The notes below the pieces were generated by a model. It searched no databases. It had not been told where the DNA came from and worked only from the letters and a program-made list of their open reading frames with translations. From assembly GCF_014530035.1 (NCBI RefSeq), contig NZ_JACVMX010000010.1, positions 1-64,000 of the forward strand: a stretch of 64,000 nt of DNA, in the 5' to 3' direction. Origin of the DNA: Leucobacter sp. cx-328 (lineage in GTDB: Bacteria > Actinomycetota > Actinomycetes > Actinomycetales > Microbacteriaceae). Below are positions 1 through 64,000 of this stretch, one piece after another (position 1 is the stretch's first letter; each line of letters opens with the position of its first letter). The position numbers and the translations under genes are program-made.

Positions 1-113
1 GAGATCTCCGTAGACTTCGGTCTGTGAGGCTCCCAGTAGATGACTGGGTTGATAGGCCAGATGTGGAAGCGCGGTAACGTGTGGAGCTGACTGGTACTAA
101 TAAGCCGATGACT
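1..113 (+). rRNA. rrl: 23S ribosomal RNA, 3' end (partial)
   Basis: The first bases are the conserved 3' terminus of bacterial 23S rRNA, recognisable by the GATAGGCCAGATGTGGAAGC stretch at 51-70 and the ACTGGTACTAATAAGCCGAT stretch at 90-109. The gene enters from the left edge. A spacer of about 170 nt separates it from 5S rRNA. The exact 3' end is estimated, plus or minus a few bases. Confidence 0.93.
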
Positions 114-283
114 TGATATTCTCCCTCATTGAGTTGAGGGGCATGGATTTCGGGATTCTTAAACGATATTGTTCGCGTTCACTTTGTGGTTCTTGATGTA
201 CGAGAAGCCACGCCGGTAAGCATTACCGATTCGCCTGTGACAGGGTTGAAACGGTATTCTGGTGTGGTTGATATGTGTATAGA

Positions 284-402
284 GTTACGGTGGTTATAGC
301 GTCAGGGAAACGCCCGGTTACATTCCGAACCCGGAAGCTAAGACTGACAGCGCCGATGGTACTGCACTCGGGAGGGTGTGGGAGAGTAGGTCACCGCCGG
401 AC
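284..402 (+). rRNA. rrf: 5S ribosomal RNA
   Basis: About 119 nt with the 5S hallmarks: a GTTACGGTGG start, the CCGAACCCGGAAGCTAAG block near 326-343, and a closing segment (GAGAGTAGGTCACCGCCGGAC) that pairs with the 5' end. It follows the 23S gene in the usual rRNA operon order. Ends are placed by the terminal helix and could be off by one or two bases. Confidence 0.93.
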
Positions 403-508
403 ACCTTTTGGTGGGTGAGAGGGGAACACTGTTTCAGCAATGAGTGCTGGGGCGGGGTTTCCCTTTCACTGTTTTTGGGGGGTTCGTTCCTCTGGTTTCT
501 TCCTTTTT

Positions 509-548
509 TGGGGGAGGGGCTAGAGGGGCGGGCCCCCCCCTTTTTTTG
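509..548 (+). terminator. Probable rRNA operon terminator
   Basis: G-rich runs (GGGGGAGGGG, then GGGGCGGG) are followed by eight C residues (533-540) and seven T residues (541-547). The G and C blocks can pair as a short strong hairpin ahead of the T tract. It is the first terminator-like structure after 5S rRNA. Confidence 0.5.
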
Positions 549-778
549 TACCCAAAACCGGGCAAGGCTCCTATCTCCAATAGTGGTGCTCGGGCAAAAC
601 GCCTGTTCGGGACATAGCGGTGATTGCGGGAGAGCATCTTCCGTGAAAGGTTTCCCTTTTGAGTTTTGATTGACACTTGTGCATTTTCTATGCGCGTGAA
701 ACAATTGAATGAACATTGTGCGCTCTGTGGGGACAGGCGCACGCTCTGGACGCAGACAACTCTGTGTCCTTCACGCGA

Positions 779-806
779 GGCCGCGACATAGTTCGCGGTC
801 TTTTTT
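779..806 (+). terminator. Hairpin terminator just upstream of the adhesin gene
   Basis: GGCCGCGA (779-786) pairs with TCGCGGTC (793-800), with one G-T pair, around a six-base loop, and is followed by six T residues. It lies only 22 nt before the adhesin start codon. Either it ends rRNA operon transcription, or, if the adhesin promoter lies upstream of it, it works as an attenuator. The sequence alone does not decide. Confidence 0.6.
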
Positions 807-827
807 CGTTTCTAGGGGGGAACGACG

Positions 828-3800
828 ATGTCTGAGTACATCAAGCCGCGCCTTGGCGCGCGCTTTTTCGTGCCGCTGTTAGCAGGTTTGCTCACAGCAC
901 TACTCGCGTTTGCTGGCTTTGCTTCGCCCGCAAACGCTGCTGAGGATGCAGAAGGCCCAGCCGCTTCGAGTGGAACTGGTTCGCTGACGCTTATCGGCTT
1001 CGGCTCAACCGGCGGCTCGCATGATAACAAGCCCACCTTTGTTGAGGGATCTAGCTACAAGTTCAAGTTGGGCTACGACGACATCTCGGCTGGTGAAGTC
1101 ATGACCTTTGCTCCGCCCGAGGGGATGGCTATCTCGCCGGACTCCTTGAAGGTGCCAGAGGGCAATGACGCAATCAAGGAGCTCGAGCTCCTCGCAGACG
1201 GTAGCGTGCGTATTACGTTCGCTGATGAGATTGATCCAGACTTCGCACAGGGCGTCCTTGAATTTGAGTTCATCGTCAGCGAGCGTATTGATTCCGAGGT
1301 GGCTGAGGTCAACTGGGTACTGAACGGTACACCCACTTCAAAGGTCACGATCGTCTTCCTGGAGCAGGATGATGAGCCCGGCTTCATTAAGGAGTCCCGC
1401 GCAAAGTCTGCAAACAGTGGCACGTGGAATCCCGGTGTTTCAGTGGAGTTCGATCCCTCGGATAAGGATCGCGAGCACGGCAAGGTTGTGCTCGGTAAGG
1501 GCGCTGCGACCAGTACCGTCACGTACACGTACACCGTGAAGACTGAAGCAGGCGGCGAGATCACTTTTGAAGACTCGCTTGGCGATGCTGATTTCGCTTT
1601 CGATGGTCAGCTCTCGATGTCAGGCACCACTCGTGACGAGGACGGCCTGAATATGAAGGACATTCCAGCGTCGGATGTCCTCGCTATTCAGGGGCAGAAG
1701 TTCACCCACACCTTCACCGCGGCTCCTAACTCGGTTTACGTCTTCACCTACACAGTAAAGATCGCCGATGCCGCGGCTCTCGCTCGTGTCCAGGAACGGC
1801 TGCAGAAGGCGTACGATGACAACATCGACGGCGTAGACGGCGGTACCTTTAAGTTCCCGTTGGCAAACACGGTGACCGAGGGTTCTAAGACGACCGGTAG
1901 CGCAACGGTTCAGGTGCAGGGTTCACTCGGTCGCATGCCCGGCCCCGGTTACGGCGAAGCGTTTACGAAGGCAGTCGATAAGACATCAGAAACGTTTAAG
2001 ACTGTTGACGAATATCTGAAGTCCGGTGATCCGCTTCCCCAGTCGATTCCACTGAACTACACACTCACGGCAGACTTGACCAAGTTCAAGGATTTTGCAG
2101 ATGGCGCACTCGCGCTGAAGCGCAACGTTGTCATGACCGATACGCTTCCTGCCTCGGCGGAATGGCTTGCGGCTGACGAGGACTTCCTGCAGCTCACCGA
2201 CGGTACAAATACTGTCACACTGCAGCCTGCTGACCCCACAGAAGTCTCGAAGGCTGACTTTGCGAAGGACGAGTATGCCCTTCACTACCGTCTTGAGGGG
2301 CAGGTGCTGCAGGTCAACTTCGGCAAGGATGTGACCAAGAACTACACGCTCAAGGTCAAGGCACAGCTGAACAATGTGCCTGAAATTGCCAACAACCCGA
2401 CCCACTACGATCAGACTTTCATTCTGAAGAACCGTGCGGTATTTGAGCACAGCACGCGCCCGACCATCGGCACGACCAACCCTGAAGCGAATACGAGCAT
2501 CAAGGTAAACGTCGACACCACCGATGGCGTAAACGACGACAAGATGTTCTCGAAGACTGCGTCGGCAAATGAGATCAAGGCTAAGCCTGGTCAGTCGATC
2601 AAGGTGAACTACGGCTTTGAGATTGGTCGCGACTTTGCGTCCACCGGTCAGAACCTTCCTGACGCCTCACAGTCGCGAATCATCGATCATGTTGATCACA
2701 GCGTGTTCAACGTGTCGGACGTAACGATTCCTGCGATCAAGGATTCGATCAAGGGCACCTACGGCCCCAACGGCCAGGTTGCGCTGAACGGTTCGCACTT
2801 CGATCTTTCGCTTGACTCGGATGGCTACCTCGTCATCGCTCCGAACGCTGAGTTCGCGGCCGCGGTCAAGGCGAAGCTCCCCGCGGATACGTTCCAGTCA
2901 AAGTGGAAGATTAACTTCGACCTGGCAACGCACGCCTTTGACGGCAAGGAAACGAAGCAGCTGAGCAACTCTGCTGACTACCTTGGTGAGGGCCAGGAGA
3001 TCACCTTCAAGTCGAACTGGCAGGTGAGCAGCAGCTCGTACGGTGACGAGCTCTCGCTTCGCAAGCAGGTAGCGCCGAAGAACTCGAATGATTACACGAA
3101 CAACCTTCGTGTTCCGATCAATGCAGATGGCTCGCTTGCAAACAACGAGTTCGTCTACCGAATTAGCCTGACTGCACATGGCAAGTACGACGAGGTGTTT
3201 AAGGACATCGTCGATACGTTGCCGGCTGGAGTTAAGTTCAAGTCCTTCGTGAACACTGACCACAACCAGGTTTCTGGTGACGGTCAGAGCATGAAGCTGA
3301 TCGACTCGGACCTGAACGCTACCTATGCCGACGGCAAGGTCACAATTCAGACTGGTCCGATCAGTCGTGCTCAGAACCCGATTCTGCTCTTCAGTGTTGA
3401 AATCACTGACTTCACGAGCGCTGTTGCAATTAAGAACAAGATGGCTGGTTCGATCGCGACGATCACGCCGACCAATGGCTACCCGCTGAGTCTCCTGAAG
3501 CAGGATAGCTCGGATCCTGAGAAGGTTTTGAACGATGAAGACGCTCGCTTTGAGCTGCTCGCCGCGGATCAGTCCACGGTTCTCTTCTCGGATCTTCGCC
3601 TTGAGGATGGAGACATTCTCACTGCTGACGGTACTGCGGTAGTCGTTGACGAAAAGGACTCGACGTACTGGCTGCGTGAGACTGTCGCTCCGAAGGGCTA
3701 CGTTCTCGCGAAGGACGCAGTCAAGGTTGTTGTCGATGCGACTGGCGCCTCGGAGACCGTAACGCTGTGGAACAAGCCGCTGCTTGAGCTCGACCTCAAG

Positions 3801-5066
3801 AAGATCGATGCGACTGATGCTGGCAAGGTCATCTCGGATGAGAACGCACGCTTCTCGCTGCTGGGTCAGGATCCTGAAGATAACACCAAGCAGGTGGAAC
3901 TCTTCACGGATCTGAAGCTTGATGCGAACGGCAACATTGTTCAGGCTGATGGCACCCCCGCAACGGTAGAAGCAGTTGGCACCTATTGGATTCGTGAAGA
4001 TGTGGCCCCCGAGGGATACATCCTCGAGACGACTCCTCAGAAGTTCCTCATTGACGATATTTCTGCGGATGCACCCACCGTTAAGTTCAAGAACCAGCCC
4101 AAGCTCTCGCTGAACCTGAACAAGGTTGATGTTGAGACCGGTGCCGGCATTGCGACTGACAGCCAGGCAAAGTTCACCCTTATCGGCCAGGATCCAAAGG
4201 ACCCTGCAAAGAAGGTAGTACTTGGCTCGGATCTCAAGCTCGAGAACGGAAAGATCGTTACCGAGGCAGGTGCGCCGGTTGCGATTGACGCAGTGGGTAC
4301 CTACTGGCTGCGTGAGGATGCGGCGCCCAAGGGCTACATCCTTGATCGTAATCTGCTTGAGTTCGTTGTTGACGACATTTCGGCTTCGCCCGAGGTGAAG
4401 TTCCCCAACAAGGCAGGCAAGACCTACGCAATTGGTGACTTTGTGTGGATCGATGCAAACAAGGATGGCAAGCAGGACGGCCCCGAGTCTGAGAACCCTG
4501 AGGAAGTCCTTCCCGGCGTTCGCGTTGACCTGTTCCAGGACGGCGAGATCATCGCTTCGACTGTGACGAACGAGAACGGCCTGTACATCTTTGACCAGCT
4601 TCCCGCTGGTGAGTACGAGGTGAAGTTCACGCTCACCGAGGAACAGCAGAAGATCTACGGTTTCACGACCGAGCGTGCTGACGGCTCAACCCACGAGAAC
4701 GATTCGAACGCAAACACCGAAACCGGCTTCACCGGCAAGATCGTGCTTGATGACTCGAACACGTACCTCACTAAGGACTACCCCTTCGGTAACGTACTTG
4801 CGAGCGAGGGCATCGATCCCACCTGGGACGCTGGCGTCATTGTCCTTGACTGGGACGACAACACGTCGGAGCCGATCGATCCCGATGGTGATGGCAACAC
4901 GTCGACCCCGATTGACCCGGCTCACCCCGGCACCCCGATCGTGAACTCGCTCCCCAACACCGGTGGCACTTCGCCGCTGATCTACGTTGGCCTTGCTGGT
5001 CTGCTGATCGCTGCTGGTGGCGCGCTGGCGCTCTGGCGCCGTCGTTCTGCGAAGGCTGCGATCTAA
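828..5066 (+). CDS. LPNTG-anchored giant surface adhesin with SpaA/Cna-B repeats
   Basis: Secreted, probably sortase-anchored wall protein of 1412 residues. The N-terminus has a Sec signal (positive end, hydrophobic core to about residue 30, then ASPANA). A large adhesin-like region fills roughly 40-885. Three tandem SpaA-type prealbumin-like repeats start near 888, 985 and 1091. Each has an N-terminal lysine (KKID, NKVD) and an E-box-like motif (YWLRETVAPKGY, YWIREDVAPEGY, YWLREDAAPKGY) typical of isopeptide-forming domains. An SdrD-B-like calcium-binding-type domain follows (GDFVWIDANKDGKQDG near 1202). The tail is LPNTG (1375-1379), a hydrophobic helix and RRR. Start: ATG with an AGGGGGGAA ribosome-binding site. 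The middle is paralogous to the adhesin at 47.5 kb (shared GVND...FSKTA segment). The ligand is unknown. Confidence 0.88.
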   Translation: MSEYIKPRLGARFFVPLLAGLLTALLAFAGFASPANAAEDAEGPAASSGTGSLTLIGFGSTGGSHDNKPTFVEGSSYKFKLGYDDISAGEVMTFAPPEGMAISPDSLKVPEGNDAIKELELLADGSVRITFADEIDPDFAQGVLEFEFIVSERIDSEVAEVNWVLNGTPTSKVTIVFLEQDDEPGFIKESRAKSANSGTWNPGVSVEFDPSDKDREHGKVVLGKGAATSTVTYTYTVKTEAGGEITFEDSLGDADFAFDGQLSMSGTTRDEDGLNMKDIPASDVLAIQGQKFTHTFTAAPNSVYVFTYTVKIADAAALARVQERLQKAYDDNIDGVDGGTFKFPLANTVTEGSKTTGSATVQVQGSLGRMPGPGYGEAFTKAVDKTSETFKTVDEYLKSGDPLPQSIPLNYTLTADLTKFKDFADGALALKRNVVMTDTLPASAEWLAADEDFLQLTDGTNTVTLQPADPTEVSKADFAKDEYALHYRLEGQVLQVNFGKDVTKNYTLKVKAQLNNVPEIANNPTHYDQTFILKNRAVFEHSTRPTIGTTNPEANTSIKVNVDTTDGVNDDKMFSKTASANEIKAKPGQSIKVNYGFEIGRDFASTGQNLPDASQSRIIDHVDHSVFNVSDVTIPAIKDSIKGTYGPNGQVALNGSHFDLSLDSDGYLVIAPNAEFAAAVKAKLPADTFQSKWKINFDLATHAFDGKETKQLSNSADYLGEGQEITFKSNWQVSSSSYGDELSLRKQVAPKNSNDYTNNLRVPINADGSLANNEFVYRISLTAHGKYDEVFKDIVDTLPAGVKFKSFVNTDHNQVSGDGQSMKLIDSDLNATYADGKVTIQTGPISRAQNPILLFSVEITDFTSAVAIKNKMAGSIATITPTNGYPLSLLKQDSSDPEKVLNDEDARFELLAADQSTVLFSDLRLEDGDILTADGTAVVVDEKDSTYWLRETVAPKGYVLAKDAVKVVVDATGASETVTLWNKPLLELDLKKIDATDAGKVISDENARFSLLGQDPEDNTKQVELFTDLKLDANGNIVQADGTPATVEAVGTYWIREDVAPEGYILETTPQKFLIDDISADAPTVKFKNQPKLSLNLNKVDVETGAGIATDSQAKFTLIGQDPKDPAKKVVLGSDLKLENGKIVTEAGAPVAIDAVGTYWLREDAAPKGYILDRNLLEFVVDDISASPEVKFPNKAGKTYAIGDFVWIDANKDGKQDGPESENPEEVLPGVRVDLFQDGEIIASTVTNENGLYIFDQLPAGEYEVKFTLTEEQQKIYGFTTERADGSTHENDSNANTETGFTGKIVLDDSNTYLTKDYPFGNVLASEGIDPTWDAGVIVLDWDDNTSEPIDPDGDGNTSTPIDPAHPGTPIVNSLPNTGGTSPLIYVGLAGLLIAAGGALALWRRRSAKAAI

Positions 5067-5104
5067 CACCTACTGAGATTGGTCGCTGGCTGATCTGAGT
5101 ACAC

Positions 5105-5145
5105 AACCGAGGGGCTCATGCACTGCATGGGTCCCTCGGTTTTTT
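5105..5145 (+). terminator. Terminator after the LPNTG adhesin gene
   Basis: AACCGAGGG (5105-5113) pairs with CCCTCGGTT (5133-5141), with an inner CATGCA/TGCATG helix, followed by T residues. It lies 38 nt after the adhesin stop codon, so this gene is probably transcribed alone. Confidence 0.85.
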
Positions 5146-5194
5146 CGCGCCAAGACGCTGTTGGTTGGGGGCCAGGGCGCGGATCCGCAGCAAA

Positions 5195-6067
5195 ATGTCG
5201 GAGGCATATGAAACGATTGCAGGGATGAATATCGAGAAGACTTGGGCAAATCATCCCGAAGTACGAGCGCGGCGGCGACGCCGGCTCAAGCTTGGTCTGG
5301 GTATCGGCGGCGGCATTGTTGTGCTGCTGGTGGTCCTAGCTGTGGTCTTCTGGCCTGCGTTGCAGGCACGGTATGCGCCTGTCGCCCCTGCGGTGACAGC
5401 GCCCGCTCCGGCTCCGAAGCCCAAACCAGCACCGGAGCCCACTCCTGAGCCAGAACCTGAGCCGGCGCCGACGTACGATGTCGATTCACCAAGCTCAATC
5501 ACGGTTGTCGTGAACAAGCAGCGACCCATGAGCCCGATTGACTGGGCTCCTGATGACCTGGTGGTACCTGAGGGGATTCCCTCGGTATGGGGGCATCCGA
5601 TCCGCGCCGAGGCCGCAACCGCGCTCCGCAAGATGTATGACGCGTCGGTGGCCGCTGGTGTTCCAATCACGATTACCAGCGGATACCGTGATTACGAGCT
5701 GCAGAAGGAGATCTACGATGGTCTCGTGGCGCAGGGCGGCGTCGAATTTGCCGACCAAGATACGGCTCGGCCGGGTTTCTCGGAGCACCAGACGGGTCTT
5801 GTCGTAGACCTTGAGGGTGACGAGGGTTGTGCGCTCTCGGAGTGCTTCCGCGATACCGCGACGGGTGCTTGGCTGCGTGAGAACTCGTGGCAGTACGGTT
5901 TCATTCTGCGCTACAACGAGGGTGAGCAGCCGACGGTTGGCTACACGTTCGAGCCTTGGCACTTCCGCTATGTCGGTGTTGAAGTTGCTACCGCGATGCA
6001 CGAGCAGGGCGTGAAGAACCTCGAAGACTTCCTGGGGTTGCCAGCAGCCCCCACCAATCTCGACTAG
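5195..6067 (+). CDS. VanY-family D-alanyl-D-alanine carboxypeptidase, membrane-anchored
   Basis: Predicted zinc peptidase that trims the terminal D-Ala from peptidoglycan stem peptides outside the membrane. After a short basic cytoplasmic end there is one membrane segment (about 30-55 in this start), a Pro/Lys/Glu-rich wall-spanning linker (KPKPAPEPTPEPEPEP), then a VanY domain. Zinc ligands are visible in SEHQTGLVVDL (His, Asp) and EPWHFRYVG (His), with the catalytic Glu in the latter, and the family SGYRDYELQ motif lies upstream. The start is uncertain: ATG at 5195 or 5225 (the latter follows GCAGGG directly), while an in-frame TTG at 5165 is less likely. It sits between an adhesin and a convergent metal transporter, apparently single-gene. 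Confidence 0.85.
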   Translation: MSEAYETIAGMNIEKTWANHPEVRARRRRRLKLGLGIGGGIVVLLVVLAVVFWPALQARYAPVAPAVTAPAPAPKPKPAPEPTPEPEPEPAPTYDVDSPSSITVVVNKQRPMSPIDWAPDDLVVPEGIPSVWGHPIRAEAATALRKMYDASVAAGVPITITSGYRDYELQKEIYDGLVAQGGVEFADQDTARPGFSEHQTGLVVDLEGDEGCALSECFRDTATGAWLRENSWQYGFILRYNEGEQPTVGYTFEPWHFRYVGVEVATAMHEQGVKNLEDFLGLPAAPTNLD

Positions 6068-6085
6068 CGGCGTCGCTACCGCAAC

Positions 6086-6126
6086 AGCATGCCCCGCCAC
6101 TCACACTGTGAAGGGCGGGGCATGCT
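6086..6126. terminator. Bidirectional terminator between convergent genes
   Basis: AGCATGCCCCGCC (6086-6098) pairs perfectly with GGCGGGGCATGCT (6114-6126). It lies between the convergent VanY and VIT1/CCC1 genes and can serve both strands. There is no long T tract. Confidence 0.75.
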
Positions 6127-6143
6127 GCATGTGCAGGCGGGGC

Positions 6144-6881
6144 CTACGAGACCGCGACGCCGAAAAGTAGACCGATGAGGTACGTTGCGAGCATTGTGGC
6201 GGATCCCATAAGGACGTTGCGCAAGATCGCCGGCCCTCGTGGCGCCTCGCCGAGCTTGGCGCTGATCCACCCCGTCAGGAATAGGCCAACGACAACAGCG
6301 ACCGCGGTCGTGATGACCGAGTTGCCGAAGGGGAGCAGCACCATGATGAGCGGAATGAGCCCGCCGACGGTGAACGCAATGAATGAAGAGAACGCCGCGG
6401 CCCAGGGGCTCGTGAGCTCTTTGGGGTCAATGCCGAGTTCGACCTCGGCGTGCGCTGCGAGCGCATCGTGCGCGGTGAGTTCTTCTGCGACCTGGCGTGC
6501 GAGCTTGGCGGAGAGTCCGCGGCGACGGTACAGGCCGGTGAGTTCTGCCAATTCGGCAGCGGGTTGCTCCTCGAGTTCCTGCTTCTCCCGCTCGATCAAT
6601 GCCTTTTCGGTGTCTCGCTGCGTGCTCACAGAGACATATTCGCCACCGGCCATTGAGAACGCGCCAGCGACGAGGGCGGCGACGCCCGCGGTCATGATCG
6701 CTGCGGTGTTGCCAGGCGTTGCGGCTGCCACGCCGATAACGACACCGGCGACAGAAACGATGCCGTCGTTACCGCCGAGCACGCCCGCGCGCAGCCAGTT
6801 CAGACGCTGGCCGATGCCTTCTTCTTTGTGTCGCTCATGGAGATGGTTGATTGCAGATTCGATGCTCTGGTCGTCACTCAT
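6144..6881 (-). CDS. VIT1/CCC1 family iron/manganese transporter
   Basis: Membrane protein of 245 residues of the VIT1/CCC1 (DUF125) family, which moves Fe2+ or Mn2+ across membranes. The N-terminal helix HLHERHKEEG is followed by the family hallmark WLRAGVLGGNDGIVSVAGVVIG with its conserved Asp in TM1. TM2 (TAGVAALVAGAFSMAGGEYVSV) carries the conserved Met and Gly/Glu residues. A charged cytoplasmic helical segment follows (about 85-150), then three more membrane segments. A longer in-frame reading upstream of the chosen ATG is composition noise with no homology and no ribosome-binding site. Substrate direction cannot be read from sequence. Confidence 0.88.
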   Translation of the reverse strand: MSDDQSIESAINHLHERHKEEGIGQRLNWLRAGVLGGNDGIVSVAGVVIGVAAATPGNTAAIMTAGVAALVAGAFSMAGGEYVSVSTQRDTEKALIEREKQELEEQPAAELAELTGLYRRRGLSAKLARQVAEELTAHDALAAHAEVELGIDPKELTSPWAAAFSSFIAFTVGGLIPLIMVLLPFGNSVITTAVAVVVGLFLTGWISAKLGEAPRGPAILRNVLMGSATMLATYLIGLLFGVAVS

Positions 6882-7019
6882 AGTGTCATCATCGTCCGAA
6901 AACGGGGAACGCACAAGCAAGGCAAGGCTGCCATTACCTCGATGTGATGGTCTCTCCTTCCCTTGCAATGTAAGGTCAAACGGCTCGGGAGGCAGCCCGC
7001 AATCTGGCAGAATTGATAG

Positions 7020-7763
7020 GTGGTAGTAAGCGCGATGTCGGTAACGGCGTGGGTAACCCTGTTGGTAACATTTGCGGCAGCGGTGATTGTGCCCGGACCC
7101 GATACCTTCCTTGTGTTGAAGCTTGGTCTCCGCAGCCGCAGCGCGGCGCTGTGGGGTGCGGTCGGCATCATGACGGGCAACGCGGTGTGGACGGCGGCCT
7201 CCGTCACGGGACTCGCGGCGCTCATGCTTGCGATGCCTGCGCTGTTGCCGATTCTGCAGGTCATCGGCGCTGCAGTGCTCGGTTGGATGGGCATTCAGGG
7301 TGGTCGGTCTGCGATCCGCGCCTTGCGTGACCGTGCGCGGGTGCGCGCGAGTGATCGTGCGCGTGAACTGGTGACGACCGGGTCGGTGACTATTCCTCTG
7401 GGTGAGGCCGCGGGCGCGGATCAGCCCAGCAGCAGCCCGTCGGTCGCCGGCGAGCCTGTGGCGCATCCCATGCGGATGGGCTTCCTCACGAACATGTCGA
7501 ACCCGAAGGCGCTGCTGTTCTTCACGGCGCTGTTCTCGCAGATTCTTCCTGCGGAGGCGACAACGCTTGATCGAGCGCTGGTCTTGATTGCGCTGACGAT
7601 TGTTGGTCTTGCGTGGTTCGTTTCATTTGCATTGCTCACATCTTCGCGTGGGTTCCAGCGGTGGTTTGGTCGTGCGACGCCCGTCATTGATCTGTGCGCG
7701 AGCGTGGTCTTCTTGCTCGTTGCGGTCGTGGTGGTTGTGGAGTTGGTGCTCGCTCTGCTGTAG
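7020..7763 (+). CDS. LysE/RhtB family amino acid exporter
   Basis: Six-helix exporter (about 247 residues) of the LysE superfamily, which exports amino acids or related metabolites. The diagnostic PGPDTFLVL motif is near residue 25, with a second conserved block NMSNPKALLFF after an unusually long basic loop (about residues 103-155). The start is taken as GTG 7020 because a -10-like CAGAAT lies exactly 6 nt before it and no ribosome-binding site is between. ATG 7035, in frame, is the alternative. It is divergent from the VIT1/CCC1 gene with about 140 nt between. The substrate is unknown. Confidence 0.82.
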   Translation: MVVSAMSVTAWVTLLVTFAAAVIVPGPDTFLVLKLGLRSRSAALWGAVGIMTGNAVWTAASVTGLAALMLAMPALLPILQVIGAAVLGWMGIQGGRSAIRALRDRARVRASDRARELVTTGSVTIPLGEAAGADQPSSSPSVAGEPVAHPMRMGFLTNMSNPKALLFFTALFSQILPAEATTLDRALVLIALTIVGLAWFVSFALLTSSRGFQRWFGRATPVIDLCASVVFLLVAVVVVVELVLALL

Positions 7764-7776
7764 GGGTTCATACTTC

Positions 7777-7805
7777 TTGACCTTGTATTACTGTCGTAGT
7801 ACAGT
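7777..7805 (+). promoter_or_regulatory. Promoter with overlapping YtrA/GntR-type operator
   Basis: TTGACC (7777-7782), a 17-bp spacer and TACAGT (7800-7805) form a good sigma-70 promoter. A 20-bp inverted repeat, TGTATTAC-TGTC-GTAGTACA (7784-7803, 7 of 8 pairs), covers the spacer and part of the -10. The TGTAxTA/TAGTACA arms resemble operators of the YtrA subfamily of GntR repressors, matching the gene immediately downstream. Autorepression of the whole three-gene unit is the likely role. Confidence 0.75.
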
Positions 7806-7903
7806 GGTACGTGTGAGGGTTGAGTGACTCTGTCGAACGTGGACGGGGGAGCGCTCCGAACCGGTCGGCACTCTCGCGTGACTTTACTCAAGGAGAATTC
7901 CCT

Positions 7904-8275
7904 ATGCAGATCGACGATTCGCGCCCGATTTGGGCACAGCTCGTCGACGAGTTCCGGCAGCGTATTGTTGCCGGAACTTGGCCTCCAGGCGGCAAACTTC
8001 CCTCGGTGCGTGAGCTTGCGCTCGACGTCGGGGTGAACCCGAATACGGTGCAGAAAGCGCTAGCCGAGGTTGATCGCCTCGGCTTAACGGTGACTGAGCG
8101 AACTGCGGGCCGGTTCGTGTCAACGGACGCTGCCGCCATCGCTGAGGCGCGCGCTGCGCTCGCCGCAACGAAGGTGACAGATTTTGCTGCCTCGATGGCT
8201 GCGATGGGAATGACGCTTGAGCAGGCTTCCGAGCTGCTCACGCAGCTCTGGAATGACAGAGAGGACGCGTCTTGA
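7904..8275 (+). CDS. GntR family transcriptional repressor, YtrA subfamily
   Basis: Small regulator (123 residues). A winged-helix GntR domain (about 5-75: PIWAQLVDEFRQRIVAGTWP, then LPSVRELALDVGVNPNTVQKAL) is followed by a short helical tail, the layout of the YtrA subgroup that controls adjacent ABC exporters. ATG 7904 is chosen because AAGGAG lies 9 nt upstream; the longer in-frame reading has no such site. The stop codon overlaps the TTG start of the next gene, so the repressor and both transporter genes form a coupled operon. The operator is probably the palindrome at 7784-7803. Confidence 0.9.
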   Translation: MQIDDSRPIWAQLVDEFRQRIVAGTWPPGGKLPSVRELALDVGVNPNTVQKALAEVDRLGLTVTERTAGRFVSTDAAAIAEARAALAATKVTDFAASMAAMGMTLEQASELLTQLWNDREDAS

Positions 8276-9012
8276 CTGACCACTCGCTTATAGACCCGCC
8301 AGGGGGAGCCGCCGCTGCCCCGGTGATTGAGGTGAATCACCTCACCAAATCTTTCCGCGCCCGCAGGGTGTTGAATGACATCAATTTGCGCATCGCACCC
8401 GGCCGTATTGTCGGCCTCATGGGTGACAACGGTGCTGGCAAGACCACACTGCTGAAGATTCTTGCGGGCGTGCTTGCAAACTGGTCCGGCGACGCGCGGA
8501 TCGCGGGCAGCGTGCCCGGCCCCGCATCGAAGGCGAAGGTGTCGTTTCTTCCAGACACCTCGTTCCTCGCCCCGCATTTGCGGGCGGCCGACACCATTGC
8601 GCAGTTCGAGCGCTTCTTTGATGATTTTGACGCGGTGAAGGCGCGGTCCATGGTCGACTTCTTCGGGCTGCCATGGGACGTGACGCTGAAGAACATGTCG
8701 AAGGGCATGCGCGAAAAGGTTCAGATCGCCCTCGCGATGTCGCGCAATGCTTCCGTGTACTTGCTCGATGAGCCGATCTCTGGCGTTGACCCCGCCTCAC
8801 GTGATGTCATCCTCCGCGGCATCCTGTCGAACCTGAACGACGGTTCGACGCTCCTGCTGTCGACGCACTTGATTAGTGATGTTGAAGCAATCGTTGACGA
8901 TGTCATCTTCCTGCGAGCGGGGCATGTGCTGCTCGAGGGGTCTGCTGACGACCTGCGTGAAGAACACGGTCTCGGCATAGATGCGCTCTTTAGGAAGGTG
9001 TACGCAGCATGA
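8272..9012 (+). CDS. ABC transporter ATP-binding subunit
   Basis: ATPase of 246 residues. Walker A is GDNGAGKTT (about 53), the signature region is NMSKGMREKVQIA with a non-canonical MSKGM in place of LSGGQ, and Walker B is SVYLLDEPISGVDP, followed by the switch histidine in LLLSTHL. It starts with TTG overlapping the GntR stop and ends overlapping the permease start (ATGA). YtrA-regulated exporters of this type often respond to cell-wall-active compounds; the substrate here is not shown by sequence. Confidence 0.9.
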   Translation: MTDHSLIDPPGGAAAAPVIEVNHLTKSFRARRVLNDINLRIAPGRIVGLMGDNGAGKTTLLKILAGVLANWSGDARIAGSVPGPASKAKVSFLPDTSFLAPHLRAADTIAQFERFFDDFDAVKARSMVDFFGLPWDVTLKNMSKGMREKVQIALAMSRNASVYLLDEPISGVDPASRDVILRGILSNLNDGSTLLLSTHLISDVEAIVDDVIFLRAGHVLLEGSADDLREEHGLGIDALFRKVYAA

Positions 9013-9845
9013 TCGGCGCACTGCTTTCTCATCATTTCCGCGCCTCAGCGCGCACCGTGTGGGCTGGTCTCGCGGCGATTCCGGCCGTGATGATCCCTGC
9101 GTTCGCCCTGTTGGCCATCAATGTTCCGGTGCTTGGCGGCATTGGCTCGGTGCTTGGGGTCATCGCAGCGGTCGCTGCCGTGCCCGCAGCGTTGGTCATG
9201 CTGGCCATTGATTACTGGCGCACCATGTACGGCCGTGAAGGCTACTTCACGATGATCATCCCGGTGCGCGGTCGCGCTCTGTACTGGACGAAGCTGCTGC
9301 ATGCGCTCATCGTGAGCCTTGCTGCGACGGCGCTCACGCTCGTCGGCTTGTTCTTGTGGGTGGTGGCGAATGGCATTGCGGCGCGCGCACCGCTGGGCGA
9401 ACAGCTCGCCGGATTCCGTGAATTGATACTGAGCAGTGTTGGTAGCCCGATGCTGTGGTTCCTGGTGGGGGCGCTCGCTGCGCAGCTGCTCTTCGTGCTC
9501 GTTGCTGGCGCAACGGTGCTCTCGGTTGGGGCTGAGGAGAGATTCTCCAGTCTTGGCGGGGGAGCGCCCATCATCTTGGGAGTTGCGCTGTACTTCTTCA
9601 TGCAGGTGCTCAGCGTGCTCGCGATGATGTTCGTGCCGCTCGGCCTGCAGGTCACTGGCGCTGACGCGGGCAGCATCGTTTGGAACGGTATGCTCTCCGA
9701 AATTGTGGAAGCCGTTCGTCTGGGACCTGAGGCTCCTGAGCAAACCATGATTGGCATTGGCTTCTTGCCGCTGCTCGTTGTGGTGGGCGCGCTACTTGCT
9801 TGGAAGGGCGTGCACTCGATCGAGCGACGCACCTCGCTCCGCTAA
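9009..9845 (+). CDS. ABC transporter permease subunit
   Basis: Hydrophobic protein of 278 residues with about six predicted membrane helices (for example 15-45, 50-70, 95-125, 160-190, 205-230, 250-268) and no soluble domain. It is translationally coupled to the ATPase by a 4-nt overlap. It is the membrane partner of the exporter controlled by the upstream GntR repressor. A terminator follows at 9883. Confidence 0.85.
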   Translation: MIGALLSHHFRASARTVWAGLAAIPAVMIPAFALLAINVPVLGGIGSVLGVIAAVAAVPAALVMLAIDYWRTMYGREGYFTMIIPVRGRALYWTKLLHALIVSLAATALTLVGLFLWVVANGIAARAPLGEQLAGFRELILSSVGSPMLWFLVGALAAQLLFVLVAGATVLSVGAEERFSSLGGGAPIILGVALYFFMQVLSVLAMMFVPLGLQVTGADAGSIVWNGMLSEIVEAVRLGPEAPEQTMIGIGFLPLLVVVGALLAWKGVHSIERRTSLR

Positions 9846-9882
9846 CCGTGGAGATTGTCGCTCTGGGTGAGCGGCTGCCTTG

Positions 9883-9932
9883 AAGGCCCGCGTGGTTCTG
9901 ACCGATTCCGGTTGGCGGCTACGCGGGCCTTT
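9883..9932. terminator. Bidirectional terminator
   Basis: AAGGCCCGCGT (9883-9893) pairs with ACGCGGGCCTT (9921-9931). It separates the ABC exporter operon (plus strand) from the small minus-strand operon ending at 9963 and can terminate both. Confidence 0.8.
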
Positions 9933-9962
9933 CTATGTTGGTGGGTCTTCGACGCGTCGGGG

Positions 9963-10208
9963 CTAGCGAGGTGTTTGTTCGTCGGCGCTCTGGCGAGCGC
10001 GCAGTGCTGCCAGCAGATCTTTTGCAAGCAAAGCGGTGGCGTAGGCAAACCCAAGGAAGGCGAAGAGATTGAGAATGACAAATATCTGATCGCTCGTGTG
10101 CGTCATCGACCACAGCGCAATTGCAGCCCAGATGGCAGCAAACGCTACTTGGAATGCGAGAAACAGCAGCGCAGCCCGCGGTGGAGTGTCAGCAGAGGAA
10201 GTTTCCAT
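9963..10208 (-). CDS. Small two-helix membrane protein, possible immunity partner
   Basis: Protein of 81 residues with two predicted membrane helices (about 12-34 and 43-67) and a charged C-terminus (LRARQSADEQTPR). I do not recognise the family. The start has an AAAGGA ribosome-binding site. It lies second in a minus-strand operon, and its start lies inside the last 20 nt of the upstream small secreted peptide gene, so the two are translated together. This order, small secreted peptide then small membrane protein, is the usual layout of a bacteriocin with its immunity protein. That role is inference only. Confidence 0.6.
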   Translation of the reverse strand: METSSADTPPRAALLFLAFQVAFAAIWAAIALWSMTHTSDQIFVILNLFAFLGFAYATALLAKDLLAALRARQSADEQTPR

Positions 10209-10479
10209 CGTTGTCCTTTGGCTCGTTGTTCAGTAACCCGGAATACGCGATCCATGCGCTGCCTGCTGCCCATGGCGAAATCGCGGTGGCTGCGAGCGCG
10301 CCCCAGAACCCGCCAACCACCCGGCCAGCTTGAGCCCAGCAGCGGCCACCGGAGTCGGAGTGGTTCGCGGGCGCTTCGGCCGCGACGAGAGTTTCAGGCT
10401 GTTGGCTTGGCATCGTCGCCAAACACAACAAACAGGCCAACGCGAGAATTGTGAGAACGGATCTTGCGGTTGAGGACAT
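10189..10479 (-). CDS. Small secreted cysteine-containing peptide precursor
   Basis: A 96-residue product with a Sec-type leader (positive end, hydrophobic core at about 8-23, possible cleavage near VAA at about 38-40). The predicted mature part is short: a polar segment ending SGGRCW, a glycine/alanine-rich hydrophobic stretch (GGFWGALAATAISPW), and a tail DNDGNFLC that ends in cysteine. The two mature cysteines could form a disulphide. The start is ATG 10479, preceded by GAAAGG; a longer upstream reading has no support. The gene overlaps the following 81-residue membrane protein gene by 20 nt. No known family is recognised; it resembles a class II-like bacteriocin in design only. Confidence 0.55.
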   Translation of the reverse strand: MSSTARSVLTILALACLLCLATMPSQQPETLVAAEAPANHSDSGGRCWAQAGRVVGGFWGALAATAISPWAAGSAWIAYSGLLNNEPKDNDGNFLC

Positions 10480-10735
10480 CAAGCGGCCTTTCTCTTGAGT
10501 GGCGCGTGCCTCGAGAGTATGACCGAGCTCGCCACGGTTACGAAACTGACGAGGAATGACAAGAATCTGCGGCAGTGTGGACCGATCCGCCCACTTTCCC
10601 TGGCCCAACGCGCGCTCGCGCGAGCCTAGGCCCAGACGCTCCGATGAGCCAAAGCGCACCCGCCACAGCCGGGAACTGGTCTACTTGGTTTTGCGAAACA
10701 AGGTCTATGTGGTGAACCAGTGTCACGCTGGGGAC

Positions 10736-11620
10736 ATGACTGAAAACAAGAATCTTTCCGCAAAGCTCGACGTCGCTACCTCGCTCAAGGGCGGCGTTAT
10801 CATGGACGTCGTCGACGCAGAGCAGGCCCGCATCGCTGCGGCTGCAGGCGCCGTCGCTGTGATGGCGCTCGAGCGCGTTCCCGCAGACATTCGTGCCGAG
10901 GGCGGCGTTGCCCGCATGAGCGATCCCGATCTTATTGCAGGCATCCAGGCCGTCGTCGACATCCCCGTGATGGCAAAGGCTCGCATCGGTCACTTCGTCG
11001 AAGCGCAGGTGCTCGAGTCGCTCGGCATCGATTTCATCGACGAGTCCGAGGTCCTCTCGCCCGCCGATTACGTGAACCACATCGACAAGCGCGGATTCAC
11101 TGCTCCCTTTGTTTGTGGCGCCACGAACCTGGGTGAGGCGCTCCGCCGCGTGACCGAGGGTGCGGCCATGATCCGCTCAAAGGGCGAGGCTGGCACCGGG
11201 GACGTGTCTGAAGCGACCAAGCACATCCGCACGATCAAGTCGGAGATCGCGGCCCTCACCCGCCTGCAGGAAGACGAGTTGTACGTTGCGGCTAAGGAGC
11301 TCCAGGCGCCTTACGAGCTCGTCGTCGAGGTCGCGCGTACCGGGAAGCTCCCCGTCACGCTCTTCACCGCTGGCGGCGTCGCAACCCCAGCTGACGCAGC
11401 GATGATGATGCAGCTCGGTGCTGACGGTGTCTTCGTCGGCTCGGGCATCTTCAAGTCGGGCAACCCCGAGAAGCGTGCCGCCGCGATCGTCCGCGCGGTG
11501 GCGAATTACAACAATCCCGACGTCATTGCTGAGGTCTCGCGCGGTTTGGGCGAGGCCATGGTGGGTATCAATGTGGCGGATCTTCCCGCGCCGCACCGCC
11601 TCGCCGAGCGTGGTTGGTAG
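10736..11620 (+). CDS. pdxS: Pyridoxal 5'-phosphate synthase lyase subunit PdxS
   Basis: Makes vitamin B6 (PLP) from ribose 5-phosphate, glyceraldehyde 3-phosphate and ammonia, normally with the glutaminase PdxT. The 294-residue TIM barrel is full length. The conserved start [20 protein letters not shown], the catalytic lysine region [11 protein letters not shown], and the phosphate-binding [13 protein letters not shown] and GSGIFKS motifs are all present. ATG 10736 matches the family N-terminus; the 60 in-frame codons before it do not. pdxT is not next to it, unlike many actinobacteria. A strong terminator follows. Confidence 0.96.
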
Positions 11621-11645
11621 GCGCTGAGCGATCCGCCCCCCCATA

Positions 11646-11684
11646 TGTGCGCTGGCCACGAAAGTGAATCGTGGCCAGCGCACA
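11646..11684 (+). terminator. Terminator after pdxS
   Basis: A perfect 16-bp stem (TGTGCGCTGGCCACGA at 11646-11661 with its complement at 11669-11684) and a seven-base loop, followed by TTGTTT. It isolates pdxS from the amino acid importer operon. Confidence 0.85.
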
Positions 11685-11870
11685 TTGTTTGGAGGATTCC
11701 GACGAGAGGTCGCGGCGTGGGGAAACAGAACGACAACAATTGCAGCTCAACTTCGTAGTGAGCACCCAAAACCTGGGTAGTGTTACTTTCCGATACAGGC
11801 GAACGGGCACTTCGACCAGTTCGAGCCCCGTCGCCGCACTTGAATACGTTTTGTCACAACGGAGAAATCA

Positions 11871-12764
11871 ATGAAGATTCGTTATGTAATTCCTGCGCTC
11901 GCCGCAGCAGCAGCGCTCACCCTTACCGGCTGTGTGAATAACGCAGAGAAGGAATCCGAGGGCACGACCGAGAGCTCTGGCGTTGAGATCAAGGTTGACG
12001 AGGCAGCGGCTGCGCTGCTTCCCAAGGAGATCCGCGACTCGGGCGTCTTCCTCATCGGCACCGACGCCGAGTACCCGCCCAACGAGTACAAGGATCCGAA
12101 CGGCAAGCCTATCGGCTGGGGCGTAGAGCTCGCAGAAGCCGTATCGGCCAAGCTCGGCCTAGAACCCGAGTGGGAGATTCTGCCCTTCGACAGCATCCTG
12201 CCCCGCATCGAGGAAGGCACCCTGAACATGGGTTCCTCATCGTTCACCGATAACGTCGAGCGCCAGAAGGTTGTTGACTTCGTCAACTTCCTCGACGCTG
12301 GTAGCCAGTGGGTTGCACAGCCCGGCAGCGATATCGATCCCGATAATGCGTGTGGCCTGACCGTCGCCGTGCAGACCGGTACCGTGCAGCACACCGACGA
12401 GCTCCCCGCTCGCAACGAGGAATGCAAGGCAGCTGGCAAGCCTGAGATTATCGTTCTCCCTGCTGCAGCGCAGTCTGAGGTGACCAACGCTGTGGTCAAC
12501 GGCAAGGCAGACGCATTCTCGGCTGACTCGCCCGTTGCTGGCGCAGCTGTCGCAAAGCTCGGTGATGAGCTTGAGCTCGTTGGCGACATCTTCGACGGCG
12601 CTCCCTACGGCTTCGCCGTGCAGAAGGGCAGCGATACGACCAAGGCTGTGAACGCTGCGCTGCAGTCGCTCATGGACGATGGCTCGTACGAGAAGATCCT
12701 CAAGGCCGCTGGTGTTGACGCCGGCGCTCTCGACGCCGCGACCATTAACGCTGGCAAGGAGTAG
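11871..12764 (+). CDS. Polar amino acid ABC importer, substrate-binding lipoprotein
   Basis: Extracytoplasmic receptor of 297 residues. The lipoprotein signal ends at LTGC (Cys21), the likely lipidation site. An acidic linker is followed by an SBP family 3 fold starting near GTDAEYPPNEY, with the conserved FDSILPRIEEGTLNMG region. ATG 11871 has a GGAGAAA ribosome-binding site. It is the first gene of a receptor-permease-ATPase operon. The exact amino acid cannot be read from sequence. Confidence 0.92.
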   Translation: MKIRYVIPALAAAAALTLTGCVNNAEKESEGTTESSGVEIKVDEAAAALLPKEIRDSGVFLIGTDAEYPPNEYKDPNGKPIGWGVELAEAVSAKLGLEPEWEILPFDSILPRIEEGTLNMGSSSFTDNVERQKVVDFVNFLDAGSQWVAQPGSDIDPDNACGLTVAVQTGTVQHTDELPARNEECKAAGKPEIIVLPAAAQSEVTNAVVNGKADAFSADSPVAGAAVAKLGDELELVGDIFDGAPYGFAVQKGSDTTKAVNAALQSLMDDGSYEKILKAAGVDAGALDAATINAGKE

Positions 12765-12790
12765 TCGGACACCTTCGGCTCAAGGTAATC

Positions 12791-13783
12791 ATGTCTGAGA
12801 ATCAGACTCACGCGGTGTCGAAGCCGATCGAAGCGGTTCGGCTTCGACACCCCGGCCGAACGGTCCTCGCGGTCGTTCTGCTCGCCTGCGTGGCGTTGTT
12901 TGTGTACGACGCCGCCGTCAATCGTCCGGTCTATTCGTGGGACATCGTTGGTCAGTACCTCTTCGACCAGCGTGTGATTTCTGCGATCGGCTATACGATC
13001 CAGCTCACCGTCTACTCGATGATCATCGCGATCATTTTGGGTATTACCCTCGCGGTGATGCGCCTGTCAGACAACCCCATCGTGCGCGGCATTGCTTGGG
13101 TGTATCTGTGGATCTTCCGCGGTACACCGGTCTACGTTCAGCTCACGTTCTGGGGCCTTATCGCGACGATCTACAAGACGATCGACATTGGCATCCCGTT
13201 CACCGATCCGTGGCTGTCACTCAACACCAAGGATCTGCTGTCCTTCTTCGTGCTCGCAGTCATCGGCCTTGCACTCAACGAGGCGGCTTACATGGCGGAG
13301 ATCGTTCGTTCTGGCCTCCTCGCCGTCGACAAGGGCCAGGAGGAAGCATCGGTCGCACTCGGCCTCGGTTGGTGGCACACGATGACCCGCGTGATCCTCC
13401 CACAGGCGATGCGCGTCATCATCCCGCCGACGGGCAATGAAGTCATCTCGATGCTGAAAACTACATCGCTCGTCACGGCTGTTCCGTTCACGCTTGAGCT
13501 CTACACGCGCACGCGTGACATCGCAGCGGTGACTTACAAGCCGGTGCCGATGCTGATCGTTGCATCGATCTGGTACCTCGTGATCACCTCGGTGCTCATG
13601 GTGGGCCAGTACTACCTGGAGCGCCACTTCGGGAAGGGCCTCGGCAAGCGACCAGACGTCATGAAGCCGTCGCTCGCTACCGGGGTGCTCGAGGTCATGG
13701 GCGATGTGCCTGAGGCTGCCGCGAAGCGGGATCCGCGCCCCGAACAACGGCCAACTGATGCAGGAAGCGGGGTGGCGCAGTGA
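12791..13783 (+). CDS. Polar amino acid ABC importer, permease
   Basis: HisM/GlnP-type permease of 330 residues. The EAA loop contacting the ATPase is visible ([20 protein letters not shown], then [10 protein letters not shown]). About five or six membrane helices are predicted, starting at about 25 and again from about 70. The polar C-terminal tail of about 40 residues is longer than usual. Its last codons overlap the ATPase start by 4 nt. It lies 26 nt after the receptor gene. Confidence 0.92.
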
Positions 13784-14559
13784 GTGCCAACAACTCAATT
13801 CCCATGGTGCGTGCCGAGGCTGTATCAAAGTCGTACGGCTCGAACCTCGTGCTGAAGTCGATCTCACTCGAAGTGCAGCGCGGCGAGGTGCTCTGCCTCG
13901 TCGGCCCTTCTGGGTCGGGGAAGTCGACGTTCTTGCGCTGCATCAACCACCTCGAAACGGTGACCGCTGGTCGCCTCGAGGTGGAAGGCGAGGTCGTCGG
14001 CTACCGCGAGAAGGCGGGCAAGCTGTATGAGATGCATCCGCGGGAAGCCGCGAAGCAGCGCCGTGACATTGGCATGGTGTTTCAGCGGTTCAACCTGTTC
14101 CCGCACCTCACCGCGCTCGAGAACATCATGCTGGCGCCTGGCTTGCTCCGGAAGGGTGGCAGCAAGGCGCAGCTGAAGGCGCGGGCAATGGAGCTGCTCG
14201 CACGAGTAGGCCTGGCAGACCGCTACGACTACTACCCGGCGCACCTTTCAGGTGGTCAGCAGCAGCGCGTCGCCATCGCGCGTGCGCTCGCCATGGAACC
14301 GAAGCTCATGCTGTTTGATGAGCCGACGTCTGCGCTCGATCCCGAGCTCGTCGGCGAGGTACTCGACGTCATGAAGGGCCTTGCTGAGAGCGGCATGACG
14401 ATGATCGTGGTCACCCACGAAATGGGATTCGCTCGCGAGGTCGCCGACAAGCTCGTCTTCATGGATGGCGGCGTCGTCGTTGAGGAAGGCGATCCGGTGC
14501 AGGTGCTCACGAACCCGCAGCGGGAGCGCACCAAGGCGTTCCTGTCGAAGGTGCTGTAG
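13780..14559 (+). CDS. Polar amino acid ABC importer, ATPase
   Basis: ATPase of 259 residues (GlnQ/HisP type). Walker A is GPSGSGKST, the Q-loop region is [13 protein letters not shown], the signature is LSGGQQQR, Walker B is [14 protein letters not shown], and the switch His is in VVTHEMGFA. All motifs are intact. It starts with GTG overlapping the permease stop. It is the last gene of the operon; the 94-nt palindromic element that follows could act as its terminator. Confidence 0.94.
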
Positions 14560-14598
14560 GTCGCTGGTCGCTGCTCGCTGCCCGCTGCCCGCTGCGCT

Positions 14599-14692
14599 CA
14601 ACCCCGCGAGATAGACACTTTCTGCCGAAACTCCTAGTTTCATTCGCATGAAAGCCCTCGTTTCGAGAGAAACGGTCTATCTCGCGGGGTTG
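14599..14692. repeat. 94-nt nested palindromic repeat, copy A
   Basis: The outer arms (18 bp, CAACCCCGCGAGATAGAC and its complement) are perfect. Inside are CGAAAC/GTTTCG and TTTCAT-TCGC-ATGAAA helices. An equally long element with the same nested design lies at 15926-16019; ungapped comparison by eye gives 68 identical of 94 positions. It sits in the gap between the amino acid importer and the UPF0145 gene. Confidence 0.85.
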
Positions 14693-14799
14693 CGTGCGTT
14701 GTGGCACGGGAAGCGCCAAAGTGAGATCGTCGTAGAGCCGGCATAGCGACCGCAGGTACTGTTAAACACAAAGAAAACCCCGCGAGGAGAGTCACAGCT

Positions 14800-15588
14800 A
14801 TGTTTGTTGTCACTACCAATGAAGTTCCCGGATACCGCGTCACCCAGGTCATGGGCGAAGTCATGGGTCTCACCGTGCGTTCGGCGAACTTCGGCCAGAA
14901 CTTCACGGCAGGCTTCCGCTCGCTCGGCGGCGGCGAGATGCCCGAATACACCAAGGTGATCTACGAATCGCGTTGGGAAGTCATGAACCGCATGTGGGCT
15001 GAGGCCCAGGGCCGTGGCGCCAATGCCGTTATTGCGATGCGCTTCGACTCAGGCTCGATCGGTAACTTCACCGAGTTTTGCGCGTACGGCACCGCGGTTG
15101 TCATCGAGCCGATCCCCGGATACCACGGCGAAACCCAGCAGCCCCTACTGTTGCGTGAGGATTTAGGCGTTGACGCCGAGATCCTTCTTGATCTTGGTCG
15201 TCGAGACGCCCTCGGTGCGATCGAGGTAGATAACCTCGCAGTAGTCCTTGAGGATCTCGAAGCGGGGATCGCCTTCCCAGTCGCCACCCATGACGACGGT
15301 ATCGATCTCATACTTCTTGACGTCGTTGATCTTCTGATCCCAGTCGGTCTCAGGAATGACGAGGTCGACGTAGCGAACAGCTTCGAGCATGTTCTTGCGG
15401 GTGTCGAAGTCGTGGTAGGTCTTCTTGCCCTTGCCGGCGTTGAACTCTTCGGTCGACGCGGCAACGACAAGGTAGTCGCCGAGCTGACGAGCGCGGCGGA
15501 GCAGGCGGATGTGACCCCAGTGCAGGAGGTCAAATGTGCCGTAGGTAAGAATTCGCTTCACGATATCTATCCTATGCGTGGCCGCTGA
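14800..15588 (+). CDS. UPF0145/YbjQ-family protein with an overlong, stop-less tail
   Basis: The first ~108 codons encode a YbjQ/UPF0145 domain (conserved GEVMGLTVRSANFGQNF and RGANAVIAMRFDS, then YGTAVV), a small pentamer-forming fold often labelled heavy-metal-binding. The function is not established. A clear AGGAGAG ribosome-binding site precedes ATG 14800. Family members end shortly after the YGTAVV strand. Here the frame stays open for about 150 more codons and runs antisense through tagD. If one C of the CCCC run near 15145 were absent, the frame would stop at the TAG about 15160. So either the natural stop was lost by a 1-nt insertion or this is a sequencing error; the tail is unlikely to be functional. 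Confidence 0.65.
   Translation: MFVVTTNEVPGYRVTQVMGEVMGLTVRSANFGQNFTAGFRSLGGGEMPEYTKVIYESRWEVMNRMWAEAQGRGANAVIAMRFDSGSIGNFTEFCAYGTAVVIEPIPGYHGETQQPLLLREDLGVDAEILLDLGRRDALGAIEVDNLAVVLEDLEAGIAFPVATHDDGIDLILLDVVDLLIPVGLRNDEVDVANSFEHVLAGVEVVVGLLALAGVELFGRRGNDKVVAELTSAAEQADVTPVQEVKCAVGKNSLHDIYPMRGR
15163..15561 (-). CDS. tagD: Glycerol-3-phosphate cytidylyltransferase-like protein
   Basis: 132 residues. It transfers CMP from CTP to a small phosphate such as glycerol 3-phosphate, giving activated precursors for wall teichoic acids or related glycopolymers. The cytidylyltransferase signature GTFDLLHWGH is at residues 8-17, and the second motif RTEGVSTTKIK is near the end. Length matches TagD. It starts with GTG 15561; a -10-like TAGGAT lies 7 nt upstream, suggesting a leaderless message. 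No teichoic acid cluster is adjacent, so the acceptor is uncertain. Confidence 0.9.
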   Translation of the reverse strand: MKRILTYGTFDLLHWGHIRLLRRARQLGDYLVVAASTEEFNAGKGKKTYHDFDTRKNMLEAVRYVDLVIPETDWDQKINDVKKYEIDTVVMGGDWEGDPRFEILKDYCEVIYLDRTEGVSTTKIKKDLGVNA

Positions 15589-15638
15589 ATGACGGCAGAG
15601 TAAGCGGTAGACGAATGAGCGGCAAAAGAATCTGGCTG

Positions 15639-15857
15639 TTAGCCGATGAAGAACATCAGCACGCCAGCGACAGCTGATACGGCCGCGATGACGAGCGCGA
15701 TCGAGATGAGCACGCGGTGCACCGTGTAGAACTTCGTGGGGCGACCTGCTTCATCGCGGGCGCGCGGATCGGCAGCAACGCGCTTCCAGAACTGGGGCCA
15801 TACAACGAAGTTGTAGACGGCGTTAACGAGTAGCAAGATACCAGCGAGAATCGACAC
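15639..15857 (-). CDS. SCO4848-family small membrane protein
   Basis: 72 residues with two membrane helices (about 2-20 and 48-71) joined by a conserved-looking polar loop (FWKRVAADPRARDEAGRPTK). It matches my memory of the actinobacterial SCO4848 family, of unknown function. The start is GTG 15857, 6 nt after a TACCCT hexamer, again a leaderless arrangement. It lies upstream of tagD on the same strand. Confidence 0.7.
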   Translation of the reverse strand: MSILAGILLLVNAVYNFVVWPQFWKRVAADPRARDEAGRPTKFYTVHRVLISIALVIAAVSAVAGVLMFFIG

Positions 15858-15925
15858 GTTGCCAGGGTATCCGGTTGGGCTGGGTGAGTGCCGGTTTTGG
15901 CCGCCAACCCCGCCGCTGAGCTAGC

Positions 15926-16019
15926 CAACCCAGCGAGAAGGTGTGTTTCTCTCGAAATTGGGTGTTTCATGCGTATGAAAGGGCTGGTTTCGGGAGAAAG
16001 GGGGAGTTTCGCGGGGTTG
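15926..16019. repeat. 94-nt nested palindromic repeat, copy B
   Basis: Same length and design as the element at 14599-14692: outer CAACCC...GGGTTG ends, then CGAAA/TTTCG, and a central TTTCAT-GCGT-ATGAAA helix. Conserved blocks are both ends and the centre, while the changed positions lie mainly between helices. Outer pairing is less perfect than in copy A. It lies between the SCO4848-family gene and a thioesterase gene. Confidence 0.8.
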
Positions 16020-16239
16020 GGTGGCGCGCAGCGGGTGAATGACGCGGGCTGGCGGGTAACGCGGCTCATCGCGGGTACTGCCGGGGAGAGAAACGGGCCG
16101 GCCTGCGGCCGGGCGGCCCTATTTCACTCAATCTGGGCGGCGGCGGGGTGGACGCTGTGTGCGACCGCGGCGTGAACGCAGCTTGGGCAGTGCCTGAGCT
16201 GAGCGTCAGACGGCATATAGCCAGCGGTACACTTGCGCC

Positions 16240-16641
16240 ATGAGTGACGCGCGAATTCTTGTCCGTAAGTGGGTCAAGCCCGAAGACCTGAATCAGCACG
16301 GCAGCCTGTTCGGCGGGCGTCTGCTCCACTGGGTTGATGAAGAGGCTGCGATCATCGCGACCATGCAGCTCGGCACGATCAACGTCGTCACCCGCTATGT
16401 ATCTGAGATTGCGTTCGTTTCGACCGCTGCCCGCGGTGACCTGCTCGTACTCGAGTACTCCGTGAAGGAGTTCGGTCGCACCTCGCTCACCATGAGCTGC
16501 CGCGTCGAGAACGCCGTCACCGGTCAGGAAGTGCTCACGCTCGACCGCATCGTATTCGTCGCGGTCGACGCCGAGGGCAAGAGCTGGCCGCACGGCCAGA
16601 CGGAGCCAACGGTCGCGACGGAGCGCCTTCGCCAGGAGTAG
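16240..16641 (+). CDS. Acyl-CoA thioesterase, YciA-like hotdog fold
   Basis: 133 residues with the hotdog signature NQHGSLFGGRLLHWVDEEAA, where the Asp/Glu and Asn of the family active site are seen, and a beta-strand core up to about 115. It hydrolyses acyl-CoAs to free acid and CoA in the cytoplasm; chain length preference is unknown. TACACT lies exactly 6 nt before ATG 16240, with no ribosome-binding site, so the message is probably leaderless. It is a single gene, convergent with the GNAT/cupin pair. Confidence 0.88.
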   Translation: MSDARILVRKWVKPEDLNQHGSLFGGRLLHWVDEEAAIIATMQLGTINVVTRYVSEIAFVSTAARGDLLVLEYSVKEFGRTSLTMSCRVENAVTGQEVLTLDRIVFVAVDAEGKSWPHGQTEPTVATERLRQE

Positions 16642-16721
16642 GGCGGGACGGCGAAGGGGCCGGACGAGAGCGCGGATCCGCGCCCACCGACCGACCCCCC
16701 CCGGTATCAGCAGGAAGCGAC

Positions 16722-17207
16722 CTACGCCGAAGCGCCGGGAAGCGCCGCCGGCTGCATGTCGTAGGTGTCGAAGGGCACGCGCGCCGCAAGGCTGTCGTAG
16801 AGACGCTTGGCGGTGGCGTTGTCTTCGGCGGTGATCCAGCGGACGAGGGCTGCGCCTTCGCGACGGGCGATCCGCGCCAATTCATCGAGGATCTGCGTTG
16901 CCGCACCCTTGCCGCGTGCGGCGGGCGAGGTGAACAGGTCGTCGAGGAACAGCGCAGTCACGCCATCGAGCGGGCGCGCGAAGGTGCGGAAGTGGCCGAG
17001 GCCGACGAGTTCGCCGTCGAGTTCGGCGACGAGTCCGCGGACTTCATGTGCGGGGTCTTCCAGCCAACCCCACACCGTCTCATAGACCTCTGGGTTGTGC
17101 TCCTTCTTGTAGAAGTCGCGGTAGCCGCGGTACAGCGCGGCCCAGCCAGCCTGATCGGCAGCAGTGACCGGGCGGATGATGAGGGTAGATGCGGTCGACT
17201 CGCTCAT
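16722..17207 (-). CDS. GNAT family N-acetyltransferase
   Basis: 161 residues. The acetyl-CoA-binding motif A is visible as LFTSPAARGKGAATQILDEL (about 90-110), followed by the C-terminal strand region (AEDNATAKRLYDSL). It transfers an acetyl group to an amine that cannot be predicted. The start overlaps the stop of the upstream cupin gene by 4 nt, so the two are co-translated. Confidence 0.88.
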   Translation of the reverse strand: MSESTASTLIIRPVTAADQAGWAALYRGYRDFYKKEHNPEVYETVWGWLEDPAHEVRGLVAELDGELVGLGHFRTFARPLDGVTALFLDDLFTSPAARGKGAATQILDELARIARREGAALVRWITAEDNATAKRLYDSLAARVPFDTYDMQPAALPGASA

Positions 17208-17500
17208 GCCAAGCGCTCAACTTCGACGAACACGACTGTGGTGTCGGTGCTGCGGTTCTCGATGCGGTGCTCGGCGCCAGCTGCGCGGGTGTAGCTCTGG
17301 CCCGAAACGAGATTCGCGACGATCTCGGTGCCGTCAGAGTTGAGCACGTGCATGGTGCCGGTCATCATCGGAACGACAACGTAGTCGTAGTGGTGCGGGT
17401 GCATGGGGATCGCGCCGCCGGGCTCGATAACCCACTCGGTCGCGCGCAGCACCTCGGTCTCGAGCTGAACGGTGCCGGTGGAGCCTGAATTTTGCGTCAT
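17204..17500 (-). CDS. Small cupin-domain protein
   Basis: 98 residues forming a single cupin barrel. Motif 1 is visible as PMHPHHYDYVVVPMMTG (His residues that could bind a metal) and motif 2 as AGAEHRIENRS. The start has an AAGGACA ribosome-binding site. It is the first gene of a two-gene operon with the GNAT acetyltransferase. Cupins of this size may be enzymes or binding proteins; no substrate is apparent. Confidence 0.82.
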   Translation of the reverse strand: MTQNSGSTGTVQLETEVLRATEWVIEPGGAIPMHPHHYDYVVVPMMTGTMHVLNSDGTEIVANLVSGQSYTRAAGAEHRIENRSTDTTVVFVEVERLA

Positions 17501-17749
17501 TGAAATGTCCTTCTGCGTTGAAAGTTTTGGGCTGCCGCCAGCGTATCCCGCGGATCACGCGCGAGCGATAGGCGTTTTGGACGATTTTCACGATGATTTT
17601 GTCCATTCCGTCGCGTGTTTTGCGTAACGCCGTGTGCGTTACCAATTTGTTCGCGATGCTTCTGCCACAAATTGCCTGAACTGGTACAGAATGGGAACAA
17701 CTGCGGGCCCCAACCGTGAGGCCTGCAAAGCATTCAAGAGGAGAAACCC

Positions 17750-18349
17750 TTGACTCAGAACCAGCTTCCGTTTGCTGCAAAGGCAACCGACGCGACCCGC
17801 ATCATGTTTGGTGTTGGCGGTCTGGTTGCGGCTGTGCTCGGCCTGCTCATCCTGATCTTCCCGGGTAAGTCGGCAAGCTTCACCGTCAGCGTTGTCGCGG
17901 CAATCGTAGCCGCATACGCGTTCGTCGCTGGTGTTGTCTACCTCGGCGGTGCAATCTTCAGCCGCACCAAGGGTGGTTGGGCACGCACCGGGCACATTCT
18001 GCTCGGCCTGCTCTACATCATTGGCGGCATCGTCATGGCCGTGAACCTCAACACCACCGGCGCAGTGCTCGCACTCTTCCTGTCGATCACGATCGGTGTG
18101 CTGTGGCTCATGGAGGGCATCATCGCGCTCACCATGCTGAGCAAGATTGAGGGCAAGAAGCTCTGGACGATCATCTACTCGATCATCAGCATCCTCGCTG
18201 GCCTCACCCTGATCCTGTCGCCCCTCATGGGCGCAATCACCCTCTGGTGGCTCATCGGTATCTCGATGCTCGTGCTCGGCATCATGCAGATCATCCGCGC
18301 ATTCACCATCAAGACTCCTGCCGACGCAGTCGAGCAGCTGATGCGCTAA
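17750..18349 (+). CDS. DUF308/HdeD-family membrane protein
   Basis: 199 residues with six predicted membrane helices in three pairs (about 19-40, 44-68, 78-97, 102-124, 136-156, 160-182), the HdeD/DUF308 arrangement. In enterobacteria HdeD is linked to acid resistance; no function is shown in actinobacteria. It starts with TTG 17750 after a strong AAGAGGAGAAA ribosome-binding site, which settles the start. It is monocistronic, with a strong terminator after it. Confidence 0.82.
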   Translation: MTQNQLPFAAKATDATRIMFGVGGLVAAVLGLLILIFPGKSASFTVSVVAAIVAAYAFVAGVVYLGGAIFSRTKGGWARTGHILLGLLYIIGGIVMAVNLNTTGAVLALFLSITIGVLWLMEGIIALTMLSKIEGKKLWTIIYSIISILAGLTLILSPLMGAITLWWLIGISMLVLGIMQIIRAFTIKTPADAVEQLMR

Positions 18350-18364
18350 TACCGCTGAACAACG

Positions 18365-18409
18365 GCGAACGGGCCGGGCAAGGGAGCAATTCCTGCCCGG
18401 CCCGTTCGC
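18365..18409. terminator. Strong bidirectional terminator
   Basis: A perfect 16-bp stem (GCGAACGGGCCGGGCA at 18365-18380 with TGCCCGGCCCGTTCGC at 18394-18409). It lies between the convergent DUF308 and SseB-domain genes. There is no T tract on the plus strand. Confidence 0.8.
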
Positions 18410-18434
18410 GTTGGTGCGTGGGGCGCGGATCCGC

Positions 18435-19046
18435 CTACTTCATCGCCTCAAGCGATTCGGCCGTGATCTCCTCGTCGCTGTGCGCGAGGGTGATGTACTT
18501 GCGCAGCAGCACGAGCGACGCCGAGGACTTATCGAACTCGGCCGCAACGAAGCGGTCAGAGTGGATGAGACCGAGCGCATCGCGTGCGGGGAGCACGGCG
18601 CCCTTGACCTCGCTGCGCTTGTGCTCTGGCGTGAGCGCGCGGAGCTCGGCGAGCGACGTGAAGAGCGGGAGCACCAGCTGACCGCGAGTGGAGCGGATCG
18701 TGCGCACGCGAGGTCCGCGGCGCTTGCCGCCGGTGCCGCTCACGTCTGCGACAAGGTATCCCTCGCGGAACGAGTTCAGCAGCGCCGCAAGGTGCTCGTA
18801 GTCGGGGGTCGCGTGGAACGCCGTGAGCGCCTCGCGGGCCGCGGTGTTCTCGTAGTCTTTGTGGACCTCGGCCGGGATCTCCGGCTCTTCGGGGGCGCCG
18901 TCGGTTGCCTCGGTGTCGGCCTCAGCGTCAGCCTCGATGACGGTCGTCTCGACCGCGTCCGCCTGCTCCTCGACGGGTGTCTCAGCGGCTGCCGCGACGG
19001 GAGTCTCGTCCTGGGGCTGGTCCTGCGCCTGATCCTGTGATGCCAT
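18435..19046 (-). CDS. SseB-domain protein
   Basis: 203 residues. A long acidic, Ala/Glu/Asp-rich, probably disordered N-terminus (about 1-65) precedes an SseB-like domain, recognisable by QLVLPLFTSLAELRAL and by the preceding RR-rich GTGGKRRGPRVRTI segment. SseB N-terminal domains recur in actinobacteria without a firm function. TAGGCT lies 6 nt before ATG 19046, indicating a leaderless message. It is separate from the bio genes by 29 nt on the same strand. Confidence 0.75.
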   Translation of the reverse strand: MASQDQAQDQPQDETPVAAAAETPVEEQADAVETTVIEADAEADTEATDGAPEEPEIPAEVHKDYENTAAREALTAFHATPDYEHLAALLNSFREGYLVADVSGTGGKRRGPRVRTIRSTRGQLVLPLFTSLAELRALTPEHKRSEVKGAVLPARDALGLIHSDRFVAAEFDKSSASLVLLRKYITLAHSDEEITAESLEAMK

Positions 19047-19075
19047 GCGTCTAGCCTACGCGCCCGCTGCTGCGA

Positions 19076-19696
19076 TCACGCTCGATCCGCCTCATCGAGC
19101 CCGCGCGCAGCGAGCGCCTCGCCCGTGCGCTCCGCCTGTGCCACCGCGCGCAGTACGAACGGGACGAGCCTGGCCCGAGGGCTGCGCTCTAGGCCGCGTG
19201 CCCTGGCGGCATCGGCAGTCTCGCGACCAACCTCCAACATGGACGGAATGGCGCGGATCGCAAGCGAAAACGTGAGCGCCACCCGGTCCGGGCGCACGCC
19301 AAAGATCCGCAAAGGCCCGAGCGCCCAGGTGAGGGTCTCGAGCATGTCGGCCGCCGACGTGCTCGCCGTAAGCGCGCTCGCCGCAAGGATCAGCGCGAAG
19401 AGCCCGCCGACCACGTCGAAGGCGTGCTGCCAGTCGCTCTGCCAGAGCTGGAACGCGAACAGCAGCACCGCCACGATCGCGAAGCCGCGCGCGACGCGCA
19501 GCAGCCCGCGGCCACGCAGGCCAGCGAGCAGCGCGAGGGCGATGCCGAGCGCGAGGGCGATCGCGGTCGGGATGACCCCCGAAGTCGCGATGACCGCGAC
19601 GGAGAAGCCGATGAGGCCGAGGAGTTTCGCGCCGGGGCGCAGGCGGTGCAGGGGCCCGCCACCGGGGATGTACGCCCCCAGAACCGCGGTGCTCAC
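19076..19696 (-). CDS. bioN: Biotin ECF transporter, transmembrane coupling subunit BioN (EcfT)
   Basis: 206 residues. The membrane core (about 25-125) is followed by the cytoplasmic coupling helices with two Ala-Arg-Gly signatures typical of EcfT (ARARGLER and LAARGLDE), which dock in the ATPase grooves. It overlaps the upstream ATPase gene by 4 nt. The order bioY-bioM-bioN on the minus strand identifies the substrate as biotin. Confidence 0.9.
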   Translation of the reverse strand: MSTAVLGAYIPGGGPLHRLRPGAKLLGLIGFSVAVIATSGVIPTAIALALGIALALLAGLRGRGLLRVARGFAIVAVLLFAFQLWQSDWQHAFDVVGGLFALILAASALTASTSAADMLETLTWALGPLRIFGVRPDRVALTFSLAIRAIPSMLEVGRETADAARARGLERSPRARLVPFVLRAVAQAERTGEALAARGLDEADRA

Positions 19697-20391
19697 CCTG
19701 CCAGCTCCCGGTAGTGCGCGATCGCTTCGGTAGGGGGGCCGTCGAAGGCGATCCGCCCATCGTGCACGACCAGGGTGCGCTCGGCGCGGGCGGCGAGCTC
19801 GAGGTTGTGGGTGACGATGACGGTCTGCTGGGGGAGCGAGCAGAGTAGGTCACCGATCATGCGGGTGTTGCGCAGGTCGAGGAGGGTGGTTGGTTCATCC
19901 GCGACCAGTACCGCGGGGTCGGTCGCGAGGACCGATGCGAGGGCGACGAGCTGGCGCTGGCCGCCGGAAAGCTGGTGGACGCTGCGGTCTGCGAGATCCG
20001 CGAGCCCGAAACGGTCGAGAACGGTGCGGGCCGCAGCGAGCCGATCCGCCTTCTGCTTGTGCTCGCGGCGCAGCGACAGCGCGATGTCCTCGATGACCGT
20101 GGGCATGATGAGCTGGGCTGCGGGATCGGTGAACGAGAACCCGACCGTGCGACGGACGGCGGATCCCTTGCGAGCCGTATCCAGCCAAGCGTTGCTCACA
20201 GGATCGAGCACGAGGACACGGCCGGTATCAGGGACAACGAGGCCGTTCATCATGCGCGCGAGCGTCGATTTGCCCGAGCCATTCAGGCCAATGATCGAAA
20301 TGAGCGACTCCGAAAGTCGCAGGCTGACGGGTTCGAGGATGATCCCCGACCCGTCAGGCCTGCGGACTTCAGCGTTCTCGAAAACAATCAC
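19693..20391 (-). CDS. bioM: Biotin ECF transporter, ATPase BioM
   Basis: 232 residues. Walker A is GLNGSGKST, the signature is LSGGQRQL, Walker B is VLVADEPTTLLDL, and the switch His is in VIVTHNLEL. It powers uptake together with BioN and BioY. It starts with GTG, 4 nt after the bioY stop, so it is translationally coupled. All motifs are intact. Confidence 0.92.
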   Translation of the reverse strand: MIVFENAEVRRPDGSGIILEPVSLRLSESLISIIGLNGSGKSTLARMMNGLVVPDTGRVLVLDPVSNAWLDTARKGSAVRRTVGFSFTDPAAQLIMPTVIEDIALSLRREHKQKADRLAAARTVLDRFGLADLADRSVHQLSGGQRQLVALASVLATDPAVLVADEPTTLLDLRNTRMIGDLLCSLPQQTVIVTHNLELAARAERTLVVHDGRIAFDGPPTEAIAHYRELAG

Positions 20392-20395
20392 CGAA

Positions 20396-21076
20396 TTAGG
20401 CTACCGGCTGAGCCTTGCGGCGGACCGGCAGGATCTGCGGGAACGCGCGATGCACGGCGGTTGCCACAATCGCGACCAGGATGTTCTTAATCACATCGCC
20501 AGGCCAGAACACGAGGTCGGCCATGAACGCCTGCTGGAGCGTGAGATCGAGCACCTTCGACATGCCCAGAATGCCGAGCGGGTGAATGAACACGAAGCTG
20601 CTCGCAAGGCCGGCGACGAAGATGAGCGGCAGGCTCGCGGCGATCTTTGCGCGCGGCAGGCGCTCGACGATGAAGCCTGCGAGCAGGGCGGTGAAGGGGA
20701 AGGCGATGAGGTAGCCAACCGAGGGGCCGGCGAAGACTGCGGGGCCGGCTGATCCGCCGGAAAAGACCGGGATACCAATCGTGCCGAGCGCGAGGTAGAG
20801 GAGGACCGCGAGGAAGCCGCGGCGTGCGCCGAGCACGGCACCAGCGAGGATGACGCCGAACGTCTGCAGCGTGATCGGCACCGGGCCAACGTTGAGCGCG
20901 GGCAGCAGCGCGCATGCCGCGATCACGGCCGCGAACGTCGCAATCAGCGCGATGTCGGTGCCGGGCTTGCTCCGCTTGGTGGCCGAGCGCTTGGTGGCCT
21001 TGCAGGCTTCGTTATTGGCGGATCCCTGCTCCTGCTTCGGCAGTTCTGGGATCTGAGTGGCCTCTGCAGGCGTCAT
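20396..21076 (-). CDS. bioY: Biotin transporter substrate-binding membrane subunit BioY
   Basis: 226 residues. After a polar, lysine-rich N-terminal tail of about 38 residues, longer than usual, six membrane helices follow. They carry the BioY hallmarks PVPITLQTFGVILAGAVLGARRG and SGGSAGPAVFAGPSVGYLIAFP. ATG 21076 is set by a GAAGGAAA ribosome-binding site; in-frame codons upstream run into the regulatory region. It is the first gene of bioYMN, divergent from a TetR gene, with the operator between them. Confidence 0.93.
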   Translation of the reverse strand: MTPAEATQIPELPKQEQGSANNEACKATKRSATKRSKPGTDIALIATFAAVIAACALLPALNVGPVPITLQTFGVILAGAVLGARRGFLAVLLYLALGTIGIPVFSGGSAGPAVFAGPSVGYLIAFPFTALLAGFIVERLPRAKIAASLPLIFVAGLASSFVFIHPLGILGMSKVLDLTLQQAFMADLVFWPGDVIKNILVAIVATAVHRAFPQILPVRRKAQPVA

Positions 21077-21142
21077 GGTATTTCCTTCGGTCTTGCATGG
21101 TGATCGTAGCTTGGCGAGCTGAGTGCGCTCGCCGCCGCGATG

Positions 21143-21178
21143 AACCTGAACAGTGTTCTGGTGAACAGTGTTCAGGTT
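21143..21178. promoter_or_regulatory. Double BioQ-type operator between bioY and its TetR regulator
   Basis: Two TGAAC-AGT-GTTC sites (21147-21158 and 21162-21173) lie inside a larger palindrome bounded by AACCTGAACA (21143-21152) and TGTTCAGGTT (21169-21178). The actinobacterial biotin repressor BioQ binds TGAAC-N3-GTT-type sites in Corynebacterium. The site lies between the two divergent starts and just upstream of the TetR -10 TAAGAT (21184-21189), so it can repress both genes. Confidence 0.8.
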
Positions 21179-21195
21179 AGTCATAAGATGGTGCC

Positions 21196-21789
21196 ATGCG
21201 CAACAGCCGTGCCGACGTCGTAGCCGCTGCGCTGCGCGTACTCGACGAGCACGGCCTCGAAAACTGCTCGATGCGCCGGGTCGCATCTGAGATCGGGGTG
21301 CAGGTCAGCGCGCTCTACCATCACGTGCCGAACAAGCAGTCGCTGCTTGCCCTGATGGCTGACGAAATCGTCGCCGGAGTGCTCCACTCAGCAACCGTGC
21401 GTGCGGCGGCGGGAAGCGATCCGCTCCCCATGGCGCGTGCCATCTGCCTTGCCCTGCGCGATGCGCTGCTGGCTGTGCGCGACGGCGCTGATGTCGTCGC
21501 GACCGCTAGCGCGTTCCACACTGGGACCATCGCGATCGAGCAGCGCCTCACCGAGCTCGTCGGCCCCGACGGTGCCCGGACCCTGCTGCTGTTCTCGTTC
21601 GGTCATGCACAGTCGACCCAGACCTACCTGCAGGCGGCCGAGTTCGGCGCACTCATTGCGGGGGCTGGTGCCGCTGGCTCGCTCGAGGCCGACCCTGCCG
21701 GTCCCGCTAGCGGGCGCGGATCCGTCGCAGAGTCCTTCGCCCGTGGCATCGACATTATCCTCACGGGCATCGGCGCGGAGCGCTCCTAA
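21196..21789 (+). CDS. bioQ: TetR-family repressor, probable BioQ
   Basis: 197 residues. The N-terminal helix-turn-helix (about 25-46: MRRVASEIGVQVSALYHHVPNKQSLL) is of TetR type, followed by an all-helical ligand or dimer domain. It is divergent from bioYMN with BioQ-type operators between, so control of biotin uptake is the natural reading. BioQ normally does not sense biotin directly. TAAGAT lies 6 nt before ATG 21196, a leaderless start. Confidence 0.8.
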   Translation: MRNSRADVVAAALRVLDEHGLENCSMRRVASEIGVQVSALYHHVPNKQSLLALMADEIVAGVLHSATVRAAAGSDPLPMARAICLALRDALLAVRDGADVVATASAFHTGTIAIEQRLTELVGPDGARTLLLFSFGHAQSTQTYLQAAEFGALIAGAGAAGSLEADPAGPASGRGSVAESFARGIDIILTGIGAERS

Positions 21790-22188
21790 GCTCTCGCCTC
21801 CCAGCCCTCGTCTTAAAAAACGACCGTCGTTAAGACGAATCTGCAGATTTTCATGCTGATGACGGTCGATTTGCAGACCCAGGCAAGACGCCCGCCGAGC
21901 CTCTCGCTCTGTGACGCCACAGCTCACTGAATCCCAGCCCAAACATGCCACAGGCAAGGGCGGACGCAAGGCCGCCCGCGGCAGCCCAACAGGCAGCACA
22001 GGGCCATTCCTCAGGCATGCCCCAAAGCAGCTCACTTGAGCCAAAACCACTGAGCCACGGTCAGAAATCGCAACCTCGGTAAGACCAAATCAGCGATTTT
22101 GGGCATACCGAAGCGCGATCCCATACCGAAGCGAAACAAAACTCTCAGCAGAGATAGAAAAGGAAGCCGCGCAGCGGCCGCCCCGCGC
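21790..22188. other. Gene-free region with palindromic elements
   Basis: About 400 nt between the convergent bioQ and nucS genes. No gene is seen. It contains a compound palindrome at 21809-21877 (CGTCTTAA/TTAAGACG; GACCGTC/GACGGTC; CTGCAGAT/ATTTGCAG, one mismatch) and, at 22074-22137, one copy of a 64-nt palindromic repeat whose second copy is at 28541-28604. Either could serve as a terminator; no classical T-tract terminator is visible. Confidence 0.6.
22074..22137. repeat. 64-nt palindromic repeat, copy 1
   Basis: Begins CCTCGGTAAGACC and contains CATACCGAAGCGCGAT followed by a second CATACCGAAGCG. Ungapped comparison with 28541-28604 gives about 46 identical of 64 positions. The first 13 bases and the two TACCGA/TACTGA blocks are the most conserved. 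CGGTA near the start and TACCG near 22107 form the inverted arms. Confidence 0.65.
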
Positions 22189-22881
22189 TTAGAACAGCGC
22201 GTTCACGTCTTCCTGCCCGCGCATCGCCTCGTAGTCGAGCACGACGCAGCGAATGCCGCGGTCCTCGGCGAGCGTGCGCGCCTGAGGCTTGATTTCCTGC
22301 GCCGCGAAGACGCCCTGCACGGGCCGCAGGTTCGGGTCGCGGTTCATGAGCTCGAGGTAGCGGGTGAGCTGTTCGACGCCGTCGATCTCGCCACGGCGCT
22401 TGATCTCGACAGCGACTGATGCGCCCTCGCCATCACGAGCGAGGATGTCGACGGGGCCGATCGCGGTCATGTACTCGCGGCGCACGAGGGTGTGGCCGTC
22501 GCCGAGCAGGTCGATCTGGCTCGCGAGGAGTTCCTGCAGGTGTGCCTCGACGCCGTTCTTGATGAGGCCGGGGTCGATACCGAGGTCATGCGACGAGTCG
22601 TGGATCATCTCGTAGATCGAGACGATGAGCTTGTCAGCGGTTTTCTTGTGGGTGACCTGCCACTGCTCGATCACGCCGACCTCGCGTACGCCTTCGTCGA
22701 GTTCGAGGGTCTGCATGGAGCAGGGAGGGCTCATCCAGTTGAGGGGTTTGTAGGATCCGCCGTCCGAGTGAACGAGGATACTTCCGTCACCCTTCAGCAT
22801 GAGCACGCGCTTAGCGCGGGGGAGATGCGCGGACAGTCGTCCCGCATAATCAACAGAACAATCAGCTACCACGATTCGCAC
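22189..22881 (-). CDS. nucS: Mismatch-specific endonuclease NucS/EndoMS
   Basis: 230 residues, the family's normal length. It cuts both strands at mismatches, the core of the MutS/MutL-independent repair pathway of most actinobacteria. An N-terminal dimerisation domain ([20 protein letters not shown] onward) is followed by a RecB-like nuclease domain. Its active-site residues are visible in GPVDILARD (Asp) and VAVEIKRRG (Glu-x-Lys), with [10 protein letters not shown] after. It starts with GTG 22881, which has TACACT exactly 6 nt upstream, so it is leaderless. A longer in-frame reading is not supported. Confidence 0.94.
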
Positions 22882-22898
22882 CGAGCCAGTGTAACTGG

Positions 22899-24260
22899 TT
22901 ATGCGCCGAGAACCATCCACCGATCGCTGCGTGCGCGCAATCCGAGTGTGGTTGCGCGCGCGAGCATGAGTACGACCATGAACGCCGCGGTGATTCCGAC
23001 AAGGGCGGCGGATCCCGCAGGCAAGAACACGGTAGCCGCCCAGAGAAAGGGCAGGTAGAAAGCGAGATTCGCGAGGCTGGTCCACGCGAGGTACCTCGCG
23101 TCGCCCGCGCCCATGAGTACGCCGTCGAGCACGAACACGAAGCCGCTGAGTGGCAGCGCGATCGCGAGCGTGATGAGGGACGGCGGCAACAGCTCGCGCA
23201 CGGCGGGGTCGTTCGTGAAGAGTCCGCCGAGTACGGGGCTCACGGCAATGAGCAGCAGGCCAATAACCACGCCGCAGATGACACCCCAGAAGAGGGTGCG
23301 CTTGACGATGAGGCGGGCACGATCCGCGTTCCGTGAGCCGAGTGCGTCACCGACCATCGCTTGGGCTGCGATCGCGAGCGCGTCGAGCGCGAAGGCTGCC
23401 GTCGAGAAGATGGTGAACACGATTTGGTAGGCCGCGGTGGCCTCGGTGCCGTGCTGGGTCGCGGCGAAAACGGTTGCAAGGAGCGCAGCGCGCAGCCCGA
23501 GCGTGCGGATGAATAGCCAACCGCCACTGCGACCCGCGTGACTGAGCCCGTCGCGCTGTGGGAAGAAGCCAGCGCCGTGCTTCCGTGCGTGACGCGAAAT
23601 GACCGCCAGATAGCAGATCACCATGCCCCACTGGGCGACGACGGTGCCCCACGCGCTGCCCGCGACACCGAGTCCGAGACCGTAGATGAACCACCAGTTG
23701 AGCAACGCGTTCACGGCGAAGCCGACGGTCGCGACGACGAGTGGGGTCTTGGTGTCTTGGAGCCCGCGCAGCAGACCAGACGCCGCAAACACGACGAGCA
23801 TCGCGGGGATGCCGAAGCAGGAGACGGAGAGGTAGATCCGCGCATGTTCTGCTGTCTCACCTGAGACGCCGAAGAGCGACACGAGCTGGGGTGACAGGAT
23901 CCACATCACGGCGCCAACGACCGCGCCGAGCGCGAAGGCGAGCCAGAGACCATCGATGCCAGCCTGGACCGCACCCTGCAGGTTACCTGCCCCACGGCGG
24001 CGCGCGACGATCGGGGTTGTCGAGTACGCGAGGAAGATCATGAGACCGACCGCGGTCTGCAGGATCGCGGCCGCAACCGCGAGGCCAGCGAGCGGCGATG
24101 CGCCGAGATGACCCACGAGCGCGGAATCCACAATCAGGAACAACGGTTCCGCAATGAGCGCGCCAAGCGCCGGAATCGCCAGGTGCGCAATGCCGCGATC
24201 AATCGTGCGGCGGGACGGCAGGGGCGGAGGCGGCGTCTGGGACACAGCAGATGCGGACAT
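22899..24260 (-). CDS. MATE-family efflux transporter (DinF-like)
   Basis: 453 residues with twelve predicted membrane helices in two related halves, typical of MATE (NorM/DinF) cation-coupled drug or metabolite exporters. The N-half motif [21 protein letters not shown] is DinF-like. The start is taken at ATG 24260 because TACCCT lies 6 nt upstream (leaderless); 27 further in-frame codons upstream look non-coding. It is on the same strand as nucS, 17 nt before the nucS start. The substrate is unknown. Confidence 0.9.
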
Positions 24261-24385
24261 GCTTTCAGGGTAGTCGCGAAGCGTGATCCGCCGCCCGATT
24301 GCACCAGAGGGGGTGCGGATCGTGCCCAAACGCGCGAACATGGGTAGTAACCGAATCCAATCAGTGAAGATCTGGAGGAAACGCC

Positions 24386-24574
24386 ATGAGTATGAATGAA
24401 AAGCGTGAGCATGAAGCGCACGTAGGGCATGGGGACGATCACGACTCCGATCCCGCGCACACCCCCGGCGCTGGTTGGGGCGAAGAGGGCGGGGCGTCCC
24501 ACCTTGGGCCCGCGACGAATGTTCCGGCGCTCGACCCTGACGCGTTCACCAACGAAGACGAGACTGACAAGTAG
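24386..24574 (+). CDS. Small acidic His-rich hypothetical protein
   Basis: 62 residues, hydrophilic and probably disordered: His/Asp-rich start (HEAHVGHGDDHDSDPAH), a Gly-rich middle and an acidic end. No family is recognised. Its reality is supported by a strong CTGGAGGAAA ribosome-binding site 5 nt before ATG and by a terminator straight after the stop. The histidines could bind metal, but nothing shows this. Confidence 0.65.
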   Translation: MSMNEKREHEAHVGHGDDHDSDPAHTPGAGWGEEGGASHLGPATNVPALDPDAFTNEDETDK

Positions 24575-24583
24575 TTCACCGTG

Positions 24584-24621
24584 CTGAGCCCACCTCGGCG
24601 CACTGCTGCGGGTGGGCTCAG
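24584..24621 (+). terminator. Terminator after the small acidic protein gene
   Basis: CTGAGCCCACC (24584-24594) pairs with GGTGGGCTCAG (24611-24621), an 11-bp perfect stem with a 16-base loop. Confidence 0.7.
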
Positions 24622-24702
24622 TGCTGGGCGCGCGCTGTGACGCGCTTGCGCCCTCGGCGATCATCTACCGCAATGTCAGTGGTGCTCTGTAGTCTGAAAC
24701 GC

Positions 24703-26703
24703 ATGAGCAACGCAGCAAACGGCCCCTTCGTATCAGGCATCGACCTCGCTGAGCTCGATGCTGCCGTCCGCCCGCAGGACGACCTGTTCCGCCATGTCAA
24801 TGGCAAGTGGATGAACCGCACCGAGATCCCAGCAGATAAGGCACGGTACGGCTCGTTTGCTGTACTCGCCGAGAACGCTGAAGAAGCAGTGCGTGAGATC
24901 ATCACCGGCACGCCTGCACCCGCGCCAGGTACGCCAGCAGAGACCGAAGCTGACAAGGTCGCTGCGCTCTACGCAAGCTTCATGGACACCGAGCGCATTG
25001 ATGCGCTTGGTGCAGAGCCGATTCGTGCAGACATTGAGCGTGCGCTCGCCGTCGTATCGGTCGACGAGCTCATCGAGGTCACCGCGCAGCTTGAGCGCGC
25101 TGGCGTCGGTGGCTTCTACGGCATGTTCATCGACAACGATCCGGGTGACCCCTCGCGCTACATCACCTTCGTGATGCAGGGCGGCATCGGTCTGCCTGAT
25201 GAGTCGTACTTCCGCGAGGAGCAGTTCGCTGAGATTCGCGACCAGTACCGCGCGCATATCTCGCGCATGCTCGGCCTCGCTGGCGTTGCAGACGCTGACC
25301 GCCTGGGCGGTCTCGCGTACGAGCTCGAGGCACGCATCGCGGCTTCGCACTGGGACAAGGTCGCGAGCCGCGATATCCAGAAGATGTACAACCTGCGTGA
25401 CTTCGCCGGCCTGCAGGAGCTGACCCCCGGTCTCGACTGGACCGCATACCTCGCAGCCATGGGCGCACCCGAGTCGGCATTTGCCGAGGTCGTCGCAGCA
25501 CAGCCCGAGGCCCTCGCCGGTCTCGCCGAGCTGCTCGCTGGCGCACGCGACAACGCTGACGAGCTCGAAGCATGGCGTGCATGGCTCGTCTGGCAGATCG
25601 TGCGCGGATCGGCTGCCCTCCTCTCACAGGAGATCTCGCGCGCAAACTTCGACTTCTATGGCACCGCACTCACCGGTGCGCCCGAGCAGCGCGAGCGCTG
25701 GCGCCGCGGCGTCTCGTTCGTTGAGGGCGCGATGGGTGAGGCTGTCGGCCGCATCTACGTCGAGCGTCACTTCGACGAGCGCGCAAAGGCTGCAATGGAC
25801 GAGCTCGTTGCGCACCTCATCGAGGCGTACCGCGACTCGATCACCGACCTTGAGTGGATGAGCCCCGCTACCCGCGAGCGCGCACTCGAGAAGCTCGACA
25901 AGTTCACTCCGAAGATCGGTTACCCCGTAAAGTGGCGTGACTACTCGGCGCTGGTCGTCGACTCGGGTGACCTCATCGGCAACTCGCGCCACGTCTCCGA
26001 GCAGGAGTTCGTGCGCGAGCTCGGCAAGATTGGCAAGCCCATTGACCGCGACGAGTGGTTCATGACCCCGCAGACGGTGAACGCGTACTACAACCCGGGC
26101 TTCAACGAGATCGTATTCCCCGCTGCAATCCTGCAACCCCCGTTCTTCGATGTCACGTGGGACGCTGCGACGAACTTTGGCGCGATCGGCGCGGTCATCG
26201 GTCACGAAATCGGCCACGGCTTCGACGACCAGGGCTCGCGCTACGACGGCGACGGCAAGCTCACCGACTGGTGGACCGAAGACGACCGCGCAGCATTCGA
26301 GAAGCTCACCGGCGCACTCATCGGCCAGTACAACGAGCTCTCGCCCGAGGGCGCTGACGGCCAGAAGGTCAACGGCGAGCTCACCATCGGCGAGAACATC
26401 GGCGACCTCTCGGGTCTCGAGATCGCGTGGAAGGCGTACGTTCGATCACTCGGCGGCGCAGCATCACCCGTCATCGACGGTCTCACCGGCGCAGAGCGCT
26501 TCTTCCTCTCGTGGTCGACCGCGTGGCAGCAGAAGTCACGCCCCGAAGAGACCGTGCGCCTGCTGACGATTGACCCGCACTCGCCGAATGAGTTCCGCTG
26601 CAACCAGATTGTCGCGAACCTCGAAGCATTCCACGAGGCGTACGCGACCAAGCCCGGCGACAAGCTCTGGCTTGACCCCGAAGAGCGCGTCAGCATCTGG
26701 TAA
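24703..26703 (+). CDS. M13-family (neprilysin-like) zinc metallopeptidase
   Basis: 666 residues, full length for bacterial M13 (PepO-like) enzymes, which cut small peptides. The zinc site GHEIGHGF (HExxH) is near residue 505, preceded by the NAYYNP motif region. The third ligand Glu lies in ENIGDLSGLE, and the C-terminus has the conserved substrate-binding NEFRCNQ. No signal peptide or membrane segment is seen, so it is probably cytoplasmic, as in other actinobacteria. ATG 24703 lies 7 nt after TAGTCT and has no ribosome-binding site, suggesting a leaderless message. Confidence 0.93.
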   Translation: MSNAANGPFVSGIDLAELDAAVRPQDDLFRHVNGKWMNRTEIPADKARYGSFAVLAENAEEAVREIITGTPAPAPGTPAETEADKVAALYASFMDTERIDALGAEPIRADIERALAVVSVDELIEVTAQLERAGVGGFYGMFIDNDPGDPSRYITFVMQGGIGLPDESYFREEQFAEIRDQYRAHISRMLGLAGVADADRLGGLAYELEARIAASHWDKVASRDIQKMYNLRDFAGLQELTPGLDWTAYLAAMGAPESAFAEVVAAQPEALAGLAELLAGARDNADELEAWRAWLVWQIVRGSAALLSQEISRANFDFYGTALTGAPEQRERWRRGVSFVEGAMGEAVGRIYVERHFDERAKAAMDELVAHLIEAYRDSITDLEWMSPATRERALEKLDKFTPKIGYPVKWRDYSALVVDSGDLIGNSRHVSEQEFVRELGKIGKPIDRDEWFMTPQTVNAYYNPGFNEIVFPAAILQPPFFDVTWDAATNFGAIGAVIGHEIGHGFDDQGSRYDGDGKLTDWWTEDDRAAFEKLTGALIGQYNELSPEGADGQKVNGELTIGENIGDLSGLEIAWKAYVRSLGGAASPVIDGLTGAERFFLSWSTAWQQKSRPEETVRLLTIDPHSPNEFRCNQIVANLEAFHEAYATKPGDKLWLDPEERVSIW

Positions 26704-26760
26704 TTCTTCGTCTGGTCTCGCTCGTGCGCATGCGCGCTAGTGGGTGAGGCCTAGACGCGG

Positions 26761-26796
26761 CAGTGGCCCGGACACTTGATTGTGCCCGGGCCACTG
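26761..26796. terminator. Terminator between peptidase and toxin genes
   Basis: CAGTGGCCCGG (26761-26771) pairs with CCGGGCCACTG (26786-26796), extended inward by CAC/GTG. It lies between the convergent M13 peptidase and toxin-antitoxin operons. Confidence 0.78.
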
Positions 26797-26829
26797 GTGT
26801 TTATAGGTCTCGATTTCGCCGGGCTGGAG

Positions 26830-27186
26830 TTAGTTGTCGAACTTCACCTGGTTGGTGTCCGCGGATTCATGGAGAAGACGGACTACACGTACTTTGGGTT
26901 TTGCGCATTGGTAAAAGGCGAGGTGCCTGGGGCGTCCAACTTTTCTCACGCCGCGTCGTACCCTAGAACGACAAGTTCGCAGATGTAGCGTCCGTGCTCC
27001 GACGGCCAGGTCACCCCGGTCACGGGTGCCCAGTGAAGTCGGGCCATGCTGAATCTGTTTGAGAGTGACGATGATGAGCGCTTCGTAGGCGACTCGAGCA
27101 TCGGGGCCAAAGCTGTTATTGGACCACGCCAGGGTTTCAAGAATGTCACGGCTGGCTTCGCGCGTGATTGAGAAAGAGAAACTCAC
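26830..27186 (-). CDS. RelE/ParE-superfamily toxin
   Basis: 118 residues with the ParE-like plan: helix EASRDILETLAWSNNSFGPDARVAYEALI, then beta strands with GARTLHLR, a basic RSRVRRGVRKVGRPRHLAFY strand region and the terminal VRVVRLLHESAD. It probably inhibits DNA gyrase or translation unless bound by its antitoxin. The antitoxin stop overlaps its start by 4 nt (ATGA), so it is co-translated. Base composition is lower in GC than its neighbours, consistent with transfer. Confidence 0.82.
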   Translation of the reverse strand: MSFSFSITREASRDILETLAWSNNSFGPDARVAYEALIIVTLKQIQHGPTSLGTRDRGDLAVGARTLHLRTCRSRVRRGVRKVGRPRHLAFYQCAKPKVRVVRLLHESADTNQVKFDN

Positions 27187-27440
27187 GCTATTCGCCGTGT
27201 GGCTCGTTCTGCCGCGATCTGTCCGAGTCCGTGAATGTAGGCATCGATATCCTCCGGCGCGATTTCGACTGTTTCCCCGCGATCCAGTTGTGCGATGCCC
27301 AGGTTGATTGCAGCCTTCAACGCCGCATATCGAGCTTCATCCGTTTCGACTTTTGTGAAAAGCGACGGAGTTACCTCAGGACGAGGCTCGCTTGGCAGCG
27401 CACGGGCGGCTTCAAGGGCTTCTGCGAGGGTCGTTTTCAT
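27183..27440 (-). CDS. ParD-like antitoxin
   Basis: 85 residues, first gene of the toxin-antitoxin pair. It looks helical, with a C-terminal segment (EIAPEDIDAYIHGLGQIAAERATRR) that would wrap the toxin. The DNA-binding part is not obvious, so the exact antitoxin class is uncertain. A near-consensus -10 TAAAAT lies 7 nt before ATG 27440: a leaderless start. Confidence 0.75.
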   Translation of the reverse strand: MKTTLAEALEAARALPSEPRPEVTPSLFTKVETDEARYAALKAAINLGIAQLDRGETVEIAPEDIDAYIHGLGQIAAERATRRIA

Positions 27441-27540
27441 GCCGCCAATTTTACGTTGGCGCCGTTCAAGAGGAAAGAATGATCCCGAAAATCCGCTCGT
27501 TGGTAGCCATCCTCAATCAGGACCGTCCCAAATCTGAGAT

Positions 27541-28380
27541 TTAGCGCAGTCCTGCCTCAACGAAGGCGACCAGAGCGCTTCGCACGAACTCGGCGCCCTT
27601 CGTGCCACCGTAGTTCGCGGCAAAGCGATCATCGGCGACGTACATTTCGGCGAGGCCGAGCACATACCCGCGGAGGTCGCCCTCGGGATCTGCCGACGGT
27701 GTTCCGGGCACGCTGCGGAGCCACGCAACATGACGGGCCGCCAACGCTTGGCCGACCTGGCCTAGGGGGTCTTCGCCGCGTTCCGCGGCTGCCGTCCACT
27801 CGCGCGACAGCTCAGCTACCGCTGCCTGCCACTCGGTCTGGTCGCGCTTCGAGAGCGACCGCCACCACGCATCGCTCTGCTGATAGGCGGCAGCGCCCCA
27901 GCGCTGCTCCACTTCTTCCTTGTGGACCGCGGGGTCAAAGCCCTCGAACATGTTCTCTGCCATGAGGTTCATCTCCTGAATATCTGGCTGTGAAGAAGAC
28001 GGCTGAGCCCGTGACGCCTTGCGGCTGAGCGCAGCAATCGTGCGCTGCACCGAGCCAATCTGTGCAGCCACCCGATCGCGCTCGCGTTCGAGCAGCACGA
28101 GGTGTGACTCGAGAATCTCAACCTCGGCCGGCTTCTTGTCTGGGCGCTGGCTTGTCTGCGCATCCTGCGCCGCAAGCACCTCGCCTATGGCTTCGAGGCC
28201 GAGTCCGAGCTCTTTGAGCAGCAGGATCCGCTGCAGCCGCAGCAGCGCCCGGTCGTCGTAGAAGCGGTACCCGTTCGTGCCGATGCGGCTCGGCTCGAGC
28301 AGGCCAATCGCGGCATAGTGTCGCAGCGCGCGCGACGTGGTGCCGGCCGCGCGTGCGGTCTGCTGGATCGAGTACTCCAT
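27541..28380 (-). CDS. MerR-family regulator with TipAS drug-binding domain
   Basis: 279 residues. The N-terminal MerR winged helix (SIQQTARAAGTTSRALRHYAAIGLL) is followed by a coiled coil (about 75-125) and a C-terminal TipAS-type domain (about 145-279; GFDPAVHKEEVEQRWG, DAWWRSLSK, GYVLGLAEMYVADDRFAANYGG). TipAL of Streptomyces binds thiopeptide antibiotics through this domain and activates transcription from long-spacer promoters. A matching palindrome and 19-bp spacer lie upstream. No adjacent exporter is on the same transcript, so the target may be itself. Confidence 0.92.
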   Translation of the reverse strand: MEYSIQQTARAAGTTSRALRHYAAIGLLEPSRIGTNGYRFYDDRALLRLQRILLLKELGLGLEAIGEVLAAQDAQTSQRPDKKPAEVEILESHLVLLERERDRVAAQIGSVQRTIAALSRKASRAQPSSSQPDIQEMNLMAENMFEGFDPAVHKEEVEQRWGAAAYQQSDAWWRSLSKRDQTEWQAAVAELSREWTAAAERGEDPLGQVGQALAARHVAWLRSVPGTPSADPEGDLRGYVLGLAEMYVADDRFAANYGGTKGAEFVRSALVAFVEAGLR

Positions 28381-28453
28381 GGTGCTGCCTGCTTCTGCCT
28401 GTGGCTATTACTGTCTTCTGGTGAACGGTTGCTCACCACAGTTCACGTTAAAA

Positions 28454-28475
28454 CTTGACGCTACGTCAAGGTCAA
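28454..28475 (-). promoter_or_regulatory. MerR-type operator in a long-spacer promoter
   Basis: A perfect palindrome CTTGACG-CTA-CGTCAAG (28454-28470). On the minus strand, TTGACC (28475 down to 28470) is followed by a 19-bp spacer and TAACGT, the spacing that MerR-family activators correct by DNA distortion. It lies about 75 nt upstream of the TipA-like gene and points towards it. Confidence 0.72.
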
Positions 28476-28540
28476 GCGCGAATTGAAAGTGTTTTCGTCG
28501 CAGAACCAGCCAACTCTTTCTCCCCGGTAAGAAAAAGGGC

Positions 28541-28604
28541 CCTCGGTAAGACCTAAACGGACAAATGCGTCTTACCGACGCTCGATTGCATACTGAAGCT
28601 AAAT
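28541..28604. repeat. 64-nt palindromic repeat, copy 2
   Basis: TCGGTAAGAC (28543-28552) pairs perfectly with GTCTTACCGA (28569-28578), followed by CGCTCGATTGCATACTGAAGC. It is similar along its whole length to 22074-22137. It lies between the divergent MerR and thiolase genes. Confidence 0.65.
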
Positions 28605-29001
28605 AGCGAGAGGCAGAACCCAGTAAGGCAACTACTTCAATGGCAAGGTTGGCCAGCAATGCCAACCGCGGCAGCCTGAATTAAGGTGCCACCCGACTGG
28701 GATGACAAGAATTGGGGCTGCCGCGGGTGGCCGCTCGGCCACCCTTGCCTGAGGCCAGTTGCCTTTCGCCGGAGATATGCTTTCGGCCGTCAAAATGCAG
28801 AATTCGCCGCCAAACAACATATTGATGGCAGATCACATATCTACGGCAAATAGTGGGTCGGAGGGGAGAAGGGAGCGGAAGCCCGCACCATTGCACACCC
28901 GCGCACCCCCAACATGGGCAAACCGTGCGTGCGCGCACGCCCAGAACCCGGCAAGATGGTGGGGTCGCCGTGTGAGCGGATCCGCGGCAGTGAAGGAGAC
29001 G
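28605..29001. other. Gene-free upstream region of the thiolase gene
   Basis: No gene is seen in this stretch; in-frame codons upstream of the thiolase start are not family-like. It holds an 86-nt nested palindrome at 28765-28850: outer arms TTCGCCGGAGATATG and CATATCTACGGCAAA pair at 13 of 15 positions, inner arms GCCGTCAA and TTGATGGC at 7 of 8. A GCGGATCCGC palindrome is at 28976-28985. Confidence 0.6.
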
Positions 29002-30174
29002 ATGATGTCGGCGCTGATCGTGGGCTACGCCCGCACCCCGTTTACGAAGTTCACCGGCCAGCTCGCGGCCCAGCCTGCGACGGCACTCGGTGCACACGCG
29101 ACCGCGGCGGCGCTCGAGCGCGCTGGCATCGCACCCGACCAGGTCGATCAGCTCGTTGCTGGCCAGGTGCTCCAGGCAGGCGCAGGCCAGAACCCCGCTC
29201 GCCAGACCGCTATCGGCGCGGGCATTCCGCTGAGCGTTCCCGCGATCACGGTTAATGCGGTCTGCCTCTCGGGCACCGAGGCTGTCTCGCAGGCGGTCCG
29301 CCTCATCAAGGCTGGCGAGGCTGATGTCGTCGTGGCCGTCGGCCAGGAATCGATGTCGCTCGCACCCCACACCATCGCACTACGCGCTGGCGTGAAGTTC
29401 GGCCCCGGCACCCTCGTTGACACCGCCGAGCACGACGGGCTCACCGACGCATTCAGCAAGACCGCGATGGGCGCGCTGACCGAGTCGGGCAACGCCGATC
29501 GCGACCTCAAGCGTGACGAGCAGGACGCGATCGCAGCCCGCTCGCACCAGCTCGCAGCGGAGTCAGAAGACTTCCTCGCTGGTGAAATCGCGCCCTTCAC
29601 CGTGAAGTCACGCCGCGGAGACCAGGTTGTCGCCACCGACGACGGCATTCGCGCCACCACCACGACCGAATCGCTCGCTGGTCTGCGCCCCGCGTTCGCG
29701 GCAGATGGCACGATCACCGCGGGCAACGCCTCGCAGATCACTGACGGCGCAGCTGCGCTCGTCATCGTGAGCGAGGCCGCAGCTGCGCGCCTCGCGCTGA
29801 CCCCGCTTGCTCGCGTCGAGGCAACCGCGTTCGTCGCGGGCCCCGATACGCACTTGCATTCGCAGCCTGCACAGGCGATCCGCGCCGCGCTTGCGAAGAC
29901 CGATGCGGCTGCAACCGATCTTGCGGCCGTGGAAATCAACGAGGCATTCGCGGCAGTTTCGGTGCAGTCGGTGCGTGACCTTGGCATCGATGCCGACATC
30001 GTGAACCGTCACGGTGGTGCGATCGCGCTCGGCCATCCGATCGGCGCATCTGGCGCGCGGATCGTAGGTACGCTCGCCCGTCAGCTCGCCGAGCTCGGCT
30101 CCGGCTCGCTCGGTGCGGCAGGCATCTGCGGCGGTGGCGGCCAGGGCAGCGCGGTCATTCTGCGCGCGGTCTAA
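29002..30174 (+). CDS. Acetyl-CoA C-acyltransferase (thiolase)
   Basis: 390 residues, normal for thiolases that condense acetyl-CoA to acetoacetyl-CoA or cleave 3-ketoacyl-CoA. The nucleophilic Cys is in AVCLSGTEAV, the substrate-binding His in INEAFA region and GHPIGASGAR, and the second catalytic Cys in GICGGGGQG. ATG 29002 has AAGGAGAC just upstream; a second ATG follows at 29005. It is single-gene with a strong terminator. Synthetic versus degradative role cannot be told from sequence. Confidence 0.94.
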   Translation: MMSALIVGYARTPFTKFTGQLAAQPATALGAHATAAALERAGIAPDQVDQLVAGQVLQAGAGQNPARQTAIGAGIPLSVPAITVNAVCLSGTEAVSQAVRLIKAGEADVVVAVGQESMSLAPHTIALRAGVKFGPGTLVDTAEHDGLTDAFSKTAMGALTESGNADRDLKRDEQDAIAARSHQLAAESEDFLAGEIAPFTVKSRRGDQVVATDDGIRATTTTESLAGLRPAFAADGTITAGNASQITDGAAALVIVSEAAAARLALTPLARVEATAFVAGPDTHLHSQPAQAIRAALAKTDAAATDLAAVEINEAFAAVSVQSVRDLGIDADIVNRHGGAIALGHPIGASGARIVGTLARQLAELGSGSLGAAGICGGGGQGSAVILRAV

Positions 30175-30188
30175 ACCTCAGCAAGCAC

Positions 30189-30228
30189 AAAGGGGCGGGC
30201 GTCCGGTATTCCAGACGCCCGCCCCTTT
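30189..30228. terminator. Bidirectional terminator
   Basis: AAAGGGGCGGGCGTC (30189-30203) pairs perfectly with GACGCCCGCCCCTTT (30214-30228). It lies between the convergent thiolase and MFS genes. Confidence 0.85.
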
Positions 30229-30239
30229 GTCTACCCGAA

Positions 30240-31517
30240 CTACGCCTGCACGTCGTGTGCGCGGCCGAAGACCATCCGCTCGCGCATGAGCGACAGGCCC
30301 GCCGCGGTCTGAGTGAGCGTCGCGAGGAGTACGACGATGAGGGGCAGCCACCAGTTGCCGCCCACCTGGAATAGCCAGCCGAACAGCACGGGCGCGACGC
30401 CCGCGATGAGGTAGCCGAGTGACTGTGACATGCCTGAGGTCGCGGCGGCGACGTTGGCATTGCCCGAGCGCTGCACGACGAGGGTGAGGGCGACGCTGAG
30501 TGATGAGCCGGTCATGAATCCGCTCACTGCGAGCAGCGGCACGAAGATGCCGGGCGCCCCGATGAAGCCGAGGGCGCAGAGTCCCATGATGAAGGGCAGC
30601 AGCGGCGGATAGATCTTCCGCAACTTCCCGCGCCAGATGAACGGCGTGACGAACGAGCCGATCATGCCGCTCACGTGGTAGACCATGATGTGGGCGCCGG
30701 CCGCGATCGCGGTCGTGCCGCGCGACATGTCGACCGACACGAGCCAGGTTGCCCACGTGTAGAACGTCGCTGACTGGCAGCCCATGTAGATCGCGATCGT
30801 CCACGCGACCCGGTCGGTCCAGACGCGCAGTCCAAGCTTTGACTGTGGAACGGCGGATCGAGCAGCACCGGCAGCGGCAGCGTCGCGATCCGCGCCCTCG
30901 CTCTTGGTCCGTACGCGCGACGCGATGACCCACAGAATGAGCGCGGGGAACGCGAGCAGGCCTGTCGCGAAGAGGCCGATGCGCCAGCCAAGCGGTTCGC
31001 CGCCGGCCGGGGTGAAGTGGGAGATGGGGGCGACGATTCCCGCGCCGATGGCCGCGGCACCGCTGAGGAGGGCGGAGTAGATGCCCATCATGAGCGGGAC
31101 GCGGGGCCCGAAGTCGCGTTTGATCGTCGCGGGGAGGAGGACGTTGCCGACGGCGAGGGAGGCGCCGAGGAGGACGGTTCCGGCCCAGATATTGATGGGG
31201 GAGCCTGGCAGTACGCGCCACACATTTGCGAGCGTGAGGGCGAGCAGTGCCCAGCTCACCGCGCGGTCGATGCCAACCTTTGCGGCGAACGACTGTGCGA
31301 GTGGCGAGAACGCGGCCCAGCTAAACAGCGGGATAGACGCGAGCAGTCCCAGTACCGCGGGGCTGCCACCCTCGGTCGCGGCAATCTCGTCCAGCAGCGG
31401 GCCGACGCCCGTGATGGTCATGCGGAGATTCAGCGCAACGAGGCAGACTGCGGCGATGAGTAAGACCCAGGTTGCTCGGCTGTGAGTCGGGGTCGGAGTG
31501 GGGGCCGCGTTTGTCAT
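30240..31517 (-). CDS. MFS transporter, CynX/NimT-like
   Basis: 425 residues with twelve predicted membrane helices. The N-terminal LNLRMTITGVGPLL motif resembles the CynX/NimT (cyanate, nitroimidazole) branch of the major facilitator superfamily. A charged cytoplasmic loop of about 30 residues (SEGADRDAAAAGAARSA) lies between helices 6 and 7. A TAGAGT hexamer lies 8 nt before the ATG. The substrate is unknown. It is divergent from the clpB-like gene. Confidence 0.88.
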   Translation of the reverse strand: MTNAAPTPTPTHSRATWVLLIAAVCLVALNLRMTITGVGPLLDEIAATEGGSPAVLGLLASIPLFSWAAFSPLAQSFAAKVGIDRAVSWALLALTLANVWRVLPGSPINIWAGTVLLGASLAVGNVLLPATIKRDFGPRVPLMMGIYSALLSGAAAIGAGIVAPISHFTPAGGEPLGWRIGLFATGLLAFPALILWVIASRVRTKSEGADRDAAAAGAARSAVPQSKLGLRVWTDRVAWTIAIYMGCQSATFYTWATWLVSVDMSRGTTAIAAGAHIMVYHVSGMIGSFVTPFIWRGKLRKIYPPLLPFIMGLCALGFIGAPGIFVPLLAVSGFMTGSSLSVALTLVVQRSGNANVAAATSGMSQSLGYLIAGVAPVLFGWLFQVGGNWWLPLIVVLLATLTQTAAGLSLMRERMVFGRAHDVQA

Positions 31518-31685
31518 AGACGGCCACTCTATCTCGAATGTGTGTTGTGAACAGGGAGTGTTGAGCGGCGCGGAACAGCGCCTCCAATTTGGGCTTGCGA
31601 ACCCGGCCGTAAGGGAGTTAGCTCATAGTGAACAGGTGGCAAATGATGCCCTCCGACCTGGCATTTCTGCTCACGGTTCGCTAAA

Positions 31686-31713
31686 CTTGAGTCAACTAAG
31701 CTCAACTTTGAGC
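31686..31713 (+). promoter_or_regulatory. HAIR-like HspR operator upstream of clpB
   Basis: CTTGAGT-N7-GCTCAAC (31686-31706) matches the HspR inverted repeat (HAIR, CTTGAGT-N7-ACTCAAG) at 12 of 14 arm positions. A second inverted repeat, GCTCAA-CT-TTGAGC (31700-31713), overlaps it. HspR represses clpB and dnaK in actinobacteria and both elements lie about 60-85 nt before the chaperone start. Confidence 0.75.
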
Positions 31714-31771
31714 ACACGCGCTGTTTTGGCGCGATCCGCCCGCAGAAACACGACAGCAACGAAGGAGCGAC

Positions 31772-33970
<2,199 letters not shown>

Positions 33971-34003
33971 CCGCACGAAAGTAATGTAGGTAAGCGGAGC
34001 ACA

Positions 34004-34042
34004 GTGGTGGGTCCGGTGATCGCACCGGACCCACCACTTTCT
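34004..34042 (+). terminator. Terminator after clpB
   Basis: A perfect 15-bp stem (GTGGTGGGTCCGGTG at 34004-34018 with its complement at 34023-34037) with a four-base loop, then a T-rich tail. Confidence 0.88.
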
Positions 34043-34065
34043 GTTTTCAAGTTAGGAGACCTCGT

Positions 34066-34521
34066 ATGCCAAATACGCCGTATCTGAGTGGAACAGAACG
34101 CACTCGCATGCCGGCCAAGGTCGCTGCGGGCCAGATCGGCTGGGTGCTGGGGCAACGCGAGTGCTCAGCGTCCGAGGTTCAAGAACGTGACTTGATGGTT
34201 CGTGACGGAAATCTGAGAGTGTTGCGACTCTTGCCTGCACACGGCAATGACTGGCCACTATGGGAACGTGGTCTCGGCCCTGTGGAGCCCGCTGACGTCG
34301 GGCTGAGCGAATCGCTCGCGAGTGAGCTGAGGCACTGGGGGAGCCAATGGCAGCGAGCTGCAGATGCGGAGCTCGACGATGCTGACCAACTCAGCGAGGC
34401 ACAGTTTCTTGATCGGGAGTGGTTTGTCCAGGGCGAAGACCTCTGCGAATTCCTTGCGGTAGAGGTTTGGGAACGCGCAGCTGTCGTGCCCGAGTTCCGG
34501 AGCTATTGGGGCGAGTTTTGA
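34066..34521 (+). CDS. Hypothetical protein, unrecognised
   Basis: 151 residues, soluble, tryptophan-rich and acidic in the second half (LRHWGSQWQRAADAELDDAD, then DREWFVQGEDLCEFLAVEVWE). No signal peptide, membrane helix or known motif is visible. A good GTTAGGAGA ribosome-binding site 8 nt before ATG supports it as a gene. It lies between the clpB terminator and the fusion enzyme gene and is probably transcribed alone. Confidence 0.65.
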   Translation: MPNTPYLSGTERTRMPAKVAAGQIGWVLGQRECSASEVQERDLMVRDGNLRVLRLLPAHGNDWPLWERGLGPVEPADVGLSESLASELRHWGSQWQRAADAELDDADQLSEAQFLDREWFVQGEDLCEFLAVEVWERAAVVPEFRSYWGEF

Positions 34522-34576
34522 ACGCCCCGGGGCCCAGCGCGGTGTAGCAAATGCTGCCCGGCTGAGCGCACAGCAC

Positions 34577-34621
34577 GAAGCGGGACTCACCCTGAGACAA
34601 TAGAGGGGTGAGTCCCGCTTC
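34577..34621. promoter_or_regulatory. 16-bp-arm inverted repeat over the fusion gene start
   Basis: GAAGCGGGACTCACCC (34577-34592) and its perfect complement (34606-34621) flank 13 bases containing GACAAT, a -10-like hexamer ending 6 nt before GTG 34608. The right arm covers the start codon. As DNA it would be an operator over a leaderless promoter; as RNA it could end transcription of the preceding gene, though no T tract follows. Confidence 0.6.
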
Positions 34622-37541
34622 TGATGTGTACCGTGCCGAGCGACTGGTCGCCCGGTTTAACCGTTCAACGAACCGTTTGATCGCAGGCACCCGCATGGGT
34701 GTCATGCCTGATCCGGCAGCGCCCGAAATGACCGCGACGCTGCAGCAGATGCTCGCGGGCATGGGCGCGCGTGTGACAGTGCTTGAGCAGGGCGCTCCCG
34801 TGCCAGGCGACGTTGAGGTCGTGTTCGCGGCAGACGTTGCAGCGCTGCCCGCAGGCCAAGAAGCCGGCCCGATCCGCATCGCCGAGGGCGCAGCCCTGGT
34901 CGGCCCCGCGGCCACAGCAACCGAGGGTGACTCGCTCGCGAAGCGCGGTGCCGCACGGATTGAGTGGTCGCACCAGTACATGCCCATCACGCGTGAACTC
35001 GCAGAGGAGTTCGCGGTGAGCGGCGCCCTGCGCGGAGTACGTATCGGCGTCGTGCTCGTGCTCGAGCCCAAGACCGCGGTACTCGTACTTGAACTTGCTC
35101 GCGCCGGCGCAGATGTGCGCGTCTTCGCGCCAGCAAACGAGGTTGATCCCGAGGCGGCAGCAGCCCTGCGCGCCCGCGGCATCGTCGTGCTCGCGAGCGA
35201 CGACGCCGACGCAGAACACGAGGCAGAGCAGGCGCGCGACCTCATCCGCTGGCAGCCACAGCTGCTCATCGACGACGGCGCTCACCTCATTCGCCTCGCG
35301 CACCTCATGCCCGAGGCGCGCGCCTCGCTCCGCGGTGCGGCAGAGGAGACCACGAGCGGTGTACGCCCGCTCCGCCACATGCACGCAGACGGCGAGCTCG
35401 AGATTCCCGTTGTTCCCGTGAACGACTCGGCAGTGAAGACCCTCTTCGATAACCTGCACGGCACGGGCCAGACCTGCGTCTTCGCAATCGTTGACGAGCT
35501 CGAAACCCTCCGCGCGATGCGTCCGGTACCCCAGACAGCAGACGCGACCTGGCTCGTGCTCGGCTACGGCCCGGTCGGTGCAGGCGTCGCCCGTCACGCC
35601 CGCGCCCTCGGTGCGAAGGTCATCGTCGCAGAACTCGATACCGTTCGTGCCCTCACCGCTGAAGCCGATGGCTACGACGTCGCGCTCGCCGCAGAGGCAG
35701 CCGCGATTGCCGACGTGATCGTCTCGGCGTCTGGCGTTCGCGGCACGGTCGACCTGCCCCTCGCACGTCACGCTCGCCCCGGCACGATCTTCGCGGTCGC
35801 TGGCGGCGTTGACGCCGAGATCGATTTCGAGGGCCGCGCCATGCACGACCTCACACCCCAGATCAGCACAGTTGACGTTGGTGCTGCGGGATCCGCGCAC
35901 GAAGTCATCATCCTGGCCCACGGTTACGGGGTGAACTACACGGCGAGCGGCGGCAACCCCATCGAGATCATGGACCTCTCGTTCGCCGCCCAGCTTGCCG
36001 CGCTGCGCCAGCTCCTCGACATGGGGGCGCTCGGTGACGCGAAGCTCGCGCCGGGCATCTTCCCGCTCTCGAGTGATCAAGAGCAGCGCATCGCACGCCT
36101 CGCGCTCGCGACCCACGGCAGTACTGTCGACACGAAGAACGCCGCCCAGGCGCACGCCGCCGCTGATTGGCGCCGCCAGCGCTACCAGGCCCAGGCTGCC
36201 CCGAGCGAGACGGGCGCGGATCGCACCGCAGCACCAGAGCAGGCCGGCAAGCCCGCGAAGTTCATCGAAACCCCGACGGTCACGGTTTACAGCGCTGACC
36301 TGGTCATCCCGGTGACCGGCCCACGTATTGTGAACGGCGCCGTCGCCGTGCGCGGTGACCGCATCATGCACGTTGGCGACCGCGGCTGGGTCGTGCAGTC
36401 GCTGCGCGATAACGGCATCGACTTTGCGGAAGAGCACTGGGACGGCGTGCTCACGCCCGGTCTCGTGAACGGCCACACACACCTGCAGTACACGAGCATG
36501 GCTGAGGTTGCGAAGCGCACCTACAATGGCTTCGACGACTGGGCGCTCGCGTTTGACGCGATCTACGACCATCAGGTGCACGACTGGGCTGCCTCTGCAG
36601 CGCAGGGCGCGCGCCTCGCGCTCGCGAGCGGTACGACTGCCGCGGCAGACGTTGTGACGGATACCTCCGCGGCGACCGCCCTGCACGACGCCGGCATGCA
36701 CGGCATCGCGTACTGGGAGGTCATGGGCTGGAGCAACGACGAGTGGCAGCAGACCGGCCGCGACCAGACAGCGCTGCAGCTCGACACTATGCCCGCGACC
36801 CCAGGCGTCGGCGTCTCGCCGCACGCGCCGTACTCGCTTGAGGTGCAGCCGCTGCTCGACGTCCCCGACCTCGTACGCGGCCGCGGAATGCGCCTGCACA
36901 TCCACCTCGCTGAAGCGCACATGGAGCTCGAACACCACTCGAACCACGATGAGTGGGCAGAGCTGGGCGCTGAGAGCTTCCGCGCGCTGCGCAACCGCGG
37001 TGTCGGTGTGAGCTCGACCCAGTTCGTCGATCATCTCGGCGTGCTCGGCCCCGATTGTCACATCGCACACGGCGTCTACATGACTGACCGTGACCGTTCG
37101 CTCCTGCGTGCCCGCGGCACCTCGGTCGCGCTCTGCCCGCGCTCGAACGAGGTCATCGGCCTCGACATGCCTCCCGTCGCCGCCTACCTGCGCGAGGGGA
37201 ACCTCATCTGCGTCGGCACTGACTCGCTGTCTTCCTCGCCGTCGCTTGATCCGCTCGCTGACGTCGAGCTGCTCTACAAGATTGCGCGCGAGCAGGGCTA
37301 CGGCGATCACGATCTACACCAGCGCCTGTTCAACGCGGCGACCCTCGGCGGCGCGACAGCCCTCGGTCTCGGCGTTGGCCCACAGCGGATCGGGCAGCTC
37401 GCCGTCGGCGCCCTCGCCGACCTCGCGTTCTTCGACATCGACGCTTCTGACCCCGATGCGGCTCTCGCGGAGCTCGTCGAGGCAGGTGCTGGCACCTGCC
37501 GCCGCACGATCGTTGCCGGCGTTGAGCGGTTCCGCGCGTAG
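34608..37541 (+). CDS. Fusion: SAH-hydrolase-like domain plus amidohydrolase (deaminase-like) domain
   Basis: 977 residues. The N-half (about 1-520) is an adenosylhomocysteinase homologue: LIDDGAHL, AEETTSGV, VNDSAVKTLFDN and the NAD-binding GYGPVGAG align with the family. However, the canonical GCRES Cys is Thr (HGTGQT), the NIGHFD His is Gly (AGGVD), and the GHPS His is Asn (GNPI). After a Gln/Ala/Pro linker (about 520-555), the C-half is an amidohydrolase of the MTA/SAH deaminase group. Its metal and catalytic residues are NGHTHLQ (about 623), HIHLAEA (about 764), IAHGVY and GTDSLSS (about 871). Methanocaldococcus recycles SAH by deamination (DadD), then S-inosylhomocysteine hydrolysis by an SAH-hydrolase homologue. 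This protein could do both. The reaction is inference. Confidence 0.85.
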   Translation: MSPASDVYRAERLVARFNRSTNRLIAGTRMGVMPDPAAPEMTATLQQMLAGMGARVTVLEQGAPVPGDVEVVFAADVAALPAGQEAGPIRIAEGAALVGPAATATEGDSLAKRGAARIEWSHQYMPITRELAEEFAVSGALRGVRIGVVLVLEPKTAVLVLELARAGADVRVFAPANEVDPEAAAALRARGIVVLASDDADAEHEAEQARDLIRWQPQLLIDDGAHLIRLAHLMPEARASLRGAAEETTSGVRPLRHMHADGELEIPVVPVNDSAVKTLFDNLHGTGQTCVFAIVDELETLRAMRPVPQTADATWLVLGYGPVGAGVARHARALGAKVIVAELDTVRALTAEADGYDVALAAEAAAIADVIVSASGVRGTVDLPLARHARPGTIFAVAGGVDAEIDFEGRAMHDLTPQISTVDVGAAGSAHEVIILAHGYGVNYTASGGNPIEIMDLSFAAQLAALRQLLDMGALGDAKLAPGIFPLSSDQEQRIARLALATHGSTVDTKNAAQAHAAADWRRQRYQAQAAPSETGADRTAAPEQAGKPAKFIETPTVTVYSADLVIPVTGPRIVNGAVAVRGDRIMHVGDRGWVVQSLRDNGIDFAEEHWDGVLTPGLVNGHTHLQYTSMAEVAKRTYNGFDDWALAFDAIYDHQVHDWAASAAQGARLALASGTTAAADVVTDTSAATALHDAGMHGIAYWEVMGWSNDEWQQTGRDQTALQLDTMPATPGVGVSPHAPYSLEVQPLLDVPDLVRGRGMRLHIHLAEAHMELEHHSNHDEWAELGAESFRALRNRGVGVSSTQFVDHLGVLGPDCHIAHGVYMTDRDRSLLRARGTSVALCPRSNEVIGLDMPPVAAYLREGNLICVGTDSLSSSPSLDPLADVELLYKIAREQGYGDHDLHQRLFNAATLGGATALGLGVGPQRIGQLAVGALADLAFFDIDASDPDAALAELVEAGAGTCRRTIVAGVERFRA

Positions 37542-37588
37542 CGATCCGCACCCCACGACTGACTTCTCCACCAGAAAGAGTGCAGCAG

Positions 37589-38020
37589 ATGACTGACGCA
37601 GCATACGATCCGATTACTGAGCTCGGCCTTGAACCGCATCCCGAAGGTGGCTACTACCGCCGCATGTACACGGCGACCGATGCGATTGAGACCGCCGGCG
37701 GTCTGCGTCCCGCAGTAACGCTCATTCACTTCTGGCTGCCCGCCGGTGACCGCTCTGAATGGCACGTCGTCTCGTCTGACGAGATGTGGCTGTGGCACGG
37801 CCCCGGCCCCCTTGAGCTGCAGCTCGGCGGTACCGGCGAGAATCCGGTCGACGGCGACAAGATCTTGCTCGGCGCCCCGGGAACCCCTGGCGCGAAGCAG
37901 CAGGTGCTCGTGCCCGCAGGGGTCTGGCAGCGCACCAACCCCGGCAGCGAAAATGTCCTCGTGAGCTGCATGGTTACGCCAGGTTTCGACTTTGCCGACT
38001 GGCGTCTCGAGACCGAGTAG
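37589..38020 (+). CDS. DUF985-family cupin protein
   Basis: 143 residues of the DUF985 (cupin_5) type. The family start LGLEPHPEGGYYRRMY, the central FWLPAGDRSEWHVVSSDEMWLWHGP with the metal-type His, and the end VSCMVTPGFDFADWRLE are all present. Biochemical function of the family is not settled. ATG 37589 has AGAAAGAG upstream; GTG 37580 is a less likely alternative. It lies 47 nt after the fusion enzyme and may be co-transcribed with it. Confidence 0.88.
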   Translation: MTDAAYDPITELGLEPHPEGGYYRRMYTATDAIETAGGLRPAVTLIHFWLPAGDRSEWHVVSSDEMWLWHGPGPLELQLGGTGENPVDGDKILLGAPGTPGAKQQVLVPAGVWQRTNPGSENVLVSCMVTPGFDFADWRLETE

Positions 38021-38077
38021 AATTGACCATTAGCGCGCAAATCCGCAGCCGCGCGCCAGAACCTTTGGAGACAAACA

Positions 38078-38914
38078 GTGAACAGCAAGTTCCTTCGTCG
38101 TTCGTCCGCAGTAGCGGGCGCCCTCGCAGCATTGCTCGCGCTCTCGTCGTGTGCAGGCGCTGACACGGCAGCAGAGACCACTCACGGCCTCGAGACCGTT
38201 ACCCCGGGCAAGATCACCATTGCTACCGGCAACCCGGCGTACTCGCCGTGGGTAGAGAATGATGACCCCGAGTCGGGCGAGGGCCTCGAAGCAGCAGTTG
38301 CGTACGCAATCGCTGACGAGCTTGGCTTCGCCAAGGACGAGGTTGTTTGGACCCGCACCCCCTTCGACGCGGCAATTGCGCCGGGTCCGAAGGACTTCGA
38401 CTTCAACATCCAGCAGTACTCGGCTACGCCCGAGCGTGAGAACGCTGTCGACTTCTCGACGCCGTACTACGAGACCGGCCAGGCTGTTGTCACCACCGAA
38501 GATTCGAAGGCAGCAAGTGTTGCATCGATCGCTGACCTGAAGAACGTCAAGCTCGGCGTTGCAGCAGCTTCGACCTCGATCAAGGTAGTCAAGGAAGTTG
38601 TGGGCGTTGACCCCCAGATCTTCAACAGCACTGAGGACGCAGTCATGGCGCTCCAGGCTGGCACCATCGACGCGCTCGTCACCGACATCCCCACCGCGTT
38701 CTACAACGCGTACGGCGTGCTCGAGAACGGCAAGCTCGTTGGCCAGATCGAAAGCTCGCAGGCTGGCGACAAGCTTTCGGTGCTCCTTGCAAAGGATTCG
38801 TCGCTGACGAAGCCCGTGAGCGAGGCAATCGACACCCTTCGTGAGAACGGCACGCTCGATGAGCTCGCTGAGAAGTGGATCGCTGACAACAGCGGCGCTC
38901 CGGTTCTGAAGTAA
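38078..38914 (+). CDS. Amino acid ABC importer, substrate-binding lipoprotein
   Basis: 278 residues. The lipoprotein signal ends in LSSC (Cys25). The SBP family 3 fold starts near GKITIATGNPAYSPW and has the DFNIQQYSATPERENAVDFSTPYY block. It starts with GTG 38078 after TTTGGAGA. It is the first gene of a receptor-permease-ATPase operon that follows the fusion enzyme and cupin genes. A substrate linked to sulfur amino acids is possible from context only. Confidence 0.9.
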   Translation: MNSKFLRRSSAVAGALAALLALSSCAGADTAAETTHGLETVTPGKITIATGNPAYSPWVENDDPESGEGLEAAVAYAIADELGFAKDEVVWTRTPFDAAIAPGPKDFDFNIQQYSATPERENAVDFSTPYYETGQAVVTTEDSKAASVASIADLKNVKLGVAAASTSIKVVKEVVGVDPQIFNSTEDAVMALQAGTIDALVTDIPTAFYNAYGVLENGKLVGQIESSQAGDKLSVLLAKDSSLTKPVSEAIDTLRENGTLDELAEKWIADNSGAPVLK

Positions 38915-38927
38915 GGCTTTTCACGAA

Positions 38928-39803
38928 TTGTCTTCAGTGACTTCAAGTGACCACGGCGCCCGACCTGTACCCAGTGAGGTAGAGGTCGGGCGCCGTGCGT
39001 TCCGTCGCAAGCAGAGCGTTAAGTCGCTCGCCATCAGCATCCTCAGCACGATCGTCTTTGCGATAGTTGTGTGGATCGCGCTCGTCAACAGCCCAGGCTG
39101 GGAAGACGTCAAGCGCTCGTTCTTCGACTGGGAGATCGCAAAGGCTTCGGCCCCCGAAATTCTCAAGGGCCTCTGGCTCAACGTCCAGGTGCTGTTCTTC
39201 ACCTCGATCCTCGTGGCGATCTTCGGCTCGCTGCTCGCGATCGCTCGTACGCTCAAGGGCGCGGTCTTCACCCCGATCCGCCTCGGCGCAGCTCTGTACA
39301 CCGACTTCTTCCGTGGCATTCCCGTGCTGCTCGTCCTGTACTTGGTTGGCTTCGGTCTGCCCGGTCTCGGCTTCGTCGGACACCTGCCCATGCAGGTCTG
39401 GGGCGCAATCGCGCTGACCCTGACCTACTCCTCGTACATCGCAGAGGTGCTTCGCGCTGGTATCGAAGCCGTGCACCCCTCGCAGCGCATGGCAGCGCGC
39501 TCGCTTGGCCTGAGCCACGCGAAGACGCTCCGCCTCGTCGTCATGCCGCAGGCCGTCCGCAAGGTCACGCCCGCGCTCATGAACGACTTCGTGTCCATGC
39601 AGAAGGACGTCGGCCTGATCTCGGTGCTCGGTGCGGTTGACGCGATCCGCGCCGCCCAGATCGAGGTCGCCAGTGCCTACAACTTCACGCCGTACGTCGT
39701 CGCGGGTATCTTCTTCGTGCTGCTGTCGTGGCCGATGATCCGCCTGACCGACTGGTACACGGCTCGCGCCCAGCGCCGTGAGCAGATTGGTGGTCAGGTA
39801 TGA
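38928..39803 (+). CDS. Amino acid ABC importer, permease
   Basis: 291 residues with a basic N-terminus, then about five membrane helices. The EAA loop is seen as SSYIAEVLRAGIEAVHPSQ and ARSLGLSHAKTLRLVVMPQA. The start is uncertain: TTG 38928 or GTG 38937, neither with a clear ribosome-binding site. It ends in a 4-nt overlap with the ATPase gene. Confidence 0.9.
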   Translation: MSSVTSSDHGARPVPSEVEVGRRAFRRKQSVKSLAISILSTIVFAIVVWIALVNSPGWEDVKRSFFDWEIAKASAPEILKGLWLNVQVLFFTSILVAIFGSLLAIARTLKGAVFTPIRLGAALYTDFFRGIPVLLVLYLVGFGLPGLGFVGHLPMQVWGAIALTLTYSSYIAEVLRAGIEAVHPSQRMAARSLGLSHAKTLRLVVMPQAVRKVTPALMNDFVSMQKDVGLISVLGAVDAIRAAQIEVASAYNFTPYVVAGIFFVLLSWPMIRLTDWYTARAQRREQIGGQV

Positions 39804-40555
39804 GTTCAGAGAAGGCAACTACGCCCGTCCTGAGCGTCCGTGGTGTGCACAAGTGGTTCGGGGAGACTCCCGTCCTGCGCGGCATCGATCTCGAAGTCAA
39901 CGCGCACGAGGTCGTCGTACTCATCGGCGCGAGTGGCTCGGGCAAGTCGACCCTGCTGAAGACCATCAACCTGCTTGAGCGGGTTGACGACGGACAGATC
40001 TTCCTCGGTGACGAAGACATCACCGACCCCCGCGCGAACGTCGATAGCGTGCGCGCCAGGGTTGGCGTCGTGTTCCAGCACTACAACCTCTTCCCGCACC
40101 TCACCGTGCTCGACAACGTCACCCTTGCAAGCCGCAAGGTGTTTGGCGTCTCGAAGCGCGAGGCAGAGAAGCGCGGCATGGAGCTCCTCGAACGCATCGG
40201 CCTCGGTGCGAAGTCGAAGGAATACCCCGACCGCCTCTCGGGCGGTCAGCAGCAGCGCGTGGCGATCGTGCGTGCGCTCGCGACTGATCCGCGCCTGCTT
40301 CTGCTTGATGAGATCACGAGCGCGCTCGATCCGCAGCTCGTCGGTGAGGTCCTTGATCTCGTAGGTGAACTCAAGCAGTCGGGCTCGACCATCGTCATGG
40401 CAACACACGAGATGTCGTTCGCACGCAAGGTCGCAGACCGCGTCGTGTTCCTCTCGAAGGGCCGCCTCATCGAGTCGGGTACCCCCGAGCAGATCTTCGA
40501 AAACCCGCAGCACCCCGAGACGAAGGAATTCCTCTCGCGCGTTGCCGGGCTGTAA
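39800..40555 (+). CDS. Amino acid ABC importer, ATPase
   Basis: 251 residues of the GlnQ type. Walker A is GASGSGKST, the Q-loop is VVFQHYNLFPHLT, the signature is LSGGQQQR, Walker B is LLLLDEITSALDPQ (an Ile in place of the usual Pro), and the switch His is in ATHEMSFA. It is the last gene of the operon; a terminator follows. Confidence 0.93.
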   Translation: MSSEKATTPVLSVRGVHKWFGETPVLRGIDLEVNAHEVVVLIGASGSGKSTLLKTINLLERVDDGQIFLGDEDITDPRANVDSVRARVGVVFQHYNLFPHLTVLDNVTLASRKVFGVSKREAEKRGMELLERIGLGAKSKEYPDRLSGGQQQRVAIVRALATDPRLLLLDEITSALDPQLVGEVLDLVGELKQSGSTIVMATHEMSFARKVADRVVFLSKGRLIESGTPEQIFENPQHPETKEFLSRVAGL

Positions 40556-40581
40556 AGCTCTCGCGTCTCGCGTCTTACGCT

Positions 40582-40618
40582 GAAGCCCCGTGCGCCGATT
40601 GGTGTGCGGGGCTTTTGC
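40582..40618 (+). terminator. Terminator after the importer, copy 1 of a direct repeat
   Basis: GAAGCCCCG pairs with CGGGGCTTT around a loop containing CCGATTGG, followed by T residues. The 37 nt recur at 41442-41478 with one difference (G/A at the 13th position). Confidence 0.85.
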
Positions 40619-40817
40619 TTGATTTCTCACGAGGAATATGCCCAACGGTGAGGATCTAACAAGACTCAAGATACTTCTTTTAAATGAGGTGCTTGCAGAC
40701 ATTGCAAAGAGTGTGTAATGTTCCTTTCGTGCCCCTCACATCTTGGGCACACCGAAGTGCTGAGCGTTAATACTCGCCAGAGTGAAGCCGCTCGGACCTA
40801 CAGTGAACGGAAATATT
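40619..40817. other. AT-richer upstream region of the unknown gene
   Basis: No gene is seen. The stretch is visibly richer in A and T than its surroundings (for example TACTTCTTTTAAATGAGG near 40671-40688) and probably carries the promoter of the following gene, but no convincing -35/-10 pair could be fixed. Confidence 0.45.
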
Positions 40818-41411
40818 ATGTGCGAACTTTCGCCGGAGCTGGCCGCCGTCCTTGGCCGCAGTATCTTGCAGGCAAAGAACCCAGAGGTTACAGTCACGAG
40901 GCGGTCGGTTATTGGACTGCTCGAAACGGGCGCTCTAAAGAGCCTCGAAGAGGATGAAGTCCGTCGCTTTTTTGAGGGAATTCATGTTCTCACGGGAAGC
41001 GGCATTGAAGTGGTTCGGGTTTCGCTCGCAGAGATGAGCGACTCCGAAGTAACTGATCCGCGCCCGTACGGTGCAACGCGCCAGTTCGCGGGCGTGGACT
41101 TTAGCAATCAGCGTGGCCTTTCGAAGCAGGAGCGTCGCGACGCTTGGACTGGAGTCTGGCCGGTGAGCGCACGCAATCTCGCTATTGCCGCGTTGGGAGA
41201 GAAGGCTCTGCTGGGCGTGATTCGCGGGTTTGTGTCGCCAAAGCTGGCACGAATTGTGACCGGCAGCACGCTGGACGTGACTACCGGACGCCATTGGATC
41301 CAGACCCGGAAGATGACCCCGGAAGAGCGTGAGGTATTCTTCCCCAACGGAACTACCGGCGCATGGGTCATGGTTCAACCTGGCCCCGTCGCCGCGATTG
41401 AGGAGCTGTAG
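40818..41411 (+). CDS. Hypothetical protein between duplicated terminators
   Basis: 197 residues, soluble, with no recognised family. A possible helical N-half (VTRRSVIGLLETGALKSLEEDEVRRFFEG) could hold a helix-turn-helix, and a conserved-looking end is RHWIQTRKMTPEEREVFFPNG. ATG 40818 has AACGGAAA upstream; in-frame codons before it are not supported. The gene and its AT-rich leader lie between two nearly identical 37-nt terminators, suggesting gain or duplication by recombination. Confidence 0.6.
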   Translation: MCELSPELAAVLGRSILQAKNPEVTVTRRSVIGLLETGALKSLEEDEVRRFFEGIHVLTGSGIEVVRVSLAEMSDSEVTDPRPYGATRQFAGVDFSNQRGLSKQERRDAWTGVWPVSARNLAIAALGEKALLGVIRGFVSPKLARIVTGSTLDVTTGRHWIQTRKMTPEEREVFFPNGTTGAWVMVQPGPVAAIEEL

Positions 41412-41441
41412 GTCTTTCGCCTTATAGATAACTCCTTGCAA

Positions 41442-41478
41442 GAAGCCCCGTGCACCGATTGGTGTGCGGGGCTTTTGC
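41442..41478 (+). terminator. Terminator after the unknown gene, copy 2 of a direct repeat
   Basis: Same 37-nt hairpin as 40582-40618 with one substitution in the loop. Stem GAAGCCCCG/CGGGGCTTT, then T residues. Confidence 0.85.
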
Positions 41479-41563
41479 GTGCTGGCACACCACTACGGAC
41501 TCCGGCCGCAGGGGTGTGCATCTGCCTCGCGCAATGCGGGCACCCCTGCGATAGCCTGGAATG

Positions 41564-42790
41564 ATGATCGGACGCAGCGTTGCACCTCAGTCGGGACGTA
41601 TTACCCCGGGCCTGATGCTCGTCCTCGGATACATCTCGATGGCCGGCTCGCTCTCGACCGATCTGTATCTTCCAGCGTTCCCGAGCATTACTGCGGCGTT
41701 CGGAGTCGGCGCATCTGGTGCACAGCTCACACTGACGGCGTTCCTTATTGGCGGCGCGTGCGGTCAGCTCATCATCGGCTCAATCTCAGATGCGCTCGGT
41801 CGTCGCTTTACGCTGCTTATCGGCCTCGCGATCTTCGCGCTCTGCGGCGTCATTGTCGTATTCAGTCTGTCGATTGAGATGTTCATTGCGGTGCGGTTCT
41901 TGCAAGGTTTGGCTGGGGCTGCCGGAACGGTGCTCGCGCGTGCGGTGATCTCGGACATTTCAGATCCGCGCACGACCGCGAAATCTTACAGCGTGCTGTT
42001 TGTCATCATCTCGTTCGGTCCCGCCCTCGGCAACCCGCTTGGCGCCTGGCTCACGCAGCTCGGCGGATGGCGCGCCCCCATGGTCTGCCTCAGCCTGCTC
42101 TCGGTCGGCATGTTTATCGCTGCGGCATTGAAGATCCCTGAAAGCTTGCCGCTCGACAAACGACAGCCGTTCAAAGCTCGCGTCCTCGCAGGCAACATCG
42201 GCTCGCTCGTGCGCAAGCCACAGTTCATGGGCTTCGCGCTTGCGTTCGGCCTCGGATACGCCGCAATGATGGTCTACATCAGCGCCTCGTCGTTCATCGC
42301 GCAGGGCATCTACGAGCTCTCACCGGTTGAGTACTCGCTGATCTTCTCGTTCGGTTCGGTGACATTCATGGTCGGCGCCCTGTTCAACGCGCGGCTTGCT
42401 GGGCGGATCGGTCCCCACCGCTCACTCCGCGTCGGGCAGAGCATCCAGTTGCTGATGATCGTCACGGGCGCAGCGCTCGCGCTCATTGGCGTCTTCCCGT
42501 TGCCCGCGTACATCGCGATCATCGGAACCTTCACCTTCGCGACGGGCATGATCATGCCTGGTGCATCCTCGCTCGCGGTCGGTCAGGCCGCCGGCATGGT
42601 CGGTGCCGGATCGTCGATCGTCGGCTTCGGTCAGTTCCTCTTCGGTGCGCTGGGCACCCCGCTTGGCAGCGTCTTTGGCACAGATAGCGCGGCCCCGACC
42701 TTCCTCACGATGTTCGTCCTGTCGGGCGGCTCGTTCGTGATGGCCGGGGTCGCGATTCGCAAGCTCGCGCGCGATGGCGCGGAGCGCTAA
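41564..42790 (+). CDS. MFS multidrug transporter, Bcr/CflA-like
   Basis: 408 residues with twelve predicted membrane helices. The Bcr/CflA signature is STDLYLPAFPSI in helix 1 and the DALGRRFTLLIG motif A lies between helices 2 and 3; the conserved Arg of helix 4 is in FLQGLAGAAGTVLARAVI. Two ATG codons adjoin (41561, 41564). TAGCCT lies 6 nt before the second, so the message is probably leaderless from 41564. Its stop codon directly abuts the stop of the convergent threonine aldolase gene with no gap. Confidence 0.9.
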   Translation: MIGRSVAPQSGRITPGLMLVLGYISMAGSLSTDLYLPAFPSITAAFGVGASGAQLTLTAFLIGGACGQLIIGSISDALGRRFTLLIGLAIFALCGVIVVFSLSIEMFIAVRFLQGLAGAAGTVLARAVISDISDPRTTAKSYSVLFVIISFGPALGNPLGAWLTQLGGWRAPMVCLSLLSVGMFIAAALKIPESLPLDKRQPFKARVLAGNIGSLVRKPQFMGFALAFGLGYAAMMVYISASSFIAQGIYELSPVEYSLIFSFGSVTFMVGALFNARLAGRIGPHRSLRVGQSIQLLMIVTGAALALIGVFPLPAYIAIIGTFTFATGMIMPGASSLAVGQAAGMVGAGSSIVGFGQFLFGALGTPLGSVFGTDSAAPTFLTMFVLSGGSFVMAGVAIRKLARDGAER

Positions 42791-43813
42791 TTAGCCCCTG
42801 AGCGCTGTGAGCAACGCTTCGACATCGGCCTCAGCCGTGTCGAAGGCGCACATGAGGCGGTAAAGGTCGGCGTCGCCGCCGGGCCAGCCGCCAAACGCGA
42901 AGGCCGCCTGGCCGCGGGCAGCCATGTCGGCGGGAAGATGCGCGAAGACGGTGTTGGATTCGACTGCGTGCGCGATCCGCGCCCCCGGAATCGCCGCGAT
43001 ACCGTCAGCGAGGCGAACTGCCATCGCGTTGGCGTGGGATGCGGATCGGTTCCACAGATCGCCCTCGTACAGTGCAAGCAGCTGCGCCGAAACGAATCGC
43101 ATCTTGGAGCCGAGCTGCAGGTTGATCTTGCGGAGGTGGGGGAGTCCAGGCGCGGATCCGGGACGCAACACCACTACAGCCTCGGCGCCGAGCAAGCCGT
43201 TCTTCGTGCCACCCAGACTCAGAATGTCGACGCCAGCGTCGGTCGTGAGCTCGGCGAAAGTCGCGCCAAGGAATGCGGCGGCGTTCCCGAGGCGCGAGCC
43301 ATCGAGGTGCAGGAGCATGTTGTGCTCGTGCGCGAAATCAGCGAGTGCGCGGATCTCAGCCGCGGTGTAGACCGTGCCAAACTCGGTCGACTGCGAGATC
43401 GAGATGACCGACGGTTCAGCGCGGTGCGGGTTGCCGAAGCCCCACGCCTCGCGGGCCGCGAGCTCAGGGGTGAGCTTGCCGCCGGGGGTGTCGACGGTGA
43501 GGAGCTTGAGCCCGCCCGTCTTCTCAGGCGCGCCAGTCTCATCGGTCGCGATGTGTGCGGTGCGTGCACAGATGATCGCGCCCCACCGCGGCGAGGCAGC
43601 CTGCAGCGAGAGCACGTTCGCGCCCGTGCCGTTCAGCACGGGGAACGCCTCAGCCTCGGTGCCGAAGAGCTGCTTCGCGAGATCCTGGAAGCGGCCCGTC
43701 CACTCGTCGCCGCCATACGCCGGCTGGTGACCGACATTCGCCTCAGCGATTGCCGTAAGAACCTCGGGGTGAATGCCTGCCCAGTTATCGGACGCGAAGG
43801 ATGTGGTGCTCAT
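42791..43813 (-). CDS. ltaE: Low-specificity L-threonine aldolase-like PLP enzyme
   Basis: 340 residues. This fold-type I PLP enzyme cleaves threonine or related beta-hydroxy amino acids to glycine and an aldehyde. The start FASDNWAGIHPEVL, the PLP-phosphate region LNGTGANVLSLQ, the Asp of HLDGSRLGNA and the Schiff-base lysine in LGGTKNGLL are all seen. TACGCT lies 6 nt before ATG 43813, so it is leaderless. The PLP cofactor links it loosely to pdxS in the window. Confidence 0.9.
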   Translation of the reverse strand: MSTTSFASDNWAGIHPEVLTAIAEANVGHQPAYGGDEWTGRFQDLAKQLFGTEAEAFPVLNGTGANVLSLQAASPRWGAIICARTAHIATDETGAPEKTGGLKLLTVDTPGGKLTPELAAREAWGFGNPHRAEPSVISISQSTEFGTVYTAAEIRALADFAHEHNMLLHLDGSRLGNAAAFLGATFAELTTDAGVDILSLGGTKNGLLGAEAVVVLRPGSAPGLPHLRKINLQLGSKMRFVSAQLLALYEGDLWNRSASHANAMAVRLADGIAAIPGARIAHAVESNTVFAHLPADMAARGQAAFAFGGWPGGDADLYRLMCAFDTAEADVEALLTALRG

Positions 43814-43911
43814 TGCTTCAGCGTACGCCTGTTGGGGCGGGTGGCGTGCGAGGTACTGGGGCTCGGCCGTGCGCGTTGGTGCGTCGGTGTGCTGGCTCGT
43901 TCGAGAGTTGA

Positions 43912-44391
43912 CTAGGCGAGCGGGTGCTTGGGCATCTCGCCCTCGCCGGGGTAGTACTCTTCTTCTTCCTCGCGCTTGTCACGCGAGTCATTGATCGCGA
44001 AGGCAACCGCGATGCCGCCGATCGCGAAGGCAATGATGCCGAGCGGGTTGCAGAGGGCGATGGACATGCCGATCGAGAGGCCGCTGCCAGATGCGGGGCT
44101 CACGATCGAGACGAGCTCGCCCGCGACTTCGTTCGGCACGGTGAGGCCGAAGCCGACCGCGCACGCCCACGACAGGATGATTGCGACGACTGTGCTGCGG
44201 CTCGTGCGCTTGCCGTTCGCGACCGTCACACGCATGCGCTGCGCGAGCCAGAGCTGGAGTGCCGCGAACGTCAGGCCAATGCAGGGGAGATACCACCACG
44301 TCAGCGGGCCGCCAATGCCGAATGCCCAGTGGCTCAGCGACATCCAGGCTGCGAGAAGCAGTCCGATCGTGGTCACTACTGCGTTCTTCAC
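43912..44391 (-). CDS. Hypothetical four-helix membrane protein
   Basis: 159 residues with about four membrane helices (about 4-22, 28-48, 65-85, 104-135) and a charged C-terminal tail (DSRDKREEEEEYYPGEGEMPKHP). It starts with GTG 44391 behind an AAAGGAG ribosome-binding site; earlier in-frame codons lack support. I do not recognise a family. It is transcribed away from the tRNA genes. Confidence 0.7.
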   Translation of the reverse strand: MKNAVVTTIGLLLAAWMSLSHWAFGIGGPLTWWYLPCIGLTFAALQLWLAQRMRVTVANGKRTSRSTVVAIILSWACAVGFGLTVPNEVAGELVSIVSPASGSGLSIGMSIALCNPLGIIAFAIGGIAVAFAINDSRDKREEEEEYYPGEGEMPKHPLA

Positions 44392-44615
44392 GGTGTGGGC
44401 TCCTTTGTGAGGTGCTGGTGGGGTGTTGACGGTGTGCGCTTGCGTGCAATTGTGCGCATTTTGGTGTGCATTTCTGGCACCCGTATTGAGTGCCAGACAC
44501 GCCCGCATTTCTCCATTGATCCTAATGCTAGAGCCAAAAATCCACCTAAATGGGGGCTGATTTGCGTGAGTCCAAAATCTATTGGTACTGTATAGCAGTT
44601 GTCATCGACAACGAC

Positions 44616-44687
<72 letters not shown>

Positions 44688-44716
44688 CTGACTCTTTTGG
44701 TCTTCGGGCCAAGTAT

Positions 44717-44790
44717 GGCTGAGTAGCTCAGCTGGTTAGAGCGCACGACTCATAATCGTGAGGTCGCGGGATCGAGTCCCGCCTCAGCTA
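44717..44790 (+). tRNA. tRNA-Met(CAT), copy 1
   Basis: 74 nt with acceptor GGCTGAG/CTCAGCT, anticodon stem CACGA/TCGTG and loop CTCATAA (anticodon CAT). It lacks the three G-C pairs and unpaired first base of an initiator, so it is an elongator-type gene (a lysidine-modified Ile tRNA is not excluded). CCA is not encoded. Confidence 0.9.
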
Positions 44791-44803
44791 CGAAGAGTCG
44801 CGC

Positions 44804-44835
44804 AAAACCCCCGCTTATGGCGGGGGTTTTGTTGT
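44804..44835 (+). terminator. Terminator of the first tRNA pair
   Basis: AAAACCCCCGC (44804-44814) pairs with GCGGGGGTTTT (44820-44830) around a five-base loop. Confidence 0.88.
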
Positions 44836-44944
44836 TTGTGCTTGTTTTTCTGCGGGGCGGTTGCCTTGTGACACGCCGTGCATGCGGGATTTCGCACCGG
44901 TGATGGCGCTTGTTAAGATAGAACGGTTGTCGCAAGATAACTAC

Positions 44945-45016
<72 letters not shown>

Positions 45017-45045
45017 CTGGCTTGTTTCTCTCTCGCAGAGAATAT

Positions 45046-45119
45046 GGCTGAGTAGCTCAGCTGGTTAGAGCGCACGACTCATAATCGTGAGGTCGCGGGA
45101 TCGAGTCCCGCCTCAGCTA
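45046..45119 (+). tRNA. tRNA-Met(CAT), copy 2
   Basis: Identical in sequence to 44717-44790; again CCA is not encoded. It follows the second Thr tRNA by 29 nt, the same spacing as in the first pair. Confidence 0.9.
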
Positions 45120-45132
45120 CGACAAGCCGATT

Positions 45133-45167
45133 AAAACCCCCTGGTTCGCCAGGGGGTTTTGTTTTTT
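45133..45167 (+). terminator. Terminator of the second tRNA pair
   Basis: AAAACCCCCTGG (45133-45144), TTCG tetraloop, CCAGGGGGTTTT (45149-45160), then GTTTTTT. A textbook terminator, different in loop and sequence from the first pair's. Confidence 0.92.
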
Positions 45168-45179
45168 CTCGGGTGAAGG

Positions 45180-45335
45180 TCATGTCGTTGAGCTTGGTTT
45201 GCCTTGCTCGATGAACGTGTCCATTGCTTGCCACATCACGTCAGAGTCGTCGAGTAGGGGCAACGCGATACTCACTGTGTGGCCGTAGAACCCTGTACCT
45301 TTAGGACATTTTGGTGACCTAAAGTGTCCGTCCAA
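45180..45335 (-). pseudogene. Possible gene remnant or very small gene
   Basis: A 51-codon frame (TTG start) encodes a protein-like end: a GTGFYGHTVSIALPLLDDS segment followed by a helical VMWQAMDTFIEQGKPSSTT. No start signal is evident and no family is recognised. It may be the tail of a decayed gene. The rest of the gap from 45168 to 45434 shows nothing else except a CCTAAAG/CTTTAGG-like inverted repeat near 45300-45326. Confidence 0.3.
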
Positions 45336-45434
45336 CGCTATGAGCGCGTTCGTTGCAGGCCATACCTAGCGCGCTGTTGCTCAGGGAGCACTGCGGTGTG
45401 TGCCGGTCGCTTGTGGGATGACCGGCACACACCG

Positions 45435-47243
45435 TTAGCTCACCGAAACAAGCCCGCAGGTCTCGATCGGGGGCGGCGTGACCGGAAGGGTGACGGGTTT
45501 CCACGGGGATTTGCGGCCGTCGAACGTGAGCAACTGCACCTCAACGAGTGAGTTGCGAATGTCTCCTGGCGCGAGCCCGTCCCACTTCTCGAGCGGGTTG
45601 AGGGGTTCCGTAAACCACCAGTTGCCATATCCGGTAACCGTGGTGACGCCATTGGCAACGATGAGCTCTACGGGGTGCTTGGCGGGTGGCTGAGTAATGC
45701 GCACCTTCACGTAACCGGGGTGTGAGGCTACACCGGCAAGATTGATCGAACCCGGCCCTTCGTTCTCGAAGAAGCACAGCTGATTTGGGAAGAGTGAATG
45801 ATCATAGCCATCATTCGGCGTCTCGCCACCAGTGTCGCCATCACCGTCCGTGCCGCCGTCTTCATTTCCGTCGGTTCCGGGATCTGGCTTCTCACCGGTG
45901 CCGGTGCCATCGGAGTCGCCATCGCCAGATGAGTCTGGCCCGTGAGTATCGGTGCCTGTCGGTGGCGCAGTGTTGCCGTCGAGCACTTCCACGCCATCGT
46001 TCTGCGTCGGTGAGGGGTCAGCGCCTGGTTCGGGGTGTTCTTCCTTTGCGGCGAGTGCACTCGGATCTGTGATGGGGGCAGACAACTCTGAGGTGCTGTT
46101 GCCTGGAACTGAAACACTGGTGTCCGGAGTAGGGGCAGCAGTGGTTTCTTCGGCCGTTGGCGCGAACACGCCTGCCGCGATCGCAATGGCGCCTGCGGCG
46201 CCGAGAACAGTGGCGCTGCCTGCTGCGACCGCATTGACCGGAGAACGCAACATAGCCAGGAAGCTCTTCGCTCCAGCGGTGCCGGCACTCGCAAAGCTTC
46301 CACTCGCGCCGACCGCAGTGGCTCCCGCCGTTGCGGCAGCTACAGCATGCACACCCGCGTCGCCCGCGGTGAGAAACTCGGGCGGGACGAGCGTCCCGGC
46401 AGCACCGTCGGTAGGCGGAAAGAGCCCTGCGGCTGAAGCGGGGGTCGCCTGCGCGAAGGCATTGAGGAACAGCGTCGAAGACCCGCTGCCGACGATGAGC
46501 AGGAGGAGCGCGGGCACGATACGACGCTTGGCGGTGTCGAGCTCGTACGCAGCATTGCGGCAAAACGCACAGTCATCAAGGTGCGACTGGAGCTCATTGG
46601 AGAGCTTCGTCGAGAGACGCCCGCGCTGCAGCTTCAGGAGCAAGCGCAGCGGGCGTTCGCACTCTGGCGCGTGACGCTTGTTTGCGAGGTGGGCTTCGAT
46701 CCACGCAAAGCGCAGCCCCTCGCGCGCTCGAGCGGCGAGCTTCGAGACACCGTTCGGGGAGATTCCCATGAGCTTGGCGACCTCGCGGGGAGGTAGCTGC
46801 TCCACTTCGGTGTACCACAGCACCGATTTCCACCGTTCGTCGAGCGCAAGGAATGCCTGTACGGCAATTTCGCCCTCGAGCACGCCGTCGTCCCAGGGCC
46901 AAGCTGTGTCTGTGTCTGGGATCGCATCGATCGGCTCGCGGGTCGAAGTTGCGATTGGGTCCCGTTCTTGGAGCCAATCGGCTGAGAGGGACCGGAGCAC
47001 GCGGTACATGTAGGGGCGGAAGGAGTCAGTCGGGCCTTTGCCGGCCTTGAGCGCGCGAAAGATCTTGAGAAACGCCTCAGAAACGAGGTCTTGGGCGTCA
47101 AGGGACGGTGCAAAATTACGCGATGCGGTTTCAGCTGCCTGGGCATGCCTGTTCCACAGCTCGCCATACGCGTCTAAATTGCCTGAACGGGTCGCGTCAA
47201 GCAACTCCGAATCCGGTGCAGTGCGCACCTGAATATGGGCCAT
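45435..47243 (-). CDS. ECF sigma factor fused to a membrane anti-sigma-like and outer domain
   Basis: 602 residues. Sigma region 2 is at about 20-95 (AYGELWNRHAQ, DAQDLVSEAFLKIFRAL) and region 4 at about 130-185 (LPPREVAKLMGISPNGVSKLAARAREGL). A zinc-binding anti-sigma signature H-x3-C-x2-C (HLDDCAFC, about 221) follows, then a hydrophobic segment (about 242-262), a second one (about 340-365), a long Pro/Thr/Asp/Gly-rich linker, and a C-terminal domain of about 120 residues with two cysteines (NQLCFF, IETCGL). It would be a transcription factor held at the membrane and released by an outside signal. ATG 47243 has GGGAGGA upstream. It is divergent from a wall adhesin, its likely target. Confidence 0.85.
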   Translation of the reverse strand: MAHIQVRTAPDSELLDATRSGNLDAYGELWNRHAQAAETASRNFAPSLDAQDLVSEAFLKIFRALKAGKGPTDSFRPYMYRVLRSLSADWLQERDPIATSTREPIDAIPDTDTAWPWDDGVLEGEIAVQAFLALDERWKSVLWYTEVEQLPPREVAKLMGISPNGVSKLAARAREGLRFAWIEAHLANKRHAPECERPLRLLLKLQRGRLSTKLSNELQSHLDDCAFCRNAAYELDTAKRRIVPALLLLIVGSGSSTLFLNAFAQATPASAAGLFPPTDGAAGTLVPPEFLTAGDAGVHAVAAATAGATAVGASGSFASAGTAGAKSFLAMLRSPVNAVAAGSATVLGAAGAIAIAAGVFAPTAEETTAAPTPDTSVSVPGNSTSELSAPITDPSALAAKEEHPEPGADPSPTQNDGVEVLDGNTAPPTGTDTHGPDSSGDGDSDGTGTGEKPDPGTDGNEDGGTDGDGDTGGETPNDGYDHSLFPNQLCFFENEGPGSINLAGVASHPGYVKVRITQPPAKHPVELIVANGVTTVTGYGNWWFTEPLNPLEKWDGLAPGDIRNSLVEVQLLTFDGRKSPWKPVTLPVTPPPIETCGLVSVS

Positions 47244-47279
47244 TGAGTCCTCCCCAAACTCGTACCCCAGTGCTAGCTC

Positions 47280-47318
47280 ATGTACAGCTTGTACATGCCA
47301 AATGGCGTGAAACGCCAT
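47280..47318. promoter_or_regulatory. Two tandem 17-bp palindromes in the sigma-adhesin intergenic region
   Basis: ATGTACA-GCT-TGTACAT (47280-47296) and ATGGCGT-GAA-ACGCCAT (47302-47318) are both perfect 7-3-7 palindromes, five bases apart. They lie 37-75 nt upstream of the sigma factor start and about 210 nt before the adhesin start. They look like operators for a dimeric repressor, not like ECF promoter elements. Confidence 0.6.
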
Positions 47319-47530
47319 GAATCCCCAGCCTTAAGTATGCGTTGAATATGCGGCTAGTGCACACCTGTAGTGAATCTTCTGATGAGTTTTTGTGTTTCGC
47401 GTCACGATTCTTGTCTTACGCGGTGTCTATTAGTGGGCCCGGCTTCTGTCTCCAAGAATCCCCTTTCTCAGTGCGGGAGTCGGGCCTCTAAACGTGAATG
47501 CGTGAACTACACGCATCTATGGGGGGAAAC

Positions 47531-50500
47531 ATGGTGGAGAATTCGGCGCGCGCGAAAGCGCGGCGGAACGCTTCGGGAGTAGGACTTCCGGGGATCGCGA
47601 ACACACAGGAGCAGCGTGGGGAACGCCGCAGCGTGTGGTCACGGATCGTTGCTGGAATTGCGGCAATCGCAGTTGGCATTGGTCTGGTGAGCGTTGCGGG
47701 TACCGCAGCGCAGGCTGCCGTACCCGGCATCAATATTTCGGTGTTGTACAAGGGGGCGGTCGTTGCAGATGACACGGTGATCCCCGAGGGCGAACAGATG
47801 ATGCTGCGTGTGCAGTACGACGCTGCGCAGCAGATCGCAGGCAAGCAGATTAAGTTCACGCTGCCGAAACAGGTCACGGTGTCCGGCGGACTCCCGAAGA
47901 ACGAAGCCGTTGAGTCTGCGGTGCAGAACGCAGATGGAACCTACACGGTGACCTTCAAAGATCCGCTTCCCGGAGACATCACTGAGGGCGCATTCGCTAT
48001 TCAGCTCGTCGTGGGCAAGGTTGACGGAAACACTGAGTCGCCCATCAGCTGGGAGATCGGTGACGACTCTGGCGGCGTGAAGATCATTGTCGAGGAGACG
48101 GTGACCCCGCCTGAGAACATCACCGATAGCTACGCAAAGGCAGTGAACACAAACCTTCTCGACGAGTACGTCGTGATGGGCGATGCGCCAGAGTACGCGT
48201 TTGTGGGGCTCAAGCCAGAGCTGGCCGACAAGAAGCTGACCTACACGCTCACCATGCAGTCGGCTGACGCGCGTACTGGTTACGCCATTGCAGACGCCCT
48301 GCCCCAGGGGCTGAGCTATGTCGCAGACTCGTTTGCGGCAGAGCTCACCGCCGCAGGCGAGACGACCGCGATTGGGTTTGCGCCCACCGTTACCGGCAAC
48401 AGCTTCGCAGGTGTCGTTGACGTGCCTGCGCAGTCGGTGCTGAAGATCACGTACGACGTTCAGGTCACCGACCTCGAGCAGCTTGAGTCGGCACTGCGCG
48501 AGCAGTTCCGAGATCGCAAGGGCGTTCCTGGTGTGTACCAACTCCAGCTGACGAACACCGCAACCTTCGGTGATGAACACGAGCGCAAGACTGACGTGTA
48601 CCTGCGTGGAAGCATTCCTGGCGTGGGCGCCGGTCACTATTTCGGGAAGAGCGGCAACTGGAACCTGCGTGATGTCATCGCTGACGAGCAGGGCAAGCTC
48701 ACGCCTGCCGCGCCAATGACCTACACCCTGAGTGCGAACCTCACCCCGTGGGACGAGCGCAATGCGAACTTCACCCTGCAGCAGAACGTCGTCATCAGTG
48801 ACACGCTCATCGAGCAGGCATCGTGGAAGACCGGTGACGGGTTCATCACCATTGCCGGCGAGGGCCCGCTTACGGCGTTGAAGGAGGCGGCAGGCTTCAG
48901 CGGATCCGCCGCAGATTTTGCCGCAGAAAAGTACGTCGGCCAGTATGCCGTCGTGGGCCAGACGCTGTTCGTCAATGTCGGGAAGAGCAAGGCAACCAAC
49001 GTTCAGATCAAGGCCAAGGCCCAGCTGAACACCGTTGCCGGGCTGCCTGGCAACGACCAGACCACGGTTGTCGGCGGCACTTCGTACCCCTGGAACAACA
49101 CCGCTGAGTTCTACTACGGTGATGGTGATCCCGTGAAGAAGGAGCACAACGCTGAGGTCGTTGTGCTGCCGAAGGACATCGAAGGCGGCGTAAACGACAC
49201 CGCTGCGTTCTCGAAGACTGCTGGCGCCGAAGAGGTGCGCGTGGTACCTGGCGAGAGCGCGAAGGTGCCGTACCAGTTCTCGATTGACACGGCAAAGCCG
49301 AAGGTCGATCCGCTGACGAGCCGCATTGTCGACCAGATCAACACCGATATCTTCGATGTTGCTGATCTTGACTCGATTCCGGTCTCGGGTACCTATGGTG
49401 GTGCGAACCTCACCCGCGAGCACTTTGCGTTGAGCACCGATAAGTCGGGCAACGTGGTCATCGAGCTGAGCGAAGCGGGCAAGAAGGTTGTCGCGGCTGA
49501 GCCTAAGCGCCAGCGGTGGACTATCGATGTGATCTTCACGACCGTTCCGTTGACCGGTAAGCAGACCCTGGAAATCTACAACCGTGCGACCTTGCACAGC
49601 GTCGATTCGGAATGGGACTACTGGAGCGAGGACGAATCGGAAGCTACCTCGTTTGGTGATGAGGCCGAGATGCGCAAGCGCGTCTTCGACCGTGAAACCG
49701 GCAAATGGACGGCAAACCTGAATGCGGCCATCGAAGATGGTGCGTTTGTTGATGATCGATTCGTCTATGCGATCGAATTGATCCCGCGCGGTAGCTATGG
49801 CGCTGCCTTCCCCGTGAGCATTTTCACGCGTGAAGATGTGCTTCCTGAGGCAGTCGAATTCCTCGGCTTTGTTGAGCTCGACGCCGACGGAGTACCGAAC
49901 CTCGACAGCGCGACGGACGCAGAAACTGACATGCGCGGCAACGTGCGTTCGAGTTATGCCGACGGCGTTGTCACCATTCGCCAGGCTGACGATACGAATC
50001 TTGACCCCACTCAGGGGCGGATCGTCACGTACTTCGCGGTTCGCGCGACTAATGCGTCGAAGCCGATCGTGAACACGATTGCCGGCTCAGAGGCGGTCAT
50101 TACTCCGGTGGGTGATCCGAGCATCGACATTGAGAAGTGGAACGACGAGGGCGAGACACCCGAGTACGACGCTTCTGGCGCACTCGCGAATGACGGATAC
50201 GAGGGCGATCACGACGCGGCCCCGGGATTCCCGTTGGCTGAGGGTGAAGAGCTGCCGATCAACTTCACGATTTCGAACGACGGCCGTGAAGACCTCATTG
50301 ATGTACGAGTGAGCGACAAGCTCATCGACGGCGTCGGTGAGATCACCAACCTCGACTGCACGTTCCCTGACGACTCGACCGGCACCGAATGGGCGGGCCC
50401 GTTCAAGGTTGGCACGCAGTTCTCCTGCACCGGAACCCTGCCGGGACTTGCACTCGATGAGTCGCACAGTGACCGCGCAACGGTGACGGCGGTTGGTGTC

Positions 50501-50731
50501 CACACAGGTAAGTCGGTTGAAGATTCAGACGACTGGCACGGTGCCACCCCGATGACGTCGACCCCGATCGATCCGGAACCGGGTGTTGATCCTGGTGTGA
50601 AGCCGGGTACCGGCCCGACCGGTGGCCTTGCGCTCACCGGTGGCCAGACGCCGTGGGTGGTTGCGGGCATCGCCGCGCTCATCCTTGCGGCCGGCGGAGC
50701 GCTGCTTGTGCGCCGCCGTCGCTCGGCCTAA
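47531..50731 (+). CDS. Giant surface adhesin with LALTG sorting signal
   Basis: 1066 residues. A long N-region with many positive charges precedes a hydrophobic signal core (about 37-60, ending AAQA). The body is paralogous to the 828-5066 adhesin: shared YTLSANLTPWDERNANFTLQ-like and GGVNDTAAFSKTAGAEE segments, but without SpaA/SdrB repeats. A DUF11-like domain (NDGREDLIDVRVSDKL) precedes the end. The tail is LALTG (1033-1037), a hydrophobic helix and RRRR. LAxTG is the motif used by class E sortases. ATG 47531 follows GGGGGGAAA; an in-frame start 33 nt earlier lacks this. It is divergent from the fused sigma factor. Confidence 0.87.
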   Translation: MVENSARAKARRNASGVGLPGIANTQEQRGERRSVWSRIVAGIAAIAVGIGLVSVAGTAAQAAVPGINISVLYKGAVVADDTVIPEGEQMMLRVQYDAAQQIAGKQIKFTLPKQVTVSGGLPKNEAVESAVQNADGTYTVTFKDPLPGDITEGAFAIQLVVGKVDGNTESPISWEIGDDSGGVKIIVEETVTPPENITDSYAKAVNTNLLDEYVVMGDAPEYAFVGLKPELADKKLTYTLTMQSADARTGYAIADALPQGLSYVADSFAAELTAAGETTAIGFAPTVTGNSFAGVVDVPAQSVLKITYDVQVTDLEQLESALREQFRDRKGVPGVYQLQLTNTATFGDEHERKTDVYLRGSIPGVGAGHYFGKSGNWNLRDVIADEQGKLTPAAPMTYTLSANLTPWDERNANFTLQQNVVISDTLIEQASWKTGDGFITIAGEGPLTALKEAAGFSGSAADFAAEKYVGQYAVVGQTLFVNVGKSKATNVQIKAKAQLNTVAGLPGNDQTTVVGGTSYPWNNTAEFYYGDGDPVKKEHNAEVVVLPKDIEGGVNDTAAFSKTAGAEEVRVVPGESAKVPYQFSIDTAKPKVDPLTSRIVDQINTDIFDVADLDSIPVSGTYGGANLTREHFALSTDKSGNVVIELSEAGKKVVAAEPKRQRWTIDVIFTTVPLTGKQTLEIYNRATLHSVDSEWDYWSEDESEATSFGDEAEMRKRVFDRETGKWTANLNAAIEDGAFVDDRFVYAIELIPRGSYGAAFPVSIFTREDVLPEAVEFLGFVELDADGVPNLDSATDAETDMRGNVRSSYADGVVTIRQADDTNLDPTQGRIVTYFAVRATNASKPIVNTIAGSEAVITPVGDPSIDIEKWNDEGETPEYDASGALANDGYEGDHDAAPGFPLAEGEELPINFTISNDGREDLIDVRVSDKLIDGVGEITNLDCTFPDDSTGTEWAGPFKVGTQFSCTGTLPGLALDESHSDRATVTAVGVHTGKSVEDSDDWHGATPMTSTPIDPEPGVDPGVKPGTGPTGGLALTGGQTPWVVAGIAALILAAGGALLVRRRRSA

Positions 50732-50740
50732 CGAAGAATG

Positions 50741-50790
50741 ACAGAACTGCACTCGGGCGTGAGCCGTCCGGGTGCAGTTCTGTCGTTTTA
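50741..50790 (+). terminator. Terminator after the LALTG adhesin gene
   Basis: ACAGAACTGCACTCGG (50741-50756) pairs with CCGGGTGCAGTTCTGT (50768-50783), one G-T pair, followed by CGTTTTA. Confidence 0.88.
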
Positions 50791-51064
50791 GCGCTGAGTC
50801 GGAACTGATCCAAGGCAGCTTTGCCAGATAGGGCAGCTGTCCCGTCCTTGCAGGCACATCCCGGAAACTCAGCTGACCGCTGTCTGCGCACTGCTTTCTG
50901 AAAACCGTTTACAGTCTGTCATTCTCGCCGTTCTGGTGCTGGGGGTGCCGGCATGCCTGTTTGTGGGTTACAAAAGGCGATCAACCCAATAAGCTTTCAC
51001 TTGCATTGGAGTTAATTTGCTCGCTCTAAGGTGGAGCCAGTGAAGTTCTTGAGGATGAGGGTTC
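50791..51064. other. Promoter region of the LRR wall protein gene
   Basis: No gene is seen between the adhesin terminator and the LRR protein. TTTACA (50909-50914) and TTGCAT near 51003 are -35-like, but no well-spaced -10 could be chosen. The region separates the LRR gene from the adhesin transcript, so the two surface genes probably have separate promoters. Confidence 0.45.
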
Positions 51065-52684
51065 ATGAAGAAGCGATCGTTGCATCCATACCGGCTAGCC
51101 TTTGGCATCGCAGCCGTGGCGCTGGCGCTAAGTACCGTTGGGGTTTCCACTGCGCAGGCGGTGAACCCGCTCGTCAACATCCCGGAGTCGTCAGACGGGT
51201 TCGTCGAGCCGGCCGCGCCACCAGAGATTGATGATTCCGGCGACGATACCGATCGAGACAACGATGATGAGATCGTTGACGTGCCAGACCCGCTGCTGGC
51301 TGAGGCGATCCTCGCGAAAACCGGTAAAACGGAGATGACGCGCGCTACCTTGCGCAAGTTGGTGACCTTGAACATCGATGGGCTTGACGTGAAGGATCTC
51401 ACGGGCCTGCAGTATGCGACGAGGCTCTCGAAGCTTGAAATGCGAGACACGCTGGTCACTACGCTAGCCCCGCTCGCCGGTGCTGAATCGTTGATGTACT
51501 TGTATGCGGGCTATCAAACTTCTGGTGCTGGCACGGTGCTCGAGAGCCCGTTGAGCAACATCTCCGCTCTGCGGGAGCTCCCGCTTCTGAATTACGTAGC
51601 GCTCAACGGCGCGGATATCACTGACATTGAGCCGCTGCGCGGTGCTGAAGGGCTTGTGCGTGTTGAGGTGGCGAACGTCACTAAACTGCGTGACCTCTCC
51701 CCATTGTCGAAGTCGCCAATTCTTCGGGAGGTCTACGCACAAGGGACCGCTGTCTCTGACCTCTCGCCTCTGAGTGACCTCCCCGAAATGCGGACAATCT
51801 CGGTGCCGAATGCGAATGTCAGTGACATTTCGGTCGTTGCGGGGTTGCCGCACCTCTCGATTCTGAATGTGAACGGCAACCATGTGACTGACATTTCCAT
51901 GATTGATACCTGGCCTAGTCTCCAGCAGGTCGGCTTCAAGAATCAGACGCTGAGTCTGCCGCGTGTGTTCCCGTCGGCCACCGAGACCACGTATGTGAAT
52001 CTCGACACTGCGGAGCCATTTAGTATGCCCGGTGGTGCCTCGGTCGTGGCCTCCACTGGAGCGGAAGCTGTCGAGAGTGGTGGCACTCTGTGGTCCGGGC
52101 TTGACAGAACTGAAGAGGAGATCGCTGCGGTCTTTGAGTACATTCCCGAGGGCGGCGGCGCTCCGCACTACTCGGCCACGGCCACGTACCCTGTGACTTT
52201 TGCAGACTTTGACCTTGCCCCCGCGCAGGGCGAGCATGTTGCGGCGACAGAAGGTCGTGCGCTTGCGTTTGACTTCTCAACTATCGAAGAGTTTGCAGGC
52301 GGTGACTACACTCTGCGCGGGGGAACGATCCCCGGCATGACTCTCAGCTCGGATGGGCAGTTGTCCGGTGTCCCATCTGCGGCAGGGCACTTTAGTCCCG
52401 TTGTTGAGCTCACTGATAAGCACGGCAATGCAATTGAGCGGTCATTTGAGTTGGAACTCTCGCAAGGCGATTCTGGTGGATCGGATGACCCTGTGGAGAC
52501 ACCCGATGGGGGCGATCAAACTGCGCCAGGCGGCGGCCAGACTCCCCAGGATCAGGGCAGCAAGGGGTCGCAGCTAGCGCACACGGGCATGACTGGCCTC
52601 GCTGGTACGTGGCTTGTGGGTGCGGCCCTGCTAGTCGCAGGAGCCGCGACGCTTGGTGCGCTCCGCAAGCGGCGAGCGGCTTAG
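51065..52684 (+). CDS. Internalin-like leucine-rich-repeat wall protein, LAHTG signal
   Basis: 539 residues. A Sec signal (about 1-36) precedes an acidic linker, then leucine-rich repeats (about 100-300) with regular LSKLEMRDTLVTTLAPLAG, LNYVALNGADITDIEPLRG and LSILNVNGNHVTDISMIDT units, the internalin pattern used for protein binding. A putative Ig-like domain follows near 400-470 (GTIPGMTLSSDGQLSGVP). The tail is LAHTG (504-508), a hydrophobic helix and RKRR. ATG 51065 lies 4 nt after GATGAGGG. It has its own terminator. Confidence 0.87.
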   Translation: MKKRSLHPYRLAFGIAAVALALSTVGVSTAQAVNPLVNIPESSDGFVEPAAPPEIDDSGDDTDRDNDDEIVDVPDPLLAEAILAKTGKTEMTRATLRKLVTLNIDGLDVKDLTGLQYATRLSKLEMRDTLVTTLAPLAGAESLMYLYAGYQTSGAGTVLESPLSNISALRELPLLNYVALNGADITDIEPLRGAEGLVRVEVANVTKLRDLSPLSKSPILREVYAQGTAVSDLSPLSDLPEMRTISVPNANVSDISVVAGLPHLSILNVNGNHVTDISMIDTWPSLQQVGFKNQTLSLPRVFPSATETTYVNLDTAEPFSMPGGASVVASTGAEAVESGGTLWSGLDRTEEEIAAVFEYIPEGGGAPHYSATATYPVTFADFDLAPAQGEHVAATEGRALAFDFSTIEEFAGGDYTLRGGTIPGMTLSSDGQLSGVPSAAGHFSPVVELTDKHGNAIERSFELELSQGDSGGSDDPVETPDGGDQTAPGGGQTPQDQGSKGSQLAHTGMTGLAGTWLVGAALLVAGAATLGALRKRRAA

Positions 52685-52727
52685 GCTGCGAGTAACACGT
52701 AACGTCGGCGCATAGCGCGGCAGGCGG

Positions 52728-52779
52728 CACTGAAAGGGTGAGGCTCTCTGGGGTACCAGAGGGCCTCACCCTTTCAGTG
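52728..52779. terminator. Terminator after the LRR protein gene
   Basis: A perfect 17-bp stem (CACTGAAAGGGTGAGGC at 52728-52744 and its complement at 52763-52779), with an inner CTCTGG/CCAGAG helix. No T tract follows. Confidence 0.85.
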
Positions 52780-52957
52780 TTCTGCGTGGGAGTCGAGTGG
52801 GCTGGTTTTAGCGCTCAGTAGCGCGAGATGGCCTATATCGATTCATTGCCGAGATGCCTGTCGGAATGCGTTGCGCAAGGCGAGAGCCAGTACCTCAGCC
52901 TCTATTTGGCATACCTGTTGGCCCGCAACGCGGCAGCCCGCAAAAGACCGATTCCGG

Positions 52958-53407
52958 TTAGGGCTTTGGTTGCGCCGCATCGATCACTCGCCAGAGCGTC
53001 TCGCGCAGGTGGGTAAGCTCGGCGATCTGCATATCGAGTTGCTTCGTGACGGCTACTGGCACGGGCGGGGCGAGTTCCCGAAGCTCCCAGCCCTTGTCGG
53101 TGAGCTCAACTTCGAGGCGTCGTTCGTCTGCTGCGCTGCGTCGACGTGTAAGAAGCCCCGCTGATTCGAGTCGTTTGAGGATGGGGGACATCGTGGGTGC
53201 ATCCTGTAGCAGCAGCTCACACAGCTCGTTTACCGAGCAGGGGCTGTGTTCCCAAAGCGCAAGCATTGCGAGGTACTGCGGGTGGGTGAGTCCGAGTGGC
53301 TCGAGGAGTGGGCGGTAGATCCCGATGAGTGCGCGGTTCGCAACTGACATCGCGAAACACACCTGATTATCGAGCTTCAAAGCTTCGTTGTCGTCAAGCG
53401 AACTCAT
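52958..53407 (-). CDS. ohrR: MarR-family organic hydroperoxide sensor OhrR
   Basis: 149 residues. The OhrR hallmark LKLDNQVCFAMSVANRAL carries the redox-sensing cysteine (Cys17); the winged helix with DNA-contact region (VNELCELLLQDAPTMSPILKRLE, RRSAADERRLEVELT) follows. Oxidation of the Cys by organic peroxides releases DNA. GAGAGGTAG lies just before ATG. No ohr peroxidase gene is adjacent in this window, which is unusual. A 30-bp palindrome upstream is the likely operator. Confidence 0.9.
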   Translation of the reverse strand: MSSLDDNEALKLDNQVCFAMSVANRALIGIYRPLLEPLGLTHPQYLAMLALWEHSPCSVNELCELLLQDAPTMSPILKRLESAGLLTRRRSAADERRLEVELTDKGWELRELAPPVPVAVTKQLDMQIAELTHLRETLWRVIDAAQPKP

Positions 53408-53460
53408 GGCTCTACCTCTCGGGCTCGGTTGCGTTTGTCTTGAGATAAAACTACCATCGA

Positions 53461-53490
53461 CATGAATGCTTAACGCGTTAACTATTCATG
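53461..53490. promoter_or_regulatory. 30-bp near-perfect palindrome, probable OhrR operator
   Basis: CATGAAT-GC-TTAACGCGTTAA-CT-ATTCATG: 13 of 15 base pairs match across the centre, with a perfect 12-bp core (53470-53481). It lies between divergent ohrR and the cytochrome oxidase subunit gene. The GCGTTA of the core recurs at 53490-53495. Confidence 0.7.
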
Positions 53491-53578
53491 CGTTAGGTGT
53501 TATTCGCAACGACGTGCATCAACCGGAAATTGGCGCACGAAAAAACGGCAGAGAAAACCCGGCAGGAAAGGCCCCAAC

Positions 53579-53992
53579 GTGCGCACACACATCGTCATCT
53601 ATTGGATTCTTGGCATCTTCCAGTTTTTCCTTGCGGCGCTGTACACCACTTGGAATCTCATCGATGTTGGACGCATTGAATGGTTTGGCACGATTGCATT
53701 CATCTTTGGTGGCGGCTTCATGGTTTGGCTTGCGTTCTACCTGGAGCTGCTTGTGAAGAAGCAGGGTCCGCTCATTGAAGACAATGATGATGCCGACATT
53801 GATGACGGCGACCCAGAGATTGGCCACTTTCACCCATATAGTTGGTGGCCCATCACCCTCGCCCTTGCGATCAGCATGATCGTGTTGGGTGTGGCCATTG
53901 GGTTCTGGTTCGCTTATGTGAGCGTCCCGCTCCTCATTATCTCCGTGACGGGTTGGGTATTTGAGGGCTACCGGGGCGCTTCTGCTCGTTAG
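53579..53992 (+). CDS. Actinobacterial cytochrome c oxidase subunit IV-like (CtaF)
   Basis: 137 residues with four membrane helices in two pairs (about 5-27, 37-58, 93-112, 116-132). Between them is the acidic loop EDNDDADIDDGDPEIGHFHPYSWWP, whose D-P-E-x-G-x-F-x-P-x-S-W-W-P pattern is typical of actinobacterial subunit IV. In its usual setting it belongs to the aa3 oxidase of the respiratory supercomplex. Here it stands alone beside ohrR, so it is probably an extra copy. It starts with GTG behind GAAAGG. Confidence 0.82.
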   Translation: MRTHIVIYWILGIFQFFLAALYTTWNLIDVGRIEWFGTIAFIFGGGFMVWLAFYLELLVKKQGPLIEDNDDADIDDGDPEIGHFHPYSWWPITLALAISMIVLGVAIGFWFAYVSVPLLIISVTGWVFEGYRGASAR

Positions 53993-54011
53993 CGAGGCTG
54001 GGGCTACGGCG

Positions 54012-54395
54012 CTACCCGGTGACTGAGCTGGCTTCCCCGTCGAACCGTGAGCGCGCGACCAAGACCTCGGGCATGTGTGTTCGCACCCACCCGTCCAGTG
54101 CAAGCAGCACGGGGCGCAACTCGCGCCCGCTCGCGCTGAGTTCGTAGGTCACGCGCGGTGGAACCTCTGCATACGCGCGCCGCACGATCAGCCCGTCGCG
54201 CTCGAGCGCCTTCAGCGTCTTGGACAGCATGCGCGGCGAGATGCCGCCGACTGTCTCTGCGAGCTCGCTGTAGCGCGCGGGCCTCTCAGCGAGGGCGCCG
54301 ATAATGAGAACTGTCCAGCGATCACCAATCTGATCCAGCACTTGCCGACTCTGGCAGTTGGGATTGTAGGGATCGAACGGAAGTTCCTCGCTCAT
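54012..54395 (-). CDS. HxlR-family transcriptional regulator
   Basis: 127 residues. The family pattern is clear: NCQSRQVLDQIGDRWTVLII with an N-terminal Cys, the recognition region GGISPRMLSKTLKALERDGLI and the wing (RVTYELSASGREL). Such regulators often sense electrophiles through the cysteine. ATG 54395 has AGAGGG upstream. The downstream end of the NAD(P)-binding protein gene lies 23 nt before it on the same strand, so the two are probably one transcript. Confidence 0.9.
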   Translation of the reverse strand: MSEELPFDPYNPNCQSRQVLDQIGDRWTVLIIGALAERPARYSELAETVGGISPRMLSKTLKALERDGLIVRRAYAEVPPRVTYELSASGRELRPVLLALDGWVRTHMPEVLVARSRFDGEASSVTG

Positions 54396-54417
54396 GGCGC
54401 CCTCTCTGGAGTGGTGG

Positions 54418-55050
54418 TTAGTATGCGACGCTGATACGCGAACGGTTGTGTGCGTTCTGCTCAAGTTCGTCTACGTAAGCAATAGCGTAGTCGGCGCCTG
54501 AGATTGCCGATTCGCCCGAAGCGTCTGACATGAGCACGTCGCCGCCAACGCGGAACGAGCCGGTGCGCTCGCCGGCGTTCCAGGCGCCGAAACTTGCTGC
54601 GGGGCTGACGTAGAACCAGTCGAGGGTGCCGTCAGTCGCGCGCAGCGCCTCGAGGATCTCGCCATGCGAGCGGGCCTCGGACAAGAACGCTTCGGGGAAG
54701 TTCGGGTCTTCGAAGACGCGAGGGCCGCCCTCGGTGACCTGCAGTGAGCCGGCGCCACCGACGAAGCTCAGGCGTGCGCCTGCTGCGATTGCTACATCGC
54801 TGAGGAGCGGGAGGGCGGTAATGAGCAGCGGATCGCTCGCCGCGCGAAGTGCTACCACGATGTGGTCTGCGCCCTTGGTGGCCTCGCGAACGAGTGCCTC
54901 GTCAAAGATCGAGCCAGCGTGCGCCTCGACCCCCTCGACCGGTGCTGCGTTGCGTGAGATGCCGGTGACCTTGTGGCCGCGCGAGATGAGTTCGGTAGTG
55001 ATCGCTCCGCCTGCGTAACCAGTGAAACCGAAAACGACGACCTGTGCCAT
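54418..55050 (-). CDS. NAD(P)-binding oxidoreductase-like protein (atypical SDR)
   Basis: 210 residues. It starts with a Rossmann dinucleotide motif VVVFGFTGYAGGAI, a pattern of atypical short-chain dehydrogenases (GxxGxxG-like) that often lack the catalytic Tyr-Lys pair. FVGGAGSLQV and DWFYVSPAASF are characteristic of the NmrA/YwnB-like group. It has an AAGGAG ribosome-binding site. It is first in an operon with the HxlR regulator, a common pairing for electrophile or quinone response. The AT-rich ACTA/TAGT-rich stretch at 55074-55114 may contain the HxlR operator. Confidence 0.85.
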   Translation of the reverse strand: MAQVVVFGFTGYAGGAITTELISRGHKVTGISRNAAPVEGVEAHAGSIFDEALVREATKGADHIVVALRAASDPLLITALPLLSDVAIAAGARLSFVGGAGSLQVTEGGPRVFEDPNFPEAFLSEARSHGEILEALRATDGTLDWFYVSPAASFGAWNAGERTGSFRVGGDVLMSDASGESAISGADYAIAYVDELEQNAHNRSRISVAY

Positions 55051-55170
55051 GAGATGCTCCTTGGGTTGAAAAGACTAATAAGTAACTAAAGAATAGTCGC
55101 TACCTAAAAGATAGTAAAGGGGTTATCTGTGAGCGAGCCGAGCGCCCAACGGCACGGTCAAGGCATAAGA

Positions 55171-55209
55171 ATGGGGGCGCGGATCAGTCTCACCGATCCG
55201 CGCCCCCAT
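55171..55209 (-). terminator. Terminator after the SRPBCC gene
   Basis: ATGGGGGCGCGGATC (55171-55185) pairs perfectly with GATCCGCGCCCCCAT (55195-55209) around a nine-base loop. It ends the minus-strand SRPBCC gene before the NAD(P)-binding protein operon promoter. Confidence 0.8.
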
Positions 55210-55221
55210 TGCTGTCAGCCG

Positions 55222-55689
55222 CTACGCTGCCTCAATCACCCGTTTGATGGCAGCCAGGGTCTCGGGGATGCCAGTGCGCGCAGCAGCCTTGCGGCTCGCG
55301 ATTTGCTCTTCGACATCGTCTGGGAAGCGGTTGACCACGTACTCCTGGCCAGCGGGCAACCATTCCCAGGTTTCGGTGAGCTCGGTGCCGCCATCAACTG
55401 CGCGCATGCTGTACCCCCAGTTGGTGCGGCCCGGGCCGACGTTCCATGCGAATGCGACGCCAGGCTCAGCGGTAATGACGGTGCTCTGGGTTTCCCACAC
55501 TCGATTGCCATCGTCGTTGCGACCGGTGAATACCGCGCCAACCGCGGGAGCATCGCCCTGCTCCCACCAACATTCCTTGCAGACGGGAGACCATTCGCCC
55601 GTGCGAGTGATGTCGGAGACTGCGGCGTACACCTCCTCGGGGGTCGCGGCGACAAAGATCGAATCTGAGAAGGTGAGCGTCGTGTACAT
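55222..55689 (-). CDS. SRPBCC (START-like) family protein
   Basis: 155 residues of the polyketide cyclase/dehydrase-like helix-grip fold: IFVAATPEEVYAAVSDITRTGEWSPVCKEC at the start and a long C-terminal helix (DDVEEQIASRKAAARTGIPETLAAIKRVIE). These bind small hydrophobic ligands; the ligand is unknown. CATAAT lies exactly 6 nt before ATG 55689, so the message is leaderless; an in-frame start 66 nt earlier is not supported. Confidence 0.85.
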   Translation of the reverse strand: MYTTLTFSDSIFVAATPEEVYAAVSDITRTGEWSPVCKECWWEQGDAPAVGAVFTGRNDDGNRVWETQSTVITAEPGVAFAWNVGPGRTNWGYSMRAVDGGTELTETWEWLPAGQEYVVNRFPDDVEEQIASRKAAARTGIPETLAAIKRVIEAA

Positions 55690-56087
55690 GGAGTCATTAT
55701 GCACCCGGGCAAACGAATTGGGAACACTCACGAATCGCGTGGGAAAAATACTCAACTCAGGTAGGAAAGCGCTTACTGCAGCACCCAGGTGCGTCGTATG
55801 ATCTCAGTCTGCTGCTTCACTGAGTGAAGCGTTCGGGAGTACATCGGTGGACACCGTGAACACCAGGGCTTCGTAACTGGCCAGCCAAGACCGATGAGCT
55901 TCGCAGGTGTGCAGCGCAGGTGAAGCTGCATCGCACCCGTGATGAAAAGTAGTGACCAGTTCTCGTTTCTGGCCTATTGTCGAGGAAATGGGCGCCTCGT
56001 GAGAATGGCGCGGATCGGGGTTGTGTCCCATCTCACGTGGCTCCGAACACTCACGAACCAGTCCTGGTTCCGAGGAAAGGTAGACGC
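55690..56087. other. Regulatory region before the LuxR-type gene
   Basis: No gene is seen. Two palindromes stand out: GCTTCAC-TGA-GTGAAGC (55814-55830, perfect) and GAACCAG-TC-CTGGTTC (56055-56070, perfect), the second immediately before the AGGAAAGG ribosome-binding site of the LuxR-type gene, where it could act as an operator or as an RNA hairpin. Confidence 0.5.
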
Positions 56088-58629
56088 ATGAGTGCGAGAC
56101 TTCGAGTGCTGTCGAGAGTGCTGACCGCACTGACGAACGGGCGGGACATTGAACTCGTTGGAGACGTTGGCAGCGGCAGAACAGAGATTCTGAACACGCT
56201 GAAAACAGTGCTCACAGAGCGGCGGTGGACGACGTACCTCGTCACGGGAAACGCTGCCCAGCGTTCGACCCCGTTTGGCGCTCTGACACTCGCCAACTTG
56301 CTCGGCGACATGCGCCCTGCGATGCCAGCAGCGCAGCTTGCCGAGGCAGTGACCCAGCTGGGAGAACGCCTCACCAGCTCATTGGCGGCAATTTTGGTTG
56401 ACGACATCGATGACCTCGACAAAGCGTCATGGGCGGCGATTCTCGGACATATCGCTGAGCATCCGGAAACGCGAGTGGTTGTCGCACGCAGCTGCCGAGC
56501 CGCCCCCGTTGCCGGCGAGCACTGTCTGCAGGGGGCTCACTGTCGAGATTCCGCCCCTCACTTTCCGAGAGCTGCAGTCGCTCGCTGAGGCACGGCTCGG
56601 TGCGCCGCTTGATGAGGCAGTGCTGCGCAAAGTGTTTGCAGATACCGGGGGAGTTGCCGGTCTCGCGCGAGACTACATTGATGCCGCGGTCATCAACGGC
56701 CGGCTGCATCGTGATGGACGCGAATGGGTGGCCCACGCCAACCTCTGGTCAGGTGAGCTTGTCGGGCGCATCGAACTGATGCTTGCGCCGCTCACAGAAT
56801 CCGCGTTGGAAGCGCTTGAGCTCCTCACCATCATCGGGGTTGCAAACGTTGGCGACGTGTTGAGTCTGGTCGACTGGGACACGCTCGAACACCTCGAACG
56901 TCACCGCCTGGTGCGGATCCGCGCCGTCAACGGCGCCCTGCGCATCGCGACCCATCCGCCGCTGCTGACTGACTACTTCCAAAGCCGATCGCTGGTTGCA
57001 CGCCGGGCTCGCCTTGGCGAGCTTGCCGCGGCTGTGCAAGGGCAGCAAACGGACGTCTTTGAAGACGACAGTTTTGCGCTCGACGACTCGTCAGCGCAGG
57101 AGAATGCGCTCATTCTGCGCTTGTTCCAAGATCAAGCGCAGGGCCGAATGCGGGCCGCACTTGCTCAGTGGAACACCGACCCTGGTGTGCACACCGCCAT
57201 TGCCGCTGCGAGGGCGATGATGGAAGTAGAAGAGGCGCTGCCAGGAATTGAGCGCATCCTTGAGTCTGATCTGGCGAAGAGCGATGACCGCGGCGAAATG
57301 CTGCAGCTCCGCTTGCTGCAGGCGGAGTGGTACGGCTGTACCCACTTGGACGTTGCGCGTGCCGTAGCTTTGCTGCGTCAAGACGGGCACAACGGTGTTG
57401 TTGGGACGCGTGTTGCTGACGCGTATTCAATCCTGCTCGAATCTACGCTCGACCACGTTCCTGCCGACTACGATGCGCGGCTGGCGCTCACCTCCGAGAT
57501 GCCGCCAATGGCGCAGTTTCGTATGTTGCAGGTCAACATCTCGGCGCAGATTCTCTCGGGAGACTTTGCTGGCGCAGCACGCAACTTGGAAAAGCTTGAG
57601 TCCATTGGCATCGTGGGAGATGAATTTTCAATCGGGTATCTGCGCGCACTCGTGCAGATCGGTACGGGCGATCTCACGGAAGCTGTCACCTCCTCACGGC
57701 TGGCGTATTCGCGGGCACTGACCGCGCTTGACTCCCACGGACTCATTCAGCATGCGGCCGTTCTCGTCTACGCCCTCGAAGCACAGAGTCGCTATGCCGA
57801 AGCGGAAGACGTGCTTGCGACAGTGATTCCGATTGCCCATCCCCGTGGCATGTCGGCGATGATTTCATACCTCATCTTGCATGGCTGTGCGGCGCTCATC
57901 GCGGCACGTGCCGGTCGTCTTGAACAAGCACAGACGCACCTGAACGCATTGCGAGATTTGGAACAGAGCGGTGTATCCATCTTGCGGCAGCTGCCGATCG
58001 AGGCAGAAGCGCAACTGCTAATTGTGGGCAACCAACGGATGCAGGCGGCGGAATTGCTGTGGGACCGTGGCACGGAATTGGAAGCCAAAGGCTACCTCTT
58101 CCCGGGGCTCATGTTGCGGATCGGGGCGCTCGAGGTTGGCCAAGATCCCACGCGGCTTGCCCTGCTTGCACCGGATGTAGCAGCCATGGGCAGTGAGTTT
58201 GTGAGTTCGTATTTTGAAGTGGTGTCGTACTTCCACAACCCTGAAGGTTTCGATCCGCGTGCGGTGATTCGGCGCGCGGCTGACGCTGGGCGGATCGGCC
58301 TCGCACTCACCACCCTGGACTTTGCAGCCGCGCTCGTCGAAGCAGAGACCCGGGAGGAGCTACAGGTGATTCGTGAGGAGCTGCTGACACGGGAGCCGCG
58401 CGCTCATTATGAGACGCGACGGTTCCAGTCATCGGCCGCACGCCTCACCGAACGGGAATCGGAGATTGCCCACCTCGCTTCCGGAGGGCTCTCAAACGCA
58501 CAAATCGCGACCCAGCTCACGCTCAGTGTGCGGACAGTTGAGAATCACATGCACCGCGTCATTCGGAAACTCGGAGTGAGCGGGCGACAGGGTGTGCGTG
58601 ACTATTTGTTTAGCGAGCACGGGTTGTGA
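56088..58629 (+). pseudogene. LuxR-family regulator with N-terminal ATPase, broken by a 1-nt frameshift
   Basis: The N-terminal 134 codons (ATG 56088, AGGAAAGG ribosome-binding site) encode an AAA/NACHT-like ATPase start with Walker A GDVGSGRTE and Walker B AAILVDDIDD. The remaining 712 codons, in the next frame from 56491, carry the rest of the ATPase (PPLTFRELQSLAEARLG), a helical repeat middle and a C-terminal LuxR DNA-binding domain (LTERESEIAHLASGGLSNAQIA...VENHMHRVIRKLGV). Skipping the A at 56490 restores an 846-residue LAL-type regulator of normal length. It is either a real mutation, a sequencing error, or a frameshift site. Downstream codons stay intact, suggesting a recent event or an error. 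Confidence 0.82.
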
Positions 58630-58667
58630 GCGGCCCCATGCGACAGCCATCGAATTACCTTTGAACT

Positions 58668-59381
58668 ATGTCGAGTATCTTTACTGCCGCCGTGCTGCTG
58701 AACGTCTATGCTGCGCTACTGGTGCTGCTTCGTGCGCCGCTTTTCCGAACGCAGCTGTATCGACCAATGTTGTGGAACATTTGGCTGTCTGTGTTGCCGG
58801 TCATCGTGCTCGCAGTCGGCGGCCTTACCGGGCTTGTGTTGCTCCTGGCTTCCCGGCCGGCCGCAATCGTGGTGCTGGTGATAACGGCACTCGTTTGGCT
58901 CCTGTTGTTGCCCAACGCGAGCTATCTCATCACCGAGCTCAACTTCTCGCACCGACGCGATGACGATCGCACCGCGCTCTGGTACGACATCATTTTGGTG
59001 ATCAGCCTCGCGATGTCAGGGGTTGCGAACGCGGTGGTCAACGTCTTCATCGCCCACATTGTGTTTGCCATCACAATGTTTGGCGACGCCGCGAAGTCAT
59101 TGACTCGGGGGTCTTCACTGGCGTTCGTGGTCGTGATTATGGTGCTTATCTCGTTCGGCATGTATCTCGGGCGGTACCCCCGATTCAATAGTTGGGACCT
59201 CAAGCACCCCATCGGTTTTGCGCGCAAGCTCATCGGGCACTTCTCCGAGCGCAGCAACGTGATTACTGCGCTCGGGTTCACGCTCACGTACGCCACCTTC
59301 CTCGCACTGATCTATTACTTGATCGTCGGGCCAGCGGTTGAAGGACTCATGATGGTTGAGATGGTCCGCAACGGCGGGTAG
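58668..59381 (+). CDS. DUF1361 membrane protein
   Basis: 237 residues with six to seven predicted membrane helices. The DUF1361 hallmarks LLPNASYLITEL and FGMYLGRYPRFNSWDLKHP are both present. The function is unknown. TACCTT lies 6 nt before ATG 58668 (leaderless). The last 35 nt overlap the end of the convergent MHS transporter gene. Confidence 0.87.
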   Translation: MSSIFTAAVLLNVYAALLVLLRAPLFRTQLYRPMLWNIWLSVLPVIVLAVGGLTGLVLLLASRPAAIVVLVITALVWLLLLPNASYLITELNFSHRRDDDRTALWYDIILVISLAMSGVANAVVNVFIAHIVFAITMFGDAAKSLTRGSSLAFVVVIMVLISFGMYLGRYPRFNSWDLKHPIGFARKLIGHFSERSNVITALGFTLTYATFLALIYYLIVGPAVEGLMMVEMVRNGG

Positions 59382-60711
59382 CCGGCATGACTGAGCGCAA
59401 GTGGTTTTCGTTGTCCAGCCAGTTTGCGCCTGTGTTCTTGAGAAAGAAGATGTACACGAAGAGCGACATCGCAATGACCGTGGTGACGTATCCGATGAAG
59501 AGTGGAATCTGGCCGTTTTCCGAGCTCGCTTGATAGAGCAGCGGTGCTGTACCGCCAAAGGCTGAGTTGGAGAGCGCGTACCCAAACCCCACACCGAGCG
59601 CGCGAATGTGCGTCGGGAACAGTTCGGCCTTCACGACGGCGTTGATCGAGGTATAGCCGGTCAAGATGATGAAGCCAACCACAAGAATGCAGAATGCCGA
59701 GAACGGGTTGGTCTGCTGGGGGAGCGCGGTGAGGAAGTACCAGGTGTACAAGACTCCGCCGATGCCGAAGAAGACGAGCAGCGTCTTACGGCCTACTCTG
59801 TCTGAGATCCATCCTCCGAGAGGTTGCAGCAGCATGAGAATTGTCAGTGCCACCAGATTGATGACCGTGCTTGCGATGACGTCGCCAGCGGCAAAGCTCG
59901 CTTTGACGATGCTGGGGCCCGTAACGGAGTACGTGTAGAAAGCGAGTGTTCCGCCGGCTGTCACCAGGAAACACAGCAGCAACGGGCGCCATTGATGCAC
60001 GAGGAGTTCACGCATTGAGCCGCTCTTTGCTGCCTGTCCCACCCGGGCCGCGTCAATCGTGGCTGTTGTGAGTGACTCGTCCATGGAACGGCGAAGCCAC
60101 AGAACCACAAGAGCTCCAACACCGCCGATACCAAATGCGAGCCGCCATCCCCACGCCGAAATGGCCTCGGGAGTCATGGTGAGCACCATCATCATGAGCG
60201 TGGTTTGCGCCAGAACGTGCCCGCCGACGAGTGTGACGTAGTGGAAAGACGACAAGAATCCGCGATGGCCATCGATCGCAGTCTCAGACATATACGTGGC
60301 GCTTGTGCCGTACTCGCCTCCGGTGGCAAATCCTTGCAGCAGACGAGCCGCCACGAGAATTACCACTGCTCCTGCGCCGATGGTTACTGCGGTTGGTGTG
60401 AGAGCGATGAGCGCTGAGCATGAAGCCATGAGGGCGACCGAGGCGTTGAGGGCGCGGCGCCGGCCATGCCGATCAGCAAACCGGCCGAAGAACCACGAAC
60501 CGACCGGGCGCATGAGGAAGGTCACCGCAAAGATCGCCCAAACATAGAGTCGTGAGTTTGCGTCACCCTCATCGAAGAACTGAGACTCGAAGTAGGTAGA
60601 GAAGACCGAGTACACGTACACGTCGTACCATTCGACCAAATTCCCAGCTGAGCCTTTGAGCGTGTTTGAAATGGAACGCCGAAGCGTTGGTGAGGGCTGT
60701 GTTGTCGACAT
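59347..60711 (-). CDS. MHS-family MFS transporter (organic acid or osmolyte symporter)
   Basis: 454 residues with twelve predicted membrane helices. The metabolite:H+ symporter (MHS) features are GSAGNLVEWYDVYVYSVFS in helix 1 and FGRFADRHGRRRAL (motif A), then RLLQGFATGGEYGTSATYM. Related proteins take up alpha-ketoglutarate, shikimate, citrate or proline/betaine; which one is not clear. ATG 60711 has AAAGGTGG upstream; the longer frame is not supported. About 210 nt upstream hold nothing but a GCGCGGATC word. Confidence 0.9.
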   Translation of the reverse strand: MSTTQPSPTLRRSISNTLKGSAGNLVEWYDVYVYSVFSTYFESQFFDEGDANSRLYVWAIFAVTFLMRPVGSWFFGRFADRHGRRRALNASVALMASCSALIALTPTAVTIGAGAVVILVAARLLQGFATGGEYGTSATYMSETAIDGHRGFLSSFHYVTLVGGHVLAQTTLMMMVLTMTPEAISAWGWRLAFGIGGVGALVVLWLRRSMDESLTTATIDAARVGQAAKSGSMRELLVHQWRPLLLCFLVTAGGTLAFYTYSVTGPSIVKASFAAGDVIASTVINLVALTILMLLQPLGGWISDRVGRKTLLVFFGIGGVLYTWYFLTALPQQTNPFSAFCILVVGFIILTGYTSINAVVKAELFPTHIRALGVGFGYALSNSAFGGTAPLLYQASSENGQIPLFIGYVTTVIAMSLFVYIFFLKNTGANWLDNENHLRSVMPATRRCGPSQPS

Positions 60712-60919
60712 TGACTGGGTCCACCTTTCGCGCTGCGACGCCCCTCGGAGCGGACGGCGCATTCGGAAAAGTATCGACGTGGATGCGCCTCCGAGCAATG
60801 CTTCTTGACGACACCGCTTCCGCATGCTGCGATGTGGCGCGGATCGCTGACAGTCTGCGTCACCGGCCGCCTTCGAGCCCGCCCAAGTTCGTTCAGGTCT
60901 GGCCCAGCCGACAACAGTG

Positions 60920-60953
60920 AAGGCCTGGGAGAGCGGTTGCTCTCCCAGGCCTT
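60920..60953 (-). terminator. Terminator after the RNA methyltransferase gene
   Basis: AAGGCCTGGGAGAG (60920-60933) pairs perfectly with CTCTCCCAGGCCTT (60940-60953) with a six-base loop, 41 nt past the stop of the minus-strand methyltransferase gene. Confidence 0.82.
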
Positions 60954-60993
60954 CTCAGACGTGCGACGACGTTATGCGCGGCGCTTCAAGCGC

Positions 60994-62358
60994 TTACTCG
61001 CCAGCTTCTTCTTCCTGGCGCGTGAACACGGCCATGGTCTCGAAGTGGTGGGTGTGCGGGAAGATGTCGAAGCCGCGCAGCTCGATCAGGTCGTAGCCCT
61101 GATCGGTGAGCGTGCGGGTATCGCGCGCAAGCGCGACGGGATCGCATGCGACATAGATGATGTTGCGGGGTGACAGCTTTACGAGCTGCTCCGAGACGTG
61201 TCCACCTGCGCCCGAGCGGGGCGGGTCGAGCACGACGGTGCCGCGGGTGATCCGCTCACGAACGGTCGGTGCAGCCTCGAGCAGCTCGGCGAGGTACTTG
61301 TCGACCTTTGCCGTGATTGCCATCGCGCCTACGAGCTCAGAGAGGTTCTCTGCTGCGTCGTCGGTTGCTGCGCTTTCAGCCTCAACGGTCGTGACCTTGA
61401 TGTTCGGTCCGACTGCCTCTGCCATTGCGGCTGCGAGCAGGCCCGCGCCACCGTAGAGGTCGAGGTTGGTTGCGGTCGCGTCAACGAGACCGTCTTCTGC
61501 GAGCTCGGCGATCGAGTCGCGAACCGCGTTGAAGAGTACGACAGGTGCGAGGTCGTGGATCTGCCAGAAACCACCCGCGCGTACGGTGAAGCCGCGGTCT
61601 TCGACGAGCTCCTGCATTGCGTCGCTCTCGCCGTTGCGCTTGCCCTCAGCAGTGATGAGCATGCGCGAATCGTCGCCTGCCGGATCAACGAGGTCAATCG
61701 AGTCAACGCCGAGCATCGACTCCTCAAGCGGAGCGAGCTGGTTCAGCGAATCGGTTGCGAGGGGCAACGACTGCACGGGCACGATATTGCGGCTGCGTGC
61801 TGCGTAGGGGCCGACAGCGCCGGTCTCGGGATCAACGTGCAGGCGCACGCGAGTGCGGTAGCCGAGGCCGTTACGCTCGTCGTCGCCGGGCACTGCCTCG
61901 ACGAGTTCGTCGAGCAGCGCCTCGAACTCTGCCTTGGTCTCTGCATCGTCGTCCTCGCCTGCTGCGAGCTCGATGCCGCCGAAGCGCTGCATCGAATCAA
62001 CAAGCACCTCCGCCTTCAGGCGACGCTGGCGAGCGAGTGCGATGTGACCGAACTCTGCGCCGCCTGCGCGCTCCTCGGGGGCGCGCTCGACCGATGCTTC
62101 TGCCCACACGTGGGGGCGGCGGTCGGGCGAGGCCTCGAGTACCTCAAGCACGATTGCGCGTGCGAATGACTTTTTCTTGGCATCGGTGACGCGCGCAAGT
62201 ACGCGCTCGCCGGGAATTGCATCAGCGACGAAGACCACGCGGCCTTCGTGGCGTGCAACGCAGACACCGCCGTGGGCGATGCCGGTGATTTCAAGTTCAA
62301 TCTCATCGCCGACGGAGAGGGCTCCGGCCTGCGGGGAACTAGCTGTACGCTCAGACAT
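60994..62358 (-). CDS. TRAM-domain class I SAM-dependent RNA methyltransferase
   Basis: 454 residues of the RlmD/RlmCD/TrmA (uracil-5-methyltransferase) family, which methylates uridines in rRNA or tRNA. An N-terminal TRAM domain (about 14-75, LSVGDEIELEITGIAHGGVCVAR) precedes the catalytic domain: SAM-binding DLYGGAGLLAAAMAE and the DPPRSGAG motif. The catalytic Cys is in YVACDPVALARD. Iron-sulfur ligands typical of RlmD are not evident in the central region. GACAAT lies 6 nt before ATG 62358 (leaderless), divergent from the acyl-CoA ligase gene. Confidence 0.9.
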   Translation of the reverse strand: MSERTASSPQAGALSVGDEIELEITGIAHGGVCVARHEGRVVFVADAIPGERVLARVTDAKKKSFARAIVLEVLEASPDRRPHVWAEASVERAPEERAGGAEFGHIALARQRRLKAEVLVDSMQRFGGIELAAGEDDDAETKAEFEALLDELVEAVPGDDERNGLGYRTRVRLHVDPETGAVGPYAARSRNIVPVQSLPLATDSLNQLAPLEESMLGVDSIDLVDPAGDDSRMLITAEGKRNGESDAMQELVEDRGFTVRAGGFWQIHDLAPVVLFNAVRDSIAELAEDGLVDATATNLDLYGGAGLLAAAMAEAVGPNIKVTTVEAESAATDDAAENLSELVGAMAITAKVDKYLAELLEAAPTVRERITRGTVVLDPPRSGAGGHVSEQLVKLSPRNIIYVACDPVALARDTRTLTDQGYDLIELRGFDIFPHTHHFETMAVFTRQEEEAGE

Positions 62359-62423
62359 CCTTCTATTGTCCCATGTTCTGAAGAGCGGTGCGGTACAGGA
62401 TTCCTCCCTGGGACTGGGAATAT

Positions 62424-62444
62424 TACCGAAACGGTACGTAAAAT
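62424..62444 (+). promoter_or_regulatory. Palindromic operator next to the acyl-CoA ligase -10
   Basis: TACCG-AAA-CGGTA (62424-62436) is a perfect palindrome, immediately followed by TAAAAT (62439-62444), a near-consensus -10 seven nt before the ATG. A repressor bound here would block the promoter. A fatty-acid-responsive TetR or GntR regulator is the obvious guess, not shown by sequence. Confidence 0.6.
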
Positions 62445-62451
62445 CATTACT

Positions 62452-64000
62452 ATGCATCTGAATGAAACCCGAGCGTGGAACAAGTTCTACGCAAAAGGCA
62501 CTCCGATTGACATTGAGCCAGTGACCGGCTCGCTCATCGATCTGCTCGATGAACGCTGCGCACAGTACGCAGATCGCCCGGCTGCCGCATTCTTCGGTGC
62601 CACCACCACGTATCGCGAGCTTGGTGAAAACGTTGCTCGCGTCGCTCAAGGTCTATACGACCTTGGCGTGCGCGCGGGTGACCGTGTTGCGCTCATTATG
62701 CCGAACGCCCCGCAGCACGTTGTAGCGTTCTACGCGGTGCTGCGCCTCGGCGCGGTCGTCGTCGAGCACAACCCGCTCTACACCCGAGACGAGTTGGAGA
62801 CCCAGTTCCGAGATCACGGAGCGCGGATCGTCATCTCCTGGGACAAGAAGGTCGAAACCCTTCAGCAGCTCCCTCAAGACCTCGGCATCGAGACGATCAT
62901 CGCGGTCGACGTGACCCGCGCGATGCCCCTCAAAATGCGCGCGCTCCTGCGCCTCCCGATCGCGAAGGCGCGTGAGTCGCGTGCGAACCTCACCGCGCCC
63001 ACCTCGGGAACTGTGCCGTTCGCTCAGCTCATGAAGTCGTCTCCCATCGCGGCGGATCACCCCCGTCCGAAGAAGGACGACATCGCCTGCCTGCAGTACA
63101 CCTCGGGCACCACCGGTGCGCCGAAGGGCGCGATGATCTCGCATGAGAATCTGTGGGCGAACGCGCGCATGGGCGCTGCGTGGATGCCTGACTTCGAGCA
63201 CGGCACGGGCAACATCTACGGCTTGCTGCCGATGTTCCACTCGTTCGGTCTGCTGCTCTCGGTCATCTACGCCGTTGAGACGGGTTCGTGCGCGGTGCTG
63301 TTCCCGACCTTCGATCCCGCACTCGTCGCAGATGCTTCGAAGAAGTTCCCGCCGACCTTCATTCCCGCCGTGCCGCCGATGTTCGACCGTATGTCTCGCG
63401 TCGCGCGTGACGGTTCGCTCGACCTGAAGAACGTGGTCTACGCGATTTCTGGCGCTATGACGCTGACTCCCGCGATCGTCAACCGTTGGGAGGACCTCGC
63501 GGGCAGCATGCTCAACGAGGGCTACGGCCTCACTGAGACGAGCCCGATTGCACTCGCGAACCCGTTCAACGAGTCGCGCAAGATTGGCGCGATCGGCCTG
63601 CCGTTCCCGTCGACTGATATTCGTGTGGTGGATCCCGAAAACCCCGCGCGCGAGGTCGCGCAGGGTGAGACCGGCGAGCTGCTGATTGCCGGCCCGCAGG
63701 TGTTCCATGGGTACTGGAATCGACCAGAAGAGTCTGCAGCAGCTATTTTTGACGGCCGCTGGCTGCGCACGGGTGACCTCGTAGCGCAGGACGAGGACGG
63801 CTTCGTCACGGTTGTTGACCGCAAGAAGGAGCTCATCATTACGGGCGGCTTCAACGTCTCGCCGAGCGAGGTTGAAGCGGTCGTGAACGCGCTTCCGGGC
63901 GTCGCTGAGTGTGCGGTCGTTGGCGTACCCCGCGGCAGCGGCACCGAGGTGGTGACAGCTGCGATCATTTTGGAGCCCGGCGCTGAGTTCGACGAGGAGG
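62452..64000 (+). CDS. fadD: Long-chain acyl-CoA ligase, partial (runs off the window)
   Basis: The first 516 codons of an AMP-forming acyl-CoA synthetase that activates fatty acids. Seen in order: the start region RAWNKFYAKGTP, the P-loop-like YTSGTTGAPKGAM (about 222), YGLTETSP, the GDLVAQDEDGFVTVVDRKKELIITGGFNVSPSE stretch with adenylate-binding Asp and hinge Lys region, and the start of the C-terminal domain. The remaining ~40 residues, including the last catalytic lysine, lie beyond the edge. ATG 62452 is preceded by TAAAAT 7 nt upstream, so it is probably leaderless. Chain-length preference is unknown. Confidence 0.92.
   Translation, partial: MHLNETRAWNKFYAKGTPIDIEPVTGSLIDLLDERCAQYADRPAAAFFGATTTYRELGENVARVAQGLYDLGVRAGDRVALIMPNAPQHVVAFYAVLRLGAVVVEHNPLYTRDELETQFRDHGARIVISWDKKVETLQQLPQDLGIETIIAVDVTRAMPLKMRALLRLPIAKARESRANLTAPTSGTVPFAQLMKSSPIAADHPRPKKDDIACLQYTSGTTGAPKGAMISHENLWANARMGAAWMPDFEHGTGNIYGLLPMFHSFGLLLSVIYAVETGSCAVLFPTFDPALVADASKKFPPTFIPAVPPMFDRMSRVARDGSLDLKNVVYAISGAMTLTPAIVNRWEDLAGSMLNEGYGLTETSPIALANPFNESRKIGAIGLPFPSTDIRVVDPENPAREVAQGETGELLIAGPQVFHGYWNRPEESAAAIFDGRWLRTGDLVAQDEDGFVTVVDRKKELIITGGFNVSPSEVEAVVNALPGVAECAVVGVPRGSGTEVVTAAIILEPGAEFDEE

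Follow-up and report, generated by a model that had tools for sequence, protein, structure and literature searches.

The 64,000-nucleotide window analysed here, a contig stretch of Leucobacter sp. cx-328, contains a gene cluster (34608-40555) that consists of a fusion gene, a cupin gene and an ABC importer. The fusion gene (34608..37541, +) starts with GTG and encodes 977 residues, with no internal stop in an open reading frame check of the window. It is followed by a cupin_5 (DUF985) gene (37580..38020, +; PF06172, 129.1 bits) and by the genes of an amino-acid-type ABC solute-binding protein (38078..38914, +; PF00497, 80.3 bits), an ABC permease (38928..39803, +; PF00528) and an ABC ATPase (39800..40555, +; PF00005). 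Right after the ATPase gene sits a terminator-like hairpin of 15 pairs (40582..40615, +), which stands out only in stem length and place, as five terminator-like sites were detected against 4.4 expected by chance. A promoter scan found none, with 0.6 expected. The original prediction for this DNA mentioned neither the operon nor the E-x-K motif described below.

Pfam analysis of the fusion revealed three matches above cut-off: AdoHcyase (best stretch, residues 236-516), AdoHcyase_NAD (314-447) and Amidohydro_1 (614-971). Residues 109-530 (34932..36197, +) form a paralogue of S-adenosylhomocysteine (SAH) hydrolase (SAHH), termed SAHH2, which is connected by an Ala/Pro/Glu-rich linker of ~25 residues (36198..36272, +) to a deaminase-type amidohydrolase half (residues 556-977; 36273..37538, +). 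Residues 1-108 (34608..34931, +) belong to neither of the two halves named in the original prediction and are the relic of an SAHH NAD-binding domain, restricted to its first part, with ~50 residues that align. This relic matched a profile of archaeal/SAHH1 sequences with a local hhalign probability of 82.4% (profile positions 180-228), or 86.2% with a separate 184-residue open reading frame of locus L091 as the first row, compared to only 10.2-23.9% against the SAHH2 profile and at most 0.1% in 20 column-shuffled controls.

The proposed single frame of 977 codons was confirmed by the frame itself, by a genome-wide match and by a fused counterpart in another Leucobacter. In its own 2.64-Mb genome, only the fusion gene matches over the full length, the sole other match being a second amidohydrolase of 35% identity. 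The near-identical Leucobacter isolate (L070) has the same fused frame (99.5% in the SAHH part and 99.8% in the amidohydrolase part), and three more fused frames were found elsewhere; a chance frame or an assembly artefact was therefore rejected. The fusion of SAHH2 to the deaminase probably arose twice.

The motifs GYGPVGAG, EETTSGV and VNDSAVKTLFDN, reported earlier for the hydrolase half, are all present in the window protein. Across 81 SAHH2 sequences, the 2'/3'-OH and redox residues E156, T157, K186 and D190, as well as D131, are kept in 81/81, their roles being taken from PMC4647836. The three glycines of the NAD motif are likewise invariant (81/81), and Arg229 is a conserved residue specific to SAHH2 (80/81). 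Together with the Pfam scores (AdoHcyase, 85.6 bits against a cut-off of 25; AdoHcyase_NAD, 68.4 against 27), the 3'-oxidation residues support assignment of the SAHH2 half as a putative member of the broad adenosylhomocysteinase family.

Three active-site histidines have been lost. The two changes recognized originally, GHF to GGV and GHP to GNP, are indeed present, but a third was overlooked: the position of H55 is occupied by Val151, within the segment VLEPK (residues 151-155; 35058..35072, +). The position of H301 holds Gly400 (35805..35807, +), a glycine in all 81 sequences, and that of H353 holds Asn450 (35955..35957, +), an asparagine in all 81; H55 and H301 are absent from every sequence. 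The earlier idea that the histidine changes shape a pocket for hypoxanthine was not borne out, since PMC4647836 describes H55 and H301 as water-activating and gate residues, and H353 as contacting the base through its main chain. The same paper describes Gly-His-Phe as completely conserved among SAHHs. Loss of H55 and H301 implies that SAHH2 may not complete normal hydrolysis, and ordinary hydrolysis is not assured. A decaying pseudogene was rejected, as the losses are common to the whole clade and the other active-site residues are invariant. The replacement of Cys by Thr is also present, but carries no special meaning: GTGQS occurs in the chains of Thermotoga maritima, Pyrococcus furiosus and Methanococcus maripaludis, and the change was rejected as a mark of new function because characterised enzymes share it.

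The segment VLEPK retains part of the nucleobase motif H-x-E-x-K of hydrolases that prefer S-inosylhomocysteine (SIH), in which E-x-K contacts N1 and O6 of hypoxanthine (PMC10978960). E-x-K is kept in 81/81 SAHH2 sequences and the His in 0/81, so that none has the full motif; as the 80 loci, the best 80 of 288 relatives, were retrieved with the patterns NPIEIMD or [LM][VIT]LEPKTA[VNI], which span H55, E-x-K and H353, the counts at these positions are partly conditioned. Checks free of this conditioning gave the same picture: none of 37 loci with NPIEIMD but without the other pattern has His at H55, and 13/13 loci with only [LM][VIT]LEPKTA[VNI] have Asn at H353. Moreover, 13 non-window loci reached by similarity alone carry the same two changes. 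H301 and the remaining positions lie outside both patterns.

Phylogenetic analysis placed SAHH2 in a separate clade (support 100/100; 100/99 in a second tree), which agrees with the divergence predicted for the hydrolase half and shows no clustering with canonical SAHH. The clade also lies outside the characterised SIH-preferring enzymes, here three reference chains only. Compared to the SIH-preferring SAHHs of P. furiosus (7r37), M. maripaludis (7r3a) and T. maritima (3x2e), and to the M. jannaschii SIH hydrolase, SAHH2 shares the fold, E-x-K, GTGQ in place of GCRE and the redox residues, whereas it lacks H55, H301 and H353; its match stops a few residues from the C-terminus of those chains, and its protein adds the NAD-domain relic in front and a deaminase fused or nearby. 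Canonical AhcY has the same fold and redox residues but differs in its H-x-T-x-E/Q motif and complete set of catalytic His, and SAHH2 is 27-30% identical to canonical SAHH over 11 canonical loci (L040-L050). Nevertheless, the SAHH half passes the NCBIfam adenosylhomocysteinase model NF004005 (303.3 bits against 275), while falling below the cut-offs of NF004009, TIGR00936, NF004010 and NF004008. A second, Rubrobacter-like group (S3) is also devoid of H55 and H301 and keeps E-x-K, but retains H353 and forms its own clade; joining this clade to SAHH2 was not rejected (p-AU 0.485). ECF transporter genes lie nearby in 3/5 S3 loci examined.

The amidohydrolase half has a complete metal site (HxH, H, H, D) and the catalytic Glu, as do all 80/80 amidohydrolase rows. 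The original prediction of an MTA/SAH deaminase group was right about the metal ligands, but the scores do not single out that group. The best NCBIfam scores were those of 8-oxoguanine deaminase (106.1 bits) and TRZ/ATZ (105), followed by 5'-deoxyadenosine deaminase (100.5 against a cut-off of 522), the aminofutalosine family (92.7, below cut-off) and MTA/SAH deaminase (42.4 against 779), all far under their cut-offs; neither NCBIfam scoring nor comparison gave a clear nearest characterised relative. The DadD-type SAH/5'-deoxyadenosine deaminase of the SIH route shares with it the superfamily, the full metal site and an SAHH-homologue partner, but differs in that the present half stays far under all the curated cut-offs applied.

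Many bacterial genomes contain the cluster, among them bifidobacteria; this name, like those of the Rubrobacter and Demequina types, was assigned from matching contigs or tree place. Marker searches around each of the best 80 of 288 relatives detected SAHH2 at 80/80 loci, the amidohydrolase at 79/80, cupin_5 at 71/80, the solute-binding protein at 69/80, the permease at 67/80 and the ATPase at 66/80. Beyond this core, no Pfam family appeared in more than 7 of 98 flanking open reading frames (98 selected of 153, from 38 loci). A nucleoside hydrolase gene lies inside the cluster at L086, L088 and L152. An Arg and an Asp that align with those of amino-acid binding proteins, which we take to bind the α-amino acid, are conserved across 67 solute-binding protein rows and would assign the importer to the amino-acid (PAAT) type with a family 3 binding protein. 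Among the same 80 best relatives, an ECF system replaces the ABC importer at 4/80 loci and a sugar-type ABC system at 3/80, the latter also on a Roseateles plasmid; at L091, the S component of the ECF system comes closest to riboflavin transporters (74.5 bits, against a cut-off of 99). Neither this component nor the sugar-type importers suggest SAH, which counts against our main model. A search of titles and abstract beginnings in the open-licence literature found no description of the cluster, the fusion, SAH uptake or the cupin partner.

Six related clusters carry a further paralogue, SAHH1, directly upstream of SAHH2, with intact H-x-E-x-K, NAGH and GHP in 6/6. The presence of an intact SIH-type SAHH1 beside SAHH2 points to SIH as an intermediate. 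One annotated record with SAHH2 labels both paralogues 'adenosylhomocysteinase', even though SAHH2 lacks the water-adding residues. SAHH1 and the cupin are mutually exclusive in 82 loci: 6 have SAHH1 only, 72 the cupin only and none both (Fisher 6e-7, which overstates independence because the loci are related), and 4/82 have neither, two of these on contigs that end after the amidohydrolase. Five of the six SAHH1 clusters group together in the SAHH2 tree (support 87/65, in a tree without L088), and given this relatedness by descent the exclusion may reflect few events.

The original prediction also raised the question of whether genomes with the fusion lack canonical SAHH, defined here by a PF05221 match that spans the full length and scores at least 444 bits. 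It is absent from the present genome, G242 and Rarobacter, but present in Microbacterium MPKO10; G242 has LuxS. The present genome has neither a second SAHH nor LuxS, and encodes a nucleosidase-like protein (PRK05634, 112.9 bits, cut-off 129) and a purine nucleoside phosphorylase (283.7 bits with NF006054, against a cut-off of 218). Of 34 holder genomes in the order, 33 also encode LuxS or a full-length canonical SAHH, which makes salvage likelier than a part in the methyl cycle; replacement of the methyl-cycle enzyme as a general role was rejected on this ground.

We propose that the gene represents the joined version of a conserved core, SAHH2 plus amidohydrolase, which belongs to a cluster for nucleoside salvage coupled to import. 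A role in the salvage of imported nucleosides is probable, whereas for the full model, mechanism included, we judge the case evenly balanced. The ABC importer would bring in a derivative of adenosine whose 5' substituent carries an amino acid, with SAH as the best candidate, and the amidohydrolase would deaminate it to the hypoxanthine form, SIH. SAHH2 may then hold the hypoxanthine nucleoside via E-x-K, oxidise C3' with NAD and release the 5' substituent, after which the freed nucleoside would pass to a nucleoside hydrolase or phosphorylase. The analysis shows the fusion, the cluster, the residue pattern and the phylogenetic distinctness of SAHH2, whereas which substrate is used, in which order the steps run, which way transport goes and what reaction takes place are inferred.

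How SAHH2 ends its reaction separates two further readings. In the strict form of the original prediction, the fusion protein carries both activities in full, as SAH deaminase and as SIH hydrolase, and yields inosine and homocysteine, adding water without H55 and H301. E-x-K, all redox residues, the deaminase partner (79/80 of the best 80 of 288 relatives), the intact SAHH1 of sister clusters and the passing NF004005 score speak for such a route, but the loss of H55 and H301 in 81/81, the loss of a Gly-His-Phe described as completely conserved and the other SAH route in 33/34 holders make it somewhat unlikely. Alternatively, SAHH2 might oxidise C3' and expel the 5' group without adding water, giving a 4',5'-didehydro nucleoside or using another nucleophile, with the reaction finished by intact SAHH1 where present and by the cupin otherwise. 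In its favour are the loss of exactly the water-activating residues with the redox and C4' residues kept, the lack of any locus with both SAHH1 and the cupin, and the Rubrobacter-like group, which also lacks H55 and H301 but retains H353. However, that exclusion may stem from few events, and our literature search brought up no enzymatic role for cupin_5, so that we hold the lyase reading to be tentative and rather unlikely.

The varied importer types, an amidohydrolase whose scores do not favour SAH deaminases over others, and SAHH2-specific residues such as Arg229 would also fit another 5'- or N6-modified adenosine derivative, on which SAHH2 performs a different 3'-keto-driven elimination, for instance of the base; as an intact SAHH1 of the SIH type shares the cluster at six loci, we regard this as improbable. 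That SAHH2 is a non-catalytic partner or a nucleoside sensor would suit the loss of all three active-site His, but is very unlikely given the invariant 3'-oxidation residues and NAD-motif glycines and the persistence of SAHH2 in loci without SAHH1. Similarly small is the likelihood that the methyl cycle relies on the fusion as its main enzyme for recycling SAH: the lack of a second SAHH and LuxS in the present genome favours it, but is outweighed by the nucleosidase-like gene and by the canonical SAHH or LuxS of the other holders.

In a broader and still speculative extension, which we think unlikely to hold in full, SAHH2 would represent a hydration-deficient SAHH class acting as an NAD-dependent lyase for deaminated 5'-substituted nucleosides, fed by the importer and the deaminase and completed by an SIH-hydrolase paralogue or the DUF985 cupin. 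Such a class would span many actinobacteria, including bifidobacteria. To our knowledge, no catalytic role has previously been assigned to the DUF985 cupin family, and the lyase reading, if true, would give it its first. Altogether, if the salvage model holds, bacteria with this cluster would possess a dedicated uptake and salvage of SAH-like nucleosides outside the methyl cycle, the archaeal S-inosylhomocysteine route would extend to common bacteria, the function of the DUF985 cupin would gain a defined test, and the presence of SAHH as a marker of the methyl cycle would need to be read with caution.

The fusion gene (34608-37541, + strand) encodes a 977-residue protein in which the Pfam models AdoHcyase, AdoHcyase_NAD and Amidohydro_1 all exceed their cut-offs. 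As originally predicted, the two halves share a single uninterrupted frame of 977 codons, which has no internal stop and is fused identically in a near-identical Leucobacter isolate (L070). A second amidohydrolase of 35% identity is the sole further match to the fusion in its own 2.64-Mb genome. Marker searches assigned the following genes, tightly spaced and all on the + strand, to a cupin_5 (DUF985) protein (37580-38020), an amino-acid-type ABC solute-binding protein (SBP, 38078-38914), a permease (38928-39803) and an ATPase (39800-40555). The window has a terminator-like hairpin of 16 pairs at 34003-34038 and another of 15 pairs at 40582-40615; such sites occur in it at chance level (five seen, 4.4 expected). 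A 151-residue ORF without a Pfam match (34066-34521) separates the former hairpin from the fusion gene.

A scan of species genomes yielded 288 relatives of the divergent hydrolase half (residues 109-530, termed SAHH2), the best 80 of which were retained for analysis. These 80 come from Microbacterium, Curtobacterium, Leifsonia, Demequina, Bifidobacterium, Alloscardovia, Schaalia and others, including four Pseudomonadota loci and one Clostridiales MAG. Marker searches across the 80 loci, some of whose contigs stop early, found SAHH2 in all 80, the amidohydrolase in 79 (missing only from the examined stretch of Pseudomonadota locus L077), cupin_5 in 71, the SBP in 69, the permease in 67 and the ATPase in 66. 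The importer is replaced by an ECF transporter in Cryobacterium and three Rathayibacter loci, and by a sugar-type ABC transporter in Pseudomonadota loci L086, L088 and L095 and the Roseateles sp. XES5 plasmid L152. LacI-type regulators score above 290 bits at seven of the 80 loci and also on L152; L086, L088 and L152 encode a nucleoside hydrolase. Among 98 flanking ORFs scanned from 38 loci (153 were selected from 41), the most frequent Pfam family, MFS_1, accounted for seven. An MTA/SAH nucleosidase-related gene that scores under the curated cut-offs adjoins or sits inside the cluster at L097 (5759-6598), L124, L126 and L089, three of them from Alloscardovia and one from Bifidobacterium.

In S-adenosylhomocysteine (SAH) hydrolase, E156 and D190 (mammalian numbering) hold the 2'-OH, and T157 and K186 the 3'-OH, while H55, D131 and H301 encircle the 5' position. 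Of these, H55 serves as base in water addition, D131 is the proton donor to C4' and H301 stabilises and gates; the main chain of H353 touches adenine (PMC4647836). Across 81 SAHH2 sequences, D131, E156, T157, N181, K186, D190 and N191 are invariant, whereas the H55 position holds Val (64), Phe (6), Ile (5), Thr (5) or Met (1), and those of H301 and H353 are Gly and Asn in all 81. Two of these three positions overlap the search patterns that found the loci; subsets not conditioned on the pattern agree (37 loci for H55, 13 for H353). The original motif list, with a Cys-to-Thr change and two histidines replaced by Gly and Asn, stands as given but omitted that H55, in the substrate-binding motif, is Val151; the Cys-to-Thr change is common to the T. 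maritima, P. furiosus and M. maripaludis enzymes. Koeppl et al. described that H-x-E-x-K hydrolases, whose Glu contacts N1 and Lys O6, favour S-inosylhomocysteine (SIH), and H-x-T-x-E/Q hydrolases SAH (PMC10978960). Since all 81 SAHH2 sequences retain this Glu and Lys along with the redox residues and have lost H55 and H301, the sequence reads as a hypoxanthine-type purine site with an intact redox centre but without the residues that activate water at C5'. Of five curated adenosylhomocysteinase models, one (NF004005) still scores the hydrolase half above its cut-off (303.3 bits, cut-off 275), which tells against a sharp separation. In L152 (7694-10206), both paralogues are annotated "adenosylhomocysteinase", likely a misannotation for SAHH2, which lacks the catalytic His.

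The divergence from canonical SAH hydrolases seen originally is supported by the tree, in which SAHH2 forms one clade (support 100/100 with 29 rows, 100/99 with 20) apart from canonical enzymes, three SIH-type references and SAHH1, the intact SIH-type paralogue of some clusters. A Rubrobacter-like group, S3 (L181 6910-8220, L182 7376-8644, L185 7657-8919, L153 and L183), also lacks H55 and H301, keeps H353, and carries P-x-E-x-K or A-x-E-x-K and NAGG motifs; ECF transporter genes lie near it in L181, L182 and L185 and were not found at the L183 and L153 loci. Because a topology that unites S3 with SAHH2 withstands the test (p-AU 0.485), the two histidines may have been lost once or twice. Three genomes of the window's family (L064, L065, L069) hold a further divergent subfamily with H-x-E-P-K, in which Asn replaces both D131 and H353, and Glu replaces D190.

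SAHH1 lies immediately upstream of SAHH2 in L077, L086, L088, L095, L152 and the actinobacterial locus L184, with H-x-E-x-K, NAGH and GHP intact in all six. In the remaining 76 of the 80 loci, judged from open stretches with putative starts, the SAHH2 frame extends at least 74 residues upstream, except in Cryobacterium L091, which has a separate 184-residue ORF there; in L086 an open stretch overlaps SAHH1. A 78-row profile of these stretches matches the start of the NAD-binding domain of archaeal SAH hydrolases and SAHH1 with probabilities of 82.4%, 86.2% and 81.0% (window, L091 ORF or L072 first), compared with only 10.2-23.9% against the SAHH2 profile and at most 0.1% for 20 controls in which the columns of the L091-first profile were shuffled; plain blastp gave a match at E 0.01 for 28 of the 78 rows. 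We read the N-terminus of the fusion as a probable remnant of SAHH1. From this reading follows a history in which a tandem SAHH1-SAHH2 pair would have lost most of SAHH1, the remainder joining SAHH2, and in the window's lineage SAHH2 would further have joined the deaminase. Fused frames occur in Leucobacter (window, L070), Microbacterium MPKO10 (L071), Rarobacter (L081) and G242 (L003). Two independent fusions are the simplest reading, because the fused state needs two changes on the 25-row tree and none of 200 bootstrap trees manages with one.

Among 82 loci, SAHH1 is present but the cupin absent in six, the reverse holds in 72, none has both and four have neither (the contigs of L127 and L145 stop beyond the amidohydrolase, whereas the cupin is missing from L119 and L128); the looser cut admits one cupin more than the 80-locus census. 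This exclusion (Fisher 6e-7, a value that overstates independence since the loci are related by descent) suggests, without proving, that the cupin substitutes for some role of SAHH1. Five of the six SAHH1 clusters group in the SAHH2 tree with support of only 87/65, L088 not being included. On a bolder reading, SAHH2 would be a lyase whose reaction is completed by SAHH1 or the cupin. Most likely, the cluster transporter would import a nucleoside, the amidohydrolase would deaminate it, and the 5' group would be released from the hypoxanthine nucleoside in an NAD-dependent step. Searches of open-licence papers turned up the archaeal SIH route and, among the titles and abstract openings listed, no description of this cluster, fusion or residue pattern. 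The system resembles that route, yet SAHH2 departs from SIH hydrolases in two defining tests, the motif His and tree placement.

Both halves occur in 34 of 297 genomes of the order, own genome included, fused in two and as adjoining genes in 32. LuxS is encoded in 14 of the 34 and full-length canonical SAH hydrolase in 19 others (6/19 by one search, 13/15 by a second), leaving the window's genome as the only holder with neither. That genome encodes a purine nucleoside phosphorylase above cut-off, and a second MtaD-like deaminase and a nucleosidase-like protein below theirs; on its contig C5 (L151), the deaminase gene (4614-5909) lies ~0.6 kb from a short nucleosidase-like gene (6492-7124). A canonical-enzyme search of 11 further genomes gave full-length hits in those of L086, L088, L071 and L110, high-scoring hits in two pieces for L095 and L077, and none for L091, L113, L081, L097 and L118. 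Among genomes with the fusion, canonical SAH hydrolase is absent from the window's genome, from G242, which has LuxS, and from Rarobacter (L081), and present in Microbacterium MPKO10 (L071). In two Demequina-type genomes without the canonical enzyme, a LuxS gene adjoins that of SAHH2 in divergent orientation (G028 C22:100853-101275; G173 C29:222822-223244). Since nearly all holders in the order have LuxS or canonical SAH hydrolase, the cluster there usually supplements an SAH route that already works, which fits salvage of imported material.
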